DNA of 64,000 nucleotides from Lutimonas zeaxanthinifaciens (lineage in GTDB: Bacteria > Bacteroidota > Bacteroidia > Flavobacteriales > Flavobacteriaceae): contig NZ_CP129964.1 of NCBI RefSeq assembly GCF_030503675.1, positions 1,302,001 to 1,366,000 of the forward strand, read 5' to 3'. Shown here one piece after another: positions 1 through 64,000 of the stretch. Each line of letters begins with the position of its first letter. Within the stretch, counting starts at the first letter, position 1. A program made the position numbers and the translations under genes. Below the pieces are notes generated by a model. That model was not told where the DNA came from, ran no database searches, and saw nothing but the letters and a program-made list of their open reading frames with translations.

Positions 1-57
1 TGAATTATATGAATAGATGGCCGGGTTTTGTGAATTTAGGAACGTAAAAAAAGAAAA

Positions 58-771
58 ATGATGAAAAACGTATTTTTAATAATAGTAGGTGTATTGACGT
101 CTTTGGCGGTCTCAGCCCAGTCTGTTATCGGGGCCTGGGAAGCTTATCACACTTCCGAAAGTGGAGAGTCTCTCAGAAGTGTTGTAATTTTTTCGCATGG
201 ATACCAGGTACTGTCAACCTTTAACGCGGAATCTGGAAAATTTATTCATTCTAATGGCGGGTCCTGGAAATTAGTTGGTAATTCAATGACAGAAAAAGTT
301 GAGTTTCATACAGATGATGCTGACAAGGTTGGGATGGAATCCACTTTTCAGGTGATGATTACTGATTCGGTTATGGGAATAGTTGGCGACGATATGAAGT
401 TTAAAAGAATCGATGACGGAGCTCCGGGCAAACTTCAGGGTGCTTGGTTGATGTCAGGCAGAAAAAGAGACGGAGAAATACGCAGCCGTGATACGAATCG
501 GCCCAGAAAAACGATGAAAATTTTGTCTGGAACCAGGTTCCAATGGATTGCTTATAATACGGAAACAAGAGCGTTTATGGGTACAGGAGGAGGTACGTAT
601 ACTACGGTTGATGGCAAGTATACTGAGAATATAGAGTTTTTTTCAAGAGATGACACCCGAGTAGGAGCCAGTTTGGAGTTTGATTACAAGTTGGAAGGGG
701 AAAACTGGCACCATTCAGGTCTATCGAGTAAGGGCAGTCCGATCTATGAAATTTGGAGCCCAAGGGAATAG
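58..771 (+). CDS. Secreted protein with duplicated GxW (lipocalin-like) halves
   Basis: Residues 1-21 form a signal peptide ending at VSAQ, so the product is exported. The mature part is an internal duplication: each half begins with GAW (about residues 25 and 128), continues to a glycine turn (GGSW, GGGTY) and then a parallel motif (EKVEFHTDDADKVG in the first half, ENIEFFSRDDTRVG in the second). This matches proteins labelled only as membrane or secreted protein in Bacteroidota; a lipocalin-like barrel is my inference. No catalytic residues are recognisable. An ATG one codon downstream (61) is an equally good start. The lipoprotein at 5371 has a similar two-half plan. Function unknown. Confidence 0.8.
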   Translation: MMKNVFLIIVGVLTSLAVSAQSVIGAWEAYHTSESGESLRSVVIFSHGYQVLSTFNAESGKFIHSNGGSWKLVGNSMTEKVEFHTDDADKVGMESTFQVMITDSVMGIVGDDMKFKRIDDGAPGKLQGAWLMSGRKRDGEIRSRDTNRPRKTMKILSGTRFQWIAYNTETRAFMGTGGGTYTTVDGKYTENIEFFSRDDTRVGASLEFDYKLEGENWHHSGLSSKGSPIYEIWSPRE

Positions 772-809
772 GGCTGGATACATTTAATCAGGTATAAAGT
801 TGATGAAAT

Positions 810-1373
810 ATGAATTTTGAACAATTCCCGGAAATAAAAACCGAAAGGCTATTGTTACGCAAAATTGAGTTATCGGATTCAGCGGAAATTCTATTTTTAC
901 GTTCAAACGAAATAGTCAATCAATTTATTGAAAGGCCTGAAAGCAGAAAGACGAAGACGCATTCCGATGCCGTCAGGTTCATCAATGAAATCAACGAAGC
1001 TTTTGAAAATGGAGAATCCATTACATGGGGAATAGCTTTAAATAAAAACCCGAAAATTATTGGTACCATATGTTTATGGAATTTTTCAGTGGACCAAAAT
1101 ATTGCAGAGGTAGGTTATGATTTAAATCCTGAGTTCCATGGAATGGGAGTGATGAGCGAGGCTCTAAAAAATGTAATTATATTCGGTTTTAATAGATTGA
1201 ATTTAAGCAGTTTAGAAGCATTTACCGATAGAAGAAATAAAGGTTCGAAGAAGTTGTTGGAGAAAATAGGGTTTCATCGGAATGTTGATCGACTAGATAA
1301 GCATAACACGTTTAATGAGATATTCGAGTTAATAAGACACACTTGGGAGATTCAGAAAATGAATAGCGTATAA
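810..1373 (+). CDS. GNAT N-acetyltransferase, RimJ/RimL-like
   Basis: Predicted cytosolic acetyl-CoA-dependent N-acetyltransferase of the ribosomal-protein alanine acetyltransferase type. The opening block TERLLLRKIELSDS (about residues 11-24) is the usual RimJ/RimL beginning; the central GYDLNPEFHGMGVMSEAL (about 103-120) is the acetyl-CoA pyrophosphate-binding region, and NKGSKKLLEKIGF (about 143-155) is the conserved C-terminal helix. Length of 187 residues is normal. The true substrate cannot be read from sequence; antibiotic, amino acid or protein N-termini are all possible. It sits 38 bp after the preceding secreted protein with no visible terminator. Confidence 0.85.
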   Translation: MNFEQFPEIKTERLLLRKIELSDSAEILFLRSNEIVNQFIERPESRKTKTHSDAVRFINEINEAFENGESITWGIALNKNPKIIGTICLWNFSVDQNIAEVGYDLNPEFHGMGVMSEALKNVIIFGFNRLNLSSLEAFTDRRNKGSKKLLEKIGFHRNVDRLDKHNTFNEIFELIRHTWEIQKMNSV

Positions 1374-1402
1374 AATGAGTTATTATCCCAATTCATAAAT
1401 CC

Positions 1403-2371
1403 ATGAAGATTTTTTTATTTCTCATATACTTTATTGCATTAGCGGCTTTTACAGACGGTCTAAGTCTGGGAAAGCTGAATTATATGGAGTATCATAATAC
1501 CATAAATTATGCGGAACAATTTGTGAGTGATGAGCGGTATGAAGAGGCCTTGATCAAATATGTTGAGGTTTTTAATACCTATGATTTTGTGTTTTTGAGG
1601 GACTATAAGGTGGCCGCTCAACTGGCTTTTTATCTCGACAAAAAAGAGATGGTTGTTGAAATAATTCAGGAGGGATTCCAATCAGGATGGAAGTTGAAAG
1701 ATTTAAAAAAGAATAAGTTTCTAAGCGCGTTGAAAAAGCAACCTGAATGGAAGGAACTGGAAGAATCATATGATCCAATGAATGAAATTTATCTTTCCAA
1801 AATAGATCCAGCGCTGGAATTGAAGGCGCACAACATGTTCAAGAAAGATCAAAAAAAAGCATTGGGGGCCCTTTTCAGGATAGGAGACAAATCACAGATA
1901 GAATATGCGGAAAAGAAATTTGCACCTCATAGCGAAAAACAGATAATCACTCTGTTGGAAATTTTTAATAATGAAGGTTATCCAGGTGAAAAGATCATTG
2001 GCAACGATTTTTGGATATCAACAATTATTAGCCATCATAATTCTATTTCTAAAAATTATTCAAGAAAGGATACCTTGTACCCGCATATTCGGCCCACACT
2101 GAAGAAATTTCTTGAAAAAGGAGAAATATCTCCCTATGAATTTGCTTTGATAGATGACTGGTACATGGCAACCATAGATGATCATTCAGCAGTGGGTTAT
2201 GGATTTATTAAGAATGCAAAAAAATCATCACTTGAAGAAACGAATCAATTACGAAAGAAAATTGGCCTGCGTTCTGTTGAACTTCGGAACACACTAATTG
2301 AGGTTGAATTAAAAACCGGCATGAATTTTTATCTTCCTGATTGGACAGAGGGCGAGATTGAAATTGAATAA
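1403..2371 (+). CDS. Secreted protein, helical repeat region plus DUF6624-like domain
   Basis: A hydrophobic N-terminus (residues 1-20) looks like a signal peptide or anchor. Residues about 30-120 resemble TPR-like helices (NYAEQFVSDERYEEALIKY). The C-terminal third has the spacing of the DUF6624 pattern: GYPGEKIIGND, then a histidine pair (ISHHNS), LYPHI, KGEISPYEFALIDDW and GYGFI. The lipoprotein gene at 15287 carries the same order of elements, so the two appear to share a domain. Function of DUF6624 is not known. The domain assignment is weaker here than at 15287. Confidence 0.6.
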   Translation: MKIFLFLIYFIALAAFTDGLSLGKLNYMEYHNTINYAEQFVSDERYEEALIKYVEVFNTYDFVFLRDYKVAAQLAFYLDKKEMVVEIIQEGFQSGWKLKDLKKNKFLSALKKQPEWKELEESYDPMNEIYLSKIDPALELKAHNMFKKDQKKALGALFRIGDKSQIEYAEKKFAPHSEKQIITLLEIFNNEGYPGEKIIGNDFWISTIISHHNSISKNYSRKDTLYPHIRPTLKKFLEKGEISPYEFALIDDWYMATIDDHSAVGYGFIKNAKKSSLEETNQLRKKIGLRSVELRNTLIEVELKTGMNFYLPDWTEGEIEIE

Positions 2372-2474
2372 ATTATCGTTTTGTTAACATGGTATTTTGA
2401 TGAAAAATTTCTTTTTCAAGTATTTTAGTCTTTATAATTATGAATTCTTGAATTGAAATTTCTATTAATTAGTA

Positions 2475-2482
2475 TATTTTTG
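2475..2482 (+). promoter_or_regulatory. Candidate -7 element upstream of ppc
   Basis: TATTTTTG fits the Bacteroidota -7 consensus TAnnTTTG. A TTG at 2453-2455 lies 19 bp upstream, where the -33 element is expected. Transcription would begin near 2489, leaving a leader of about 110 nt before ppc. The 228-bp gap 2372-2599 holds nothing else I can identify. Confidence 0.45.
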
Positions 2483-2599
2483 CCATTTTGAGGGAAAAGA
2501 GAAGAAAGTTGCTAACACAACTGTTAAATTATGGTATTTTATATCAACAAGAAATCTGAAACTATAGAAAATTAAAAACATCCATTTAAGAATAAATAA

Positions 2600-5314
2600 A
2601 TGACTGAAGAATTATTAGAATACGAAGGACTTGAAAAAATCAAGGTTGATTTTCAATATTTGGTGACCTTGTTTAAAGAGATGCTGATCTCAATTGGTGA
2701 GGAGGATTTGGCAGCTGGTCTGTCTTTTGACGGCGGAGGGGAGCCAGAGAAAATTGATGTGTCCAACGAAAAACTTACCCAGGCGCTAGGTATCTGTTTT
2801 GAGCTTTTGAATCTGGCTGAGGAGAATGCGGCTACACAATACAGAAGAAAATCCGAAACAAAGTTTGGTGTTGAATCCATAAGAGGATCCTGGGGAGAAA
2901 CCTTGCATAAATGGAAAATTGACGGGGTCGATCAAAATGAAATTGCAAAGAAATTAAGAGAGGTGAAGGTCGTGCCCGTATTAACGGCGCATCCAACAGA
3001 AGCAAAACGTCTTACCGTATTGGATATTCACCGGGAGTTATATCTTCTACTTGTAAAAAAGGAAAATCCAAATTGGTCAACATCAGAGCAATACGGACTC
3101 AAACAGGAAATCACAAGTCTCATGGAACGCTGGTGGCGAACGGGAGAGATCTATCTCCAAAAACCACGTCTTGAAGACGAAAGAAACAACCTTATGCATT
3201 ATTTTGAGAACGTGTTCCCTGAGGCTGTAAGATTAACCGATAAGAGGTTGAGCGACGCCTGGGCTGGATTGGAATTTTCTCCGGAACTCTTGCAATGGCC
3301 GGAACATTTTCCGCTAATTCAATTTGGCAGCTGGGTAGGCGGTGATAGGGATGGACATCCTTATGTGACTGCAGAGTTCACTGCCTCAACGCTAAGATTG
3401 CATAGAAATGCGGCGCTTAAAATGCTTCGCAAGCAATTATTTGAATTGGCCGGACGATTGAGTTTTTCAAGTTATCTGGTTTCTATTCCAGATGAATTTC
3501 TGAGTGAAATAGAGAGGAGTGCAAGATTATTTGGAACTGAAGGGCAGAAAGCTCTTGATAGAAATCCTTCGGAGCCTTTGCGTCAGTTTTTAAACTTGTT
3601 GTTGCTTAGACTAGATCATACTATAGAGGGTAATTATTCCCTTGGTGAAGAAAGTTATTTCCGATCGGCTAATGTATTATTATCTGAATTAAGGAAATTG
3701 CGAAAACTTCTTATTGAGCTGAATGCCATTCGAATAGCTAAACAGTGGCTTTTCCCTTTAGAGCGAATGGTAATGAGTTTTGGTTTTCATTTATCAAAGC
3801 TGGATATAAGGCAAAATAGTGCCTATCATGAGAAGGCCATCAGTCAGGTTCTGGCGGCTTCCGGGGCTGAAGATTCAGATTATGCCAGTTGGAGTGAAGA
3901 AAAACGATTAGATTTTATTAACAGAGAATTAAAAAGCAACAGGCCCTTTTTAGTGGTAGGAACATCTTGTGGTACAGAAGCTGATAATGTGCTGGGTTAT
4001 CTTATGGAGGTCAAGGCTTATGTTGATGAATTTGGTTCAGAAGGTATAGGATCTGTTATCGTTAGTATGACAAGGTCTCTTAGCGACTTATTATTGGTTT
4101 TTCTTCTTTTAAGAGAGGTTGGTCTCCAGGATGCACACCTTCCAGTTGTTCCTCTTTTAGAAACAATAGATGACCTGGTTGCCGGTCCGGGGATTCTTTC
4201 TGCTTATTTGCAGCATCCGGTTATTGTAAGGCAGCGTGAGGCAAGTGAAAATTTCACACAGGAGGTGATGCTTGGATACAGTGATAGCAACAAAGACGGC
4301 GGTATCATGACAAGTCGCTGGAATATATATAAAGCAGAAGAAAATCTTACAAAAATAGGGGATGAGTTAGGTGTTAAATTATGTTTTTTCCATGGAAGAG
4401 GAGGAACAATAAGCAGGGGTGGAGGAAAAATACACCGATTTTTAGACAGTATGCCTGCTGGGTCCATGAGCGGACATATTAAGATGACGGTTCAGGGTGA
4501 AACCATAGCCAACCAGTTTGCCAATCGTCTTACGGCTACATATAATCTGGAGATGTTTGTTGCTGGTACAGCCCGTCAGGCCATGATCAATTCAAACGAA
4601 ACCAGAGATGAAAGGTTATATGAAACTATGGACCTTCTGGTGAATCTAGCCCGACAAACCTATCGCAAATTACTGGATCATCCTAATTTTATTGACTTCT
4701 ATACAGGTGCGACACCAATTGATGTTTTGGAACAGAGTAAGATAGGTTCGAGACCGGTACACAGAACAGGACAACGTTCTTTGGATGATCTTCGATCAAT
4801 TCCCTGGGTGTTTAGCTGGAACCAATCTCGATTTAATTTAACCGGTTGGTTTGGAATGGGAACGGCATTAGGTGAATTTAAAAGCCGGTATCCCGATGAT
4901 TTTAAACGCCTGGCGATTTTATCGAAAGACTGGCCATTTCTAAAGTACAGTCTTATTCAGATTGAATCCAACTTGTTAAATTCCGATCGAAAAATTATGA
5001 ACGAGTTTGCTGATTTGGTTGAGGATCAGCGAACACGGGATGAACTTATGGACCTTATTCTAAAGGATTATGACTCATGCCTGACCAAGGTTGAGGAGTT
5101 AATGGGTGATTCCGTAGCGTCAAGAAGAATTTCAAAACTCGAAAACAACAAATTAAGAAACGATGCCTTACAAGTTCTTCACGAGATTCAAATAGATTAT
5201 TTGAAAAAATGGCGTGAGCTGCGTGAAATGGATCAGGAACAAAGTGATCAGTACTTGATGGAGTTGCTGTTACTTGTTAATGTTCTTTCAGGCGGATTAA
5301 AAAGTACGGGCTAA
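2600..5314 (+). CDS. ppc: Phosphoenolpyruvate carboxylase
   Basis: Cytosolic anaplerotic enzyme making oxaloacetate from PEP and bicarbonate. The catalytic landmarks are all visible: LTAHPTEAKR with His131, the GGDRDGHP block (about residues 249-256), LGYSDSNKDGG with Lys565, FHGRGGTISRGGG with His598 and Arg600, and VQGETIANQF. The C-terminus GLKSTG keeps the terminal Thr-Gly typical of PEPC. At 904 residues it is in the range of bacterial enzymes (E. coli about 883). It stands alone, with its own candidate promoter, and feeds the TCA cycle. Confidence 0.97.
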   Translation: MTEELLEYEGLEKIKVDFQYLVTLFKEMLISIGEEDLAAGLSFDGGGEPEKIDVSNEKLTQALGICFELLNLAEENAATQYRRKSETKFGVESIRGSWGETLHKWKIDGVDQNEIAKKLREVKVVPVLTAHPTEAKRLTVLDIHRELYLLLVKKENPNWSTSEQYGLKQEITSLMERWWRTGEIYLQKPRLEDERNNLMHYFENVFPEAVRLTDKRLSDAWAGLEFSPELLQWPEHFPLIQFGSWVGGDRDGHPYVTAEFTASTLRLHRNAALKMLRKQLFELAGRLSFSSYLVSIPDEFLSEIERSARLFGTEGQKALDRNPSEPLRQFLNLLLLRLDHTIEGNYSLGEESYFRSANVLLSELRKLRKLLIELNAIRIAKQWLFPLERMVMSFGFHLSKLDIRQNSAYHEKAISQVLAASGAEDSDYASWSEEKRLDFINRELKSNRPFLVVGTSCGTEADNVLGYLMEVKAYVDEFGSEGIGSVIVSMTRSLSDLLLVFLLLREVGLQDAHLPVVPLLETIDDLVAGPGILSAYLQHPVIVRQREASENFTQEVMLGYSDSNKDGGIMTSRWNIYKAEENLTKIGDELGVKLCFFHGRGGTISRGGGKIHRFLDSMPAGSMSGHIKMTVQGETIANQFANRLTATYNLEMFVAGTARQAMINSNETRDERLYETMDLLVNLARQTYRKLLDHPNFIDFYTGATPIDVLEQSKIGSRPVHRTGQRSLDDLRSIPWVFSWNQSRFNLTGWFGMGTALGEFKSRYPDDFKRLAILSKDWPFLKYSLIQIESNLLNSDRKIMNEFADLVEDQRTRDELMDLILKDYDSCLTKVEELMGDSVASRRISKLENNKLRNDALQVLHEIQIDYLKKWRELREMDQEQSDQYLMELLLLVNVLSGGLKSTG

Positions 5315-5370
5315 TATTTCTCACTGTATTGCTTATTTATACTAAAACCTAAATATATTTCTATTTTATT

Positions 5371-6078
5371 ATGCGTAAAATTATAGTAATGTCTCTTTTT
5401 TTTGTGGCGTTTTTATGTCAGTGTGAAAAGACAGAGAGTATTGAAGGACTATGGATCGTAAAGAATGTTTCAATGGGCGATCAGGAAGTGACACCAAATG
5501 GCCGCTGGACTCGATTTAATTCAGATCAGACACAGGAATCCGGTAATGGCTGGTACAGGCATTCATACGGAAGCTGGGAACTGAACCCAGAAAAGAGCGA
5601 GTTATCCATTGTAAATACAAATGGGTTGAAGGATTCCAATGCTCCATTTAAGGTTAGCATAAATGGGAATGAAATGATATGGGAAAGAACGGAAGAAGGA
5701 CAACCGCTTAGGGTTAAATTGGAGCGTTCTAAGGAACTGCCGAGTATATTGGCTGATGAAGGAATGGGATTATGGAAACTGGAATCTGCCCAGGGAGATG
5801 GTAGTTTTTTTGAGAAATCTACAGGGGAAGACGCAATTGGCATACTTTTTTTGAAATGGGACAGGAGGTTTATGATTGGAACCCAAAAAGGAAGAGTAGA
5901 TGGTGTATATAATGTTCACGGTCACAAACCTGAAATTGAATTGATCCCTTATGGTGAACAATACAACAGAAGTTTCTGGAATATGGAAATCCGGGAAAAT
6001 GTGTTAACTTTAAAATTGTTAAATAGTGATAGCACGGTAACAAGGACCTTCAAGCGGATTTATGAATTTCCACAGTAA
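5371..6078 (+). CDS. Lipoprotein with two GxW-starting halves, unknown function
   Basis: The N-terminus has a lipobox (AFLCQC, Cys at about residue 17) after a short hydrophobic stretch, so it is probably a membrane-anchored lipoprotein. Two halves begin with GLWIVK (about residue 26) and GLWKLE (about 132), each followed by beta-rich sequence with a GSWEL or DGVYNV turn. The plan resembles the protein at 58-771, but sequence identity is low. It begins 56 bp after ppc with no clear terminator between, so read-through from ppc is possible. No enzymatic motif seen. Confidence 0.65.
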   Translation: MRKIIVMSLFFVAFLCQCEKTESIEGLWIVKNVSMGDQEVTPNGRWTRFNSDQTQESGNGWYRHSYGSWELNPEKSELSIVNTNGLKDSNAPFKVSINGNEMIWERTEEGQPLRVKLERSKELPSILADEGMGLWKLESAQGDGSFFEKSTGEDAIGILFLKWDRRFMIGTQKGRVDGVYNVHGHKPEIELIPYGEQYNRSFWNMEIRENVLTLKLLNSDSTVTRTFKRIYEFPQ

Positions 6079-6290
6079 TAAAATAAAATATATTGCTGGT
6101 TCATTTTCTTAGTTGATTAATTATGGATTACTCGAGGGTTTTCTAAATGAGTTTTGCCGGCATTTGCCCTCATTATGTTCACATTCCTGAAATATAAAAC
6201 ACACTTTCGCCAGGTCAAGGATTGCATGAAGCCTTGAAAAATTAAAGGAATGAGAGAAATGACTTAAACTAAACCTTAAAATAGCCAATC

Positions 6291-7178
6291 ATGAAAAAAC
6301 CAACCAAAGAAAATGTGAATCCTGAGATATTCAACCTTTATGACGATTATGCCCATAATAAACTGGAAAGGAGACAATTTATTGAGAAATTATCCCTTTA
6401 CGCTGTTGGAGGGCTTACCGTTTCTTCTTTACTAAGTTTTGTGATGCCCGATTACGAAAATTCTATTACAGTAAAGCAGGATGATCCAAGACTTATTTCT
6501 GATTATGTTATGTATAATTCACCAAAAGGCGGAGGGGAAATTCGCGGACTTTTATCGAAGCCTAAGGAAGCAAAGAAAAAATTACCCGGAATTGTCGTGG
6601 TTCATGAAAACAGGGGTCTTAACCCTTATATTGAAGATGTTGGGAGAAGAGCAGCATTGGAGGGCTTTATTACGATAGCACCGGATGCACTCTGGCCTTT
6701 GGGAGGATATCCTGGAAATGATGATGACGGAAGGGCATTACAACGTAAAAGGGACCGAAACGAGATGCTGGAAGATTTCATAGCAGCCTTCAATTACCTT
6801 GCCTCCCATGAAGATTGTAATGGAAAAATTGGTGTCGTAGGTTTTTGTTTTGGAGGATGGATATCAAACATGATGGCTGTAAAATTACCGAATTTATCTG
6901 CTGCAGTGCCATTTTATGGGGGACAGCCAACGGCTGAAGAAACGTCCAAAATTAAGGCTCCTCTTTTACTTCAATACGCTGGCCTGGACGAAAGAGTAAA
7001 TGCGGGATGGCCTGCTTATGAGGTAGCGCTTAAGGCTAATAATATTGATTACAAGGCGTACATTTATCCCCGTGTTAAACATGGATTCCATAACAATTCT
7101 ACTCCGAGATACGATGAGCCTGCAGCGAATCTGGCCTGGCAACGTACCATGGATTTCTTTAAGGAAAAGCTTCGTTGA
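6291..7178 (+). CDS. Dienelactone hydrolase family protein with Tat-like signal
   Basis: Alpha/beta hydrolase of the dienelactone hydrolase type. After about 20 polar residues comes a twin-arginine motif ERRQFIEKL and a hydrophobic stretch (about 33-49), suggesting Tat export, as in YghX-like relatives. The catalytic set is complete: Cys186 in GFCFGGW, Asp233 in GLDERV and His264 in KHGFHN; Glu in VVHENRGLNP marks the oxyanion region. The cysteine nucleophile favours lactone or ester substrates, but the natural substrate is unknown. The 212-bp region before it (6079-6290) has no gene. Confidence 0.88.
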   Translation: MKKPTKENVNPEIFNLYDDYAHNKLERRQFIEKLSLYAVGGLTVSSLLSFVMPDYENSITVKQDDPRLISDYVMYNSPKGGGEIRGLLSKPKEAKKKLPGIVVVHENRGLNPYIEDVGRRAALEGFITIAPDALWPLGGYPGNDDDGRALQRKRDRNEMLEDFIAAFNYLASHEDCNGKIGVVGFCFGGWISNMMAVKLPNLSAAVPFYGGQPTAEETSKIKAPLLLQYAGLDERVNAGWPAYEVALKANNIDYKAYIYPRVKHGFHNNSTPRYDEPAANLAWQRTMDFFKEKLR

Positions 7179-7301
7179 ATCTGTGGCTAAAAATTTGAAA
7201 TTCTTGTATATCAACAGAATGACAAATTCACCTCATAAATGTTATTGATGAAACGATAAGAAAAATATATCAGATGTTTGCCGATTTATTTAATTAATAG
7301 T

Positions 7302-7312
7302 CGAATTATTCG
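7302..7312. other. 11-bp perfect palindrome upstream of katG
   Basis: CGAATTATTCG is a perfect inverted repeat around a central T in the 286-bp gap 7179-7464, about 150 bp before katG. Peroxide regulators of the PerR/OxyR classes bind dyads in such places, but this short site matches neither consensus well. The gap has no other gene, and I see no convincing TAnnTTTG element in it. Confidence 0.2.
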
Positions 7313-7461
7313 TAATTTTAAGGAGCTTAGCCGACTTCAAATAACGGAATTGCCAGAGTTTATTTTCTACCCGGAATATTCCTCAGGATATACTTCACTT
7401 AGATTCGTATTACAAGTGGGCTGCAACTAAATCGATTTGTTTAAATAATCTAAAACTATAA

Positions 7462-9645
<2,184 letters not shown>

Positions 9646-9662
9646 AGATGATCTCATTTGAA

Positions 9663-10172
9663 ATGAAAATTCTAAAAACTATTTTTTTATTTTTAATAGT
9701 TGGAAATATTTTTGCTCAGTCAAATTGCTTATGCTGCGAAAGCCAGCATAAGCAATTTGATTTTTGGGTGGGAGAATGGGTCGTTAAAGATACATTAGGC
9801 AATAAGGTTGGTGAAAATACGATTTCAAAGATTCAGGAAAATTGTGTCCTTCTTGAAAACTGGAAAGGAGCCCAGGGCGGTACCGGTACGAGTATGAATT
9901 ATTTTGACGGCTCGGATTCAACCTGGAACCAGTTGTGGGTGGATAATAAAGGAAATGTCTTAAAGCTGAAAGGAAAATATGCCTCAGGAAAAATGGTTCT
10001 GAAAAGTGAATTGGCAAAGGGGAAAAAGGTGGATTTGTATTATAATCAGATTACCTGGTCCGAAAACAAAAATGGTACTGTTACTCAGCTTTGGGAAATT
10101 TACGATTCCAATGGAAAACTGTTAAATACGGTATTCAAAGGAATTTATTATCTTAAATTAACAGCCAAATAG
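9663..10172 (+). CDS. Small secreted protein with Cys-rich N-terminus, DUF1579-like
   Basis: I prefer the ATG at 9663, which opens directly into a signal peptide (MKILKTIFLFLIVGNIFAQ); an in-frame ATG at 9648 would add five residues. The mature protein begins with three cysteines (SNCLCCESQ), then QFDFWVGEW, the sequence expected at the start of DUF1579-type beta-rich domains, followed by repeated W-containing strands. Function unknown. It is 17 bp after katG, so it may be co-transcribed. The Cys segment is encoded by a perfect 17-bp inverted repeat (separate entry). Confidence 0.72.
   Translation: MKILKTIFLFLIVGNIFAQSNCLCCESQHKQFDFWVGEWVVKDTLGNKVGENTISKIQENCVLLENWKGAQGGTGTSMNYFDGSDSTWNQLWVDNKGNVLKLKGKYASGKMVLKSELAKGKKVDLYYNQITWSENKNGTVTQLWEIYDSNGKLLNTVFKGIYYLKLTAK
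9720..9760 (+). repeat. 17-bp perfect inverted repeat inside a coding sequence
   Basis: Arms 9720-9736 and 9744-9760 are exact reverse complements (TCAAATTGCTTATGCTG and its complement) around the 7-nt loop CGAAAGC, which can itself tighten to a GAAA tetraloop. The hairpin spans the codons just after the signal peptide cleavage site. No T-tract follows, so it is not an ordinary terminator. Confidence 0.9.
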
Positions 10173-10227
10173 AAAGTAGAATTGAATTTTCGCAATTTGA
10201 TTTTATAAGTTTTGGATAAATACTTTT

Positions 10228-10989
10228 ATGAAGAAAATTTTCATTTTGATCCTTACAGTGAGTTTTTTGATATGCTGTGAGAAAAATAAACCGGAAAGGT
10301 TTGTTGAGATTAAAGGAGCTCGATTACATATCAAAGAATTTGGAGAGGGTAAACCTACCGTATTGTTCGAAAATGGGATGGGTTCCTCAATGGATACCTG
10401 GAAATCAATACCAGATTCAATTTCAAGGGTTTCACGCGTTTTTTTATATGACAGAGCGGGAACAGGGAAATCTGAATTAGCTTCTTCCGAAAGAACGATA
10501 CCAAATATGGTTCATGAACTGATATCATTACTAAAAAAAGAAAATATTTCTCCTCCGTATATTTATGTAGCGCACTCTATGGGAAGTTATCTGGCTCGAT
10601 ATTATGCGCTTCATTATCCTAACGAAATTGCAGCTTTGGTTTTGGTTGATCCATCCCCGGACAGGCTCTATGACGTATATAGCAAGCAGGAATATGATGA
10701 GTTTAAGGAGATTGGAAATAAATCTTTCGCCAATTCATTAGAGGGAGAGCGCCTGGAATGGGAAAATTATCTAGACAACAGAAAGTATGTTCAAGAGGCT
10801 TCTATTTCTGATGACATTCCCATGGTTATAATTTCTGCAACTCAATGGGATTTTTATGATTATCATAGTGAAATAATGAATAAAAATAAGGATTCCAGAC
10901 ACTTTAAAATTGAAGGAGGACATGATATTCATCAAGAGAAACCCGAAAGGATCATTGAGATTATCAAGGGGTTCTTAACTCAGAACTGA
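10228..10989 (+). CDS. Lipoprotein alpha/beta hydrolase
   Basis: Residues 1-17 end in a lipobox-like FLICC, so it is probably a lipoprotein. The alpha/beta hydrolase fold is shown by LFENGMGSSMDTW (oxyanion region, about 46-58), nucleophile Ser117 in AHSMGSYLA, LVDPSPDR (about 148-155) and the C-terminal GGHDIHQEKPE with the catalytic His. Length 253 fits small esterases or proline-iminopeptidase-like hydrolases. The substrate is unknown. The gene is followed after 20 bp by the nitrilase, so the two are likely co-transcribed. Confidence 0.83.
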   Translation: MKKIFILILTVSFLICCEKNKPERFVEIKGARLHIKEFGEGKPTVLFENGMGSSMDTWKSIPDSISRVSRVFLYDRAGTGKSELASSERTIPNMVHELISLLKKENISPPYIYVAHSMGSYLARYYALHYPNEIAALVLVDPSPDRLYDVYSKQEYDEFKEIGNKSFANSLEGERLEWENYLDNRKYVQEASISDDIPMVIISATQWDFYDYHSEIMNKNKDSRHFKIEGGHDIHQEKPERIIEIIKGFLTQN

Positions 10990-11009
10990 ACAATAAAAGA
11001 ATTCGTTTT

Positions 11010-11933
11010 ATGAAAAAAATACTCAAAATTGCAGCTGCTCAGCTTTCTCCGGTATTTCTCAATAAAGAGAAAACATTAGAAAAAGCTTGTCATGCCATTG
11101 AGGAAGCCGGAAATAAGGGAATTGACCTCATTGTCTTTCCCGAAGCTTATATCTCAGGATATCCGGATTGGGTCTGGCTCATTCCTAACAGCAAAGGTGC
11201 CGAATTGAATGATCTTTACGCAGAACTGGTTGAAAATGCTGTGTCTATTCCTGATGAGTCTACAGAAAAGTTATGTAAAGCGGCGAAGACGGCTAAAATT
11301 AACGTTGTTATCGGTTTACACGAACGCAATTCTGAAACCAGCAATGCCAGTCTTTTCAACAGTTTACTTTTTATAAGTGATGAAGGTGCGATTTTAGGAA
11401 AACATCGCAAGCTTATTCCCACAGGAGGAGAAAGACTTATATGGTCTCAGGGAGATGGGAGTACCTTGCGTTCCTATGATACGAAGGCAGGCAAAGTAGC
11501 TGGTCTGATTTGCTGGGAGAATTTCATGCCTCTGGCCAGAAATGCTATCTATGAATCGGGTACGCAAATATTGGCAGCCCCCACCTGGGATAAAAGCGAA
11601 AACTGGCTGCAGACCATGCAACATGTTGCTCGTGAGGGCGGACTATTTGTGGTGAGCACCTGTATGGCAATTAAAATTGACGACATTCCCGATGTTTATG
11701 AATTTAAGAAACTTTACCCGGAAGGAAGAGAATGGATCAATACCGGAAACAGCGTGATCATTGCCCCTAATGGAAAAATCCTGGCCGGACCGATGGAGGC
11801 GGAAGAAGGTATTTTGACCGCAGAAATTGATTTTCAGGACATCATTAAGGCAAAACGGATCTTTGATTCGGTCGGGCACTATTCAAGACCTGATGTTTTT
11901 AATTTTAGGGTAAAGCCTTCGACGAAGGAATAG
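11010..11933 (+). CDS. Nitrilase / carbon-nitrogen hydrolase
   Basis: Cytosolic C-N hydrolase with the full Glu-Lys-Cys triad: Glu45 in FPEAYISGYPDW, Lys134 in HRKLIPTGGE and Cys168 in GLICWENFMPLAR. The CWENxMPLAR form is characteristic of true nitrilases rather than amidases or carbamoylases, so conversion of an organic nitrile to acid and ammonia is the best guess. Length 307 is usual. It sits between a lipoprotein hydrolase and a GH2 enzyme; no pathway partner can be named from the context. Confidence 0.9.
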   Translation: MKKILKIAAAQLSPVFLNKEKTLEKACHAIEEAGNKGIDLIVFPEAYISGYPDWVWLIPNSKGAELNDLYAELVENAVSIPDESTEKLCKAAKTAKINVVIGLHERNSETSNASLFNSLLFISDEGAILGKHRKLIPTGGERLIWSQGDGSTLRSYDTKAGKVAGLICWENFMPLARNAIYESGTQILAAPTWDKSENWLQTMQHVAREGGLFVVSTCMAIKIDDIPDVYEFKKLYPEGREWINTGNSVIIAPNGKILAGPMEAEEGILTAEIDFQDIIKAKRIFDSVGHYSRPDVFNFRVKPSTKE

Positions 11934-11967
11934 CAAAAAAATTTGATTTGGAACAAATACCTTTACA

Positions 11968-14394
11968 ATGAGAAAGAGAATTTTAGGATTTCTGATTCTT
12001 TTGATAAACCTTCAGTTATCATCTCAAACTTTGATCTCGGAACTTGAATCTTGGCGTTTTTACAAAGGGGAAAATCCAGCCGCTTTTAAAAGAGGTTTTG
12101 ATGATAAGACTTGGGAAAAAGTAAAAGTTCCTCACGATTGGGCAATTTACGGGCCATTTAATAAGGAAATAGATAAGCAGATTGTCAGGATAGAACAGAA
12201 TAATGAAACGAAGGCCACGGAGAAGACTGGACGAACGGGTGCTTTGCCATTCATTGGAGTAGGTTGGTATCGCACGAATCTGAAACTTCCTGAAGACTTA
12301 GATCATAAAAAGGTGTTGCTTACTTTTGATGGGGCCATGAGCAATGCAGAGGTTTATATTAATGGCAAAAAAGTGGGTGAAAGACCCTACGGATATTCCT
12401 ACTTTTATTTTGATATCTCAGATTTAATCGAAACGGATAAAGAAAATATTGTCGCGGTGCGATTGGAGAATCAAGAGTTTTCATCTCGGTGGTATCCCGG
12501 AGCAGGCCTCTATAGAAAAGTCAAACTGATTGTAAAAGATAAGATTAGTTTTAAGCATTGGGGACATTATGTAACAACTCCCTTTATTGATAAGAATCGG
12601 GCAGAGGTGTCAATAAAATCAGAGGTCAATGGTGATTCGGTTAGAATTCTAACCAAAATTCTTAATGCTGATGGAAAAATGGTTGGTATGAATGAATTTC
12701 ATCAGAAAGCATTTTCCAATGAAATTGCACAAAATATTGCTGTGAAGGATCCGATACTTTGGAGTCCTGAAAATCCCTATTTATACAGGGCGGTTATGAA
12801 GCTTTACTCAGGAGAGGTCCTTAAAGATTCAGCTGTGGTTCGATTCGGAATCAGAGAAATCAATTACTCGGCATCCAAGGGGTTTGAGCTCAATGGGAAG
12901 ATCACAAAATTTAAGGGTGTATGTTTGCATCATGACCTCGGGCCAATTGGTACTGCAGTAAACAGGGCTGCTCTTAAACGTCAATTGACAATTCTTAAAG
13001 ATCTGGGATGCAATGCAATCCGTTCTTCTCACAACATGCCTTCTTTAGAGCAGCTTGAGTTGTGTGACGAAATGGGTTTCCTTTTTTTGGCTGAAAGTTT
13101 TGATGAATGGAAAAAACCCAAAGTAAAGAATGGTTATAATCAGTATTTTGATGACTGGGCTGAAAAGGATGTTGTTAATTTAGTCCGGGCAACTCGAAAT
13201 CATCCTTGTATAGTCATGTGGAGCGCAGGTAATGAAGTTCCCGACCAATGGGGGCATGAAGGAGTCGGGCGACTGAAATGGCTTCAGGATATATTTCACA
13301 GAGAAGATCCTACAAGGCCGGTTACAGTGGGAATGGATCAAGTAAAATCTGTTATGGAAAACGGATTTGGAGCCATCCTTGATATTCCAGGTTTGAATTA
13401 TCGTGTGCACTTATATGAAGAGGCTTATGAGCAATTTCCTCAAGGGCTCCTTCTTGGTTCTGAAACGGCTTCTACAGTTAGCTCCAGAGGAGTCTACAAG
13501 TTCCCGGTGGAGGCAGGACCTCAAAAACAGTATGATGATCTTCAATCTTCTTCTTATGATCTTGAATTTTGCAGCTGGTCAAATCTTCCTGAGGATGATT
13601 TTGTTATGCAGGACGATAAACCCTGGGTTATTGGTGAGTTTGTCTGGACAGGATTTGACTATTTAGGAGAGCCGACTCCTTATGATGAGTTCTGGCCGTC
13701 GCGGAGTTCCTATTTTGGAATATGTGATTTGGCTGGTATACCTAAGGATAGGTATTATTTGTACAGAAGTCGCTGGAATACAGAAGATAATACACTGCAT
13801 GTCCTTCCTCATTGGAACTGGGAAGGTAGGGAAGGAGAGATAACTCCTGTATTTGTTTATACCAATTTTAACAGTGCAGAATTATTTATTAACGGGAAAA
13901 GCCAGGGAGTTAAGAAGAAAAGTAAGGAGCCCGGTTTACAAAGATATCGACTGATGTGGATGGAAACCAAGTATGAACCAGGAACCTTGAAAGTTATTGC
14001 ATATGATGATCAGGGAAATATTGCAGCGGAAAAAACCATAGTAACGGCTTCTAAACCTCATGCCATCAAACTTGAGCCGGATCGAAAAATAATCCAGGCA
14101 GATGGAAATGATTTATGCTATGTTACGGCCAGTATCGTCGATAGTAAAGGGAATCTATGTCCTACAGCCTCAAGCCGATTGAATTTTAAAGTTGAGGGAA
14201 AAGGTGAATTCCGTGCTGTTTGTAACGGGGACGCTACTTCTTTAGAGGTTTTTCATGAGCCGACAATGAAAGTTTTTAACGGTAAATTAGTGGTTTTAGT
14301 AGAATCTCTTAAAGTTTCCGGAGAAATTGAACTGACCGTTTCCGGAGAGGGACTCAAAACTTCAAAACTTAAAATTTATTCTTCGTTGCCCTGA
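11968..14394 (+). CDS. GH2 beta-galactosidase-like glycoside hydrolase, secreted
   Basis: Signal peptide in residues 1-20. Domains follow the GH2 order: sugar-binding jelly roll (about 35-190), Ig-like domain (about 190-300), TIM barrel (about 300-600), then C-terminal beta domains of the DUF4982 type (GDNTLHVLPHWNWEGREG-like region near 605-620). Acid/base Glu423 is in SAGNEVPDQ and nucleophile Glu557 in IGEFVWTGFDYLGEP. Retaining cleavage of a terminal beta-galactoside or related sugar in the periplasm is expected. The GH16 gene begins 59 bp downstream, suggesting joint use on one polysaccharide. Confidence 0.93.
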   Translation: MRKRILGFLILLINLQLSSQTLISELESWRFYKGENPAAFKRGFDDKTWEKVKVPHDWAIYGPFNKEIDKQIVRIEQNNETKATEKTGRTGALPFIGVGWYRTNLKLPEDLDHKKVLLTFDGAMSNAEVYINGKKVGERPYGYSYFYFDISDLIETDKENIVAVRLENQEFSSRWYPGAGLYRKVKLIVKDKISFKHWGHYVTTPFIDKNRAEVSIKSEVNGDSVRILTKILNADGKMVGMNEFHQKAFSNEIAQNIAVKDPILWSPENPYLYRAVMKLYSGEVLKDSAVVRFGIREINYSASKGFELNGKITKFKGVCLHHDLGPIGTAVNRAALKRQLTILKDLGCNAIRSSHNMPSLEQLELCDEMGFLFLAESFDEWKKPKVKNGYNQYFDDWAEKDVVNLVRATRNHPCIVMWSAGNEVPDQWGHEGVGRLKWLQDIFHREDPTRPVTVGMDQVKSVMENGFGAILDIPGLNYRVHLYEEAYEQFPQGLLLGSETASTVSSRGVYKFPVEAGPQKQYDDLQSSSYDLEFCSWSNLPEDDFVMQDDKPWVIGEFVWTGFDYLGEPTPYDEFWPSRSSYFGICDLAGIPKDRYYLYRSRWNTEDNTLHVLPHWNWEGREGEITPVFVYTNFNSAELFINGKSQGVKKKSKEPGLQRYRLMWMETKYEPGTLKVIAYDDQGNIAAEKTIVTASKPHAIKLEPDRKIIQADGNDLCYVTASIVDSKGNLCPTASSRLNFKVEGKGEFRAVCNGDATSLEVFHEPTMKVFNGKLVVLVESLKVSGEIELTVSGEGLKTSKLKIYSSLP

Positions 14395-14453
14395 GAAAAA
14401 TTACTATTTTGGTTTCAGGAACTGTTTCCTGATCATTTTAAAACAAATTCAAT

Positions 14454-15290
14454 ATGAAATCATTTTTAAGTTATACGGCCTTCAGTCTGATGTTCGTTTT
14501 GACGTTCGGCTCCTGTGTCAAAAAAGAAAAGGATAATTCATCCGAAATTCAGGAGAAAGAATGGAAGTTGGTTTGGTCCGATGAATTTGACGGGGTTCGC
14601 ATTGATACCAGTAACTGGAACTACCAGGTGGTGGAAGCCGGTCGCTATAATGATGAATGGCAACGGTATACAGATAGCGACGAAAATGCCTTTATTGACA
14701 ACGGTAATCTGGTTATTAAAGCGATTCATAATAGTGAGGATCATGGTATGGATCAGTATACTTCTGCAAGGCTGAATACGGCAAATAAGCAGGCCTGGAA
14801 ATATGGCAAGATCGCTGCAAGAATAAAACTTCCTGAAGGAAATGGAATCTGGCCTGCATTTTGGATGCTAGGAGCAAACATAAATGAAAACGGAGGTGAT
14901 ACTCCATGGCCTCAATCCGGAGAAATAGACATTTTAGAATTTTATGGTTCTAAAGATGATGCCGTAGTAGAGGCCAATATTCATTATGCGGATGAATCGG
15001 ATTCTCATAAAATGATGGGAGCCGTTGCATACGAATTGAAAAATGGGAGGTTTCCCGATGATTTTCATGTGTTTGAATTAGAATGGGATGCGAAAGAAAT
15101 CTCATGGTATGTTGATGGTGAAAAGTATGCTACGGTTGATATTACCACCTCTGAACTTACGGAATTTCACAAGGAGTTCTTTATACTGCTCAATTTGGCT
15201 GTGGGAGGAAGGCATGCAGGCAGGCCCGATGAATCAAATGTGTTCCCTCAGCAAATGTATGTTGACTGGGTCAGGGTTTATCAGAAATGA
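14454..15290 (+). CDS. GH16 endo-beta-glucanase (laminarinase-like) lipoprotein
   Basis: Lipobox LTFGSC (Cys21) makes it a lipoprotein, probably displayed on a membrane surface. The GH16 signature GEIDILEFYG supplies nucleophile Glu157, assisting Asp159 and acid/base Glu162. The EWQRYTD block and the NAFIDNGNLVIKA segment resemble the laminarinase type (GH16 subfamily 3), so an internally acting beta-1,3-glucanase is likely, although a galactanase cannot be excluded. The ATG of the next gene overlaps its stop codon (ATGA at 15287), which indicates translational coupling. Confidence 0.9.
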   Translation: MKSFLSYTAFSLMFVLTFGSCVKKEKDNSSEIQEKEWKLVWSDEFDGVRIDTSNWNYQVVEAGRYNDEWQRYTDSDENAFIDNGNLVIKAIHNSEDHGMDQYTSARLNTANKQAWKYGKIAARIKLPEGNGIWPAFWMLGANINENGGDTPWPQSGEIDILEFYGSKDDAVVEANIHYADESDSHKMMGAVAYELKNGRFPDDFHVFELEWDAKEISWYVDGEKYATVDITTSELTEFHKEFFILLNLAVGGRHAGRPDESNVFPQQMYVDWVRVYQK

Positions 15291-15991
15291 TATTTACAAA
15301 GGATATGATTAGAATTTGTGTTGTTGCCGTTCTTTTTATTCTGTCAAGTTGTTGGAAAAGCTCAGAAAATAAAGAACGAGTTGAGGATGCACTAAATAAT
15401 ATAGATTATGGTGTTCTTCTGGATTCTGTTTGGAGATCTGAACAAGGTCCGATCTCTAAAAGAGATTCCCTAATACGAATCTATGGAACGGAATCAGCTG
15501 AGGTTTCTAAACAACAGAAAATTTATGAGCGGAATCATCGTGTTAACGAAAAGATTATTCGAAATATTCTGGATGAAAATGGATGGCCTGATCCGGAATT
15601 GACCGGAAGCAGAGGCAATTGGACCATTTGTAACGTGATCCAGCATTCTGATAATGAGGTGAGAATTCAATACCTGCCAATGATGAGAAAAGCCGTGCAG
15701 GAAGAAAAGCTTGAACCACGATTTTTAGCCAGGGCGGAAGATCGAATTGCAACTGAAAGAGGCGAGCTTCAATTGTATGGTGGGCAAATGAAATATTATC
15801 CAGAATCTAAAAGTTTTAATGTCTGGCCTGTATATGACCCTGTAAATATTGATAACAGAAGAGCTGCGATAGGACTGGAGCCCATTGATGTATTTTTAAA
15901 GAACAGGTTTGATTTTGATTGGGACCTGGAAGAGCAAATAAAAAGGTCTGAAGAATTTGAAAAAGCCAGACAAAGCAAGATGGAAAATTGA
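15287..15991 (+). CDS. DUF6624 domain lipoprotein
   Basis: Two ATGs fit: 15287, overlapping the GH16 stop, and 15305, which opens the signal sequence MIRICVVAVLFILSSC with lipobox Cys. The DUF6624 pattern is clear: NGWPDPELTGSRGNW, VIQHSDNEVRIQYLP, RFLARAEDRI, QLYGGQ and NRRAAIGLEPIDVF. The family is widespread in Bacteroidota and uncharacterised; the invariant His and Gln-His motif hint at an enzyme, but that is inference. It overlaps both neighbours, so it belongs to the GH16-MFS transcription unit. Confidence 0.82.
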   Translation: MIFTKDMIRICVVAVLFILSSCWKSSENKERVEDALNNIDYGVLLDSVWRSEQGPISKRDSLIRIYGTESAEVSKQQKIYERNHRVNEKIIRNILDENGWPDPELTGSRGNWTICNVIQHSDNEVRIQYLPMMRKAVQEEKLEPRFLARAEDRIATERGELQLYGGQMKYYPESKSFNVWPVYDPVNIDNRRAAIGLEPIDVFLKNRFDFDWDLEEQIKRSEEFEKARQSKMEN

Positions 15992-17181
15992 AACAACCCC
16001 TGCACATACTTCCCATTATCATTATAAGCCAATTTTGCTGTATTTCTCTTTGGTTTGCCGGTAATGCTGTCATGAATGATCTTATCATTGATCTGAATCT
16101 TGATCCAGGTTCTCTGGGGCATTTGATTTCAGCTGTACAACTTGGTTTTATTGCAGGTTCCCTGGTTTTTGCAATTTTAACAATAGCTGATCGATTTTCT
16201 CCTTCAAAGGTGTTTTTTGTGAGCGCCTTACTGGGAGGCTTCTTCAATTTAAGCTTTATATGGGGAGTAAATTCGTTGGCTGGAATTTTGTTTCTTCGTT
16301 TTTTTACAGGCTTTTTCCTTGCCGGGATTTATCCGATTGGAATGAAGATAGCGGCAGATTATTATGAAAAAGGGCTCGGAAAGTCTCTGGGATTTCTTGT
16401 TGGAGCACTGGTTTTAGGGACAGCGATTCCTCATCTCTTAAAAGATTTAACTACGGGATACAGCTGGAAATCAGTAATAATGGCAACTACAGGTATCTCA
16501 TTTTTCGGAGGGGTGCTTATGCTATTATTTGTTCCCAACGGACCTTTTAGGAAAAGAAGTCAACAACTTGATTTTTCAGCTTTCTTTACGGTTTTTAAAA
16601 AGGTTGAATTTAGATCCGCGGCGTTTGGTTATTTTGGACATATGTGGGAATTGTATGCTTTTTGGGTATTTGTTCCGCTGATGTTAAAGGGTTATACTTT
16701 GGTGAACTCTCAGGTAACGTTTAATATTCCATTACTATCTTTTTTGGTCATTGGATCCGGAGGTTTTTCTTGTATTGCAGCGGGGTATCTATCGCAACGA
16801 TTCGGGGAAAAATCTGTCGCTTTTTCAGCATTGTTCCTGTCGTGTTTATGCTGTTTCATTTCGCCGTTGATGTTTACATTAAGCTCTGCTAATTTATTTT
16901 TGGGATTTCTTGTGTTCTGGGGTATGGTTGTTATCATGGATTCTCCGATGTTTTCGACCTTGGTGGCTCAAAATGCGGTTCATGAAAAAAAAGGTACCGC
17001 TTTGACTATTGTAAACTGCATTGGATTTGCGATTACAATATTCAGTATACAAATAATGAACTCCCTTAGCCAATTAACGGATTCAAATAATATTTATGTA
17101 ATTTTAGCAATAGGACCTGTTTTGGGCCTGATTGCGTTAAAATCGAGAAACAAACCAACGATCGCTGATAAAGTTTGCTGA
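15988..17181 (+). CDS. MFS transporter (TTG start)
   Basis: About twelve hydrophobic segments over 397 residues and a GIYPIGMKIAADYYEKGLGKS loop region typical of the major facilitator superfamily. The reading frame is open back to a stop at 15958-15960 but has no ATG or GTG before the first membrane helix, so TTG at 15988, overlapping the upstream stop, is the start. The position after GH16 and a DUF6624 lipoprotein suggests uptake of sugar products, but the substrate is unproven. Its stop overlaps the next MFS gene. Confidence 0.87.
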   Translation: MKQPLHILPIIIISQFCCISLWFAGNAVMNDLIIDLNLDPGSLGHLISAVQLGFIAGSLVFAILTIADRFSPSKVFFVSALLGGFFNLSFIWGVNSLAGILFLRFFTGFFLAGIYPIGMKIAADYYEKGLGKSLGFLVGALVLGTAIPHLLKDLTTGYSWKSVIMATTGISFFGGVLMLLFVPNGPFRKRSQQLDFSAFFTVFKKVEFRSAAFGYFGHMWELYAFWVFVPLMLKGYTLVNSQVTFNIPLLSFLVIGSGGFSCIAAGYLSQRFGEKSVAFSALFLSCLCCFISPLMFTLSSANLFLGFLVFWGMVVIMDSPMFSTLVAQNAVHEKKGTALTIVNCIGFAITIFSIQIMNSLSQLTDSNNIYVILAIGPVLGLIALKSRNKPTIADKVC

Positions 17182-18443
17182 ACAAAACTAAAACCCCCTG
17201 GCATTTTTTGCTTTTGCTAATACTGGCAGGAGAATCGGTATTTATTCTACCTTTTGTATTGAGCAGGGTTTTCAGGCCCACGGTACTCCAATCGTTTAAT
17301 CTGGATAATATTGAGTTGGGAATCTGTTTCTCGATATATGGTATTGTTGCTTTTTTATCTTATTTCTTCGGAGGGCCTCTGGCCGATAAATACGCTTCAA
17401 GAAAACTAATTGCTACATCACTTTGGTTAACCTCAGCAGGAGGCTTGTTCTACGCCACATTTCCGGGATATAACGAATTGAAGATTTTATACGGGTACTG
17501 GGGTTTTACCACCATTTTTTTGTTTTGGGCACCTATGATCAAGGCCACCAGAATCTGGGGAGGTACATCGTCACAAGGTAAGGCATTTGGATTTCTGGAC
17601 GGTGGACGTGGGCTCGTAGGGGCTCTTTTTGGCACTTTAGGTGTGCTCGTTTTTTCCTGGGTATTTAAGACTGACATTTCAACGGCCAATGCGGAAGAGA
17701 GCAGAGAAGCTTTTAAACAAGTAATCATTATTTCCTCTGTGATCATAAGTGTTGTTGGTGTTATGGTTTGGTTTTTAATGAAATTTGATGCCTCTATTGA
17801 AAATACCGTTGTTGTTGAAAAAATAACTCTTTCTGAAATCAGGGAAGTACTTAAGCTTCCAGCCGTTTGGTTACTCATGCTTATTATACTTTGTTCCTAC
17901 ACCGGATATAAAATAACTGACCTTTTTTCTCTTTACGCTCGGGATGTGATGAATTATGACCAGGTCCGTTCAGCTCAGGTTGGGACTTTTTTAATGTTTG
18001 TTCGACCTGTTATTGGAGTTCTAATAGGTATTCTGGCGGATCGCTCACAGACCACACTCTGGCTCCTTATAAGTTTTGTTGTCACTTTTTTTGGAGCCTT
18101 GATATATGCATTGGGTTACATCACTGAATCGGAAACAGCTTTGTTTTTCCTGTCCATTTTAATTGTTGCTTCAGGTGTGTATGCCTCCAGGGCTTTGTAT
18201 TTTTCTGTTATGGAGAAAGGTCGAATACCTATTGTATTCACCGGTACAGCGGTGGGAATAATATCCATAATAGGATATACCCCCGATATCTTCGCAGGTC
18301 CGGCCATGGGGTACTTACTGGAGAAATGGCCTGGTATACAGGGGCATCAGTATGTATTCTGGATGCTGACATTATTTTCATTTATCGGATGTATTGCATC
18401 TTTCTATTACTATTTTTTATATGCTAATAGAAGTAAATATTGA
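17175..18443 (+). CDS. MFS transporter (TTG start), second of a pair
   Basis: A 422-residue major facilitator with twelve predicted helices and the loop 2-3 signature GGPLADKYASRK (about residues 63-74). The frame has a stop at 17169-17171, leaving TTG at 17175 (or CTG at 17178) as the only possible start, seven bases inside the end of the preceding MFS gene. It is not a close copy of that neighbour: the charged loops and termini differ. Sugar, sugar phosphate or organic acid transport is plausible from context only. Confidence 0.87.
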   Translation: MLNKTKTPWHFLLLLILAGESVFILPFVLSRVFRPTVLQSFNLDNIELGICFSIYGIVAFLSYFFGGPLADKYASRKLIATSLWLTSAGGLFYATFPGYNELKILYGYWGFTTIFLFWAPMIKATRIWGGTSSQGKAFGFLDGGRGLVGALFGTLGVLVFSWVFKTDISTANAEESREAFKQVIIISSVIISVVGVMVWFLMKFDASIENTVVVEKITLSEIREVLKLPAVWLLMLIILCSYTGYKITDLFSLYARDVMNYDQVRSAQVGTFLMFVRPVIGVLIGILADRSQTTLWLLISFVVTFFGALIYALGYITESETALFFLSILIVASGVYASRALYFSVMEKGRIPIVFTGTAVGIISIIGYTPDIFAGPAMGYLLEKWPGIQGHQYVFWMLTLFSFIGCIASFYYYFLYANRSKY

Positions 18444-18493
18444 TATTTCTGCCTCATTTTGGTACCTTTACTATGGCAATTAAATAATCAATA

Positions 18494-19435
18494 TTGAAAT
18501 ACAATACTTATATAAAAGGGGGCATCCCGGTTTCAGAAATCGGACTCGGAGCATGGCAATTGGGAAGTAGTTCTGACTGGAAAAGCATGTCTGAAAAGGA
18601 GGCGATAAAGATGGTACTTCAATCCATGGATTATGGAATCAATTTTTTTGATACAGCACCAAATTATGGTTTCGGAACCAGTGAGATCAGATTGGGAAAG
18701 GCATTCAAGGGTAGAGACCGGGATAAATTTGTGATCAACACAAAATTTGGCCATACTGTTGAGGGAAGAACAAATTTCAGGTCCGATTCCATTCGGGATT
18801 CTTTAGAGGGCAGCTTAAAAAGATTAGATGTGGATTATGTTGATTCCTTAATTATCCATAATCCTCCTTTTGATGTCCTTGACGGGAACAAGAATGATCA
18901 TTATGAGGTACTGGAAAAGCTCATGGATCAGGGAAAAATCAAAGCTTATGGGGCGTCTTTGGATAACAGCATGGAAATGGATCTTTTTATGCGAACTACC
19001 AATTGTAGTGTTATTGAAGCATTTTTTAATATTCTGCATCAGGATACGGCAAATGCCTTTGAAATGGCTCAACATAAAGAAGTAGCCATTATTGCAAAAA
19101 TACCACTGGATTCTGGTTGGCTATCAGGAAAATACGATGAGAAGAGCAGTTTTGATGACATTCGACAAAGGTGGTCGAGAGAGGATATTGGAACAAGAGC
19201 TAAATTGGTTAAGGAGATTAAGCAAATAATTGGAAAAGATCGGGATTTAGCCCAGACAGCTATTGCTTTCTGTTTGTCATACCCGGCTATTTCCACGGTT
19301 ATACCCGGTAATGCCACCATGGATCAGTTAAGAAGTAACGTGGAGAGTACCCAAAAACCAATTTCAACTGAACTTGTGGTCAAACTACAGGATTTCTATA
19401 AGCGTGAAATTATGGACATGAATCTTCCCTGGTAA
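18494..19435 (+). CDS. Aldo/keto reductase (TTG start)
   Basis: NAD(P)H-dependent reductase of the AKR barrel family, 313 residues. The tetrad is visible: Asp and Tyr in DTAPNYGFG, Lys in INTKFGH and His in LIIHNPPF. Start: an in-frame stop at 18485-18487 leaves only ATA or TTG before the conserved beginning IKGGIPVSEIGLGAWQLG, so TTG at 18494 is used. Neighbouring transporters and glycosidases suggest a role in sugar or aldehyde conversion; the exact substrate is unknown. Confidence 0.9.
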   Translation: MKYNTYIKGGIPVSEIGLGAWQLGSSSDWKSMSEKEAIKMVLQSMDYGINFFDTAPNYGFGTSEIRLGKAFKGRDRDKFVINTKFGHTVEGRTNFRSDSIRDSLEGSLKRLDVDYVDSLIIHNPPFDVLDGNKNDHYEVLEKLMDQGKIKAYGASLDNSMEMDLFMRTTNCSVIEAFFNILHQDTANAFEMAQHKEVAIIAKIPLDSGWLSGKYDEKSSFDDIRQRWSREDIGTRAKLVKEIKQIIGKDRDLAQTAIAFCLSYPAISTVIPGNATMDQLRSNVESTQKPISTELVVKLQDFYKREIMDMNLPW

Positions 19436-19499
19436 TCTAGGTTTATTACATTTTATTTTTTCGTATTTTCCATAGCTCAACCAAACTTAAAATCTTACT

Positions 19500-20141
19500 A
19501 TGTTTATAGGACACTATGGAGTAGGCTTACTGGCTAAAAAAAATGAAAATTTGCCTTCTCTGGCCTTGATGTTCATAGCTGTTCAGTTGTTGGACCTGAT
19601 CTGGCCCCTATTTGTATTATTCGGAATTGAAACATTAGCGATTGATCCTGGCAACACCAAACTAACTCATCTCGACTTTCAACATTATCCTTATTCTCAT
19701 AGCCTGTTTATGGCTTTGGTCTGGAGTTTGTTGTTCGGTACGGGTTATTATTTCTTCTCAAAGAATAAAAAAGGAGCTTTACTTCTTGGAGCCTTGGTGA
19801 TGAGTCACTGGGTTTTGGATTTTATTTCTCATCGGCCTGATCTTCCGCTAAGTCCTTTTTCCGATTTCAAGGTGGGTTTAGGACTTTGGAATCAACCTGT
19901 AATTGAAATCATTCTTGAACTATTATTATTTCTTTCTGGAGCCATATTGTATTTTCAGTCATCGGTTTATAAAAGAAAGAAGCCCTATTGGTTCCTGATT
20001 TTCTTCCTTTTTGTGATCCATTTGATGAATTTATTCGGTCCGCCACCACCCAGTGAAATGGCAGTGGCGTGGTCAGCAAATCTTATGTGGCTCATTATAA
20101 TCTGGGCTTGGTGGATTGAAAAAAAACAAACAAAAATGTAA
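19500..20141 (+). CDS. Membrane-bound hydrolase-like protein (YdjM/DUF457 type)
   Basis: 213 residues with about five to six membrane segments. The pattern FIGHYGVGLLAKK at the start, FQHYPYSHSLFMALVW and MSHWVLDFISHRPDLPLSP gives repeated His and Asp residues near membrane edges, as in the predicted metal-dependent membrane hydrolases of the YdjM/DUF457 group. Activity has not been shown for most of this family. It lies between the reductase and a VOC gene, 11 bp upstream of the latter, in what looks like one transcription unit. Confidence 0.72.
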   Translation: MFIGHYGVGLLAKKNENLPSLALMFIAVQLLDLIWPLFVLFGIETLAIDPGNTKLTHLDFQHYPYSHSLFMALVWSLLFGTGYYFFSKNKKGALLLGALVMSHWVLDFISHRPDLPLSPFSDFKVGLGLWNQPVIEIILELLLFLSGAILYFQSSVYKRKKPYWFLIFFLFVIHLMNLFGPPPPSEMAVAWSANLMWLIIIWAWWIEKKQTKM

Positions 20142-20152
20142 ACTTAATTTAT

Positions 20153-20662
20153 ATGAGCGTAATTAAATACCCTCGATCATTTTCACATATCGGTATCACA
20201 GTTCCTGATATCGAAAAAGCTGTAAAATTTTATGAGGAAGTTATGGGATGGTATGTGATCATGCCGCCCTCAAAAGTCAAAAAAGAGAGTGATACGGCCA
20301 TCGGGCAGATGTGTATTGATGTTTTTGGAGAAGACTGGGAGGAATTTGAAATTTCTCACATGTCGACTTCTGACGGTATAGGCATTGAGTTATTTTCTTT
20401 TCCAAATGGAAAGAAGGAAGCTCCTGATTTTAACCCTTTTAATACGGGATTGTTCCATTTTTGCGTACAAGATCCCGACATTGAAGGCCTAACAAAGAAG
20501 ATCGTTCAGCATGGAGGAAAGCAAAGAATGCCTATTCGGGAGTATTATCCCAATGAGAAGCCTTATAAAATGGTTTATGTGGAGGATCCTTTTGGAATTG
20601 TATTTGAAATTTACACTCATAGTTATGAGCTAACGTATTCATCCGGGGCCTACCAGGAATAA
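20153..20662 (+). CDS. VOC family protein (glyoxalase/epimerase-like)
   Basis: Single vicinal-oxygen-chelate protein with two beta-alpha-beta-beta-beta modules. Candidate metal ligands are in the standard places: His in SHIGITVPD (about residue 12), Glu in GIELFSF (about 78), His in GLFHFCVQD (about 102) and Glu in GIVFEIYTHS (about 154). The H-E-H-E set is that of glyoxalase I and methylmalonyl-CoA epimerase; 169 residues is longer than the latter and nothing in the context identifies the substrate. Cytosolic, no signal peptide. Confidence 0.85.
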   Translation: MSVIKYPRSFSHIGITVPDIEKAVKFYEEVMGWYVIMPPSKVKKESDTAIGQMCIDVFGEDWEEFEISHMSTSDGIGIELFSFPNGKKEAPDFNPFNTGLFHFCVQDPDIEGLTKKIVQHGGKQRMPIREYYPNEKPYKMVYVEDPFGIVFEIYTHSYELTYSSGAYQE

Positions 20663-20672
20663 ATCTGTTAAT

Positions 20673-22379
20673 ATGCATCTTTTCAGTAAAAAATCCATCT
20701 TTCTCTCGATTGTGATTATTTTAGTTGGGGTACAGAACAGTTATGGTCAAAGCGCTGCAAAACCAAAACTGATCTTACAAATAACTGTTGATCAGCTGCG
20801 TGCGGATCTCCCCGGAAAAGTTATGGACAGGGTTCCTGAAGGGGGTTTTAAATATTTGTACAATCAAGGTATTGTTTATGAAAATGCACATCATGGTCAT
20901 GCCAATACTGAAACCGTAGTTGGCCATGCCACGCTTGCAACCGGAGCAGATCCTGCTAAACATGGTATGATAGGCAATATTTGGTTTGATAAAAAAGAAA
21001 AGCGAATTGTTTATAACGTAGAGGATGATCAATACCCCTTGCTTGATGAAAACGCAGGAGTCAATAAAAGTACTGAAATAGACCCAACTCAGGCAGCAGC
21101 TTCAACTGACGGAAGGTCTCCGACAGCGATAAAGTCTTCAACATTTTCAGATGAACTTGCGTTGAGCTCAAATGGAAAGTCTAAAATTTTTGGAGTATCT
21201 GTCAAGGACCGCGGTGCCATAACCATGGCGGGGCATTCAGGTAAGGCTTATTGGTTCAGTAAAGCAACGGGCCGTTTCGTGACAAGTACCTATTATTACG
21301 ATGAATATCCCCAGTGGGTAAATAAGTGGAATGACCTGGAGAAGTATAAAAACTTTGAGAATCAGAGTTGGGAATTATCCAACGAAATTAACAGTTATAT
21401 TCACGGAGAAGAGGATGACCGACCTTTTGAAACAGAATTTCCGGGCTATGGTGTTGTTTTTCCTCATCCTTATGGAGGGGCTGACAATAAATATTTTACA
21501 ACTTTTTTAACCCTAAGCCCTGCCGGTGATGAACTGACACTCGATTTTGCCAAGGAGTTGATCGTAGCTGAGAAATTAGGAGAAGATTCGACAACTGATT
21601 ATTTATCAGTAAGCTTTTCATCAACAGACTATGTGGGGCATGTTTTTGGCCCATCAAGTCTTGAGGCTGAAGATAACCTCTTAAGATTGGATCGGACCCT
21701 GGCAGATCTTATCAAATTTGTCGATGATAGAATCGGCTTAAAGAATGTGCTGATTGTTCTTTCTGCAGACCACGGAGGTCCTGATGCTCCCGATCGTTCT
21801 AAGGCTTATGGGGTAGATGCCGGCTATTTTGATATGGATAGCGTGGATACCCTGGCAATAAATAATCAGATGCGGGAAAAGTTTAATACCAATGATAAAC
21901 TGATTTCCGGGTATTTTCATCCTTATGTTTATCTGAATCATGATGCAGTAGAAAAAAACAATTTAGATGCTGATGAGGTCTCTAGTAATTTGGCTAAGGA
22001 GTTGGAAAAACTTAATGGAATTGCATTTGCTGTAACCACATCTGATATTATCGAAGGCAAGGTAGCTAATACTGATCTGAACAATGCTGTATTACGTAAT
22101 TATAACCCCAGGCGATCTGGTGAGATTTATATCGTTATGGAGCCAAATTGGTTTGTGAATGATTTTGACGGACTAGAGGTGGCATGTACTCATGGATCAC
22201 CCTGGACCTATGACACTTCCGTTCCGATCATTTTTGCGGGAAACGGTATCAAGCATAAGAAGGTTTACAGAAAGGTTGAAACCATTGATGTTTCATTAAC
22301 GATATCCAATTATATACACATTAAAATTCCAAATGCCGCCTCCGGAAACCCTTTGTTCGAGGTGTTGGAAAAGAAATAA
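20673..22379 (+). CDS. Alkaline phosphatase, PafA type
   Basis: Secreted phosphate monoesterase of the alkaline phosphatase superfamily. Signal peptide to about residue 25 (SYGQ). First zinc-site Asp40 in ITVDQLRAD; nucleophile Thr, about residue 81, in TETVVGHATLATG; SVKDRGAI carries the Lys-x-Arg pair that marks PafA-type monoesterases; STDYVGHVFGP and LSADHGG bring Asp/His ligands and ACTHGSPWTYD the late His. The substrate-binding Asn is in GNIWFD. Phosphate scavenging outside the cytoplasm is the expected role; no Pho-like operator is visible. Confidence 0.92.
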   Translation: MHLFSKKSIFLSIVIILVGVQNSYGQSAAKPKLILQITVDQLRADLPGKVMDRVPEGGFKYLYNQGIVYENAHHGHANTETVVGHATLATGADPAKHGMIGNIWFDKKEKRIVYNVEDDQYPLLDENAGVNKSTEIDPTQAAASTDGRSPTAIKSSTFSDELALSSNGKSKIFGVSVKDRGAITMAGHSGKAYWFSKATGRFVTSTYYYDEYPQWVNKWNDLEKYKNFENQSWELSNEINSYIHGEEDDRPFETEFPGYGVVFPHPYGGADNKYFTTFLTLSPAGDELTLDFAKELIVAEKLGEDSTTDYLSVSFSSTDYVGHVFGPSSLEAEDNLLRLDRTLADLIKFVDDRIGLKNVLIVLSADHGGPDAPDRSKAYGVDAGYFDMDSVDTLAINNQMREKFNTNDKLISGYFHPYVYLNHDAVEKNNLDADEVSSNLAKELEKLNGIAFAVTTSDIIEGKVANTDLNNAVLRNYNPRRSGEIYIVMEPNWFVNDFDGLEVACTHGSPWTYDTSVPIIFAGNGIKHKKVYRKVETIDVSLTISNYIHIKIPNAASGNPLFEVLEKK

Positions 22380-22470
22380 AACAAGAAATGATCGAGTCAA
22401 GTCAAAATCTGAAATTGATTTAAACATAGTTTCGATTTGACAGATGAATGAACCAATAAAAATTAATACC

Positions 22471-24309
22471 ATGCGTATCATAAAAAAAATTATTCCGCTT
22501 TTCATTTGTTTATGTCAGGCAACTTTAATGTTTTCTAATGATCTGTTGCAGAACAGTTATTTGAGGAAAGGAATTTCATTAAACGGAAGGTGGCATTATA
22601 TTGTGGATGTATATGAAAACGGATATTATAATTACCGCTGGGAACCTCACGACGGCAGTGAGAATCCAGGTTCAGGGGCATTTTATTTAAATGCTAAGCC
22701 AAAAGATAAAATGGATCTGGTTGAATATGATTTTGATGCAGCTCCAACGATGAATGTACCGGGGGATTGGAATTCTCAGAAGGAAAAACTATTTTACTAT
22801 GAGGGAACGGTTTGGTATAAAAAGTCTTTCACTATTCCAGATTATGATTCATCGAAGCGCTATTATCTTAGGTTTGGCGGGGTGAATTACAGGGCTGATG
22901 TTTATGTCAACGGAAAAAAAATGGGTACACACAAAGGAGGATTTACACCATTTAATTTTGAGATAACAAGTGTTTTAAAGGCGGAAGACAATTTTGTTGT
23001 GGTTAAGGTTGATAATAAAAGAAGCAAGGAGGAAGTACCCACTTTGAATACAGATTGGTGGAATTATGGGGGTATAACAAGAGATGTGACCATTTATGAG
23101 TTAAGCTCCACATTTATCGAGAATTATCGACTTCAGCTGGATAAAAATAATGATAAACTGATTTCTGGATTTATCCAATTGAACGGGAAACAAAAGATGA
23201 ATACCGAGGTAACTGTTTCTATTCCCGAACTAAACATAAAGAAGCAATTTATCACTAACGGTAACGGGTTTGCCAAGGTTAATTTTGTTGCAGATAATCT
23301 CACATACTGGAGCACGGAGAATCCCAAACTCTATGATGTTGAAGTAAAAAGTGGAACAGATCAAGTTAAGGACCGTATTGGATTCAGGCAGATCGAAACA
23401 AAGGGATCAACTATTCTTTTGAACGGCAAGAAGGTCTTTTTGAAAGGAATAAGCATACACGAAGAAAATGTTATGAGAGGGGGAAGGGCTTATTCAGTGG
23501 AGGATGCCAAAATACTTTTGGGCTGGGCCAGGGAACTGGGATGCAATTTCGCACGGCTTGCTCACTATCCCCACAACGAACACATGTCACGGCTGGCTGA
23601 TGAAATGGGGATTTTATTATGGGAAGAGATACCTGTATACTGGACGATAGACTGGAATAATCCGGAAACCTATGCAAATGCTGAAAATCAGCTAAAAGAA
23701 CTTATCGACAGGGATAAAAATCGGGCCTCGGTGATAATCTGGTCGGTTTCCAACGAGACTCCTTTGTCGGAAGAGCGCCTGAATTTTTTAACGCGCCTGG
23801 TCCGAACAGCACGAACCATGGATGAATCAAGATTGATCAGTGCCGCCTTGGAAGACCATGGGAAAAAAGATAATCCAAACATAATGGTTGTGGAGGATGC
23901 TTTTGCCGAAGAATTAGACATATTAAGTTTTAACCAATACTATGGATGGTACGGTGGAGATATCAATAACATTAAAAATATTCGATGGGAAATCGATATG
24001 GATAAGCCCATTATCATTTCTGAATTCGGGGCTGGGGCTTTGCAAGGTTATCATGCCGATAGCATGACCAGATGGAGTGAGGAATTTCAGGATCTCCTGT
24101 ACCGGGAGACCTTGCCTACGCTGGCTAGAATCCCTCAACTGAGTGGCATTACACCATGGATTCTTGTGGATTTTAGGTCTCCACGGCGCATGCTGATCCC
24201 AATTCAAAACGGATGGAACAGAAAAGGCCTTATCTCTGAGACAGGAAATAAAAAGAAGGCTTTTTATACCTTGAAAAAATTCTATTCAGAATTGGATTTG
24301 AGTGACTAA
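22471..24309 (+). CDS. GH2 beta-glucuronidase/galactosidase-like enzyme, secreted
   Basis: The ATG at 22471 is preferred because it opens directly into a signal peptide (MRIIKKIIPLFICLC); an upstream ATG at 22444 would add nine residues. GH2 domain order is normal: jelly roll with FRVGGVN-like sheet (YLRFGGVNYRADVYVNGKK), Ig-like domain, then a TIM barrel with acid/base Glu429 in SVSNETP and nucleophile Glu518 in IISEFGAGA. The SEFGA form is typical of beta-glucuronidase-like members. At about 612 residues it lacks the C-terminal domains of the GH2 protein at 11968. Periplasmic glycan trimming is likely. Confidence 0.91.
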   Translation: MRIIKKIIPLFICLCQATLMFSNDLLQNSYLRKGISLNGRWHYIVDVYENGYYNYRWEPHDGSENPGSGAFYLNAKPKDKMDLVEYDFDAAPTMNVPGDWNSQKEKLFYYEGTVWYKKSFTIPDYDSSKRYYLRFGGVNYRADVYVNGKKMGTHKGGFTPFNFEITSVLKAEDNFVVVKVDNKRSKEEVPTLNTDWWNYGGITRDVTIYELSSTFIENYRLQLDKNNDKLISGFIQLNGKQKMNTEVTVSIPELNIKKQFITNGNGFAKVNFVADNLTYWSTENPKLYDVEVKSGTDQVKDRIGFRQIETKGSTILLNGKKVFLKGISIHEENVMRGGRAYSVEDAKILLGWARELGCNFARLAHYPHNEHMSRLADEMGILLWEEIPVYWTIDWNNPETYANAENQLKELIDRDKNRASVIIWSVSNETPLSEERLNFLTRLVRTARTMDESRLISAALEDHGKKDNPNIMVVEDAFAEELDILSFNQYYGWYGGDINNIKNIRWEIDMDKPIIISEFGAGALQGYHADSMTRWSEEFQDLLYRETLPTLARIPQLSGITPWILVDFRSPRRMLIPIQNGWNRKGLISETGNKKKAFYTLKKFYSELDLSD

Positions 24310-24339
24310 GGGGAAGAAAAATCAAAAATTGAAATTATA

Positions 24340-25188
24340 ATGGCGGAACAAAGAAAGATTAAAATTGGGGATCTGGAATTCAATTGCAGGATTTCGGGCA
24401 AGGAGAATGAGGAACTTGTGGTTTTTTTACACGGCTTTCCTGAGTCTTCCATAATGTGGACTCAATTAATGATAAGCATTTCCGAGTCAGGCTTTTTTTG
24501 TCTTGCGCCAGATATGAGGGGGTATAGCGAAGGGGCCTGTCCAAAGGGGATAAAAAATTACGACTTAAAGAACCTGATAAAGGATATTCTTGACCTTGTT
24601 GATTTTTTGGGCAAAAAAAAGTTTCATCTTGTCGGGCATGACTGGGGAGCAGCTATAGGATGGAATATCGTCTATCAGAATAAGGAAAGGATTTTAAGCT
24701 GGACTGCTTTGTCGGTGCCCCACAGCAGGGCCTTTGGAAAAGCCATTAAAATAGATAAAGTTCAGCAAAAAAAGAGTTCCTATATCAAATGGTTTCTTTT
24801 ACCCTGGCTTCCTGAAGTTTATATTCGAAGGAATGATTTTAAAATGTTCAAAAGGTTGTGGAAACATAGCGACAAGGAAGAGGTCGAAGAATACCTAAGG
24901 GTATTCAGGCAAAATAAATGTTTGACCGGGGCATTGAATTACTATCGTGCAAATCTGGGCAGAGGCAAGAGGGTGCCCATTGGTACCGTGGATACTCCGA
25001 CGCTCTTTATTTGGGGGAATAAGGACCTGGCAGTGGGTTCTTTTGCTGCGTATGAAAATGATAAGTATGTAAAGGGAGATTATAAGTTCGTTGAAGTGGA
25101 AGGCGGACACTGGCTGGTTCAAACCAATTTCATAGAAGTTGAAAAAGCACTTAAAAGCCATCTTAATACATATAAATCCCTGGATTGA
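24340..25188 (+). CDS. Epoxide hydrolase-like alpha/beta hydrolase
   Basis: 282 residues without signal peptide. HGFPESSIMW is the oxyanion motif used by epoxide hydrolases and haloalkane dehalogenases; the nucleophile is Asp101 in VGHDWGA rather than serine, and the base is His257 in GGHWLV. The cap region (about 130-215) has tyrosines (YIRR, YYRANLG) that could activate an epoxide. Epoxide hydrolase is thus more likely than dehalogenase, but fluoroacetate-type dehalogenases share these motifs. It begins 31 bp after the GH2 gene. Confidence 0.85.
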   Translation: MAEQRKIKIGDLEFNCRISGKENEELVVFLHGFPESSIMWTQLMISISESGFFCLAPDMRGYSEGACPKGIKNYDLKNLIKDILDLVDFLGKKKFHLVGHDWGAAIGWNIVYQNKERILSWTALSVPHSRAFGKAIKIDKVQQKKSSYIKWFLLPWLPEVYIRRNDFKMFKRLWKHSDKEEVEEYLRVFRQNKCLTGALNYYRANLGRGKRVPIGTVDTPTLFIWGNKDLAVGSFAAYENDKYVKGDYKFVEVEGGHWLVQTNFIEVEKALKSHLNTYKSLD

Positions 25189-25260
25189 TTTGATAAATTG
25201 ATCAACAAAAAATGTATTAAGAGCAAATTTAAATTGAAATCAAGAGAATAGTAACGTTTT

Positions 25261-25806
25261 ATGAAGAAGAGAAACAAGGTATTTATTGCAAGCAGTATTG
25301 ATGGTTATATAGCGGATAGAGCAGGAGGAATCGACTGGTTACAGTCTGTGCCGAATCCTGATCATGATGATATGGGTTATAATTCATTTATAAAAGAAGT
25401 AGATGCTCTTGTCATGGGACGAAATACTTTTGAAACCGTATGTGGATTTGATATTGAATGGCCTTACACCAAACCTGTTTATGTGCTGAGTAGAAGATTA
25501 AAGTCGGTAGCAGCTAAGTTTCAGGATAAAGCAGAATTGGTTCATGGAGATTTAAGGGAGGTTTTAGAATGTATTCATGCAAAGGGACACGGGCAATTAT
25601 ATGTTGACGGAGGAGGCACAATACAAAGTTTTTTGAAGGAAGGCCTTATTGATGACCTTATTTTGACCACAATTCCGATTGTTTTAGGAGGGGGGATCCC
25701 ACTGTTTTCTGAAATGGATACTCCTTTGGAATTTGATCTTATTGAAACAAAAGTCTACCTGGACCAGATTGTTCAACGGCACTATAAGAGAAAAAACCGG
25801 AATTAA
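25261..25806 (+). CDS. RibD C-terminal/DHFR-like reductase
   Basis: Cytosolic reductase of the dihydrofolate reductase superfamily, RibD C-terminal branch. KVFIASSIDGYIADRAGGIDWL at the N-terminus, VMGRNTFETV (NADPH-binding arm, about residues 51-60), YVLSRRL, LYVDGGGTIQSFLKEGLIDDLILT (about 119-142) and PIVLGGGIPLF are the standard blocks. No deaminase domain is attached. Substrate unknown: pterin, flavin precursor or an unrelated carbonyl. A second member of the same family lies at 29944, but the two are clearly diverged. Confidence 0.88.
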   Translation: MKKRNKVFIASSIDGYIADRAGGIDWLQSVPNPDHDDMGYNSFIKEVDALVMGRNTFETVCGFDIEWPYTKPVYVLSRRLKSVAAKFQDKAELVHGDLREVLECIHAKGHGQLYVDGGGTIQSFLKEGLIDDLILTTIPIVLGGGIPLFSEMDTPLEFDLIETKVYLDQIVQRHYKRKNRN

Positions 25807-25862
25807 ATAAAAAAAGGTAACTTTAGAGTTGAAATTGAGAATTTTAACTTTAAATTATCAAG

Positions 25863-26144
25863 ATGAATAAGAAACAAACGATCATCGTTATTTCCATGAT
25901 GTCTCTTTTATTGATTCCTCTTATTGCAATGCAGTTTTCAGCCGAGGTCAACTGGAGTCTCTTTGATTTTTTAATTGCCGGAGTATTATTGATCGGGACA
26001 GGGCTACTCATCGAGTATGTATCAAGAAGTGTTAGCGGCTTAAGGCGCAGAAAGGTGATTATTGCAGGAATTGTTTTGCTATTTGTGCTGGTTTGGGCTG
26101 AGATGGCTGTAGGAATTTTCGGTAGTCCTGTAGCAGGGAATTAA
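25863..26144 (+). CDS. Small three-helix membrane protein
   Basis: 93 residues with three hydrophobic segments (about 7-25, 34-52 and 64-87) and a basic loop SGLRRRKV between the second and third. Similar small proteins occur in Bacteroidota without a known role. It precedes bestrophin by 42 bp; the candidate promoter for bestrophin lies within that gap. Nothing more can be said about function. Confidence 0.65.
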   Translation: MNKKQTIIVISMMSLLLIPLIAMQFSAEVNWSLFDFLIAGVLLIGTGLLIEYVSRSVSGLRRRKVIIAGIVLLFVLVWAEMAVGIFGSPVAGN

Positions 26145-26174
26145 ACTTCGTTTATTTCAAGGGGAAATTTTCAT

Positions 26175-26182
26175 TATTTTTG
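26175..26182 (+). promoter_or_regulatory. Candidate -7 element immediately before bestrophin
   Basis: TATTTTTG matches TAnnTTTG, ending only four bases before the ATG at 26187. The start of transcription would fall on or next to the start codon, giving a leaderless mRNA. No good -33 TTG is visible 19-20 bp upstream, which lowers confidence. Confidence 0.3.
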
Positions 26183-26186
26183 AGCC

Positions 26187-27242
26187 ATGCATACGAAAAA
26201 AAATTACACGGCTTTGGAAATGATGAAGTGGACTCGTTTTGAGACACTTCTTTTTGTTATTATTATTAGTTTATGGGTAACGGCTTACCATTTTTTGGAT
26301 CTGGAATGGTTAAGAATTCCATGGACACCTATTGCGCTAATAGGTACTGCAGTAGCCTTTGTGATCGGTTTTCAAAATAATGCGGCCTATGACAGAATCT
26401 GGGAGGCCCGAAAAATTTGGGGAGGAATTGTCAATACTTCCAGGACTTTTGCGGTTTTTGTGAAGGATATGATTGATAATGAGCACAAAAAGGAACCCAC
26501 AGATCCTGTTGAATTAGAAAATGAAATAAAAACACTTACCTATCGGCACATTGCCTGGATGACAGCGTTAAGATATTCCATGAGGGCCCCAAAGCAATGG
26601 GAGACCTCGCATGCACACAGGACAAACAGAGAGTGGGGCTTTATTCCTCCTGAACGAATTTCAAGTCTGGAGGATGAGTTAAGGCTCTATATTTCAGAAA
26701 AAGACCTCGCTTATCTCGAAGACAAAAATAATAAGCAAACAGCCTTGTTATACCTCCAATCGCATCATTTAAAGGCATTGAAGATCAAAGGGAATATCTG
26801 GGAGTTTTCATTTTTGGAACTGGAAAATGTGATCAAGGAACTCTTTACGCTACAGGGTAAGAGTGAACGAATTAAGAACTTCCCTTATCCGAGACAATTT
26901 GCCACCCTGAATCATTTTTTTATGTGGGTCTTTGTTTTACTTCTCCCCATGGCACTTGTACCTCAGTTTGCGGATATTGGGATAAAAATTTCGGACCATC
27001 ATCCCTTAATTGGAAAATTATTCATTTGGTTTTCTGTTCCCATTTTTACCGTAGTTTCCTGGATATTTCATACCATGGAAAGGATAGGGAGAACCGGAGA
27101 CAATCCTTTTGAAGGAACGGCCAATGACGTGCCGATATCTACAATTGCCAGGGGCATAGAAATTGATCTGAGACAGAACCTTGGAGAATCTTTGGAAGAA
27201 ATTCCGGATCAGTTCCCGGCGAAATATGATACACAGTTTTAG
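26187..27242 (+). CDS. Bestrophin family ion channel
   Basis: 351-residue bacterial bestrophin (UPF0187). Hydrophobic helices cluster in two pairs: near residues 20-65 (ETLLFVIIISLWVTAYHFL, then a second helix) and near 240-290. The block FQNNAAYDRIWEARKIWGG after helix 2 and the late GDNPFEGTANDVPIS are family hallmarks. Characterised bacterial bestrophins form pentameric channels, sodium-selective in Klebsiella; selectivity here is not readable. MHTKKNY is the expected N-terminus, supporting the start. Next gene follows after 55 bp. Confidence 0.9.
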   Translation: MHTKKNYTALEMMKWTRFETLLFVIIISLWVTAYHFLDLEWLRIPWTPIALIGTAVAFVIGFQNNAAYDRIWEARKIWGGIVNTSRTFAVFVKDMIDNEHKKEPTDPVELENEIKTLTYRHIAWMTALRYSMRAPKQWETSHAHRTNREWGFIPPERISSLEDELRLYISEKDLAYLEDKNNKQTALLYLQSHHLKALKIKGNIWEFSFLELENVIKELFTLQGKSERIKNFPYPRQFATLNHFFMWVFVLLLPMALVPQFADIGIKISDHHPLIGKLFIWFSVPIFTVVSWIFHTMERIGRTGDNPFEGTANDVPISTIARGIEIDLRQNLGESLEEIPDQFPAKYDTQF

Positions 27243-27297
27243 GCTGAAATGACTCGTTTGGCTTCAGTCAAGATTTTTAGCATTATTTTTTTAATAA

Positions 27298-28083
27298 ATG
27301 ACAGATAAATTAATTTTAATAACGGGAGGTTCAAGCGGTATTGGTAAGGCAGCTGCCGTTGAATTGCACAAACTTGGAGCAAGAATTATCCTGCAGGCTC
27401 GTGATGCTCAGAAACTGGAGCAGGCAGCTAAAGAAATTAGCCCAACAGGAGAACGAATTGCCTGTTATTCTGCAGATTTATCTGATAGAAATTCTGTTGA
27501 GGAATCAGCGAATCTTATTGTTAAAAAAGTGGGCCTGCCTGATGTGGTGATCAATAGCGCAGGGGCAGGCGAGTGGCTGTCTTTTAAGGAGTCGTCTCCC
27601 GGACATTACGAAGATACTATGGGATCACCGTATTTGGCAACAGCTTTTACCTGTAAAGTGTTTTATGATCTGATGCGCGATCGGGGAAAAGGACATTTTA
27701 TTGTCATCAATTCTGCTGCATGTTATTTTGCCTTTCCAGGGGCAACAGGTTATATTCCCGCCAGATGGGCCATGCTTGGATTTTCAAGGTCATTACAGGC
27801 TGACCTGTACAATACAGATTTTAAGGTGTCTATGATTGCTTTGGGAAAAGTAAAATCTCCATATTTTGAAAATAATCCAATCAGTGAAGACCGTATTCCC
27901 AAGGTTGTCGACTGGTTAATACCTACCCTTTCCGTTGAAGCTTCTGGAAAGATTATCTTGGCTGTCGTGAAAAATAAAAAACCCATTGTAAACAGGCCAC
28001 GAATGATCTCGGTTATGGTTTTTTTAAATCGTTTGGTTCCTGGAGTATTTAGATGGGTCATGCGAAAAACGGGCCATCAATAA
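27298..28083 (+). CDS. Short-chain dehydrogenase/reductase with YxxxR active site
   Basis: Rossmann NAD(P)-binding motif GGSSGIGKAAA (about residues 9-19), SADLSDR acidic turn, NSAGAG and INSAAC with catalytic Ser. The active-site tyrosine is Tyr152 in GYIPARWAM, where the position four residues later is Arg156 instead of the usual Lys. The remainder is an ordinary 261-residue classical SDR with a hydrophobic C-terminus (VMVFLNRLVPGVFRWVM), possibly membrane-associated. Substrate unknown. It lies 38 bp upstream of a methyltransferase. Confidence 0.87.
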   Translation: MTDKLILITGGSSGIGKAAAVELHKLGARIILQARDAQKLEQAAKEISPTGERIACYSADLSDRNSVEESANLIVKKVGLPDVVINSAGAGEWLSFKESSPGHYEDTMGSPYLATAFTCKVFYDLMRDRGKGHFIVINSAACYFAFPGATGYIPARWAMLGFSRSLQADLYNTDFKVSMIALGKVKSPYFENNPISEDRIPKVVDWLIPTLSVEASGKIILAVVKNKKPIVNRPRMISVMVFLNRLVPGVFRWVMRKTGHQ

Positions 28084-28121
28084 AGGATTATTCCCTGATA
28101 ATATTCTGAAAAAATTTTAAA

Positions 28122-28910
28122 ATGAACTATATTCAAGTCAATAAAAAACTCTGGGATCAAAAGACCGAGTTTCATTATGAATCCGAGTTTTATAATGTTG
28201 AGGATTTTATTAAAAATGAAAATTCCTTGAACCCGATTGAAATTGATTTGCTCGGAAACCTGACCGGAAAAAGTCTTTTACATCTTCAATGCCATTTTGG
28301 CCAGGATAGCATTTCTTTAAATAAGTTAGGAGCTGAGGTTACAGCTGTGGATTTTTCTTCAAAGGCCATTGAAAGAGCAAGGGAGTTAAATAATAAAATG
28401 GAGGCAAAGGTCCGATTCATTGAAAGCGATGTCTATAAATTACCTGAAGTTCTTGATCAAAAATTTGATATTGTATATACTTCCTACGGGGTGCTGGGCT
28501 GGCTCCCTGACATGAAAAAATGGGCTGAAATAGTGAGCAATTTTTTAAAACCGGGCGGGATATTGGTTTTGGTAGAGTTTCATCCCGTGGTATGGATGTT
28601 TAGTGATGATTTTAAGAAAATTGAATTCAAATATTCAGACAAAGATCCTATTATTGAAGAATACGAGGGTACCTATGCAGATCGAAATGCGGATATGACG
28701 GGTAAATCCATTTGTTGGAACCATGGTTTGAGCATTGTGATGGATGCCTTGATTCAGCAAAAATTGGAGATCAAAACCTTTGAGGAATTTAGTTATTCTC
28801 CCTATGATTGTTTTGAGAATACCGTTGAGGTTGAAAAAGGAAAATATATGATTAAGGGTTTGGAGGGGAAAATTCCGATGATTTACTCTGTGAAAGCGGT
28901 CAAAAAATAG
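28122..28910 (+). CDS. Class I SAM-dependent methyltransferase
   Basis: 262-residue Rossmann methyltransferase. Motif I LLHLQCHFGQDSI (about residues 51-63) departs from GxGxG by having Gln-Cys-His, as in a known Bacteroidota/Firmicutes subgroup; acidic motif VTAVDFSS follows (about 72-79), then YTSYGVLGWLPD (motif IV region) and LKPGGILVLVEFHP (motif V/VI). Cytosolic; acceptor unknown. The SDR gene just upstream is probably in the same transcript. Confidence 0.87.
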   Translation: MNYIQVNKKLWDQKTEFHYESEFYNVEDFIKNENSLNPIEIDLLGNLTGKSLLHLQCHFGQDSISLNKLGAEVTAVDFSSKAIERARELNNKMEAKVRFIESDVYKLPEVLDQKFDIVYTSYGVLGWLPDMKKWAEIVSNFLKPGGILVLVEFHPVVWMFSDDFKKIEFKYSDKDPIIEEYEGTYADRNADMTGKSICWNHGLSIVMDALIQQKLEIKTFEEFSYSPYDCFENTVEVEKGKYMIKGLEGKIPMIYSVKAVKK

Positions 28911-28916
28911 TTTTAG

Positions 28917-29038
28917 AATAAGATTGGGGAAGGGATTGTTTCTAATAATGTGTCTTCTAAAGGTATCATAAAACTTCCAACCAGGGTACCTGGAAAAAAA
29001 TTGAAGGAGCTTCGGCGATCAAGGTGGATATTAAGTAA
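28917..29038 (+). pseudogene. Possible 3' remnant of a lost gene
   Basis: An open stretch of about 40 codons ends at TAA 29036-29038 with a protein-like C-terminus (KTSNQGTWKKIEGASAIK) but has no credible start except a GTG and is preceded by an in-frame stop at 28914. The GTWKKIEG segment looks like a beta-rich protein end. It could equally be chance; there is no homologue I can name. Confidence 0.2.
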
Positions 29039-29063
29039 TGAAAAAAATGGTTTTTAAACAAAA

Positions 29064-29088
29064 AAAACAGAGGAAGGACCTCTGTTTT
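29064..29088. terminator. Bidirectional rho-independent terminator
   Basis: Perfect 10-bp stem AAAACAGAGG / CCTCTGTTTT around loop AAGGA, with T-rich tails on both strands (the minus-strand tail runs through eight T). It separates the convergent methyltransferase (plus) and fasciclin (minus) genes and ends both. Confidence 0.85.
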
Positions 29089-29113
29089 TCGCTTATAGAT
29101 CAGGTATTTATTA

Positions 29114-29761
29114 TTAAGGAAGTGGCCATAACTCAAAAATATCACCAGCTGATAAAGGGAGCATAACTCCAGTGATACCATGGGCCATTCCATTAGAAGC
29201 TGATTGATTTGGTAATGCTATTGCAATATCATATTGCAATTCACCTAAAGAACTACCTCCAACATCAGTTATTTTCCCATCCTTATCTACTGAAAATGTT
29301 GCTCCATTAAACATGGTCTGAATCACTTTATCATTCCTGCCATTTGGAAGAACACTGTTTGACCCTCGGCGTCCAGAGGTAATATGATACTGTAGTACGG
29401 CTAATACAATAGGAGCGGGAATATCAGTTATTTCATCAATTGTTTCACCTCTAGCTGCTGATAAGACGCTGTATAAATTTAAGAAAGCACCATCAGTGGG
29501 CGCAAATACCGTTAATTGAACATCATCGCTGGTCAATATGGCAGCCAGTCCTGCTTGAGTAGAAGGATCTTCGTCTACATAGGTGACCGCGGCCAGAAGT
29601 TCATTTAGTCCGAGTGCTGTTGCAGCCTGTGCAAGATTGAGATCTCCGGGTTTGTTAAATTGCTTGTAAGAATTCTGATTATCTTCTACGGAATTGTCGT
29701 CATTACACGATGCAAAAACCAAAAAAAGAGAAAGGGCGATAAAAGTTGTAAATTTTTTCAT
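29114..29761 (-). CDS. Fasciclin (FAS1) domain lipoprotein
   Basis: Lipobox LVFASC (Cys19) followed by NDDNS, so exported and lipidated. One FAS1 domain fills residues about 45-205, with the H1 block TVFAPTDGAFLNL and H2 block YHITSGRRGSN. FAS1 proteins are usually adhesion or surface proteins in Bacteroidota; no ligand can be inferred. It is monocistronic, with its own promoter candidate (29789-29820) and terminator (29064-29088), and is the only minus-strand gene in the first 45 kb. Confidence 0.92.
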   Translation of the reverse strand: MKKFTTFIALSLFLVFASCNDDNSVEDNQNSYKQFNKPGDLNLAQAATALGLNELLAAVTYVDEDPSTQAGLAAILTSDDVQLTVFAPTDGAFLNLYSVLSAARGETIDEITDIPAPIVLAVLQYHITSGRRGSNSVLPNGRNDKVIQTMFNGATFSVDKDGKITDVGGSSLGELQYDIAIALPNQSASNGMAHGITGVMLPLSAGDIFELWPLP

Positions 29762-29788
29762 GACATATAAATTTTAGTTAATGTTCAA

Positions 29789-29820
29789 CAAAATTATAAT
29801 TAAAGTTAAACAAAATCAAG
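29789..29820 (-). promoter_or_regulatory. Promoter of the fasciclin gene
   Basis: On the minus strand TAATTTTG (complement of 29789-29796) fits the TAnnTTTG -7 element, with CTTG (29817-29820) 20 bp upstream as -33. The predicted start near 29782 leaves about 20 nt of leader, a normal length. Confidence 0.6.
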
Positions 29821-29828
29821 AAAAATGT

Positions 29829-29836
29829 TATATTTG
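29829..29836 (+). promoter_or_regulatory. Candidate -7 element for the photolyase operon
   Basis: TATATTTG is an exact TAnnTTTG match about 107 bp before the first gene of the 29944-33307 operon. No TTG or TTTG sits at the expected -33 distance, so the assignment is tentative. It is back to back with the fasciclin promoter. Confidence 0.4.
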
Positions 29837-29943
29837 TTTAATAAAAAAATGTTAAAATATGAACAAAGATGTTAATATAGGTGATATCCAGTTTTAGATT
29901 TTGCTGCATTGAAATCCTCCAACTTGTCTGAAATGATTATTTT

Positions 29944-30504
29944 ATGAAAAACATTAGAAGCATGGGACACATAGTTTATTACGTTGCCACCTCACTTGAT
30001 GGTTATATATCAGGACCTGAAGGTGATATTTCAGGATTTAACGGAACTACCGAAAGCGACGGTATTATGAAATATTTTGCTGATCTTAAGAATTTTGATA
30101 CTGTGATCATGGGAAGAAACACCTACGAATTTGGATATAAATTCGGGCTTAAACCGGGGGAGCGTGCATATCCTCATATGGAACATTTAATTTTTTCAAA
30201 CAGTCTTCAGTTCAAGTCTCCTGAAAATGCAGTGAAAGTAATAAGGCCTGAAATCGAAACTATCAAAGATATTAAAGGTAAGAAGGGTTCGGATATTTAT
30301 TTGTGCGGAGGTGGTCAATTTGCGGGATGGCTACTGGATCATGGAATGATAGATCAGCTCATTATCAAGTTAAATCCTATTATTCTTTCTGAGGGAATTC
30401 CTCTGTTTGGTCCTTCAAAAAGAAAAGTTTCCCTTGAGTTAATCGAATCAAAGACGTACAGTCACGGGCTTCAATTGATGCATTATAATATCAAATACGA
30501 ATAA
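29944..30504 (+). CDS. RibD C-terminal/DHFR-like reductase heading the photolyase operon
   Basis: DHFR-superfamily reductase: VYYVATSLDGYISGPEGDIS opens the fold, VIMGRNTYEFGYKFG (about residues 55-69) is the nucleotide-binding arm, IYLCGGGQFAGWLLDHGMIDQLIIK and PIILSEGIPLF complete it. Both the ATG at 29944 and one at 29962 are possible. It is 9 bp upstream of the FAD-domain photolyase gene, so it is likely to be co-expressed. Relatives reduce pterins or riboflavin precursors; a role in supplying or reducing a photolyase cofactor is an inference from position only. Confidence 0.85.
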   Translation: MKNIRSMGHIVYYVATSLDGYISGPEGDISGFNGTTESDGIMKYFADLKNFDTVIMGRNTYEFGYKFGLKPGERAYPHMEHLIFSNSLQFKSPENAVKVIRPEIETIKDIKGKKGSDIYLCGGGQFAGWLLDHGMIDQLIIKLNPIILSEGIPLFGPSKRKVSLELIESKTYSHGLQLMHYNIKYE

Positions 30505-30513
30505 TTCGACAGT

Positions 30514-31632
30514 ATGCTTAGTAACAGCACAAATATCTTTCCGTCAACAATGGAGGAAATAAAAGATCGAATTTTACAAATTGATCCGGTTGCTTATGCC
30601 TCAACACGAAATTATAAGAATGGTAAAATTACAAAGCTGAGCCCTTATATCTCGCGCGGCGTAATTTCCACCAGATTTGTATTTGATCAAATAATGAATC
30701 TGGGTTTGCCCTGGAATAAAATTGAAAAATTGGTTCAGGAACTGGCCTGGCGAGATTATTGGCAGCAAGTCTGGAAGGCGAGGGGCAATGACATCAACAA
30801 GGATCTTAAAAGAAAGCAGGAAAGCGCGGAGCATTTTGAGTTACCGGTTTCGATCATGGAGGGCACTACTGGTATCGAAGCGATTGACAAGGCTGTCAGT
30901 GACTTTTATGATACAGGGTATATGCATAATCACATGCGGATGTATGTAGCGGCATTAGCCTGTAATGTAGGAAGGTCGCATTGGTTGAATCCGGCGCGTT
31001 GGATGTATTACAATCTATTGGATGGCGACTGGGCAAGTAATGCCCTGAGCTGGCAATGGGTGGCAGGTTCAAATGCAAATAAAAAGTACTATGCCAACCA
31101 GGACAACATCAATCGATATTTTTCAACTGATCAAAAAGGAACCTTTCTTGATATCTCTTATGATAAATTTGATGAACTGGATATTCCCGAAGAATTATCT
31201 AAAACACAGAGATTTGAAGGAGCTACAGATTTATCGAATTTACCGGAATTAAAAGCGTCATCAATTGACAAGAATCGTAAAACCTTACTTTACAACTACT
31301 ACAACCTTGATCCAAACTGGCATCAAGATGAAGATTACCAAAGAGTATTATTAATGGAGCCTTCATTTTTCAGGCAGTACCCGGTAAGCAGAAAGTGTAT
31401 TGAATTTTCTTTACAGTTAGCTGAAAATATCGAAGGTGTAAATGTATATGTTGGTGAATTCGAGGAGCTCAAGAGGTATATCAAGGCCGATTATATGGTC
31501 TTTAAAGAGCATCCGACAAATCATCATTATGAGGGAAAAGAAGAGCCGAGAGAATGGATGTTTGAGGTAGAGGGGTATTTTTCATCATTTTTTGGTTTCT
31601 GGAAGAAATGTAAGAAACATATAAGGAAATGA
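30514..31632 (+). CDS. Photolyase-type FAD-binding domain protein with altered domain order
   Basis: The first ~235 residues are the helical FAD-binding domain of the photolyase/cryptochrome family: [24 protein letters not shown], the [10 protein letters not shown] helix and [24 protein letters not shown]. The normal N-terminal antenna (alpha/beta) domain is absent. Instead, residues about 255-345 after the FAD domain look like an alpha/beta fold: [14 protein letters not shown], then [15 protein letters not shown] and a terminal [16 protein letters not shown]. The usual PYFRIFNP continuation is replaced. This could be a permuted photolyase or a non-repair flavoprotein. It overlaps the next gene by 4 bp. 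Confidence 0.85.
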
Positions 31633-31784
31633 AAAAAAAGAAAAGTGAGTTGCCGAGTAAAAAATGTCCTGTTTGCGGATTGCCTTTTTCATGGAGAAAG
31701 AAATGGGAGAAAAACTGGGAAGAAGTGAGGTATTGCAGTGAAAGGTGCAGAAGAAATAAATCCGTAAAAAATTCAATAGTATGA
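31629..31784 (+). CDS. DUF2256 zinc-ribbon mini-protein
   Basis: A 51-residue basic protein starting [20 protein letters not shown]. Cysteines are arranged CPVC ... RYCSERC, a four-Cys zinc ribbon, with the [12 protein letters not shown] segment characteristic of DUF2256. Its ATG overlaps the stop of the upstream photolyase gene and its TGA overlaps the ATG of the downstream one (both ATGA), so it is translationally coupled on both sides. DUF2256 genes are commonly beside cryptochrome/photolyase genes, but their function is unknown; RNA or DNA binding is a guess. Confidence 0.88.
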
Positions 31785-33307
31785 CAAGGATAGGGCTGGT
31801 ATTTCCGCATCAATTATTAAATGATCATGAGATGTTCCATACATGTGATCAGCTTTTTCTTATCGAAGAATTTCTTTTTTTCAGGCAATTTAATTTTCAC
31901 AAACAAAAACTGGCCTTTCATCGAGCAAGTATGAAAGCGTTTCAACAGAGGCTTGAAGAAGCTGGTTCAAAACTGACCTATATTGAAAGCACGGAGGAGG
32001 GTTCTGACATAAGACATTTAATTAGAAACCTTTTCTCTGAATTCCGGAAAGAATCAGGGGAAGAGGAAAAAAAAAGAAGTAAGGAATTTGAGATAAACTT
32101 TATAGACCCCACGGATAACTGGCTTTCAAAACGTGTTAAGGAAACCTGTGTGAGCCTTAATATTCCTTACATTAAATATGAGTCTCCATTATTTATAAAT
32201 AATGGAAATGAATTGGAATCTTTTTTTAGAAAGGATAAAAAATCTTTTTTTCAAACTACTTTTTACAAACAGCAAAGAAAGCGTCTTGGTCTACTTATGA
32301 CCGAGGAAGGCAAGCCTCAGGGAGGTAAATGGACCTTTGATACAGAAAACAGAAAAAAAATTCCAAAGAACAGCCAGCCTCCAGTCGTGAATTATCCTGA
32401 AAATAATGCGGTCTGGGAAGAAGCCGTTCAATATGTAGGGAACTTATTTCCAGATAATCCCGGAGAAATAACAACTTCTCCTTTGTATCCTGTTGATCAT
32501 AAGGAGGCAGAATCCTGGTTATCTCAATTCCTGGATTTTCGTTTTCATTTTTTTGGTGATTACGAAGACGCCATCGTGGTCAAACAATCGATACTGCATC
32601 ACAGCCTTTTGTCCCCTCTGATTAATGTAGGGCTTCTCTTACCTAAAGAAATTGTAGCTCAAAGTGTTCATTATGCTGAAATAAATGATGTGCCATTGAA
32701 TTCTGCAGAAGGGTTTATACGTCAGATCATAGGATGGCGCGAATTTATCAGAGGAATTTACGAGTATAAAGGAACTTACTCCCGAACAAGAAATTTTTGG
32801 GGATTTAAACGTAAAATACCAAATAGTTTTTACACGGGAACAACGGGCATTGATCCCATTGATCAAACCATCAAAAAAGTTTTAAAGACAGGGTATTGCC
32901 ACCATATTGAGCGGTTAATGGTGCTTGGGAATTTTATGTTGCTCTGTGAGTTTGATCCGGATGAAGTGTATCGCTGGTTTATGGAACTTTTTATTGATGC
33001 CTATGACTGGGTCATGGTTCCCAATGTATATGGAATGAGTCAGTTTTCGGATGGAGGAGTTTTTGCGACCAAACCATACATAAGTGGATCAAACTACCTG
33101 AAAAAGATGAGCGACTATAAGCCTGGAGACTGGACAGCCACATGGGACGGCCTTTTCTGGCGATTTATTGATCAGCATCAGGATTTCTTTAAGCGAAACC
33201 CCAGAATATCGATGCTATATTATTCTTATCAGCGAATGGCTCAAGAGAAAAGAGAAAATCATTTAATACATGCGGAGACTTTTTTAAAGTCACTCGATCA
33301 GGTTTAG
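31781..33307 (+). CDS. PhrB/CryPro-type photolyase without Fe-S cysteines
   Basis: 508-residue member of the prokaryotic (6-4) photolyase/CryPro family. The antenna domain opens [18 protein letters not shown]-domain blocks are [49 protein letters not shown] and [17 protein letters not shown]. Characterised relatives bind a 4Fe-4S cluster through four cysteines, three of which lie straight after the MSDY motif; here that stretch (from Met443) reads [16 protein letters not shown] with no cysteine, and the fourth position also lacks one. Antenna lumazine and FAD binding remain plausible. Repair of UV (6-4) lesions or light sensing is inferred. Confidence 0.9.
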
Positions 33308-33419
33308 GCTTTAATTCACTTTCAGTGTGCTCTGCAATTTTCTTTAAAAAATTAAGATATCGCAAGTCGTTCTTATTTTATTGATTATTTTTAGTCCTTA
33401 TCCAAGGAAATCGGTTTGT

Positions 33420-33902
33420 ATGGAAAGTTATGTCATTGCTAGAGTAATTCACGTAATAGCCGTGATTTTGTGGATTGGTGGGGTTGTCATGGTGACAACG
33501 GTAATAATTCCTTCGGTAAAGAAAATGGCTTCCAAAAAGGACCAGATCAAAACTTTTGAGCGAATTGAGGGAAGATTTTCAATTCAGGCCAAAATAACGA
33601 CCTTGATTACCGGTCTTTCAGGATTTTATATGATCTATGTTCTTGACGCCTGGGACAGGTACCTGCAATTGAAGTTTTGGTACATTCATGCTATGACTTT
33701 AGTTTGGGTCCTATTTACGATAGTCTTGTATATTCTGGAACCTTTGCTGTTGCACAATTTATTTAAAAGCTTCGCCGAAAAAAATCCCGAAAGGACTTTT
33801 TCGATTATGCACTGGGCACATTGGTTTCTATTATTACTTAGTTTGATTACAACGGCTGGTGTCGTGGCAGGAAGTCACGGACTTTTTTTTATTAATGACT
33901 AA
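33420..33902 (+). CDS. Four-helix membrane protein, CopD/DUF2269-like
   Basis: I choose the ATG at 33420 (MESYVIARVIHVIAVILWIGG) since homologous four-helix proteins start with helix 1; a frame-open ATG at 33381 would add 13 polar residues. Four hydrophobic helices occur at about 5-25, 55-75, 87-110 and 135-155. His in helix 1 (RVIHVIAV) and helix 3 (YIHAMTL) could ligate heme or copper, as in CopD-like proteins. No partner gene supports copper transport, so function remains open. Confidence 0.65.
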   Translation: MESYVIARVIHVIAVILWIGGVVMVTTVIIPSVKKMASKKDQIKTFERIEGRFSIQAKITTLITGLSGFYMIYVLDAWDRYLQLKFWYIHAMTLVWVLFTIVLYILEPLLLHNLFKSFAEKNPERTFSIMHWAHWFLLLLSLITTAGVVAGSHGLFFIND

Positions 33903-33927
33903 ACAATTAAAAACCCAAACTTAACCT

Positions 33928-35592
33928 ATGAAGAAATCTAAATTATTAATTCATTCTTCTTATCTACTGATCCTTATTGTATTGTTTCACTCAGAAAGCT
34001 TATTTAGTCAAGATACTGATATAGAGAATTCTAAATATAGTGGTTTGGTAGTTTTATTTAAAGAGTGGAGAAGCTTTGAAGAACCTCCTTTGCGAGAGGG
34101 AGCTCCCGATTATACGGCTGAAACATTTGAAAAAAGAGACAGCGAATTCAATCATCTACGCGAAAGACTTTTAGATATTGATACGACTGGATGGAGCGTT
34201 AAAAATCAAGTTGATTGGATGGTTGTGTGGGCTGAAATGAACGGATATGAATTTAACAGGAAAATTCTAAAGCCCTGGACGCGTGATCCTGCCTTTTACA
34301 AGTCGGTATGGAATTACAGAAGTGACGTTCCGGCTCATGAGGGTCCCACTCATCATATGACCACAGAACTCTGGCAGTATGAATTCCCTCTTGACAAGAA
34401 TGACAGACTACGTTTACTTGGCGATATTAAAGTTATCAAACCATTAAATGAGCAGGCAAGATTAAATTTAACTGGTAATGCCAGGGATCTCTGGATAACA
34501 GGTATAAGAGATATTGAATGGCAGAGCTACAGCCTTGGTAAACTTCTTGAAAAGAAAGAAATCATTGATGACAAAAAATTGTCCGCCGTAATTAAAGAGG
34601 CAAAAACGAGTACAGACGATTTTGTAAAATGGCTAAAGGATAAATCAGGTTCAAAAACAGGTCCTTCCGGTATTGGTAAAGAAAATTACAGTTGGTATTT
34701 ACAAAACGTACATTTGGTTCCTTTGAGCTGGGAAGATGAAGTGATGATCCTGAAAAGAGAGCTTGCAAGAGCCTGGAGTGCCTTAAAACTTGAGGAACAC
34801 CGCAATAGGAATCTTCCTGAGTTAATTGCTGTAAATAATAAGGCCGACTTTGATCAACTTGCCGAAGAATCAGTACAAAATATGATGTCTTTTTTGGAAG
34901 GTCAGGATATTGTCACGGTAAAGGAATACTTTGAGCCCGCTCTGCGAGAGCATATGGGAACTTATCAGGAACCGGAAAAAAGAAATTTCTTTACCATTGG
35001 AATGCATTATGATCCGCGTCCGCTATATTCTCATTTCTACCATTGGTTCGAATTGGCACGAATGGATACAGAACCTCATAAAAGTGAGATCAGAAGAGGA
35101 CCCTTGCTCTACAATATCTTTGATTCAAGAAACGAAGGAACCGCAACGGCCGTTGAGGAAATGTTTATGCAGGCAGGCCTATATGACAATAAGCCAAGGG
35201 TGCGTGAGATTGTTTATATCATGATCGCTCAGCGTGCAGCAAGAGGTTTGGGCTCCTTGTATGCCCATGCCAATGAAATGACCATGGAGGAGGCCGGAGG
35301 GATCCATTCTGAATATACCCCAAGAGGATGGATGAAAACCGAAAAGGAGTTACTGATCTTTGAACAACATCTTTATCTGAGGCAACCGGGGTACGGCACT
35401 TCGTATATCACGGGTAAATATTTGTTGGAGAATGCCCTGGCCGATTATGCTAAAATGAAAGAGGATAGCAAGGAGGAATTTAGAGTAAAAGATTTTTTTG
35501 ATGAACTAAACGGAATAGGAAATATTCCAATTTCACTCGGACACTGGCAAATGACAGGAGAAACAGGCCATTTAAATAAAATCATTCGTTAA
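33928..35592 (+). CDS. Secreted DUF885-like protein, zinc motif not apparent
   Basis: Signal peptide to about residue 27 (SLFSQ). The body resembles DUF885 peptidase-like proteins: [43 protein letters not shown] in place of the EGWALYAE helix, and [16 protein letters not shown] near the C-terminus. The HExxPGH zinc motif expected before the EGWALY helix is not present; the corresponding area reads [13 protein letters not shown]. It may therefore be a non-peptidase relative or use other ligands (His and Glu are plentiful). 554 residues is normal for the family. Confidence 0.65.
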
Positions 35593-35643
35593 GCCCAGGA
35601 TCTGAAAAAAAGAAATAGAACCGATCGATTTCGTCTCAAATAC

Positions 35644-36051
35644 ATGGACAAGTTTTTAAACCGTAAAAATCTGCATCTGATCCTATGTGTGGTGATTGTT
35701 ATTCCTGCCGGATATATGTATGGAATTGCAACGGATGTTGTTTTAACTGAACTTATCAGTGTTCAAACAGAGCCGGTTGATCTTCGAAATTTGTTAAAGG
35801 CTGTGATGTTTCTTTATTTTGGCATAGCCATGATCTGGGTGTTGGGAATCATCCGTCCTGACTTTTGGAGATTTGCAACTCTGCTTGTCATTGTTTTTAT
35901 GGGCTGTCTGGTTCTCGGAAGAACCCTGAGTTGGATCGTGGATGGACGGCCTTCCCTGTTTTTAATTTTGGGGTTGTTTGGGGAACTGATACTATGTTTG
36001 TTTGGTTTATGGCAGTACAGGCTTTACGGCAGCGATAATAGAAAAATTTGA
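35644..36051 (+). CDS. DUF4345 membrane protein
   Basis: 135 residues with four hydrophobic helices (about 12-30, 45-67, 75-93 and 103-125). The pattern DLRNLLKAVMFLYFGIAMIWVLG, then R-RTLSW-VDGRPS between helices 3 and 4, is that of DUF4345 proteins. These are small integral membrane proteins with no known function. It is 51 bp after the DUF885-like gene and 46 bp before the chromate transporter. Confidence 0.75.
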   Translation: MDKFLNRKNLHLILCVVIVIPAGYMYGIATDVVLTELISVQTEPVDLRNLLKAVMFLYFGIAMIWVLGIIRPDFWRFATLLVIVFMGCLVLGRTLSWIVDGRPSLFLILGLFGELILCLFGLWQYRLYGSDNRKI

Positions 36052-36097
36052 ATACTAGGAGTGAATTAGGGATGAAAAAAAGTCAGATGTAAATCGT

Positions 36098-37225
36098 ATG
36101 ACAAAAAGCAAGAAAAATTTAGCAGAGGTTTTTGGATTGTTTCTGAAACTTGGATGCATTGCATTCGGAGGGCCTGCTGCTCATATATCAATGATGGAGG
36201 AGGAGGTGGTTACCAAAAGAAAGTGGATGAGCCGCCAATATTTTTTGGATATGGTAGGAGCCACCAATTTGGTCCCAGGGCCAAATTCGACTCAAATGAC
36301 CATGCATTGCGGCCATGTCAGGGCTGGCTGGAAGGGGCTTTGGGTAGCGGGTATTGCTTTTATAGGCCCGGCTGTTTTTTTTACATTGATACTTGCCATT
36401 ATTTACGGTAAGTATGGGGAAGTTCCTGAAATTGCTCCTTTCTTTTTTGGAATCAGGCCTGCCGTTATTGGTTTGATCGTAAATGCCACATTCAAACTTG
36501 GCAAAAAAGCATTTAAGAGCTGGCAATTGATCATTCTGGGTGTCGTGATAACCCTTATGTCTTTATACGGTCTGGATGAATTCTTGTTGATCATTGGAAG
36601 TGGCATCGCAGGAATGCTTTGGATGGGGTTTCAGCAAAGGGATCGATTCAAGGCGCTTTTGTTTCCTGCCCTAATTGCGTTAAAACCCATTGGGGCTCTC
36701 ATTACGAATAAATCGATCTTCCTGACATTTTTGAAAATTGCCATGGTTTTGTTTGGCAGTGGATATGTACTTATTGCTTATTTAGATGCTGAACTTGTGG
36801 AAAAGCTGGGCTGGCTGACCAAAGATCAGCTCCTTGATGCCATAGCCATGGGGCAATTCACTCCAGGGCCGGTTTTGACGACAGCTACATTTGTTGGTTA
36901 CCAGATGAATGGTATGTCAGGAGCCCTATGGGCATCTCTGGGGATGTTTCTTCCTTCCTTTTTTCTGGTGGGAATTTTGGTAAAACTGATCCCATATTTG
37001 AGAAAATCAATCCTGCTTTCAAATTTTCTGGATGCAGTAAATGCGGGGGCAGTGGGTATCATGATTGCCGTGACGCTTAAACTGGGATTTGAGCTGGCCT
37101 TTGATTGGCGAGCCGCAATTTTGATGATACTTAGCATTATCCTGACTTTCTTTGTCAAAAAAATCAGCCCTTTATGGATCATTTTGGGAGGGGGAACCCT
37201 GGGGTATTTGATAAACTTATTATAA
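36098..37225 (+). CDS. chrA: Chromate transporter ChrA
   Basis: 375-residue inner-membrane transporter with two CHR halves. First half: GLFLKLGCIAFGGPAAHISM with the FGG motif and NLVPGPNSTQM; second half: IAMVLFGSGYVLIAYL and GQFTPGPVLTTATFVGY with the TPGP motif. About ten to eleven hydrophobic helices. Family members export chromate, but many environmental homologues are annotated by similarity alone, and no ChrB regulator or reductase is nearby. The AT-rich tail of the gene runs into a repeated TTATAAGC at about 37222-37240. Confidence 0.93.
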   Translation: MTKSKKNLAEVFGLFLKLGCIAFGGPAAHISMMEEEVVTKRKWMSRQYFLDMVGATNLVPGPNSTQMTMHCGHVRAGWKGLWVAGIAFIGPAVFFTLILAIIYGKYGEVPEIAPFFFGIRPAVIGLIVNATFKLGKKAFKSWQLIILGVVITLMSLYGLDEFLLIIGSGIAGMLWMGFQQRDRFKALLFPALIALKPIGALITNKSIFLTFLKIAMVLFGSGYVLIAYLDAELVEKLGWLTKDQLLDAIAMGQFTPGPVLTTATFVGYQMNGMSGALWASLGMFLPSFFLVGILVKLIPYLRKSILLSNFLDAVNAGAVGIMIAVTLKLGFELAFDWRAAILMILSIILTFFVKKISPLWIILGGGTLGYLINLL

Positions 37226-37283
37226 GCTTTTTATAAGCTGTCCGGAAATAATTATCTTTAACACTTTATCAAAAACCTATTCC

Positions 37284-38279
37284 ATGAAACTCACCTTTTT
37301 AAGATTTTTTGCGGTTCTAATAGTCTCCGGATCATCTGTAGAATTGCAAGCACAAACTGTTTATAAAGACCAATTTGCACATACTTTTTCTATTGTTGCC
37401 AGAGATGCTCGTACCGGGGAAATGGCAGTAGGTGTTCAGAGTCATTGGTTTTCTGTTGGTACCATTGTGTCCTGGGGGAAATCAGGGGTAGGTGTGGTGG
37501 CTACTCAGTCTTTTGTGAATCCTGCCTATGGGCCGGAAGGTATAGCCTTGATGGAGAAAGGAAAAAATGCAGAGGAAGCACTGGATTTTCTGGTCGCTCA
37601 GGATGAAGGTAGAGATGTTAGGCAAGTAGCTATGCTGGATGTCAATGGAAATGTATCGGCTCATACCGGAAAGAAATGTATCGCTTCAGCAGGTCAGATC
37701 ACAGGTAAAAATTATTCTGTTCAGGCCAATATGATGCTCAATGATCAAGTCGTTCCTGCCATGGCAAAAGCTTTTGAGGAAAATGCCAATCTTCCTCTGG
37801 CAGATCGTGTACTGGCTGTTTTGTTGGCAGCCCAGGAAGCGGGAGGAGATATTCGAGGGCAGCAATCTGCTGCGATAATCGTGGTTCATGGCGATAAAGT
37901 TGATCAACCCTGGTTGGACAAAAAAGTGGATCTTCGTGTAGATGATCATAAGGAGCCATTAAAGGAGATGAAGCGACTTTTAAAAGTACATAAGGCTTAT
38001 GATCATTTGAATAAAGGAGATGTTGCCATGGAAAAAGCAGATATGGCCATGGCCCTGAAAGAATATGCAGCAGCCGAAGCCATGTTTCCAAACAACCTGG
38101 AAATGAAATACTGGAAAGCGGTCACGCTTGCAAATAATGGAAGACTAGAGGAAGCAAAACCTATTTTTAAAGAAGTTTTTGAAAAAGATGAAAATTGGAG
38201 AACCTTGACAAAGAGGTTGCCCGATTCAGGTCTTTTAACAATTTCTGATACGGAAATCCAAGGTATTCTTGACCTGTAA
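37284..38279 (+). CDS. Secreted DUF1028 protein with C-terminal TPR-like region
   Basis: Signal peptide to about residue 24 (ELQAQ). Residues about 30-225 are DUF1028, an Ntn-hydrolase-like domain: TFSIVARDARTGEMAVGVQSHWFSVG, GVGVVATQSFVNPAYG and MLNDQVVPAMAKAFE. After that, about 230-331, are two TPR-like repeats (HLNKGDVAMEKADMAMALKEYAAAEAMFP, then the second repeat). Enzymatic activity of the family is unproven. Its end overlaps the long form of the next gene, so they form one unit. Confidence 0.9.
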   Translation: MKLTFLRFFAVLIVSGSSVELQAQTVYKDQFAHTFSIVARDARTGEMAVGVQSHWFSVGTIVSWGKSGVGVVATQSFVNPAYGPEGIALMEKGKNAEEALDFLVAQDEGRDVRQVAMLDVNGNVSAHTGKKCIASAGQITGKNYSVQANMMLNDQVVPAMAKAFEENANLPLADRVLAVLLAAQEAGGDIRGQQSAAIIVVHGDKVDQPWLDKKVDLRVDDHKEPLKEMKRLLKVHKAYDHLNKGDVAMEKADMAMALKEYAAAEAMFPNNLEMKYWKAVTLANNGRLEEAKPIFKEVFEKDENWRTLTKRLPDSGLLTISDTEIQGILDL

Positions 38280-38295
38280 TTATGTATATCCTGAA

Positions 38296-39234
38296 ATGAA
38301 AATTCTACACCCCGTTTTGTTTGCTTTGCTTTGTCTGCTCACTTGTCCAATTTTTTCACAAGAGCCAGGTGATGTGTTTTTGGTTGTGTTGGGTACTGTT
38401 CAGGATGCAGGCGCTCCACATGCAGGCTGTAATAAAACCTGTTGTGCTGATTTGTTTATTAATCCTGATCCAGATAAAAAGGTGGTGTCACTGGGCTTGA
38501 TCGATAAAGTGAATAAAAGAAAATATTTATTTGAAGCGACACCGGACATGACGAGGCAGATGAAGAACCTGTCCCGATTGGGAGGATTTAATAATCGTGA
38601 AATTCCCAATGGCATATTTTTGAGCCATGCGCATATTGGTCATTATACCGGATTGATGTATCTGGGAAAAGAAGCCATGAATGCGGATGGGGTAGTTGTA
38701 CATGCGATGCCAAAAATGAAAGATTTTCTTGAAAATAACGGTCCCTGGAGCCAATTGGTAGGTAATCAAAATATAAGAATTGAAATGCTTACTAATCGAC
38801 TCCCCATAGAGTTGTCAAAAGATATCACGGTGGAGCCCATTCAAGTTCCCCATCGTGATGAATATTCGGAAACGGTGGGCTTTAGAATCACAGGGCCGAA
38901 TAAAACGGCTTTATTTATTCCTGATATTGATAAATGGGAAAAATGGAACCTGAATATTGTTGAAGAGGTGAAAAAGGTGGATTATGCTTTGCTGGATGCG
39001 ACTTTTTATGATGCTGAAGAAATAAATAACCGGGATATTTCAGAAATACCGCATCCATTTGTGATTGAAAGTATGAATAAATTCGATTCCTTGGGAACGG
39101 AGGAAAAAAGGAAAATAATATTTATTCACATGAACCATACAAATCCTCTTTTAGATCCGGATAGCGAAGCTTCAAAAGAGGTGTTAAAGAGAGGCTTCCG
39201 GATTGCCAGGTTTAATAATGTATTTTCACTTTAA
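38296..39234 (+). CDS. PqqB-like metallo-beta-lactamase fold protein, secreted
   Basis: The ATG at 38296 begins a clear signal peptide (MKILHPVLFALLCLLTCPIFSQ), whereas the upstream ATG at 38269 would place nine polar residues before it. The fold is shown by VVLGTVQDAGAPHAGC, where the Cys-rich GCNKTCC follows, as in PqqB, and by SHAHIGHYTGL, with His111, His113 and His116; the usual Asp of HxHxDH is Gly115. Later ligands include VPHRDEYSETVGF and IPDIDKWEK. No other pqq genes are present, so a PQQ role is doubtful. Confidence 0.82.
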   Translation: MKILHPVLFALLCLLTCPIFSQEPGDVFLVVLGTVQDAGAPHAGCNKTCCADLFINPDPDKKVVSLGLIDKVNKRKYLFEATPDMTRQMKNLSRLGGFNNREIPNGIFLSHAHIGHYTGLMYLGKEAMNADGVVVHAMPKMKDFLENNGPWSQLVGNQNIRIEMLTNRLPIELSKDITVEPIQVPHRDEYSETVGFRITGPNKTALFIPDIDKWEKWNLNIVEEVKKVDYALLDATFYDAEEINNRDISEIPHPFVIESMNKFDSLGTEEKRKIIFIHMNHTNPLLDPDSEASKEVLKRGFRIARFNNVFSL

Positions 39235-39239
39235 GACTT

Positions 39240-39686
39240 ATGAAAATCAGAAGGGCCCAGACAGATGATCTCCCTATTCTTAATGATATAAGCATCAGTT
39301 CGAAACGCTATTGGGGATATCCCGAGGCCTGGATTGAAATCTGGAAGGATGATTTATCCTTGAGCCCTGAAGACTTTGAATCGATGGGAATAGCTGTGAT
39401 CTGCAAAAGTTCTCAGATTATTGGGTTCTGTGCAGTTTCTGAGACGAAGTCTCAATATGAAATTGAGCATCTATGGATCTTGCCTGAATTCATTGGTAAG
39501 GGCTTTGGCAGGGAATTGTTAAAAACATCTATTGAGATGTTTGTGGCGGATCAAAAGGATATTCTTGTTACAGCTGATCCTCATGCAGAGGCCTTCTATT
39601 ATAAATTTGGTTTTCGAACGATAAAGTCTGTTGAGAGTACTCCACCGGGACGCTTTCTGCCTTTAATGATCAAGAAATTAAAATAG
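39240..39686 (+). CDS. GNAT acetyltransferase
   Basis: 148-residue GNAT. Beta-alpha core starts MKIRRAQTDDLPILNDI; the acetyl-CoA-binding motif is IEHLWILPEFIGKGFGRELL (about 77-96), followed by DPHAEAFYYKFGFR, the typical late tyrosine helix. Cytosolic, substrate unknown. It starts 5 bp after the PqqB-like gene, so probably belongs to the same transcript. Confidence 0.88.
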   Translation: MKIRRAQTDDLPILNDISISSKRYWGYPEAWIEIWKDDLSLSPEDFESMGIAVICKSSQIIGFCAVSETKSQYEIEHLWILPEFIGKGFGRELLKTSIEMFVADQKDILVTADPHAEAFYYKFGFRTIKSVESTPPGRFLPLMIKKLK

Positions 39687-39853
39687 AAATCTGATTTGCT
39701 ACTATACTTCTTGAGTCAACTTATTTCGTTGCTGATCATCAAAGATTTGGTTAAAAAAATCCTATCTTTAACTTAGGTGGATCCAATGTGCATTCACTTA
39801 AATTATTAATTGAATTAAATAAGGATAAAAATCAATAAAACAACAATATAGTT

Positions 39854-42115
39854 ATGAAAAAATATTTTAAATTAGTTATGTGCCTGGCTCTGATTCCTTT
39901 ACATTTACTGTCCGCTCAGGAAAATGAGGGGTCTCAGTTTTTGAGTCTGGATCGTATTCATTCCGGGGAGTTTAGTCAAAGTTATGAACGGACGATTCAA
40001 TGGATCGAAAATGGAAATGCCTATGTTATTATTGAAAAATCCGAGCAGAATGCGGAGGCTGATAAACTGGTACGTTATGACAGTCAGACACAGGAACAAA
40101 GCGTTTTTGTGTCGGCTTCAAATTTGGTGACCGACGGTGGGCCTCTAAAAATTGAAAGTTTTAGTTTATCAGGAGATGGTTCAAAAGTTTTGATATTTAC
40201 AAATTCCAGCAGAGTATGGCGTTCCAATACCAAAGGGGATTATTGGGTTTTTGATCGTGATTCAGGGGAACTTAAGCAATTGGGTGGATCTATGGAGCCT
40301 TCCTCATTAATGTTTGCAAAATTCTCTTCGAATAACAAAAATGTCTTTTATGTGCACAAATTCAATGTATATAAAGAAAATTTTCAAACTGGGGAGGTAG
40401 CACAACTAACTTCAGATGGTGATGGTGATATCATCAATGGAACTTTTGATTGGGTATATGAAGAGGAATTTGGTAAGCGAGATGGTTTTAGTGTCAGCAA
40501 TGAGGATAGTTATCTTGCGTTCTGGCATCTTGATGCCTCTGATACAGGTGTGTTTTACATGATAAACAATACCGATTCTATCTATTCAAGGCCGATACCC
40601 GTTCAGTATCCGAAAGTGGGGCAGGAACCTTCTGCGGCAAAGATTGGAGTCATTGACCTCAAAAAGGGAGCAACGGTTTGGGTTCCTTTGGAAGGTGGAG
40701 AACAAGAGAATTATATTCCAGGAATGCAGTGGGTTAGTGACGATCTTTTGTTGATCCAGCAAATGAACCGGCATCAGAATACCCTTATTGTCTGGGCTTA
40801 CATACCATCAACAAAGGCTTTGCGAAAAGTGTATACGGAAAAGGAAAAGACCTATATCGAGCTGTTATACCCGGATATTTCATCCAATAGCTGGGGAAGT
40901 AATGATCTTGAACTAACACCTGACAAGGATGCATTTTTAAGGATGACTGAAAACGACGGATGGAGGCATATTTATAAAGTAAATATCAATACGGGCGAGA
41001 AAGTACTTGTGACTCCATTTGATTATGATGTGGCCTCGATGCGCGTTCCTACAAAAAAAGAGGTATACTACATGGCTTCACCTGAAAATAGTATGCAACG
41101 TTATCTTTACCTTACCGATTTAAAGGGGAAAGGTAAGCAGAAAAGGCTGACACCGGAAAGTTTTCAAGGAGTCAACAATTACAATGTTTCACCCAACGGA
41201 AAGTATGCAATCCACACACATCAAAGTTCAAAAATCCCAAGAACGGTTCGGTTTATCAGTTTACCTGATCACGAAACAATCAAGACAATAGTCGATAATA
41301 AGGCGTATTCTGAAAAACTGGCATCCCTTATGCTTCCCGCAGTGAAATTCTCTAAAGTGACCACAGAAGAAGGAATTGAGATCGATGTGAGAATGGTGCT
41401 GCCCATCAATTTTGATCCGGGTAAAAAATACCCGGTTATTTTTAATGTTTATGGAGAGCCCTGGGGGCAGGTGGCCACGGATACACAGATTGGTTTATGG
41501 AATATTATGATGGCTCAAAAAGGATATGTTGTTGTTAATATGGATAACAGAGGAACGCCCTGTTTAAAAGGAAGCCAATGGAGAAAGAGCATCTATCGGC
41601 AGGTGGGCCGTATCAATGTAAGAGATCAGGGCCTTGCTGCAAAGGAACTGCTTAAACTTGATTACCTGGATAATGAAAGAACCAGCGTATGGGGCTGGAG
41701 TGGTGGTGGAACAATGACCTTGAATCTGTTATTTAAGTTCCCAGAGATTTATAAAACCGGAGTGGCGGTAGCGGCTGTATCGAATCAGCTGGTGTATGAT
41801 AATATCTATCAGGAGCGCTACATGGGGCTTCCACAGGAGAATATGCAGGATTTTATTGATGGTTCTCCCGTTACCTATGCTAAAAACCTACAGGGAAACC
41901 TACTTTTGATTCACGGAACAGCAGATGATAATGTGCACTATCAGAGTGCTGAAATCCTGATCAATGAGCTGATCAGGCAAAACAAGCAGTTTCAGATGAT
42001 GGCCTATCCTAACAGGTCACACGGAATTTATGAGGGTGAAAATACCAGAAAGCACCTTTTTACTACCATCACAAATTATATTATGGATCACAATCCGCCA
42101 AATGCATCCAATTAA
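39854..42115 (+). CDS. Dipeptidyl peptidase IV (S9B)
   Basis: Secreted serine peptidase removing Xaa-Pro dipeptides. Signal peptide to about residue 21 (HLLSAQ). Beta-propeller domain to about 480 includes DWVYEEEF (residues 199-206), the paired glutamates that bind the peptide N-terminus in DPP IV. Catalytic triad: Ser616 in WGWSGGGTM, Asp691/692 in GTADDNVHY, His723 in RSHGIYEG. Length 753 is typical. The 167-bp gap before it contains no other feature. Expected role is periplasmic peptide digestion. Confidence 0.95.
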   Translation: MKKYFKLVMCLALIPLHLLSAQENEGSQFLSLDRIHSGEFSQSYERTIQWIENGNAYVIIEKSEQNAEADKLVRYDSQTQEQSVFVSASNLVTDGGPLKIESFSLSGDGSKVLIFTNSSRVWRSNTKGDYWVFDRDSGELKQLGGSMEPSSLMFAKFSSNNKNVFYVHKFNVYKENFQTGEVAQLTSDGDGDIINGTFDWVYEEEFGKRDGFSVSNEDSYLAFWHLDASDTGVFYMINNTDSIYSRPIPVQYPKVGQEPSAAKIGVIDLKKGATVWVPLEGGEQENYIPGMQWVSDDLLLIQQMNRHQNTLIVWAYIPSTKALRKVYTEKEKTYIELLYPDISSNSWGSNDLELTPDKDAFLRMTENDGWRHIYKVNINTGEKVLVTPFDYDVASMRVPTKKEVYYMASPENSMQRYLYLTDLKGKGKQKRLTPESFQGVNNYNVSPNGKYAIHTHQSSKIPRTVRFISLPDHETIKTIVDNKAYSEKLASLMLPAVKFSKVTTEEGIEIDVRMVLPINFDPGKKYPVIFNVYGEPWGQVATDTQIGLWNIMMAQKGYVVVNMDNRGTPCLKGSQWRKSIYRQVGRINVRDQGLAAKELLKLDYLDNERTSVWGWSGGGTMTLNLLFKFPEIYKTGVAVAAVSNQLVYDNIYQERYMGLPQENMQDFIDGSPVTYAKNLQGNLLLIHGTADDNVHYQSAEILINELIRQNKQFQMMAYPNRSHGIYEGENTRKHLFTTITNYIMDHNPPNASN

Positions 42116-42135
42116 CTGTTTATTGAATCGCTGAC

Positions 42136-43065
42136 ATGGAATTTATTGATTATTACAAAATACTTGGGGTCGATAAAAAAGCTTCAGAAGCTGATATCAA
42201 AAAAGCTTACCGAAAGCTGGCTCGAAAATATCATCCGGACCTGAATCCGAATGATAAGAAGGCTGAGCAAAAATTCAAGGAAATAAATGAAGCCAATGAG
42301 GTATTAAGCCATGCGGAGAACCGTAAAAAGTATGACACCTACGGTAAGGACTGGAAGCATGCTGAAGAATTTGAAAAGGCCAAACAGCAAGGGTATTACA
42401 GACAGGGAGGTCCTCAATATCAGTCAGGAGGTCAGTCTCAAAGGCAATCATATTCAGGCCATTTTTCTGAAGAAGATTTTTCTGATTTTTTCAGTTCCAT
42501 GTTTGGTGGCGGAAGGTCATCCCGAGGGAGGTCATCCGCAGGAAGATCTGCGAAATTCAGGGGGCAGGATTTTCATGCAGACCTGCATTTGAGCCTCAAT
42601 GATGTATACCGCACGCATAAGAGAACTTTGACCGTGGATGGCAAGAATATTAGACTCACCATTCCGGCAGGTGTAAAGGATGGACAGACAATCAAAATAA
42701 AAGGTTATGGTGGAGAAGGGGTCAATGGTGGGCCCAAAGGAGATCTTCACATAAGATTTCAGATAGATAATTCCACTGAGTTCAAAAGGGATGGCAATAA
42801 CCTCTTTAAAACAGTTGATCTGGATATGTACAAGGCTGTACTGGGAGGGGAACTTGTGGTCAGTACCTTTGAGGGAAAGGCAAAATTAAAAGTTAAGGAA
42901 GGCACTCAAAACGGAACTCAGGTGAAATTGAAAGGAAAGGGATTTCCTGTATACAAAAAAGAGGGCCAGTTTGGTGACCTGATCATCACCTACCGAATAA
43001 AAATTCCTCAGAATCTGAGTCCTAAAGAAAAAGAGTTGTTTAATGAACTGTCAAAAATGAGATAA
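42136..43065 (+). CDS. cbpA: CbpA/DnaJ-type co-chaperone
   Basis: J domain at residues 4-70 with the DnaK-activating HPD in [10 protein letters not shown], then a Gly/Ser/Gln-rich linker ([18 protein letters not shown]) and two C-terminal beta domains ([19 protein letters not shown]). There is no Cys-rich zinc finger, so it is CbpA-like rather than DnaJ itself. It stimulates Hsp70 and binds unfolded protein. The next gene, 2 bp away, is CbpM, the usual partner. Confidence 0.93.
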
Positions 43066-43067
43066 TT

Positions 43068-43367
43068 ATGAAAATGGAGAATTATATTTCTGTCCATCAC
43101 CTTTGTGATTTGTATGAGGCCAAGATTTCGTTTTTCAGAGAATTGGATGATCAGGGATTACTTGAAATTATTACGCTGGAAGATTCGTTGTATCTGCATA
43201 AAGACAGGTTACATGAAGTCGACCGTATTATAAGGATTCATCGTGAGCTCAACGTGAATATTGAAGGAGTGGATGTGGTTCTGAACCTTTTGAACAGGAT
43301 GGAGAAACTTCAGGCTGAGTTAAGCAGGGTTCAGAGCAGGTTGAGGCTTTATGAAGAAGATTTTTAG
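43068..43367 (+). CDS. cbpM: Chaperone modulator CbpM
   Basis: 99-residue helical protein; YISVHHLCDLYEAKISFFRELDDQGL opens it and VDRIIRIHRELNVNIEGVDVVLNLLNRMEKLQ is the conserved core, with a short C-terminal coiled coil. It is a MerR-fold-like inhibitor that blocks the J domain of CbpA. Its position 2 bp after cbpA is the normal arrangement and fixes the identification. Confidence 0.9.
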   Translation: MKMENYISVHHLCDLYEAKISFFRELDDQGLLEIITLEDSLYLHKDRLHEVDRIIRIHRELNVNIEGVDVVLNLLNRMEKLQAELSRVQSRLRLYEEDF

Positions 43368-43398
43368 TATACCATGTGGAGATTTAAATCAATCAAGA

Positions 43399-45396
43399 AT
43401 GATAAAACCATTAAAATTTACAATTTTCTTTATGCTATTGACTATACTTGGTTCCTGTTCCGGTAAAAATGAGAAAGACCAATTGGACAATATGAAAGAA
43501 AAACCAGGGGAAGCCGGCCTATGGCTTTCGTATAGTAAAGAGGCTACAGTATTTAAATTGTGGTCACCTGATGCCGACAAGGTCAGGCTGAATTTGTACA
43601 AGGCAGGAAAGGGAGGAAAGCCTTATAAACAAATGGACCTGGAACAGACAACGGGTGGTATGGCCTGGATCAAGAAGCTTGACGGGGACTGGAATGGTAC
43701 CTATTACACTTATCAGATCAAGATGGACGGAGAATGGCTCGATGAAACTCCCGGTATATATGCCAAGGCCGTTGGGGTCAATGGAAAAAGGGCCATGGTG
43801 CTGGATATGGAGCTTACTGATCCTTTGAACTGGGATCAGGATAGGGGACCAGAACTGAAATATCCCAATGAGGCCATAATCTATGAGTTGCATATCAGGG
43901 ATATGACAATTCATCCGGAGTCAGGGTCGTCAGGTCCGGGAACTTATCTGGGGTTAGTGGAATCCGGAACCAGAGGGCCGGATGGAGTAGCCACTGGTAT
44001 TGATCATTTAAAGGAACTGGGTGTTAATTATGTCCATTTACTACCCACCTTTGATCATTATGCGATCAATGAAAGCAGACTGGACAGTGCGCAATTCAAC
44101 TGGGGCTACGATCCTCAGAATTACAATGTGCCTGAGGGTTCTTTTTCTTCCGATCCGTTTCAGGCTGAGGTGCGTATCAAGGAGTTTAAAGAGATGGTCA
44201 AGACATTTCATGATCATGGTATCGGCGTTATTTTAGATGTGGTTTACAACCATACGGGAAGAACAGAGAATTCAAACTTTAATCTGGAAAATCCTGAATA
44301 TTATTACAGGTTCAGAGAGGATGGAACTTATTCGGATGCTGCCGCCTGTGGCAATGAAACAGCCTCGGAAAAGATCATGATGCGTAAATTCATCCTGGAA
44401 TCTGTGAAATACTGGGCAGAAGAATATCATCTGGACGGATTTCGATTTGACCTTATGGGTATTCATGATATTGAAACCATGAATCAAGTGGCTCAAACTC
44501 TCAAGGAAGTCAATCCTAATATTTTTGTTTACGGAGAGGGGTGGACGGCCGGAAACAGCCCCTTACCGGAAGAAAAAAGAGCTTTAAAAAAACACATTAG
44601 ACAAATGCCACAGATCACTGCCTTTAGCGATGATATAAGAGATGGCCTGAAGGGTTCCGTTTTTGAAGATGAAAGTACCGGTTTTGTGAGTGGAGCAAGG
44701 GGAACAGAGGAATCGGTAAAGTTTGGTATCGTAGGCTCTATAGATCATCCCCAGGTGGACTACGGTAAAATTAATTATTCTGATGCGCCCTGGGCCAATG
44801 ATCCCTGGCAGGCAATTTCTTATGTTTCCTGTCATGATAATCATACCTTATTCGATAAGTTGAAAGTGTCCATGCCCGAGGCTGATGAAAAAACGTTGAT
44901 TGCCATGAATAAGCTGGCCAATGCCGTAGTCATGACCTCTCAGGGGGTTGCGTTTATTCATGCCGGTTCTGAAATGCTCAGGACCAAGGACGAGGAACAT
45001 AATTCGTATAATTTACCCGATATCATCAATCAGATCGACTGGAACTGGAAGGTGGAGCATAGGCAAGTGTTTGAATACTACAGAAATCTTATCACGCTTA
45101 GAAAGAACCATCCGGCATTTAGAATGACTTCAGGAGAAGCAGTTCGAAAGCATCTTTCCTTTGTAAGGTCAGAACCGGGTCTAATTGCTTATGAGATAAA
45201 GGATCATGCAAATGGTGATCCCTGGAAGAATATTCTTGTGATCCTTAATGCAAATGAACACGAATTAAAATATGTTCTAAAGGATGAGTGGGAAATCGCT
45301 CTGCTGGAAAATGACTTTAAGTTAGAAAAGACGCCTCAAGTCAAAAATGTTTTCCGTATGCCTGGAATATCCATGGCAATATTATTCCAGCGATAA
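43399..45396 (+). CDS. pulA: Type I pullulanase, lipoprotein
   Basis: I prefer the ATG at 43399, giving a lipobox (TILGSC) after a short hydrophobic stretch; an earlier ATG (43351) would overlap cbpM and spoil the signal. An N-terminal carbohydrate-binding-like domain with WSPDADKVRLNLY precedes the GH13 barrel. The hallmark FNWGYDPQNYNVPEGS marks pullulanase subfamily 14. Catalytic residues in this numbering: Asp351 (GFRFDLMG), Glu380 (YGEGWTAG) and Asp480 (SCHDNHT). It debranches alpha-1,6 links in pullulan, glycogen or starch. Confidence 0.94.
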   Translation: MIKPLKFTIFFMLLTILGSCSGKNEKDQLDNMKEKPGEAGLWLSYSKEATVFKLWSPDADKVRLNLYKAGKGGKPYKQMDLEQTTGGMAWIKKLDGDWNGTYYTYQIKMDGEWLDETPGIYAKAVGVNGKRAMVLDMELTDPLNWDQDRGPELKYPNEAIIYELHIRDMTIHPESGSSGPGTYLGLVESGTRGPDGVATGIDHLKELGVNYVHLLPTFDHYAINESRLDSAQFNWGYDPQNYNVPEGSFSSDPFQAEVRIKEFKEMVKTFHDHGIGVILDVVYNHTGRTENSNFNLENPEYYYRFREDGTYSDAAACGNETASEKIMMRKFILESVKYWAEEYHLDGFRFDLMGIHDIETMNQVAQTLKEVNPNIFVYGEGWTAGNSPLPEEKRALKKHIRQMPQITAFSDDIRDGLKGSVFEDESTGFVSGARGTEESVKFGIVGSIDHPQVDYGKINYSDAPWANDPWQAISYVSCHDNHTLFDKLKVSMPEADEKTLIAMNKLANAVVMTSQGVAFIHAGSEMLRTKDEEHNSYNLPDIINQIDWNWKVEHRQVFEYYRNLITLRKNHPAFRMTSGEAVRKHLSFVRSEPGLIAYEIKDHANGDPWKNILVILNANEHELKYVLKDEWEIALLENDFKLEKTPQVKNVFRMPGISMAILFQR

Positions 45397-45536
45397 TTGA
45401 TCCTAATATTTAGATGGATAAATAGTTTAAATTCTTTAATTCTCGTAATCATTAAAATCAAAATAATTAAGTGCTACATAATGATCTTGAAATTTCCTTA
45501 TTTTCAATGCAATTAAAAATATCTTCATTTAAAAAC

Positions 45537-46301
45537 TTATTGATTTGAATCCAAGACTAAATCTTTTTTCTTATCGGACCAGAAAATTTGAAAAAGATAG
45601 TTTTCAGAATTCTTAGGCTTGAGAGCTAAATTATGGAAATACCAAGTAATGAGGCTAAGACTAATCATTTCACCACCTTCTTCTAAAACTACAACAAACA
45701 GGTATGTATAGTTGTTATGTTCTATCATAGGCCCCAAGGTATCTATTCCTATTGCAAAAAAAAGAAAAATTCCCAATAATATGGTAATATCTAAACTTGT
45801 AAATTTAAAGTTCCGATTTCCCATTTTAAAACTAAAAACCAAAAAAACAAGAATTATGGATCCCGCTAATAGTATGTAAGTCAATTCTCCCAAATCCTGA
45901 GGTCTCAACCTAATAGCTCCTTCGTAACTGAATTTATTGGCCACGTAATTCCCAATATGTTCATGTAAGCCAAGAGCATCATCGATTAACAACAATCCAA
46001 ATAAGAACAACCAAAACAAATAATTATAATTTTTATCAACAAATATTAAGTAAATATTGACTACTATGATAATTGTATATTTCAAATATTGAAATATCTC
46101 TGGGTAACATTGTTCACAATCTAGTCTCCATATGTGATATTGTGGTAGATCTAATAAAATTCCTTTGTATAGAAGAAATTTATAAAGTAAATGTCCCAAA
46201 ATAAAAAGGATGTCTATACTAACAAGAATAATCAGAAGAAGGTTCGATTTCTTATGACCAAAATTATTCTTTAAAAATTCTTTTTTTGTAAATGGCGGCA
46301 T
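45537..46301 (-). CDS. Orphan multi-helix membrane protein in AT-rich island
   Basis: 254 residues, roughly seven hydrophobic segments, and conserved-looking polar residues at helix edges: DDALGLHEHIGNYV, LDITILLGIFLFFAIGIDTLGPMIEHN and VVVLEEGGEMISLSLITWYFHN. Similar unnamed proteins occur in marine Bacteroidota. The His-Glu-Asp set could ligate metal in the membrane; this is a guess. The gene is distinctly more AT-rich than its neighbours, is the only minus-strand gene near, and lies beside a tRNA, so recent acquisition is possible. Confidence 0.6.
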   Translation of the reverse strand: MPPFTKKEFLKNNFGHKKSNLLLIILVSIDILFILGHLLYKFLLYKGILLDLPQYHIWRLDCEQCYPEIFQYLKYTIIIVVNIYLIFVDKNYNYLFWLFLFGLLLIDDALGLHEHIGNYVANKFSYEGAIRLRPQDLGELTYILLAGSIILVFLVFSFKMGNRNFKFTSLDITILLGIFLFFAIGIDTLGPMIEHNNYTYLFVVVLEEGGEMISLSLITWYFHNLALKPKNSENYLFQIFWSDKKKDLVLDSNQ

Positions 46302-46753
46302 AATTAAAAGGCGTTAAAACTTTTGAAATTCTTTCAATCCCAAAAATAATTTTTTTTTTCATCTTGTTTTTATTAAGTTGTTGAAATTAATAATTTAATT
46401 TATTTTCCTGTCAATAAAGGTTTTTTTATCTAGGCATTTTATTAGAATTTCAATTCTTTCAACAGTTGCCTTTGATTTCATTTGGGATAGTTCTCATGAT
46501 TATCCATTCAGTTTAGTAAAACAAATCTGTATACTGAATTATAATTCAAATTCACAATTGGTCACTGTTTTTGAACACGAAACAAAAATCAGAACTTTAC
46601 TACTTCTATTGATTAAGACCGCAATATTAAGACTTTTTTTGGGCTTCATTGGTTATTGCTTCAAATGACTATTAGAATGTATTTCTAGAGTAACACATTT
46701 TTTCTTAAAAATGAGTTTGGAATTTTTTGATAAATTTAAGAAGTTTGATTTTG
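46302..46753. other. AT-rich gene-free stretch between membrane protein and tRNA-Arg
   Basis: 452 bp with stop codons in all frames, poly-A/T runs and no recognisable RNA. I see no direct repeat of the tRNA 3' end and no integrase fragment. It may be decayed DNA of an old insertion. Confidence 0.55.
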
Positions 46754-46825
46754 TACCCTCGCTAGGAATCGAACCTAGATCTAAAGTTTAGGAAACTTTT
46801 GTTCTATCCGTTGAACTACGAGGGC
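46754..46825 (-). tRNA. tRNA-Arg (CCU)
   Basis: The minus strand folds into a complete cloverleaf: acceptor GCCCTCG with CGAGGGT (one G-T pair at the end), D arm GTTC/GAAC with short loop, anticodon stem AAAGT/ACTTT with loop TTCCTAA (anticodon CCT), T arm CTAGG/CCTAG with TTCGATT loop, discriminator A. CCA is not encoded. Decodes AGG. Confidence 0.96.
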
Positions 46826-46858
46826 ATTATCTGCATGTAAACTTCTTTTTTGGACCAA

Positions 46859-46866
46859 CAAATATA
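46859..46866 (-). promoter_or_regulatory. Candidate -7 element of tRNA-Arg
   Basis: TATATTTG on the minus strand is an exact TAnnTTTG match 34 bp before the tRNA 5' end, which would place transcription start about 25-28 nt before the mature tRNA. No clear -33 element. Confidence 0.45.
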
Positions 46867-46941
46867 GATTTAAAATGTAGAATTGGAAAGCTATTTGCAG
46901 GGGTTTTTTTATATTTATGCTACTTACCAAATCACTGAATT

Positions 46942-48912
46942 ATGCTATTCAATTTTAATATCAGGTTTTACCTTTGTTTTCTGTTCTTAGTTTTTGTTAC
47001 ACCCTGGATTTTTGGACAGATCGAGTCGATTTCTTCGCCTAATGGCAAACTGGTCTTAACGGTTGAAACTGAGGGCGAATTACACTGGAATGTTAGTTTA
47101 AATGGAAAGCCTGTTATCGAAGACGTAGCAATTGCTATGCTCATGGGCAATGATAGGGTTCTGGGGCAAAATGCTAGATTGAAAAATACTGATTTGGATC
47201 AGAAAAGTGAATCAATCAGACCCGTCATTCCCCTTAAAGACGCCAAGATTCAGAGTGTTTACAAGGAACTTAAACTGAATTATAAAGATGGCTACAAGAT
47301 TTTGTTTCGGTTATTTAATGATGGTTTAGCCTATAAATTCATTGATTTAAAATCTAATTCCGAAATCGTTGAAAATGAAATTTTGCAACTTAGGTTTCCC
47401 GATGGAGCCCGATCTTACTTCCCTGAGGAAGAATCTATGTACTCTCACAATGAGAGGTTGTATTTGTACAAGGAAATTTCTGAAATTAATAACGGTGAGT
47501 TCTGCAGTTTACCTGTCATGTTTGAGAATCTGGAAACAAAGGTATTGATTACAGAAGCTGCTTTGCATAATTACCCTGGGATGTTCCTTAAAAAGGAAGG
47601 AACGGGATTGCAGTCCTCGTTTCCAAAATTTGTTTTGAAAGCCTCAGCCAATGAATTGAATTCACCAGATCGAAACCAAATCATTGAAAATGAAGCGGAT
47701 TATATTGCTGAAGTGGACGGCGCACGTCAATACCCTTGGCGGGTTTTTATTATAGGTGATGAAGACCGGGTATTTCTTGAATCCAATTTGGTTACTCAGC
47801 TTTCCAATTCCTCTAAGATTGAAGATGCATCCTGGATCAAGCCTGGAAAAGTGGCCTGGGATTGGTATAATGCAAACAACATTTATGGGGTTGATTTTGA
47901 GGCCGGAATAAATGATCAGACCTATAAATATTATATTGATTTTGCATCGGAAAACCATATTGAATATGTGATACTGGATGAAGGTTGGACCAAGTCAACC
48001 ACGGAGATCAAAGAGGCTAATCCTGAAATCGATATCGAGGAACTGATTCAATATGCAAAAGATAAAAATGTCGGGATCATTCTATGGGTTTTGTGGAAAC
48101 CGCTTGATGAGGAAACAGAGGAGATATTAGCCTTGTATGCCTCCTGGGGAGCTAAGGGTGTAAAAGTGGATTTTATGCAAAGAAGTGATCAGTATATGGT
48201 GAATTCTTACGAACGGATCGCTGAAATTGCAGCCAAATACAAACTCCTTGTAGATTATCATGGAGCGTTTAAGCCTGCTGGTATCGAAAAGGTCTGGCCC
48301 AATTTGATCAATTATGAAGGTGTTAAAGGGAATGAAAACAATAAATGGAGTCATGATATTACTCCTGAGCACAATGTAACCATTCCTTTTATCAGGATGG
48401 CGGCTGGCCCGATGGATTTTACACCCGGGGCAATGGCCAATGCTCATGAAAGGAATTATGCCGTTAGTTTTACGAGGCCAATGGCGATGGGAACCCGATG
48501 CCATCAGTTAGCTATGTATGTGATCTATGAAGCTCCATTACAAATGTTATGTGAAACCCCAAGCAGATACCGAGAAGAACAGGAATCGGTTGATTTGATA
48601 AGTCAAATTCCCACAACTTGGGACGAGACTCTTGTTTTTGATGCCGAAGTTGCTGATTATATTTTAATCGGAAGAAGAAAGGGTGAGGATTGGTATTTAG
48701 CAGGGATGACGGATAGCACAGCAAGGTCTTTTGAGCTGAGCCTGGATTTTTTGCCCGTTGATAAAAATTTTAAAATGGAAATCTTTAAAGACGGAGTAAA
48801 TGCTTCAAGGCATGCAGAAGATTATAAAAGGGAAATCCTCGATGTAGACCGGAACAGTGTCATGCCGGTAAATATGGTTTCAGGCGGGGGATGGATTGCC
48901 AGAATCTTTTAG
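46942..48912 (+). CDS. GH97 glycoside hydrolase, probably retaining alpha-galactosidase-like
   Basis: Secreted 656-residue GH97 enzyme: signal peptide to about residue 25 (WIFGQ), an N-terminal beta domain (ISSPNGKLVLTVETEGE) common to GH97, a TIM barrel starting near 310 (GKVAWDWYNANNIYG, YVILDEGWTKSTTE) and a C-terminal beta domain. KVDFMQRSDQ carries Asp410 and NYEGVKGNE carries Glu459; an aspartate in this position marks the retaining alpha-galactosidase branch, in contrast to the inverting SusB type. A TATATTTA element precedes the ATG. Periplasmic alpha-glycoside breakdown is expected. Confidence 0.9.
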   Translation: MLFNFNIRFYLCFLFLVFVTPWIFGQIESISSPNGKLVLTVETEGELHWNVSLNGKPVIEDVAIAMLMGNDRVLGQNARLKNTDLDQKSESIRPVIPLKDAKIQSVYKELKLNYKDGYKILFRLFNDGLAYKFIDLKSNSEIVENEILQLRFPDGARSYFPEEESMYSHNERLYLYKEISEINNGEFCSLPVMFENLETKVLITEAALHNYPGMFLKKEGTGLQSSFPKFVLKASANELNSPDRNQIIENEADYIAEVDGARQYPWRVFIIGDEDRVFLESNLVTQLSNSSKIEDASWIKPGKVAWDWYNANNIYGVDFEAGINDQTYKYYIDFASENHIEYVILDEGWTKSTTEIKEANPEIDIEELIQYAKDKNVGIILWVLWKPLDEETEEILALYASWGAKGVKVDFMQRSDQYMVNSYERIAEIAAKYKLLVDYHGAFKPAGIEKVWPNLINYEGVKGNENNKWSHDITPEHNVTIPFIRMAAGPMDFTPGAMANAHERNYAVSFTRPMAMGTRCHQLAMYVIYEAPLQMLCETPSRYREEQESVDLISQIPTTWDETLVFDAEVADYILIGRRKGEDWYLAGMTDSTARSFELSLDFLPVDKNFKMEIFKDGVNASRHAEDYKREILDVDRNSVMPVNMVSGGGWIARIF

Positions 48913-48991
48913 GGATTAGGTTCCTGAAAGGATTTCGTCTTACAAATTTAAAATTAGTATATATTTGTTTTGAATCTTCAAAAACTGCATT

Positions 48992-50038
48992 ATCAAAGCA
49001 TCATTTTACAGATATTTTTTAAACTTTAAAATTCCTGGTGGTACCTCAAGAGGTGTCCTAAAACAAAAGGAAACGTTTTTTCTGCTCGTGGAAACGGCTG
49101 GAAAGTGGGGAATTGGTGAGTGTGGAATATTTCGTGGCCTAAGTTATGATGATCGAGAGGGCTATGAAGAAAAACTAAGATGGTTATGTAACAATATCTC
49201 GCTGGAAAAGGATTTTTTATTGCGGGAATTGCAGGAATTTCCTTCAATTCAGTTTGGTCTTGAACAAGCCTTATTATCTTTAAATAGCCCGTCCGGGTTT
49301 GATTTGTTTCCATCTGATTTTACCCGCGATAAGGATTCAATTCCTATCAATGGATTGATCTGGATGGGGAGTGAGGAGTTTATGAAGGATCAGATCGAGA
49401 AAAAGCTTCAGGAAGGATTTACGACATTAAAAATGAAGATTGGTGCTATTGATTTTGACGCCGAACTGAGTCTTTTAAAAAGAATACGAAATCGGTTTAA
49501 CAGATCTGAACTGGAATTACGCGTTGATGCTAATGGAGCATTTCACCCGAACGAGGCCCTGAGAAAACTTGAGGTCCTTTCGCGGCTACAGATTCACTCC
49601 ATTGAGCAGCCCATAAAAGCAGGCCAGATAGAAACGATGCACAATTTATGCCGATTAACACCGCTGCCGATAGCGCTTGATGAAGAATTGATCGGGGTTG
49701 TTCCTATTGAGGATAAAAAGAAACTGATTGATGCCATTCAGCCTCAATTTATTATTTTAAAGCCCAGTTTGATAGGAGGTTTTAAAGGAAGTGAGGATTG
49801 GATCGGACTAGCGGAAGATAAAGGGATTGGCTGGTGGATCACTTCAGCTCTTGAAAGTAATATTGGCTTGAATGCCATTGCACAGTTTACCTATACATTG
49901 GATCATAGTGTTCCTCAAGGGTTGGGGACAGGCAGTCTTTTTACAAACAATATCAGTTGCCCGTTGTTTGTGGACCAGGGGGCTTTGCATTATTCAAAAG
50001 ATGGAAAATGGCAGGATGTAGAACAGTTTTTAAATTGA
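48992..50038 (+). CDS. menC: o-Succinylbenzoate synthase MenC (non-canonical start)
   Basis: Enolase-superfamily enzyme of menaquinone synthesis. The barrel bears ALSNIGLN-like ESNIGLNAIAQF, the catalytic KxK in TTLKMKIG, the metal ligands Asp in LRVDANG, Glu in SIEQPI and Asp in ALDEELIG, and the second Lys in IILKPSLIGG. Family members begin MKAS-Y...LNFK-PSGTSRGVL; the frame here encodes IKASFYRYFLNFKIPGGTSRG from 48992, but with no ATG, GTG or TTG between the stop at 48971 and GTG at 49088. ATC at 48992 or ATT at 48989 is the likely start; GTG 49088 would delete about 32 conserved residues. Confidence 0.85.
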   Translation: MKASFYRYFLNFKIPGGTSRGVLKQKETFFLLVETAGKWGIGECGIFRGLSYDDREGYEEKLRWLCNNISLEKDFLLRELQEFPSIQFGLEQALLSLNSPSGFDLFPSDFTRDKDSIPINGLIWMGSEEFMKDQIEKKLQEGFTTLKMKIGAIDFDAELSLLKRIRNRFNRSELELRVDANGAFHPNEALRKLEVLSRLQIHSIEQPIKAGQIETMHNLCRLTPLPIALDEELIGVVPIEDKKKLIDAIQPQFIILKPSLIGGFKGSEDWIGLAEDKGIGWWITSALESNIGLNAIAQFTYTLDHSVPQGLGTGSLFTNNISCPLFVDQGALHYSKDGKWQDVEQFLN

Positions 50039-50071
50039 TTAAAATAGTAATTTTATTGAAAATTTGACTTC

Positions 50072-51019
50072 ATGAATTTTATTGAACAGGCTTACACGGG
50101 AAAGAATGACTGGTGGCGTTATATACTCACAATTATTATTGTCTTTTTAGGCTGGCAATTGATAGGGGTGGTACCTCTCTTTGTCGTTGCTTTGAATAAA
50201 GCCGAAGGAATAGATGATTTGGTTGTCAGCTCTCAGAATGCGTTTGCCGATCTGGGTATAGATTCTAATCTCTACTTGTTCGTTGTTTTACTCACGTTTG
50301 TATTTGGATTGCTGGGCTTATTATTTTCTGTTAAAAAAGTTCATATGCGAAGTATACGCAGTTTAATAACTTCGCGCTCCTCAGTAGATTGGAGCAGAGT
50401 CATCTATGGGTTTGTGTTTTGGTTCCTGATTTCCGTTTTGTTTATCGCCATTGATTATGTCATGCATCCGGAGCATTTTGTGTTGAATTTCAAACCTATA
50501 CCATTTTTAGTTCTTTTGGCAGTGGCATTTTTATTCATTCCATTGCAGACTAGTTTTGAAGAATTGTTGTTCAGAGGTTACCTAATGCAAGGGCTTGGGA
50601 TTGGATTTAAAAGTGCAGCCGTTCCCTTTTTGATTACTTCAATTGGATTTGGACTCATGCATGCGTTTAATCCGGAAATAGAGAAATTAGGGTCTTTGAT
50701 TCTTCTCTATTACATTGGAACTGGATTTTTGTTTGGGATCATAACCTTAATGGATGAAGGGACCGAACTGGCTTTGGGTATGCATGCGGCGAATAATATT
50801 GTAGCCGCGGTAATTGTAACGGTAAATTGGGCAGCATTTCAAACCGAGGCACTCTTTAAGGATATTTCGGAGCCTTCTTTAGATATGTATATGTTTTTAC
50901 CCGTATTTGTGATCTATCCGTTGGTGGTTTATTTCTTAGCGAAAAAATATAGCTGGTCCGACTGGAAAAATAAACTCCTTGGCCCTGTTGGTGAGGCTCC
51001 ATTGAATGATGAAGACTAG
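50072..51019 (+). CDS. CPBP family intramembrane metalloprotease
   Basis: 315 residues with about eight membrane segments. CAAX/CPBP motifs: EELLFRGYLMQGL (Glu-Glu and Arg, about residues 164-176), FGLMHAFNPE and GMHAANNIVAAV (His ligand). It is predicted to be a membrane-embedded zinc-type protease. It sits 33 bp after menC and its last 14 bases overlap menE. This placement between two menaquinone genes recurs in Bacteroidota, although no biochemical link to quinone synthesis is known. Confidence 0.9.
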   Translation: MNFIEQAYTGKNDWWRYILTIIIVFLGWQLIGVVPLFVVALNKAEGIDDLVVSSQNAFADLGIDSNLYLFVVLLTFVFGLLGLLFSVKKVHMRSIRSLITSRSSVDWSRVIYGFVFWFLISVLFIAIDYVMHPEHFVLNFKPIPFLVLLAVAFLFIPLQTSFEELLFRGYLMQGLGIGFKSAAVPFLITSIGFGLMHAFNPEIEKLGSLILLYYIGTGFLFGIITLMDEGTELALGMHAANNIVAAVIVTVNWAAFQTEALFKDISEPSLDMYMFLPVFVIYPLVVYFLAKKYSWSDWKNKLLGPVGEAPLNDED

Positions 51020-52079
51020 TCTGCTACATCCAGAATTTAAGTGGAATGACAGGTCGTTTTTTAATAAAGATGACCTGATTGATTTTGTGGATGTTAAATA
51101 TCCGGAACTTACTGATTTCTTCACGCAGTGGTTTTCTGAATCAGGCTGGATTCGCGTAAAAACTTCAGGATCTACAGGTGTGCCAAAAGAAATTTCCCTG
51201 AAAAGGAAGCATATGATAAATTCTGCTATGGCGACGGCATCTTTTTTTGAATTAGAAGCGGGAGCCAAGGTGTTGCATTGCCTTCCTTTGGGTTATATTG
51301 CAGGAAGGATGATGTTGGTTCGGGCTATGATCATGGGCTGGGAAATGGATTTGGTTGAAGCCTCAGGCACTCCGGAAATAAGGGATAAATCTTATGATTT
51401 TTCGGCTATGGTCCCATTACAGGTTCAAAATAGTATTGACAAGCTCGGGAACGTACGTGCTCTGATCGTTGGAGGGGGATCGGTATCTGATAAACTAAAA
51501 GAAAGAATTACTGATCTTAAAACAGAAATTTATGCCACGTACGGGATGACGGAAACTGTCACACACGTTGCACTGGCACCACTCAATAAAGCCTCTGGCC
51601 TTGAAGGGAGCAGAACTGTTTTTAAGGCATTACCCAACATTAGTTTTTCAAGAGATTCAAGAACTTGTCTGGTTATCAATGCTCCAAGCATATGCTCAGA
51701 GGAGGTGGTTACCAATGATATTGTGAAATTAATTTCTTCAACCTCCTTTCAGTGGATCGCGAGGCACGATCACGTCATTAACTCTGGCGGAATCAAGTTA
51801 ATGCCTGAACTGATTGAAAAAAAACTATATAATTTGATCCATGTTCCTTTTTTCCTGGGGCCTGAAAAAGATGAAGTGCTAGGAGAGCAAATGGTGCTTT
51901 TTGTTGAAAGTAGCCAGAAGTATGATCTTTTATCAGAATTAAAAACATATCATGTGGAGAACCCGCGAATTCTGTTAAAATTCGAAATCCCCAGAAAGGT
52001 TTATTTTTTGAATTCTTTTATCTATACAGAAACGGGAAAAATTCAACGGGAACAAACAATGAAAAAGGTTTTAAATTAG
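51006..52079 (+). CDS. menE: o-Succinylbenzoate-CoA ligase MenE
   Basis: Short (357-residue) AMP-binding ligase of menaquinone synthesis activating o-succinylbenzoate. The P-loop-like KTSGSTGVPKEISLK (about residues 50-64), YATYGMTETVTHVA (adenylate-binding A5 motif), the ARHDHVINSGGIKL (A7/A8) and late ETGKIQRE with the catalytic Lys (A10) are present. Overlap of 14 bp with the CPBP gene supports co-translation. MenC supplies its substrate. Confidence 0.93.
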   Translation: MMKTSLLHPEFKWNDRSFFNKDDLIDFVDVKYPELTDFFTQWFSESGWIRVKTSGSTGVPKEISLKRKHMINSAMATASFFELEAGAKVLHCLPLGYIAGRMMLVRAMIMGWEMDLVEASGTPEIRDKSYDFSAMVPLQVQNSIDKLGNVRALIVGGGSVSDKLKERITDLKTEIYATYGMTETVTHVALAPLNKASGLEGSRTVFKALPNISFSRDSRTCLVINAPSICSEEVVTNDIVKLISSTSFQWIARHDHVINSGGIKLMPELIEKKLYNLIHVPFFLGPEKDEVLGEQMVLFVESSQKYDLLSELKTYHVENPRILLKFEIPRKVYFLNSFIYTETGKIQREQTMKKVLN

Positions 52080-52081
52080 AA

Positions 52082-52115
52082 ATGGGATGAATTTATCAGT
52101 TTAAATTCATCCCAT
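52082..52115. terminator. 14-bp hairpin between convergent menE and secA
   Basis: Perfect stem 52082-52095 / 52102-52115 (ATGGGATGAATTTA and its complement) with 6-nt loop TCAGTT. Only three bases after the menE stop and 29 before the secA stop. T-tracts are weak on both strands, so it may act as a factor-assisted or processing hairpin rather than a textbook terminator. Confidence 0.65.
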
Positions 52116-52144
52116 GTTCGATTTATTGGTTACTCTGAGACGGC

Positions 52145-55100
52145 TTAGTCCTCAGAGATAAGTACCCATTGTCCTTTATCGATCAATGGAATAGCCTGTT
52201 TGTACTTTACAGTTTTGGATTCACCCGTTGCAATATTTTTGATATTAACCCTTTCATTACGCCCGATCTTTCTTTCCGTTCTGACAATGGTCTCAGTGAC
52301 CTGTTGAGCTTGTGTCTGATTGGTCTGAACATCCTGTGTAGGGCTGTTGAATTCAGCTTTGCTTAACTGAACCTTTTCCTTTTTCTGCTCTCTTGCCTGA
52401 GAAACCTGTTGCGGGCTTTGACTAGGCAGTTCTCCTTTAAACAAGAAGGAAAGCACTTCTTTATTTACCTTGTCAAGCATTTGTTTGAATAATTCAAAGG
52501 CCTCAAACTTGTAGATCAATAAGGGATCCTTTTGCTCGTAGGTGGCATTTTGAACCGACTGTTTCAAATCATCCATCTTTCTTAAATGATCCTTCCAGGT
52601 ATCGTCAATTATTGCAAGGGTGATATTTTTTTCAAAATCTTCAACCAATTGCTGTCCCTGACTTTCATAGGCATCCTTCAGATTCGTAACTACCTGCAAG
52701 GTTTTGATACCGTCGGTAAATGGAACCACAATACGCTCATATCGATCTCCCTGTTTTTCATAAACATCCTTGATTACCGGATAAGCTGCTACGGCGCTTC
52801 TTTCAATTTTGCTCTGATAGTGCTCATAAACAACTTTGAACAACTCTTCTACTAATTCCAGTTCTTCTTTTGCCTCAAATTCTTCCTTGGTAAACGGAGA
52901 AGTCGTGGAGGAGAATCGAATCAATTCAAATTCAAAATTTGAATAGTCATTGGTAGCCTTATTATTCAAGACAATGGAATCACAAGTATCATAGATCATA
53001 TTCACGATGTCCACCTGTAATCGTTCTCCGTAAAGGGCATGCCTGCGTCTTTTGTAGATCACCTCTCTTTGGGCATTCATAATATCATCATACTCCAGTA
53101 AACGTTTACGTATTCCAAAGTTATTCTCTTCAACTTTCTTTTGCGCTCTTTCAATAGACTTGGAAATCATAGAATGCTGAATCACCTCACCTTCTTTGAG
53201 TCCCATTTTGTCCATCATTTTCGCAATTCTGTCAGAACCGAACAAACGCATCAGGTTATCTTCCAATGAAACATAAAATTGAGAAGAACCCGGATCACCC
53301 TGACGCCCTGCACGACCTCTTAGCTGACGGTCAACACGTCTTGAGTCATGCCGTTCTGTACCAATAATGGCAAGACCTCCTGCTTTTTTGACTTCATCGG
53401 ATAGTTTGATATCTGTTCCTCTACCTGCCATGTTCGTCGCAATGGTAACCACGCCTGGGTTACCTGCTGATTCAACGATATCAGCCTCTTTTTTATGCAA
53501 TTTTGCATTTAATACATTGTGCTGTATCTTTCTGATTGAAAGCATTTTAGACAATAGTTCGGAAATTTCAACCGATGTGGTACCCACAAGTACCGGCCTT
53601 TGCTGATTCACCAGATTGTTGATCTCATCGATAACAGCGTTGTATTTCTCTCTTTTTGTTTTGTAGATCAAATCCTCCCGGTCATCCCTGATCAGAGGCA
53701 TATTGGTTGGGATTTCAACAACGTCCAGTTTGTAGATTTCCCAGAATTCTCCTGCTTCAGTGATCGCCGTTCCCGTCATACCTGACAATTTGCGGTACAT
53801 TCTAAAGTAGTTTTGCAGCGTAATTGTGGCAAAAGTCTGGGTTGCGGCCTCGATCTTAACATTTTCTTTGGCTTCAAGCGCCTGGTGCAATCCATCTGAA
53901 TAACGTCGTCCGTCCATAACACGACCCGTCTGTTCATCCACAATTTTGATCTGATCTTCAATGATCACATATTCTACATCCTTTTCGAAAAGGGTATAGG
54001 CTTTTAGCAATTGATTCATCGTATGAATCCTTTCACTCTTTATACTGAAATCACGATATAATTCTTCTTTTTCTCTTGCCTTATCCTCCGCAGATATGTC
54101 TTTGGCATCGATCTTTCCAACTTCAATTCCCATATCTGGCAGGACGAAGAAATGATCTTCGTTGTCTCCGGAAAGATGTGCGATTCCTTTATCCGTAAGG
54201 TCTATGGAGTTGTTCTTTTCCTCAATAACAAACAAGAGCTCTTCATCGATCTTAGGCATTTCACGGTTGTTGTCCTGCATGTAGAAGTTTTCAGTCTTCT
54301 GAAGTAATTGTTTGATTCCTTCCTGACTTAAAAACTTGATAAGAGCCTTGTTTTTTGGAAGCCCCCTGAATACTCGATATAATAAGAATCCGCCGTCTTT
54401 TGTATTCCCTTCGGCAATCAGTTTTTTAGCTTCTGCCAAAACCCCGATCAGGTATTTGCTTTGCAATCTTACCAGCTCATCTACTTTAGGCTTTAACTCA
54501 TTGAATTCGTGACGATCCCCCTGTGGGATGGCACCTGATATGATCAACGGTGTCCTTGCATCATCTACCAGGACTGAATCCACCTCATCCACAATCGTAT
54601 AGTTATGTGGCCTTTGCACAAGGTCCTTAGGGGAGTGCGCCATATTATCTCTTAAGTAATCAAAACCGAATTCATTATTTGTCCCGTATGTGATATCAGC
54701 GAGATAGGCCTTTCGTCTTTCATCAGAATTGGGCTTGTGATTGTCAATACAATCAATACTTAAACCGTGAAACTCAAAAATTGGCCCCATCCAGGCGGCA
54801 TCACGTTTTGCCAGATAATCATTAACTGTTACCACATGCACTCCATTGCCGGTCAGAGCATTCAGGTAGATAGGCAAGGTCGCAACCAGGGTTTTACCTT
54901 CACCCGTCATCATTTCAGCAATATTGCCCTGGTGCAAAACAGATCCACCAATCAATTGCACATCATAATGTACCATGTCCCAGGTGATTGGTTTACCCGC
55001 GGCATCCCATGAGTTGGACCAGATGGCGTCATCTCCTTCAAGCGTAACATAATCATGAACCGACAATTCTCTGTCAAAGGCTGTAGCTTTTACTTTGATC

Positions 55101-55480
55101 GTTTCATTATTCGCGAATCTCTTTGCCGTTTCACGCATTACTGCGAAAGCTTCAGGTTGAATTTCGTTCAACACCTTTTCAGAAGCTTCATAAGCCTCAT
55201 CATTCAACAGGTCTATTTCTTTATAAATTGCCTCTTTTCTATCGATACCTGCTGTCTCGATTTCCTTCTCCAAGCTTTGGATCTGATCCTCAAACGGTTT
55301 TCTTGAGTTGGAAATTAACTCTTTAAACCGGGTAGTTTTATTTCTAAGATCTTCTATGGTCAAGGATGACATTTCCTTGTCAAATGATCTTACTTTTTCC
55401 ACTAAAGGTTGCAGCTGCTTTAGATCTTTCTTTCTTTTATCTCCTACAAATGCCTTTAAAACTGAATTCAAAAAACTCAT
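52145..55480 (-). CDS. secA: Preprotein translocase ATPase SecA
   Basis: Motor of Sec export, 1111 residues (Bacteroidota type, longer than the about 900 of E. coli). Nucleotide-binding domain 1 has Walker [11 protein letters not shown] and the [12 protein letters not shown] box; the [10 protein letters not shown] motif and the [17 protein letters not shown] (arginine fingers) are in NBD2; [10 protein letters not shown]-like region [15 protein letters not shown] is the scaffold helix. The C-terminus does not end in the zinc-binding CxCxSGxxxxxCH; after a Gln-rich linker it reads [17 protein letters not shown]...QWVLISED. It is the last gene of a minus-strand run with a long structured leader. 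Confidence 0.97.
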
Positions 55481-55498
55481 AATCTAACTTTTATTGAA

Positions 55499-55515
55499 AC
55501 CGATCCTGAATCGGT
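55499..55515 (-). promoter_or_regulatory. Hairpin in the secA leader, proximal
   Basis: 6-bp perfect stem ACCGAT/ATCGGT with a 5-nt loop, 18 bases before the secA ATG on the minus strand, in the position to influence ribosome access. Confidence 0.4.
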
Positions 55516-55570
55516 AATTATTTTTTCCTTCTACTAATGTTGATGGTTATATTTTGCTTACTTTTTAGAA

Positions 55571-55592
55571 GCATTTGTGCAGAAGCAAATGC
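55571..55592 (-). promoter_or_regulatory. Hairpin in the secA leader, distal
   Basis: 7-bp perfect stem GCATTTG/CAAATGC with an 8-nt loop, about 90 nt before the secA start. Each arm is next to the word AGAAGC, a short direct repeat. Confidence 0.35.
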
Positions 55593-55620
55593 CTTTCTCA
55601 ATAGCTAAAGGATATTTTGT

Positions 55621-55650
55621 AAAAAAAAAAGCCTCCTTGGAGACTTTTGT
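55621..55650 (-). terminator. Rho-independent terminator after the DUF2795 gene
   Basis: On the minus strand AAAGTCTCC-AA-GGAGGCTTT (one mismatch) runs into about ten T, immediately after the stop of the 55654-55875 gene. It separates that gene from secA, so secA needs its own promoter inside 55481-55620. Confidence 0.8.
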
Positions 55651-55653
55651 TTT

Positions 55654-55875
55654 CTAGTATTCATCTTCGTTCCAAAGGAAATCTTCGTCCGTTGGATAGT
55701 CAGGCCAAATCTCCTGAATGACCTCGTAACTTTCCCCTTCATCTTCCAAGGCTTGCAGATTCTCCACAACCTCTAACGGGGCTCCGGTTCGTATTGCATA
55801 ATCGATCAGCTCATCTTTTGTTGCCGGCCAAGGTGCATCACTCAAATACGATGCTAATTCTAATGTCCAATACAT
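55654..55875 (-). CDS. DUF2795 protein
   Basis: 73-residue acidic protein, LASYLSDAPWPATKDELIDYAIRTGAP being the DUF2795 core (a helix-turn-helix-like fold), followed by EVVENLQALEDEGESYEVIQEIWPDYP. Small members of this family are common in Bacteroidota next to unrelated genes and have no known function. It has its own promoter and terminator. Confidence 0.88.
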   Translation of the reverse strand: MYWTLELASYLSDAPWPATKDELIDYAIRTGAPLEVVENLQALEDEGESYEVIQEIWPDYPTDEDFLWNEDEY

Positions 55876-55901
55876 AATTGAAAATTAATTAAATTGAAAT
55901 G

Positions 55902-55931
55902 CAAAAGTAATTTTTTTACTGAAAAATGCAA
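55902..55931 (-). promoter_or_regulatory. Promoter of the DUF2795 gene
   Basis: Minus-strand TACTTTTG (55902-55909) is an exact -7 element with TTG (55929-55931) 19 bp upstream. Predicted start near 55895 leaves a leader of about 20 nt. One of the two best promoter matches in the window. Confidence 0.65.
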
Positions 55932-56007
55932 GTTTTTTAGTTACTATTTTTCAGCTGTTAAAAGAACGTTTTTTTACTTAGGAGAGAGTACCTGTAAACA
56001 CCTTTAT

Positions 56008-56574
56008 TTATTGGCCTTTCCAAGGCATTTCTTTCACTTTATAGTCCTTGGTCAATTTCCGTGCCAAGACAAATAAATAGTCAGATAAACGATTCAGATA
56101 GACAAGAATGTAGTCATTAATGATTTCATTGTCAGCTAATTCAACAGTTTTTCTTTCGGCTCTTCGGCAAACACACCGGGCTATATGACAGAATGACACT
56201 ACCGTATGACCTCCGGGGAGAATGAAATGCGTCATAGGCTCAAGAACCTCATTCATCTGATCAATGCGCTTTTCTAAAAAATCAATTTGTTCTTCTTCGA
56301 TCTTTTTTATTTTTAATCGATCGGTGCCGTCTTTTTTCTTTTCCTTTTCTTTTGGAGTTGCGAGCATGGCCCCCATTGTGAATAACCTACTTTGAATTCT
56401 GATCAGGTCATTGATCAACCCTTCCTCATCTATCTGATCCCTTATCAAACCCAAGTATGAATTCAATTCATCCACGGTACCATAGGCATCAATTCTCAGA
56501 TCGTTTTTTTTCACCCGTGTTCCGCCATAGAGGGAAGTTTTTCCGTCATCTCCAGTCTTCGTATATATTTTCAT
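56008..56574 (-). CDS. ATP:cob(I)alamin adenosyltransferase, PduO type
   Basis: 188-residue enzyme converting cob(I)alamin to adenosylcobalamin. ATP-binding N-terminal TKTGDDGKTSLYGGTRVKK, then YGTVDELNSYLGL, FILPGGHTVVSFCH and ARCVCRRAERKTVEL; the Arg-Arg-Ala-Glu-Arg helix is the family hallmark. No B12 riboswitch was recognised upstream. It lies 68 bp after the O-methyltransferase gene on the same strand and may be co-transcribed. Confidence 0.95.
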   Translation of the reverse strand: MKIYTKTGDDGKTSLYGGTRVKKNDLRIDAYGTVDELNSYLGLIRDQIDEEGLINDLIRIQSRLFTMGAMLATPKEKEKKKDGTDRLKIKKIEEEQIDFLEKRIDQMNEVLEPMTHFILPGGHTVVSFCHIARCVCRRAERKTVELADNEIINDYILVYLNRLSDYLFVLARKLTKDYKVKEMPWKGQ

Positions 56575-56642
56575 ATCATTTTTTTGATGGCATAAAAATA
56601 GGCATATTCATTTAATATTTTACAGGGCCTTCCAACGGAAGA

Positions 56643-57416
56643 CTAAAGGCGGAGCATGAAATGCTGTTTTTCTCTTCCTTTGTGAAAGAATGCAAGCCCC
56701 CATTTAAAGGTGTCAACACTCAGTTTTACAGCTTCGCGATTTTGAATGTAATCCCAGGCCTCTTCCATTTCAGGAGACCAGTGAATGTCATCAAAAATAA
56801 AGATGCTATCCTCATGTGCAGCTTTCAGGCATTTTTCAAAATAGTCAATGGTCGGGACTTTTTGATGGTTGCCATCAAAAAAAATCAGATCATATTTCTG
56901 GTCTTTGAGCACATTTTCCAGGGTTTCTTCAAATTTACCTTCAATGATATCGATGTTTTTTAAATTAAATTTCTCGAATTGTTTTTTCGCAATACCGGCT
57001 GTTGTGGCGCATCCTTCAAGTGTTGTGATATGAGCATTTGGAGCCCCAATACTCATGTAGGCAGTGGCAATACCTAAAGAGGTCCCAAGTTCCAAAACAT
57101 TTTCAGGTTTAAAATAATGAAGGGTTTTGGCCAGAAGTTTCCCTCTCCTTTTTGAAATTCCGGCATTTTTAGCAATTTTAGAAAAAGATCTTTGATTTCC
57201 TTTAAAAATCTTTGATCCTGCACCAAAATCTTTAACGACAATTGATTCTTTTGACTGAATAAGTTCCTTTCGAAATCTGTCGGCTTTTTTGAAATCTAGA
57301 GTTGATTTCGAGGCGAGTCCTTTAGTCATATAATTAAAGAGAAAAGGGGAGTGCACCCCATATTGATTTGAAGAGTGTGTCAGGTAGTTGAAATAAGCTT
57401 TAGCAGCATGCAGCAC
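56643..57416 (-). CDS. O-methyltransferase-like SAM protein
   Basis: Class I methyltransferase, 257 residues. SAM motif I VLELGTSLGIATAYMS (about 113-128), acidic TTLEGCATTAGIAKKQF, YDLIFFDGNHQKVPTIDYFE (motif with Asp-Gly-Asn-His used by O-methyltransferases for metal/substrate) and FIFDDIHWSPEMEEAWD. The N-terminal HSSNQYGVHSPFLFNY is typical of the Bacteroidota version. Acceptor unknown. Divergently oriented to wza across 89 bp. Confidence 0.88.
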   Translation of the reverse strand: MLHAAKAYFNYLTHSSNQYGVHSPFLFNYMTKGLASKSTLDFKKADRFRKELIQSKESIVVKDFGAGSKIFKGNQRSFSKIAKNAGISKRRGKLLAKTLHYFKPENVLELGTSLGIATAYMSIGAPNAHITTLEGCATTAGIAKKQFEKFNLKNIDIIEGKFEETLENVLKDQKYDLIFFDGNHQKVPTIDYFEKCLKAAHEDSIFIFDDIHWSPEMEEAWDYIQNREAVKLSVDTFKWGLAFFHKGREKQHFMLRL

Positions 57417-57475
57417 GGCACAATTTTTATTTGCTAAATTAGAAAGAAAAATTATTCTAATATTAATTTAAAAAT

Positions 57476-57483
57476 TATATTTG
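57476..57483 (+). promoter_or_regulatory. Candidate -7 element of the exopolysaccharide operon
   Basis: TATATTTG lies 23 bp before the wza ATG, predicting a leader of about 15 nt. The -33 region lacks a TTG. This is the only sensible promoter position for the wza-onward gene series. Confidence 0.5.
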
Positions 57484-57505
57484 CCATTGACTCAAAAATG
57501 ATAAT

Positions 57506-58294
57506 ATGAGGAAGATTTTAGCGATTTTATTGCTATTTGCTATGTTTACATCATGTATTCCGTTGAAGGATCAAATTTATTTTCAAGGTGATTTAGTTGA
57601 AAATGATTCTATTAAAAGAATTCAGGACGAGCCGTATCGCTTGCAAGTAAATGATATTTTGGATATTCAGATCAAATCGTCAGATGCAGAATTGGTGGCG
57701 CTGTTTTCATCAACACCTTCCGGCAACAATAACGGAACAAACTCTTTTGGGGAACAGAATTTATATTTTAAAGGATATACTGTGGATAGGCATGGTAATA
57801 TTAGATTACCTTATTTGGGTGATATTAATGTTTTGGGTTATACGACCAGAGAAGTATTAACAAAATTAGAAAAAGAATTCCAGGTTTATTTTAAGAACCC
57901 CGATGACGTTTTTATAAATGTTAAATTAGCAGGTATTCGATTTACCGTAATTGGGGAGGTTGGAAATACAGGCACTAGAGTTTTATATATGAACCAGGTA
58001 AATTTGGTTCAAGCATTGGCAGCAGCAGGAGATATTGAAATTACCGGAAATCGTAAGAATGTCAAGATTTTTAGAAAGAGTTTGGAAGGCACAAAGCAGT
58101 TTGATGTCAATATGTTAGATATAAACAGTTTTGATGATGATAATTTTTTCATTAAATCCAATGATATTATTTATGTTGAACCTCTAAAACAAAAAGCCTG
58201 GGGTACGGGAACATCAGGTATGCAGACGATAACTTCCTTAATTGCAGTATTATCTTTAGTTACAACAACCATATTGTTAGTAAATACCTTATAA
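57506..58294 (+). CDS. wza: Polysaccharide export outer-membrane protein Wza
   Basis: 262-residue lipoprotein (lipobox MFTSC, Cys17). Polysaccharide export domain about 45-130 (YRLQVNDILDIQIKSSDAE; YTVDRHGNIRLPYLGDINVLGYT) then an SLBB domain (FTVIGEVGNTGTRVLYMNQVNLVQALAAAGDI). The final 20 residues are hydrophobic (LIAVLSLVTTTILLVNTL), matching the transmembrane helix that ends Wza. It forms the outer channel for the polymer made by the genes that follow. First gene of the locus. Confidence 0.93.
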   Translation: MRKILAILLLFAMFTSCIPLKDQIYFQGDLVENDSIKRIQDEPYRLQVNDILDIQIKSSDAELVALFSSTPSGNNNGTNSFGEQNLYFKGYTVDRHGNIRLPYLGDINVLGYTTREVLTKLEKEFQVYFKNPDDVFINVKLAGIRFTVIGEVGNTGTRVLYMNQVNLVQALAAAGDIEITGNRKNVKIFRKSLEGTKQFDVNMLDINSFDDDNFFIKSNDIIYVEPLKQKAWGTGTSGMQTITSLIAVLSLVTTTILLVNTL

Positions 58295-58301
58295 TTCTGA
58301 A

Positions 58302-60746
58302 ATGAAAGAACTGAATAAGTTTGATTTGGACATACAATCCTTTGATATCAAGGAATATCTTTTCAAATTTGTGAGATATTGGAAGCTAATTTTTATTTGT
58401 GTTGCTCTAGCTTTAGTAGTTGCAAAAATCATAAATATTACTTCAGAAAGAATTTTTAGACTATCGAGTTTAATTACCGTTAAAGACGAGCGAAATCCTT
58501 TATTTTCTTCCAGTACTAACATTGCTTTTAATTGGGGTGGTACAAGTGATAGAGTTGAAACAATTATGACGATTCTTCAGTCAAGAACTCATAATGAAAA
58601 AGTGGTTAAAAGACTAGGTTTGGTATTGGAGTATTTTATTGATGGACGTTATCGAAAAAAGGATGTGTACGGTAAGGTTCCTTTTGAGATTGAGATTGAC
58701 ACCAGTAAATATCAATTGCAGAACGTTTTTATTAAATTAGAGTTTCTAGGAGAAGATAAGATTCGAGTTTCAACTGACCTTGATGATGACGGAAATCTGC
58801 TAAGAAATTATTCTACAAATGATAGAGATTCTTACGTTTCAGAAAATTTGAACTATCAAGAGGAATTTAACCTAAATTCAAAAATTACTTCGCCTTTATT
58901 TTCATTCTATCTTGATAAAATCAATAAATCACAGGATTTAAAAGGGAGAACTTATTTAATTAGATTTAAAAGTTTTGATAGAGCTGTAAAAGAATATCAA
59001 AATATCAAGGCCTCAGTTTTAAAACAAGGAGCTTCGATGATAGAATTATCTTTTCTTGGTTCTAATAAGGTCAAAATTGAAAAATTCCTAAATGCTACGG
59101 TTGATATTCTTGATGAAGATCAAAGAAATCAAAAAATTAAATATGCGCTAAGGACGAAAGCATACATTGATACATTATTCATAGTTGAGGCCAATAGTTT
59201 GAAGATAATTGAAAATGATCTCGGAGATTTTAAGTTAAAGAATAATATATATGATTTATCTGCTGAGGGAAGCACGCTTTTAAGCCAAGTATCTGATTTG
59301 GATCGAAAGTACAAAGAAGTAGAGAATAGAATAGATTATTTGAATAATCTTGAACGATATCTAGTGACTAATAGTATTATCGATAGTGACAATATTCCAG
59401 TCCCGGCATTGATCAATATGGAAGATCCAGGAATTGTTACAAGTGTTAATAATCTGATTTCTTTGGCGAAATCGCGAGAAGGGCTTGAGAAAAAAGTAAA
59501 ATCTAATTATCCTCCTTTGATTACTTTAAATGAGCAAATTGAACTTGAAAGTGAAATATTATTAGAGCAAATAAAATCGTTAAAATCGAGTTTAAAAAAT
59601 AATGCGGATAATATCCAAAACAGATTGAATGAAACAGGAGAAAAACTTACAAGATTAACACCTAAAGAACAGCAGCTCTTAAACTTTGAGCGCAAATACA
59701 ATATTACTGAGTCCAATTATAACTATTTGAAGCAAAAAAGTTATGAAGCAGGAACAGCTATTGCCGCCAATGTTTCAGATATCAAAATATTGGACAGAGC
59801 TAAGGATGTTGGACAGACATATATAAAGCCTAAGGAATCTTTTAATTATTTGATTGCTTTGATAATTGGTGTTTTTATTCCATTTTTATACATTGTTGGC
59901 AAAGAATCCTTCAATAATAAATTCCAGACGGTGGAAGAGATTGAGAAGGCTTATAAAATTCCTATGTTGGGTGTAATTGGCAGAAACAAATATAGTAAAG
60001 ATCGTTTGGCTGTTCATAGAAAGCCAAATTCAACAATTGCTGAATCATTTAGAGCACTTAGGTCGAATATTCAATTTCTTTTTAAATCTGGTAGTCCTTC
60101 AAAAACTATAGTAGTAACTTCATCTGTCAGTGGGGAAGGAAAGACTTTATGTGCTGAGAATATGGCAACAGTTTTCGCTATGAGCGGTAAAAAAACGATT
60201 CTCGTTGGCTTAGACCTGAGAAAACCGAAGATGCATACCGATTTTAATGCAAAGAATGAGACCGGAGTTGTCAATTATTTAATTGGCGAGTTATCTTTAA
60301 CTCAGGTTACGATTTCTTCCGGGATAGAAAATCTTGAGTTGATTACCTCTGGGCCTGTACCACCAAATCCTGCGGAGTTACTTATTAGTAATCAGGCATC
60401 TAAATTATTTGAGGAGTTGAAGAATAAATATGATTATATTATTATCGATACTCCACCTGTTGGATTAGTTGCTGATGCATTAGAAATATTCAAGTTTTCG
60501 GATGCCATTATTTACGTCATCAGGCAAAATTATACACAAAGAGGAATGCCAAAAATGATCGACACTAAATATGAGAACGGCGAGGTGGAACACATTTGTT
60601 ATGTTTTGAACGATTTTGAAGTAAAGAATAAGTATGGATATGGATATGGATATGGATATGGATATGGTTATGGAAAGTATAGCAATGGTTATCATAAAGA
60701 CGAACGTCTGAGTTGGTTTAAAAAAATGAGAAAAAGATTTACCTAA
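58302..60746 (+). CDS. wzc: Polysaccharide co-polymerase and tyrosine autokinase Wzc
   Basis: 814 residues. Wzz-type periplasmic region between two membrane helices (about 36-55 and 515-537) with coiled coil (about 280-470), then a cytoplasmic BY-kinase: Walker A SSVSGEGKT (Lys614), Walker A' VGLDLRKPKMH and Walker B IIIDTPPVG. The C-terminal tail is a tyrosine cluster (KYGYGYGYGYGYGYGKYS), the autophosphorylation target. It controls chain length and export with Wza, 7 bp upstream. The Tyr-Gly repeat is encoded by tandem hexamers (separate entry). Confidence 0.95.
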   Translation: MKELNKFDLDIQSFDIKEYLFKFVRYWKLIFICVALALVVAKIINITSERIFRLSSLITVKDERNPLFSSSTNIAFNWGGTSDRVETIMTILQSRTHNEKVVKRLGLVLEYFIDGRYRKKDVYGKVPFEIEIDTSKYQLQNVFIKLEFLGEDKIRVSTDLDDDGNLLRNYSTNDRDSYVSENLNYQEEFNLNSKITSPLFSFYLDKINKSQDLKGRTYLIRFKSFDRAVKEYQNIKASVLKQGASMIELSFLGSNKVKIEKFLNATVDILDEDQRNQKIKYALRTKAYIDTLFIVEANSLKIIENDLGDFKLKNNIYDLSAEGSTLLSQVSDLDRKYKEVENRIDYLNNLERYLVTNSIIDSDNIPVPALINMEDPGIVTSVNNLISLAKSREGLEKKVKSNYPPLITLNEQIELESEILLEQIKSLKSSLKNNADNIQNRLNETGEKLTRLTPKEQQLLNFERKYNITESNYNYLKQKSYEAGTAIAANVSDIKILDRAKDVGQTYIKPKESFNYLIALIIGVFIPFLYIVGKESFNNKFQTVEEIEKAYKIPMLGVIGRNKYSKDRLAVHRKPNSTIAESFRALRSNIQFLFKSGSPSKTIVVTSSVSGEGKTLCAENMATVFAMSGKKTILVGLDLRKPKMHTDFNAKNETGVVNYLIGELSLTQVTISSGIENLELITSGPVPPNPAELLISNQASKLFEELKNKYDYIIIDTPPVGLVADALEIFKFSDAIIYVIRQNYTQRGMPKMIDTKYENGEVEHICYVLNDFEVKNKYGYGYGYGYGYGYGKYSNGYHKDERLSWFKKMRKRFT
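60633..60674 (+). repeat. Tandem hexanucleotide TATGGA x7 in wzc
   Basis: Seven copies of TATGGA, one with a T in the final position, encode (Tyr-Gly)7. Because the unit is six bases, copy-number change stays in frame and would only alter the number of tyrosines. Confidence 0.95.
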
Positions 60747-60765
60747 ATATAACCGTTCAAAGAAT

Positions 60766-61371
60766 ATGATCCAAGGTTTGAGAGCAAGGCAAAAGATTAT
60801 AAAGAGATTGTTTGATCTCTTTTTTTCGTTTATAGGATTAGTTTTCCTTTTTCTTCCAATTCTGATGTTAATTATTATCTCCACAATATCTACGCGTAAA
60901 TTCGGTTTATATTGGCAAGAACGAGTTGGTTATCAAGGAAAAGGTTTTAATATTTTTAAGGTGCGAACGATGAAAGCCGATGGAGATGAAAGCCGAATTA
61001 CGATGAAGAATGATCCTAGAGTAACCGGTTTTGGAGGATTTCTAAGGAAGTTTAAGCTTGATGAAACTCCTCAGCTATGGAATGTTGTCATTGGAGAAAT
61101 GAGTCTTGTTGGGCCCAGGCCAGATGTGCCGGGATATGCTGATAAGCTTATAGGGGAAGATCGATTGATGCTTTCCGTGAAACCGGGAATTACTGGACCA
61201 GCAACCTTAAAATATAGAAATGAAGAAGAACTTTTATCTAAAGCGAAAGATCCTAAAAAATATAATGATGAGGTTCTCTGGGTTGACAAGGTTAAAATAA
61301 ATAAAGAATATATTAGGAATTGGTCTTTAAAAGGAGATGTTATTTATCTTTTGAGGACAATTTTTAATTAG
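60766..61371 (+). CDS. Initiating sugar-phosphate transferase (WcaJ/PglC-like)
   Basis: 201-residue bacterial sugar transferase of the undecaprenyl-phosphate type without the usual four extra N-terminal helices. One re-entrant helix at about 18-40 (LIGLVFLFLPILMLIIIS), then FNIFKVRTMKADGDE, LDETPQLWNVVIGEMSLVGPRPD and KPGITGPATLKYRNEEELL, the catalytic and carrier-binding blocks. It attaches the first sugar phosphate to the lipid carrier. Preceded by wzc by 19 bp. Confidence 0.93.
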   Translation: MIQGLRARQKIIKRLFDLFFSFIGLVFLFLPILMLIIISTISTRKFGLYWQERVGYQGKGFNIFKVRTMKADGDESRITMKNDPRVTGFGGFLRKFKLDETPQLWNVVIGEMSLVGPRPDVPGYADKLIGEDRLMLSVKPGITGPATLKYRNEEELLSKAKDPKKYNDEVLWVDKVKINKEYIRNWSLKGDVIYLLRTIFN

Positions 61372-61396
61372 ATTTGTAAATCGATAAATTGAAATA

Positions 61397-62698
61397 ATGA
61401 AGGATTTAAAAATTGCTATCATTGGCCTTGGTTATGTGGGCCTTCCTCTGGCCGTTGAATTTGGTAAGAAATATGAGGTTGTTGGCTTCGATATTAATGA
61501 GCAAAGAGTCAAGGAGTTAAGAAAAAACATTGATGTTACACTTGAAACAACTTCGGAGGATCTTGCAGGTGTTAATGTAAATTCATTAGGTGCGTTAAGT
61601 AACGATTCAAAAGGATTATGGATCTCAAGTGATTTAAGAGATATTGAGGATTCAAACTTTTATGTGGTTACTGTACCGACTCCTGTCGATAAGAATAATC
61701 GTCCTGATCTTACTCCTCTGTATAAGGCGAGTGAGACCGTTGGTAAGGTCTTGTCAAAGGATAACGTAGTCGTTTTTGAATCTACTGTATTTCCGGGGGC
61801 AACTGAAGATGAGTGCCGGCCTATTCTGGAGAAATTTTCGGGATTGACTTTTAACAAAGATTTTTATTTGGGTTATTCTCCTGAACGGATTAATCCAGGA
61901 GACAAGGAACATACCGTAACAAAGATATTGAAAGTGACTTCAGGATCAACACCTGAAATCGGAAAGTTCGTTGACGATGTGTATAAATCTGTAATTGTTG
62001 CCGGAACTCATCTCGCCCCTTGCATAAAAGTTGCGGAGGCGGCCAAGGTCATTGAAAATTCACAACGAGATGTGAACATTGCCTTTGTGAATGAATTATC
62101 CAAGATATTCCGTTTGATGAACATTGATACGAATGATGTTTTAGAAGCTGCAGGAACCAAATGGAACTTCCTGCCATTTAGGCCAGGCCTTGTTGGAGGG
62201 CATTGTATTGGCGTGGATCCATATTATTTGGCCCACAAGGCTATGGAGTTGGGTTACAATCCTGAAATTATCTTATCAGGACGTAGATTGAATGACAGCA
62301 TGGGACCTTATGTGGCGCAGGAAACCATCAAATTGATGATCAAAAAAGGAATAAAAATTTACGGATCCAATGTTTTGGTTCTCGGAATAACCTTTAAGGA
62401 AGATTGTCCGGATATCAGAAATTCAAGAGCCATTGATATCATTGAAGAATTGCAATCTTATTCAGTGAATGTGGATGTTTACGATCCCTGGGCCTCAAAA
62501 GAGGAAGTTCATGAGGAGTATGGAATTGATCTGCTGGATAAGGAAGAAGCCATTGACAAAAAATATGATGGGATTGTGCTAGCTGTATCCCACAAGGAAT
62601 TTTTGTCTTTTGAATTTAAAAAGTATTGTAACAAGGATTTTGTCATGTTTGACGTAAAATCCATTTTGGAAAAAGGAATTGCTGATAGTAGATTGTAG
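61397..62698 (+). CDS. UDP-sugar 6-dehydrogenase (WbpO/TviB type)
   Basis: 433-residue NAD-dependent dehydrogenase oxidising UDP-hexose or UDP-N-acetylhexosamine to the uronic acid. N-terminal Rossmann IIGLGYVGLPLAVEFG, VPTPVDKNNRPDLTPL, LGYSPERINPGDKEHT, nucleophile Cys in GGHCIGVDPYYLAHKA (about residues 268-283) and GITFKEDCPDIRNSRA. The sequence resembles the Vi-antigen TviB and WbpO enzymes, so UDP-GalNAc or UDP-GlcNAc is a likely substrate. It feeds acidic sugar to the polymer. Confidence 0.93.
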   Translation: MKDLKIAIIGLGYVGLPLAVEFGKKYEVVGFDINEQRVKELRKNIDVTLETTSEDLAGVNVNSLGALSNDSKGLWISSDLRDIEDSNFYVVTVPTPVDKNNRPDLTPLYKASETVGKVLSKDNVVVFESTVFPGATEDECRPILEKFSGLTFNKDFYLGYSPERINPGDKEHTVTKILKVTSGSTPEIGKFVDDVYKSVIVAGTHLAPCIKVAEAAKVIENSQRDVNIAFVNELSKIFRLMNIDTNDVLEAAGTKWNFLPFRPGLVGGHCIGVDPYYLAHKAMELGYNPEIILSGRRLNDSMGPYVAQETIKLMIKKGIKIYGSNVLVLGITFKEDCPDIRNSRAIDIIEELQSYSVNVDVYDPWASKEEVHEEYGIDLLDKEEAIDKKYDGIVLAVSHKEFLSFEFKKYCNKDFVMFDVKSILEKGIADSRL

Positions 62699-62716
62699 AA
62701 TAATTTAAAATTGAAT

Positions 62717-63769
62717 ATGAAGGTATTGGTTACCGGAGCTGCCGGTTTTATTGGCCATCACTTGAGTAAACTTCTTTTAAATGAAGGTTATGAGGTTGTA
62801 GGTATCGATAACATAAATGATTATTATGATCCCAAGTTGAAACTGGCGAGATTGGAGGATATAAATGTGAATACGTCAAATATTCAATACAATGTCCCCA
62901 TTTCGGGAGATATCGAATTTATAAAACTTGATTTAACGGACAAGGATGAAATTCGAAATCTTTTCGAACAACATCAGTTTGATTATGTGGTAAACCTGGC
63001 GGCTCAGGCTGGTGTGAGGTATTCTTTGATCAATCCACATTCTTATGTGGACAGTAACATTACAGGTTTTCTAAATATTTTGGAGGCCTGCAGAGCCTTC
63101 CCGGTTAAACATCTGGTATATGCCTCCTCGAGTTCAGTCTATGGATTGAATGAAGATATCCCTTTTAAGACAAGCCATCATACGGATCATCCTCTGGCCA
63201 TGTATGCGGCGAGTAAGAAGGCCAATGAAATGATGGCCCACTCCTACTCTCAGTTGTATGATATTCCAACAACAGGATTAAGGTTTTTTACGGTTTACGG
63301 ACCATGGGGACGACCAGATATGGCTCTGCATATTTTTACAAAAGCCATAGTGGAAGATAAGGAGTTTGAGGTGTTTAACTATGGGAAAATGAGTCGAGAC
63401 TTTACTTATGTTGCTGACATCGTGGAAAGTGTAAAAAGGTTGATTCCGTTGCCGCCCAAGCCCAATAACCCCGATTTTGACCCCAAAAATCCCGATCCTT
63501 CTATCAGTTCAGCGCCCTATCAGATTTTCAATATTGGAAACAACAGCCCCGTGGCTTTAATGGACTATGTTCATGCAGTTGAGGAAGCCTTGGGTAAAAA
63601 GGGAAAAATTATTTATAAAGAAATACAACCAGGAGATGTACCATCAACCTATGCAGACGTTCAAAGTTTATATGATTATATAGATTTTAAGCCATCGACG
63701 ACCATAAAGGAAGGTATCGAGGCTTTTGTGGATAGATACCTGAAACTGCATAATATTGAGCAGAAATGA
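62717..63769 (+). CDS. UDP-glucuronate 4-epimerase-like enzyme
   Basis: The ATG at 62717 places the conserved MKVLVTGAAGFIGHHL at the N-terminus; a TTG two codons upstream (62711) is less likely. SDR-extended epimerase: Rossmann motif, YxxxK in YAASKKANE, DNINDYYDPKLK, TVYGPWGRPDMALHIF and FNYGKMSRDFTYVADI. The DYYDPKLK segment is the known marker of UDP-glucuronate epimerases. It would give UDP-galacturonate for the polymer. Its stop overlaps the cysQ start. Confidence 0.93.
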   Translation: MKVLVTGAAGFIGHHLSKLLLNEGYEVVGIDNINDYYDPKLKLARLEDINVNTSNIQYNVPISGDIEFIKLDLTDKDEIRNLFEQHQFDYVVNLAAQAGVRYSLINPHSYVDSNITGFLNILEACRAFPVKHLVYASSSSVYGLNEDIPFKTSHHTDHPLAMYAASKKANEMMAHSYSQLYDIPTTGLRFFTVYGPWGRPDMALHIFTKAIVEDKEFEVFNYGKMSRDFTYVADIVESVKRLIPLPPKPNNPDFDPKNPDPSISSAPYQIFNIGNNSPVALMDYVHAVEEALGKKGKIIYKEIQPGDVPSTYADVQSLYDYIDFKPSTTIKEGIEAFVDRYLKLHNIEQK

Positions 63770-64000
63770 ATGAAGCCCTAAAAATAGCTGTTGAAGCAGC
63801 AGTTAAAGGAGGAGCAGCTATTATGACGATTTACGCTCAGGATGATCTGGGTATAGAATTTAAAGATGATCAGTCGCCATTAACCCTTGCAGATAAAAGA
63901 TGTAACGACATTATTAATTCATATTTGGAAAGGACGGAATTTCCTATTATCAGTGAGGAAAATAAGTTACTTTCTTTTGAAGAAAGAAGAGCATGGGATA
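63766..64000 (+). CDS. cysQ: 3'(2'),5'-bisphosphate nucleotidase CysQ, cut by window end
   Basis: The first 78 residues of CysQ, running off the end of the window. LKIAVEAAVKGGAAIMTIY is the family N-terminus, DQSPLTLADKRCNDII the Asp-containing metal motif, and ISEENKLLSFEER the conserved Glu-Glu pair. It hydrolyses PAP to AMP, removing the by-product of sulfotransferases. The ATG overlaps the epimerase stop (ATGA), so it is in the same operon. Its place in an exopolysaccharide locus hints at sulfated polymer. Confidence 0.9.
   Translation, partial: MNEALKIAVEAAVKGGAAIMTIYAQDDLGIEFKDDQSPLTLADKRCNDIINSYLERTEFPIISEENKLLSFEERRAWD

Follow-up and report, generated by a model that had tools for sequence, protein, structure and literature searches.

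The window analysed here is a stretch of 64,000 nucleotides from Lutimonas zeaxanthinifaciens. Three consecutive genes on its forward strand are listed in Table 1 together with the residues discussed below. The ATG of the DUF2256 gene overlaps the stop codon of the preceding 372-aa gene (ATGA), and its own stop codon overlaps the ATG of the photolyase gene. Since starts and stops overlap one after another on the same strand, the three genes likely form one operon. The 372-aa protein matched solved photolyases only up to residue 212, with about 160 C-terminal residues unmatched. It is perhaps of the reversed-order type, comparable to Phr7 in the available part of PMC9426592.

Table 1. Genes and sites of the photolyase locus (positions within the window)
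Feature	Position	Strand	Evidence
Second photolyase-fold gene, 372 aa	30514..31632	+	FAD_binding_7 at residues 74-211, no DPRP match
DUF2256 protein (PF10013), 51 aa, Cys4 motif	31629..31784	+	Pfam E 4.3e-22
Putative cluster-free prokaryotic (6-4)-type photolyase, 508 aa	31781..33307	+	DPRP (PF04244) and FAD_binding_7 (PF03441); AlphaFold2, Foldseek
Residues 8-10 (FPH), antenna pocket "right wall", L-G-D in PhrB	31802..31810	+	Pocket residues per available part of PMC9178010
Pro359 codon, site of PhrB Cys350 (first cluster ligand)	32855..32857	+	Alignment with 4dja
Met412 codon, site beside FAD N5 (PhrB Glu403; S. elongatus PhrB Met399)	33014..33016	+	Site per available part of PMC9178010
Residues 447-456, shortened loop replacing PhrB Cys438, Cys441 and Cys454	33119..33148	+	Alignment; flanked by model helices 437-444 and 451-465

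The photolyase ORF matched DPRP over residues 6–231 with 180.1 bits (cut-off 22.1) and FAD_binding_7 weakly with 28.6 bits (cut-off 27). The protein thus has both the DPRP antenna domain and the photolyase FAD domain that mark the family. Most or all of its length matched solved (6-4) photolyases, with E-values of 3e-80 for 7ykn and 1e-78 for 4dja. Eight solved sequences were matched, namely the Vibrio, Agrobacterium (wild type and mutants), Synechococcus and Caulobacter enzymes and Rhodobacter CryB. These results agreed with the first-pass annotation, which had read the gene as a PhrB/CryPro photolyase over its whole length.

The cluster ligands of Agrobacterium PhrB are Cys350, Cys438, Cys441 and Cys454, termed completely conserved among FeS-BCPs in the accessible text of PMC3204975. 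In the alignment with the solved enzymes, Cys350 lay opposite Pro359 of the window protein, Cys438 and Cys441 opposite gaps, and Cys454 opposite Ala453. The PhrB segment MSDYCDTCRYDPKERLGDNACPFNALYW, with 28 residues, was opposite 18 residues, and the loop was therefore 10 residues shorter. With P, gap, gap and A at the four positions, the ligand set of an FeS-BCP was lacking; both the absence of the cysteines and the shortening of the loop had been claimed in the first pass. The window protein's own cysteines are residues 22, 123, 373 and 389, and none of them is at a ligand site. In an alignment of 36 cluster-free sequences, C22 and C123 were unconserved, C389 was invariant and C373 nearly so. 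The Cys350 site was Pro in 109 of 111 cysteine-free rows. A long-branched sequence of the Bacteroidota sample, L177, had an unusual loop, QGFKTDADGAALFDALFW, and Leu at this site.

The three-dimensional structure was predicted by AlphaFold2 with 36 sequences (pLDDT 84.8, pTM 0.88); the ten-residue blocks with pLDDT under 65 were 91–100, 181–200, 261–270 and 411–430. In the model, helices 437–444 and 451–465 are connected by a short turn at the position of the ligand loop of clustered enzymes. C373 is located in the turn preceding the active-site helix 376–388, and C389 directly follows this helix; both are away from the ligand sites. The best Foldseek match of the predicted model was PhrB 4dja (TM 0.87, rmsd 3.2), so the modelling proposed in the first pass gave the fold of PhrB. 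Eleven prokaryotic (6-4) chains had TM values of 0.83–0.87, and the other photolyases and cryptochromes among the matches listed had 0.50–0.55 by query length. By sequence and predicted fold, the window protein can be identified as a cluster-free prokaryotic (6-4)-type photolyase, which would contain no iron.

The best 80 of 585 matches in genome_contigs (55–64% identity) were taken as close relatives; according to their record titles, 78 were from Bacteroidota, 1 from Kiritimatiellota and 1 from Verrucomicrobiota. The ligand-free site was found in 79 of these 80 relatives from other genomes, and the remaining sequence (L021) was truncated and unreadable there. The recurrence of this site in 79 of the 80 ruled out both an error in sequencing and a chance loss confined to one gene. 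The reading frame is full-length, and the notion of a decaying gene, for which no support was found, has a negligible probability and is refuted by these conserved relatives. A joint alignment contained 206 sequences besides PhrB, among them that of the window. Four cysteines were present in 90 of them, none in 116, and one to three in no sequence. Rows removed beforehand were L001 (a row of the window itself), the truncated L021, L155 (the same protein as L044), L210 and L211 (from the genomes of L003 and L007) and the DUF2256 loci L190–L209.

A sample of 296 genomes from the phylum of the window, which was inferred to be Bacteroidota, was used to examine the distribution of the two types. 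DPRP was found in 100 genomes, with exactly one gene in each: 69 were four-cysteine and 31, the window included, cysteine-free. Both types in one genome were observed in 0 cases against 7.2 expected (P 1.6e-4, kinship ignored). Within the sample, 6 of 26 families and 2 genera contained both types. Since they occurred together within families and genera and never in one genome, this suggests that clustered and cluster-free types fill the same role. L007 is an Akkermansiaceae record; of 145 genomes from its phylum, 20 had DPRP, with four cysteines in 14 and none in 6. A total of 87 plasmid records matched, and the 8 that were fetched included 7 four-cysteine sequences and 1 cysteine-free sequence; the phage records searched gave no match. 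A viral (IMG/VR) contig, L189, carried a cluster-free photolyase at 504–2183, which was 41% identical, had the loop MSNYKKDNWCDVMDGLYW and fell on the same side of the tree.

The first pass had proposed a tree to look for a cluster-less Bacteroidota clade. With the ligand columns removed, the cysteine-free rows formed one side of a single branch with SH-aLRT 100 in both a 93-row and a 113-row tree, which were quick trees without bootstrap. The 93-row tree contained the window, two PDB-derived references, 8 plasmid rows, 29 cluster-free rows of the Bacteroidota sample, the viral row and, drawn at random, 20 of the 79 cluster-free genome_contigs rows and 32 of the 69 four-cysteine rows. The split with SH-aLRT 100 persisted when Verrucomicrobiota and one viral contig were added.

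The tree was rooted on the FAD-domain columns only, with photolyase-fold proteins of the fetched loci as the outgroup. The four-cysteine rows formed one clade in all four rooted runs, with supports of 98, 100, 67 and 100. In the first run, the outgroup joined the cluster-free side; its rows included a poorly aligned one with a branch length of 10. Without this row and L177, the root fell on a single cluster-free row, L164, on a branch of about zero length. Leaving out the long rows as well placed the root between the types; the cluster-free clade then had support 0 and the four-cysteine clade 67. With only outgroup sequences of the 372-aa type, the root was again on L164. The root was thus on the cluster-free side in three runs and between the types in one, and never inside the four-cysteine side. 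The four-cysteine state might even be the derived one. The first-pass annotation spoke of a loss of the cluster. A single branch separates the two types, and because the outgroup rooting was unstable, neither loss nor gain is claimed. A lone Cys one column before Cys454 was seen in the cluster-free sequences L129, L145, L152, L167, L170, L178, L189 and L226–L229. It is perhaps a remnant of the fourth ligand, a hint for loss and no proof of it.

Cluster-free prokaryotic (6-4) photolyases are already published, a finding that the first-pass annotation had itself named as counting against the novelty it assumed. Among 110 prokaryotic (6-4) photolyases, four cysteines were reported in all but 20 of subgroup M in the available part of PMC9178010. 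The same part names Prochlorococcus marinus PromaPL as cluster-free, citing FEBS J 2019. Several orthologs without the cysteines are mentioned in the text seen of PMC12082625, in which the function of the cluster was still "elusive" in 2025 and mutants affecting cluster binding in a four-cysteine enzyme were insoluble. Because of this insolubility, the cluster-free fold must be held in some other way. As described in PMC9178010 (in part), subgroup M and PromaPL resemble the window protein: they are of the DPRP type, the four cysteines are absent, the electron-transfer chain is not intact and Met is found at FAD N5. No difference from the window protein is known, the likeness being by description and not by sequence. 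No published account of the Bacteroidota cluster-free branch as such was found in the literature searched, which does not prove its absence, and the accessible parts of PMC9649867 and PMC9498864 contained nothing on a cluster-free branch. Likewise, neither the all-or-none pattern of the cysteines, nor the mutual exclusion of the two types within genomes, nor the DUF2256 link described below was found in that literature. The window gene is one of many, and its cluster-free state is a sound but not surprising find.

The catalytic core was investigated in the 116 cluster-free and 90 four-cysteine sequences. The residues at PhrB D179, D254, Q306, H366 (presumably the active-site His) and Y424 were kept in the window protein and in 116/116 cluster-free sequences. 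In the excerpts available, D179/D254 is the Mg pair of PMC12082625 and Q306 is taken from PMC3204975; the lesion role of Y424 is given by the title of PDB 5lfa. Based on these residues, light would excite reduced FAD in the conserved C-terminal domain, and the flavin would pass an electron to the lesion. His375, Gln315 and Tyr433 would be placed at the lesion, and Mg would be bound at Asp187 and Asp263. The [4Fe-4S] cluster would be absent from this scheme, with Pro at its first ligand and a short turn between two helices in place of the ligand loop. Very probably, the window protein is an active DNA photolyase that depends on FAD and belongs to the prokaryotic (6-4) family, on the cluster-free side and probably in subgroup M.

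The substrate of the cluster-free side might differ, with CPDs, or both CPDs and 6-4 lesions, being repaired rather than 6-4 lesions only. The available text of PMC9426592 states that most picocyanobacterial Phr2 lack the cysteines and favours CPD activity for them; even so, PromaPL is termed a (6-4) photolyase there. The joint changes of the cluster-free side around FAD and in its antenna pocket would also be consistent with another substrate. However, the compared lesion and active-site residues were those of the clustered enzymes in 116/116 sequences (His365 was Asn in 12 of the 116), and subgroup M is counted among the (6-4) photolyases in the part of PMC9178010 consulted. The window genome has three FAD_binding_7 matches, which leaves one or more other photolyase-fold genes that could act on CPDs. 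CPD repair is therefore considered unlikely, and the 6-4 lesion would be the substrate.

Near the flavin, with sites named according to the available part of PMC9178010, the PhrB Glu403 site beside FAD N5 was Met in 116/116 cluster-free sequences and in 4/90 clustered sequences. According to the same source, 37 of the 50 members that are not in subgroups A, B or G have Met at this site. The electron-transfer chain W342, W390, Y391 and Y395 of PhrB corresponded to Y351, W399, F400 and F404 in the window protein, and the chain was thus not intact. F400 occurred in 116/116 cluster-free sequences, yet also in 42/90 clustered ones; the W342 site was Y in 104/116 and W in 11/116 cluster-free sequences. 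A broken chain (W342Y, Y391F, Y395F) would fit a cryptochrome-like light sensor without repair activity, and a regulatory role of the related Rhodobacter CryB is reported in the text at hand of PMC9178010. Against this, the compared catalytic residues were invariant in 116 sequences, and the repair-active S. elongatus PhrB also has an interrupted chain, according to the same portion of that paper. The gene is coupled to DUF2256 and thereby to another photolyase-fold gene, and to no regulator. A sensor function is thus quite improbable.

The six most conserved FeS-BCP antenna contacts are L8, G9, D10, E33, K47 and M55. Only three of them were kept in the window protein, as E29, K43 and M51, and the other three were replaced (L8F, G9P, D10H). 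Both salt-bridge positions of the antenna "ceiling" were hydrophobic (F33, W114). In the cluster-free sequences, G9 was P in 113/116, D10 was H or N in 114, E37 was F or Y in 114, R108 was W in 94 and I51 was H in 110; E33, K47 and M55 were retained in 115/116, 115/116 and 113/116, respectively. Clustered sequences varied as well, with E37 kept in 51/90 and R108 in 45/90. Judged from the aligned residues, the cluster-free side has kept its catalytic core and has a rebuilt antenna pocket. The first-pass statement that both the FAD and antenna regions are well preserved thus applied to the core but not to the antenna. A DMRL synthase match was present in the window genome and a search for cofH gave no match there, and an 8-HDF antenna is therefore not expected in the window protein. 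8-HDF was set aside as its antenna, although it may be obtained by uptake from outside.

The solved enzymes can be compared on this basis. PhrB (4dja) and the window protein are alike in fold and in the Mg, His, Gln and lesion-Tyr sites, while the window protein has no cluster ligands, a shorter loop, a different antenna pocket, Met in place of Glu beside FAD N5 and Phe in place of the two proximal Tyr. Caulobacter 9hnk, Vibrio 7ykn and Rhodobacter CryB 3zxs are similar in fold and full-length sequence but hold the cluster; the ligand cysteines were seen in 7ykn and 9hnk, and for 3zxs they are given by the literature. Synechococcus elongatus PhrB (8ijy, TM 0.86) shares Met at FAD N5 and the interrupted chain, the latter as described in the source text available, but is of the clustered type and has an 8-HDF antenna, for which the window genome has no cofH match. 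The cluster-free side might, though this is less likely than not, be a separately built line and more than a PhrB that lacks its cluster, with an invariant Met at FAD N5, a rebuilt antenna and an often translationally coupled DUF2256 that would serve photolyases. In such a line, the Met may form the flavin link named in the title of 8ijy. Its pocket (P9, H10/N10, F33/Y33, W114, H47) might conceivably suit a chromophore other than that of PhrB.

From one genome to another, cluster-free enzymes take the place of clustered ones, and two genera of the sample contain both types; such enzymes provide natural test pairs for the role of the cluster. The first pass had expected a test of this role from a cluster-free member. 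The test is not a clean one: as the two enzymes of a pair also diverge around the flavin and in the antenna pocket, the comparison must control for changes at both sites.

DUF2256 was found in 94 of the 296 Bacteroidota-sample genomes (two matches were weak) and DPRP in 100, with both in 86. DUF2256 was present in 86/100 DPRP genomes versus 8/196 others (Fisher P 1.9e-49, kinship ignored), and 14 of the 100 were without it. Among 181 genomes with a FAD_binding_7 match, it was present in 85/97 with DPRP versus 7/84 without. The corresponding values in the phylum of L007 were 8/20 and 2/125 (P 1.2e-6, kinship ignored). Of 14 control genomes, 3 had DPRP; DUF2256 was present in 2 of these and in none of the remaining control genomes. 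The presence of DUF2256 thus tracks DPRP photolyases across genomes of two phyla. It lay less than 300 bp upstream on the same strand in 11/31 cluster-free versus 5/69 clustered Bacteroidota cases (P 8e-4, kinship ignored). Since it was also found in 84/94 genomes with at least two FAD_binding_7 matches, DUF2256 may follow photolyase-fold genes generally.

A Cys4-motif protein encoded directly upstream could be taken to mean that the protein retains a cluster, held by other cysteines or jointly with DUF2256, and the invariant C389 and nearly invariant C373 would fit this. But C22 and C123 are unconserved, and C373 and C389 are away from the ligand sites in the model. DUF2256 accompanied the four-cysteine type too, in 61/69 Bacteroidota-sample and 8/14 L007-phylum genomes, and was found in 0/6 cluster-free genomes of the latter. 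A retained cluster is accordingly very hard to credit. A cluster held jointly with DUF2256 was rejected because DUF2256 also goes with the four-cysteine type.

In the literature naming DUF2256, of which parts were available, the family is described merely as frequent in small proteins, and no photolyase role for it was found in those parts. The link to photolyases would point towards a function for this common family of small proteins. Twenty loci with DUF2256 away from DPRP were compared, 16 from genomes with DPRP elsewhere and 4 from genomes without it. The DUF2256 motif was found again in 19 of the 20. In 5 of these loci (L193, L194, L202, L203 and L204), the gene closest to DUF2256 also had a photolyase fold, as judged by a comparison with two queries only. 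In L207 and L208, which have DUF2256 and no DPRP, DUF2256 is adjoined by a small ORF with the motif DIDRIVxMAWEDRTPFEAI, which is putatively DUF2805-like.
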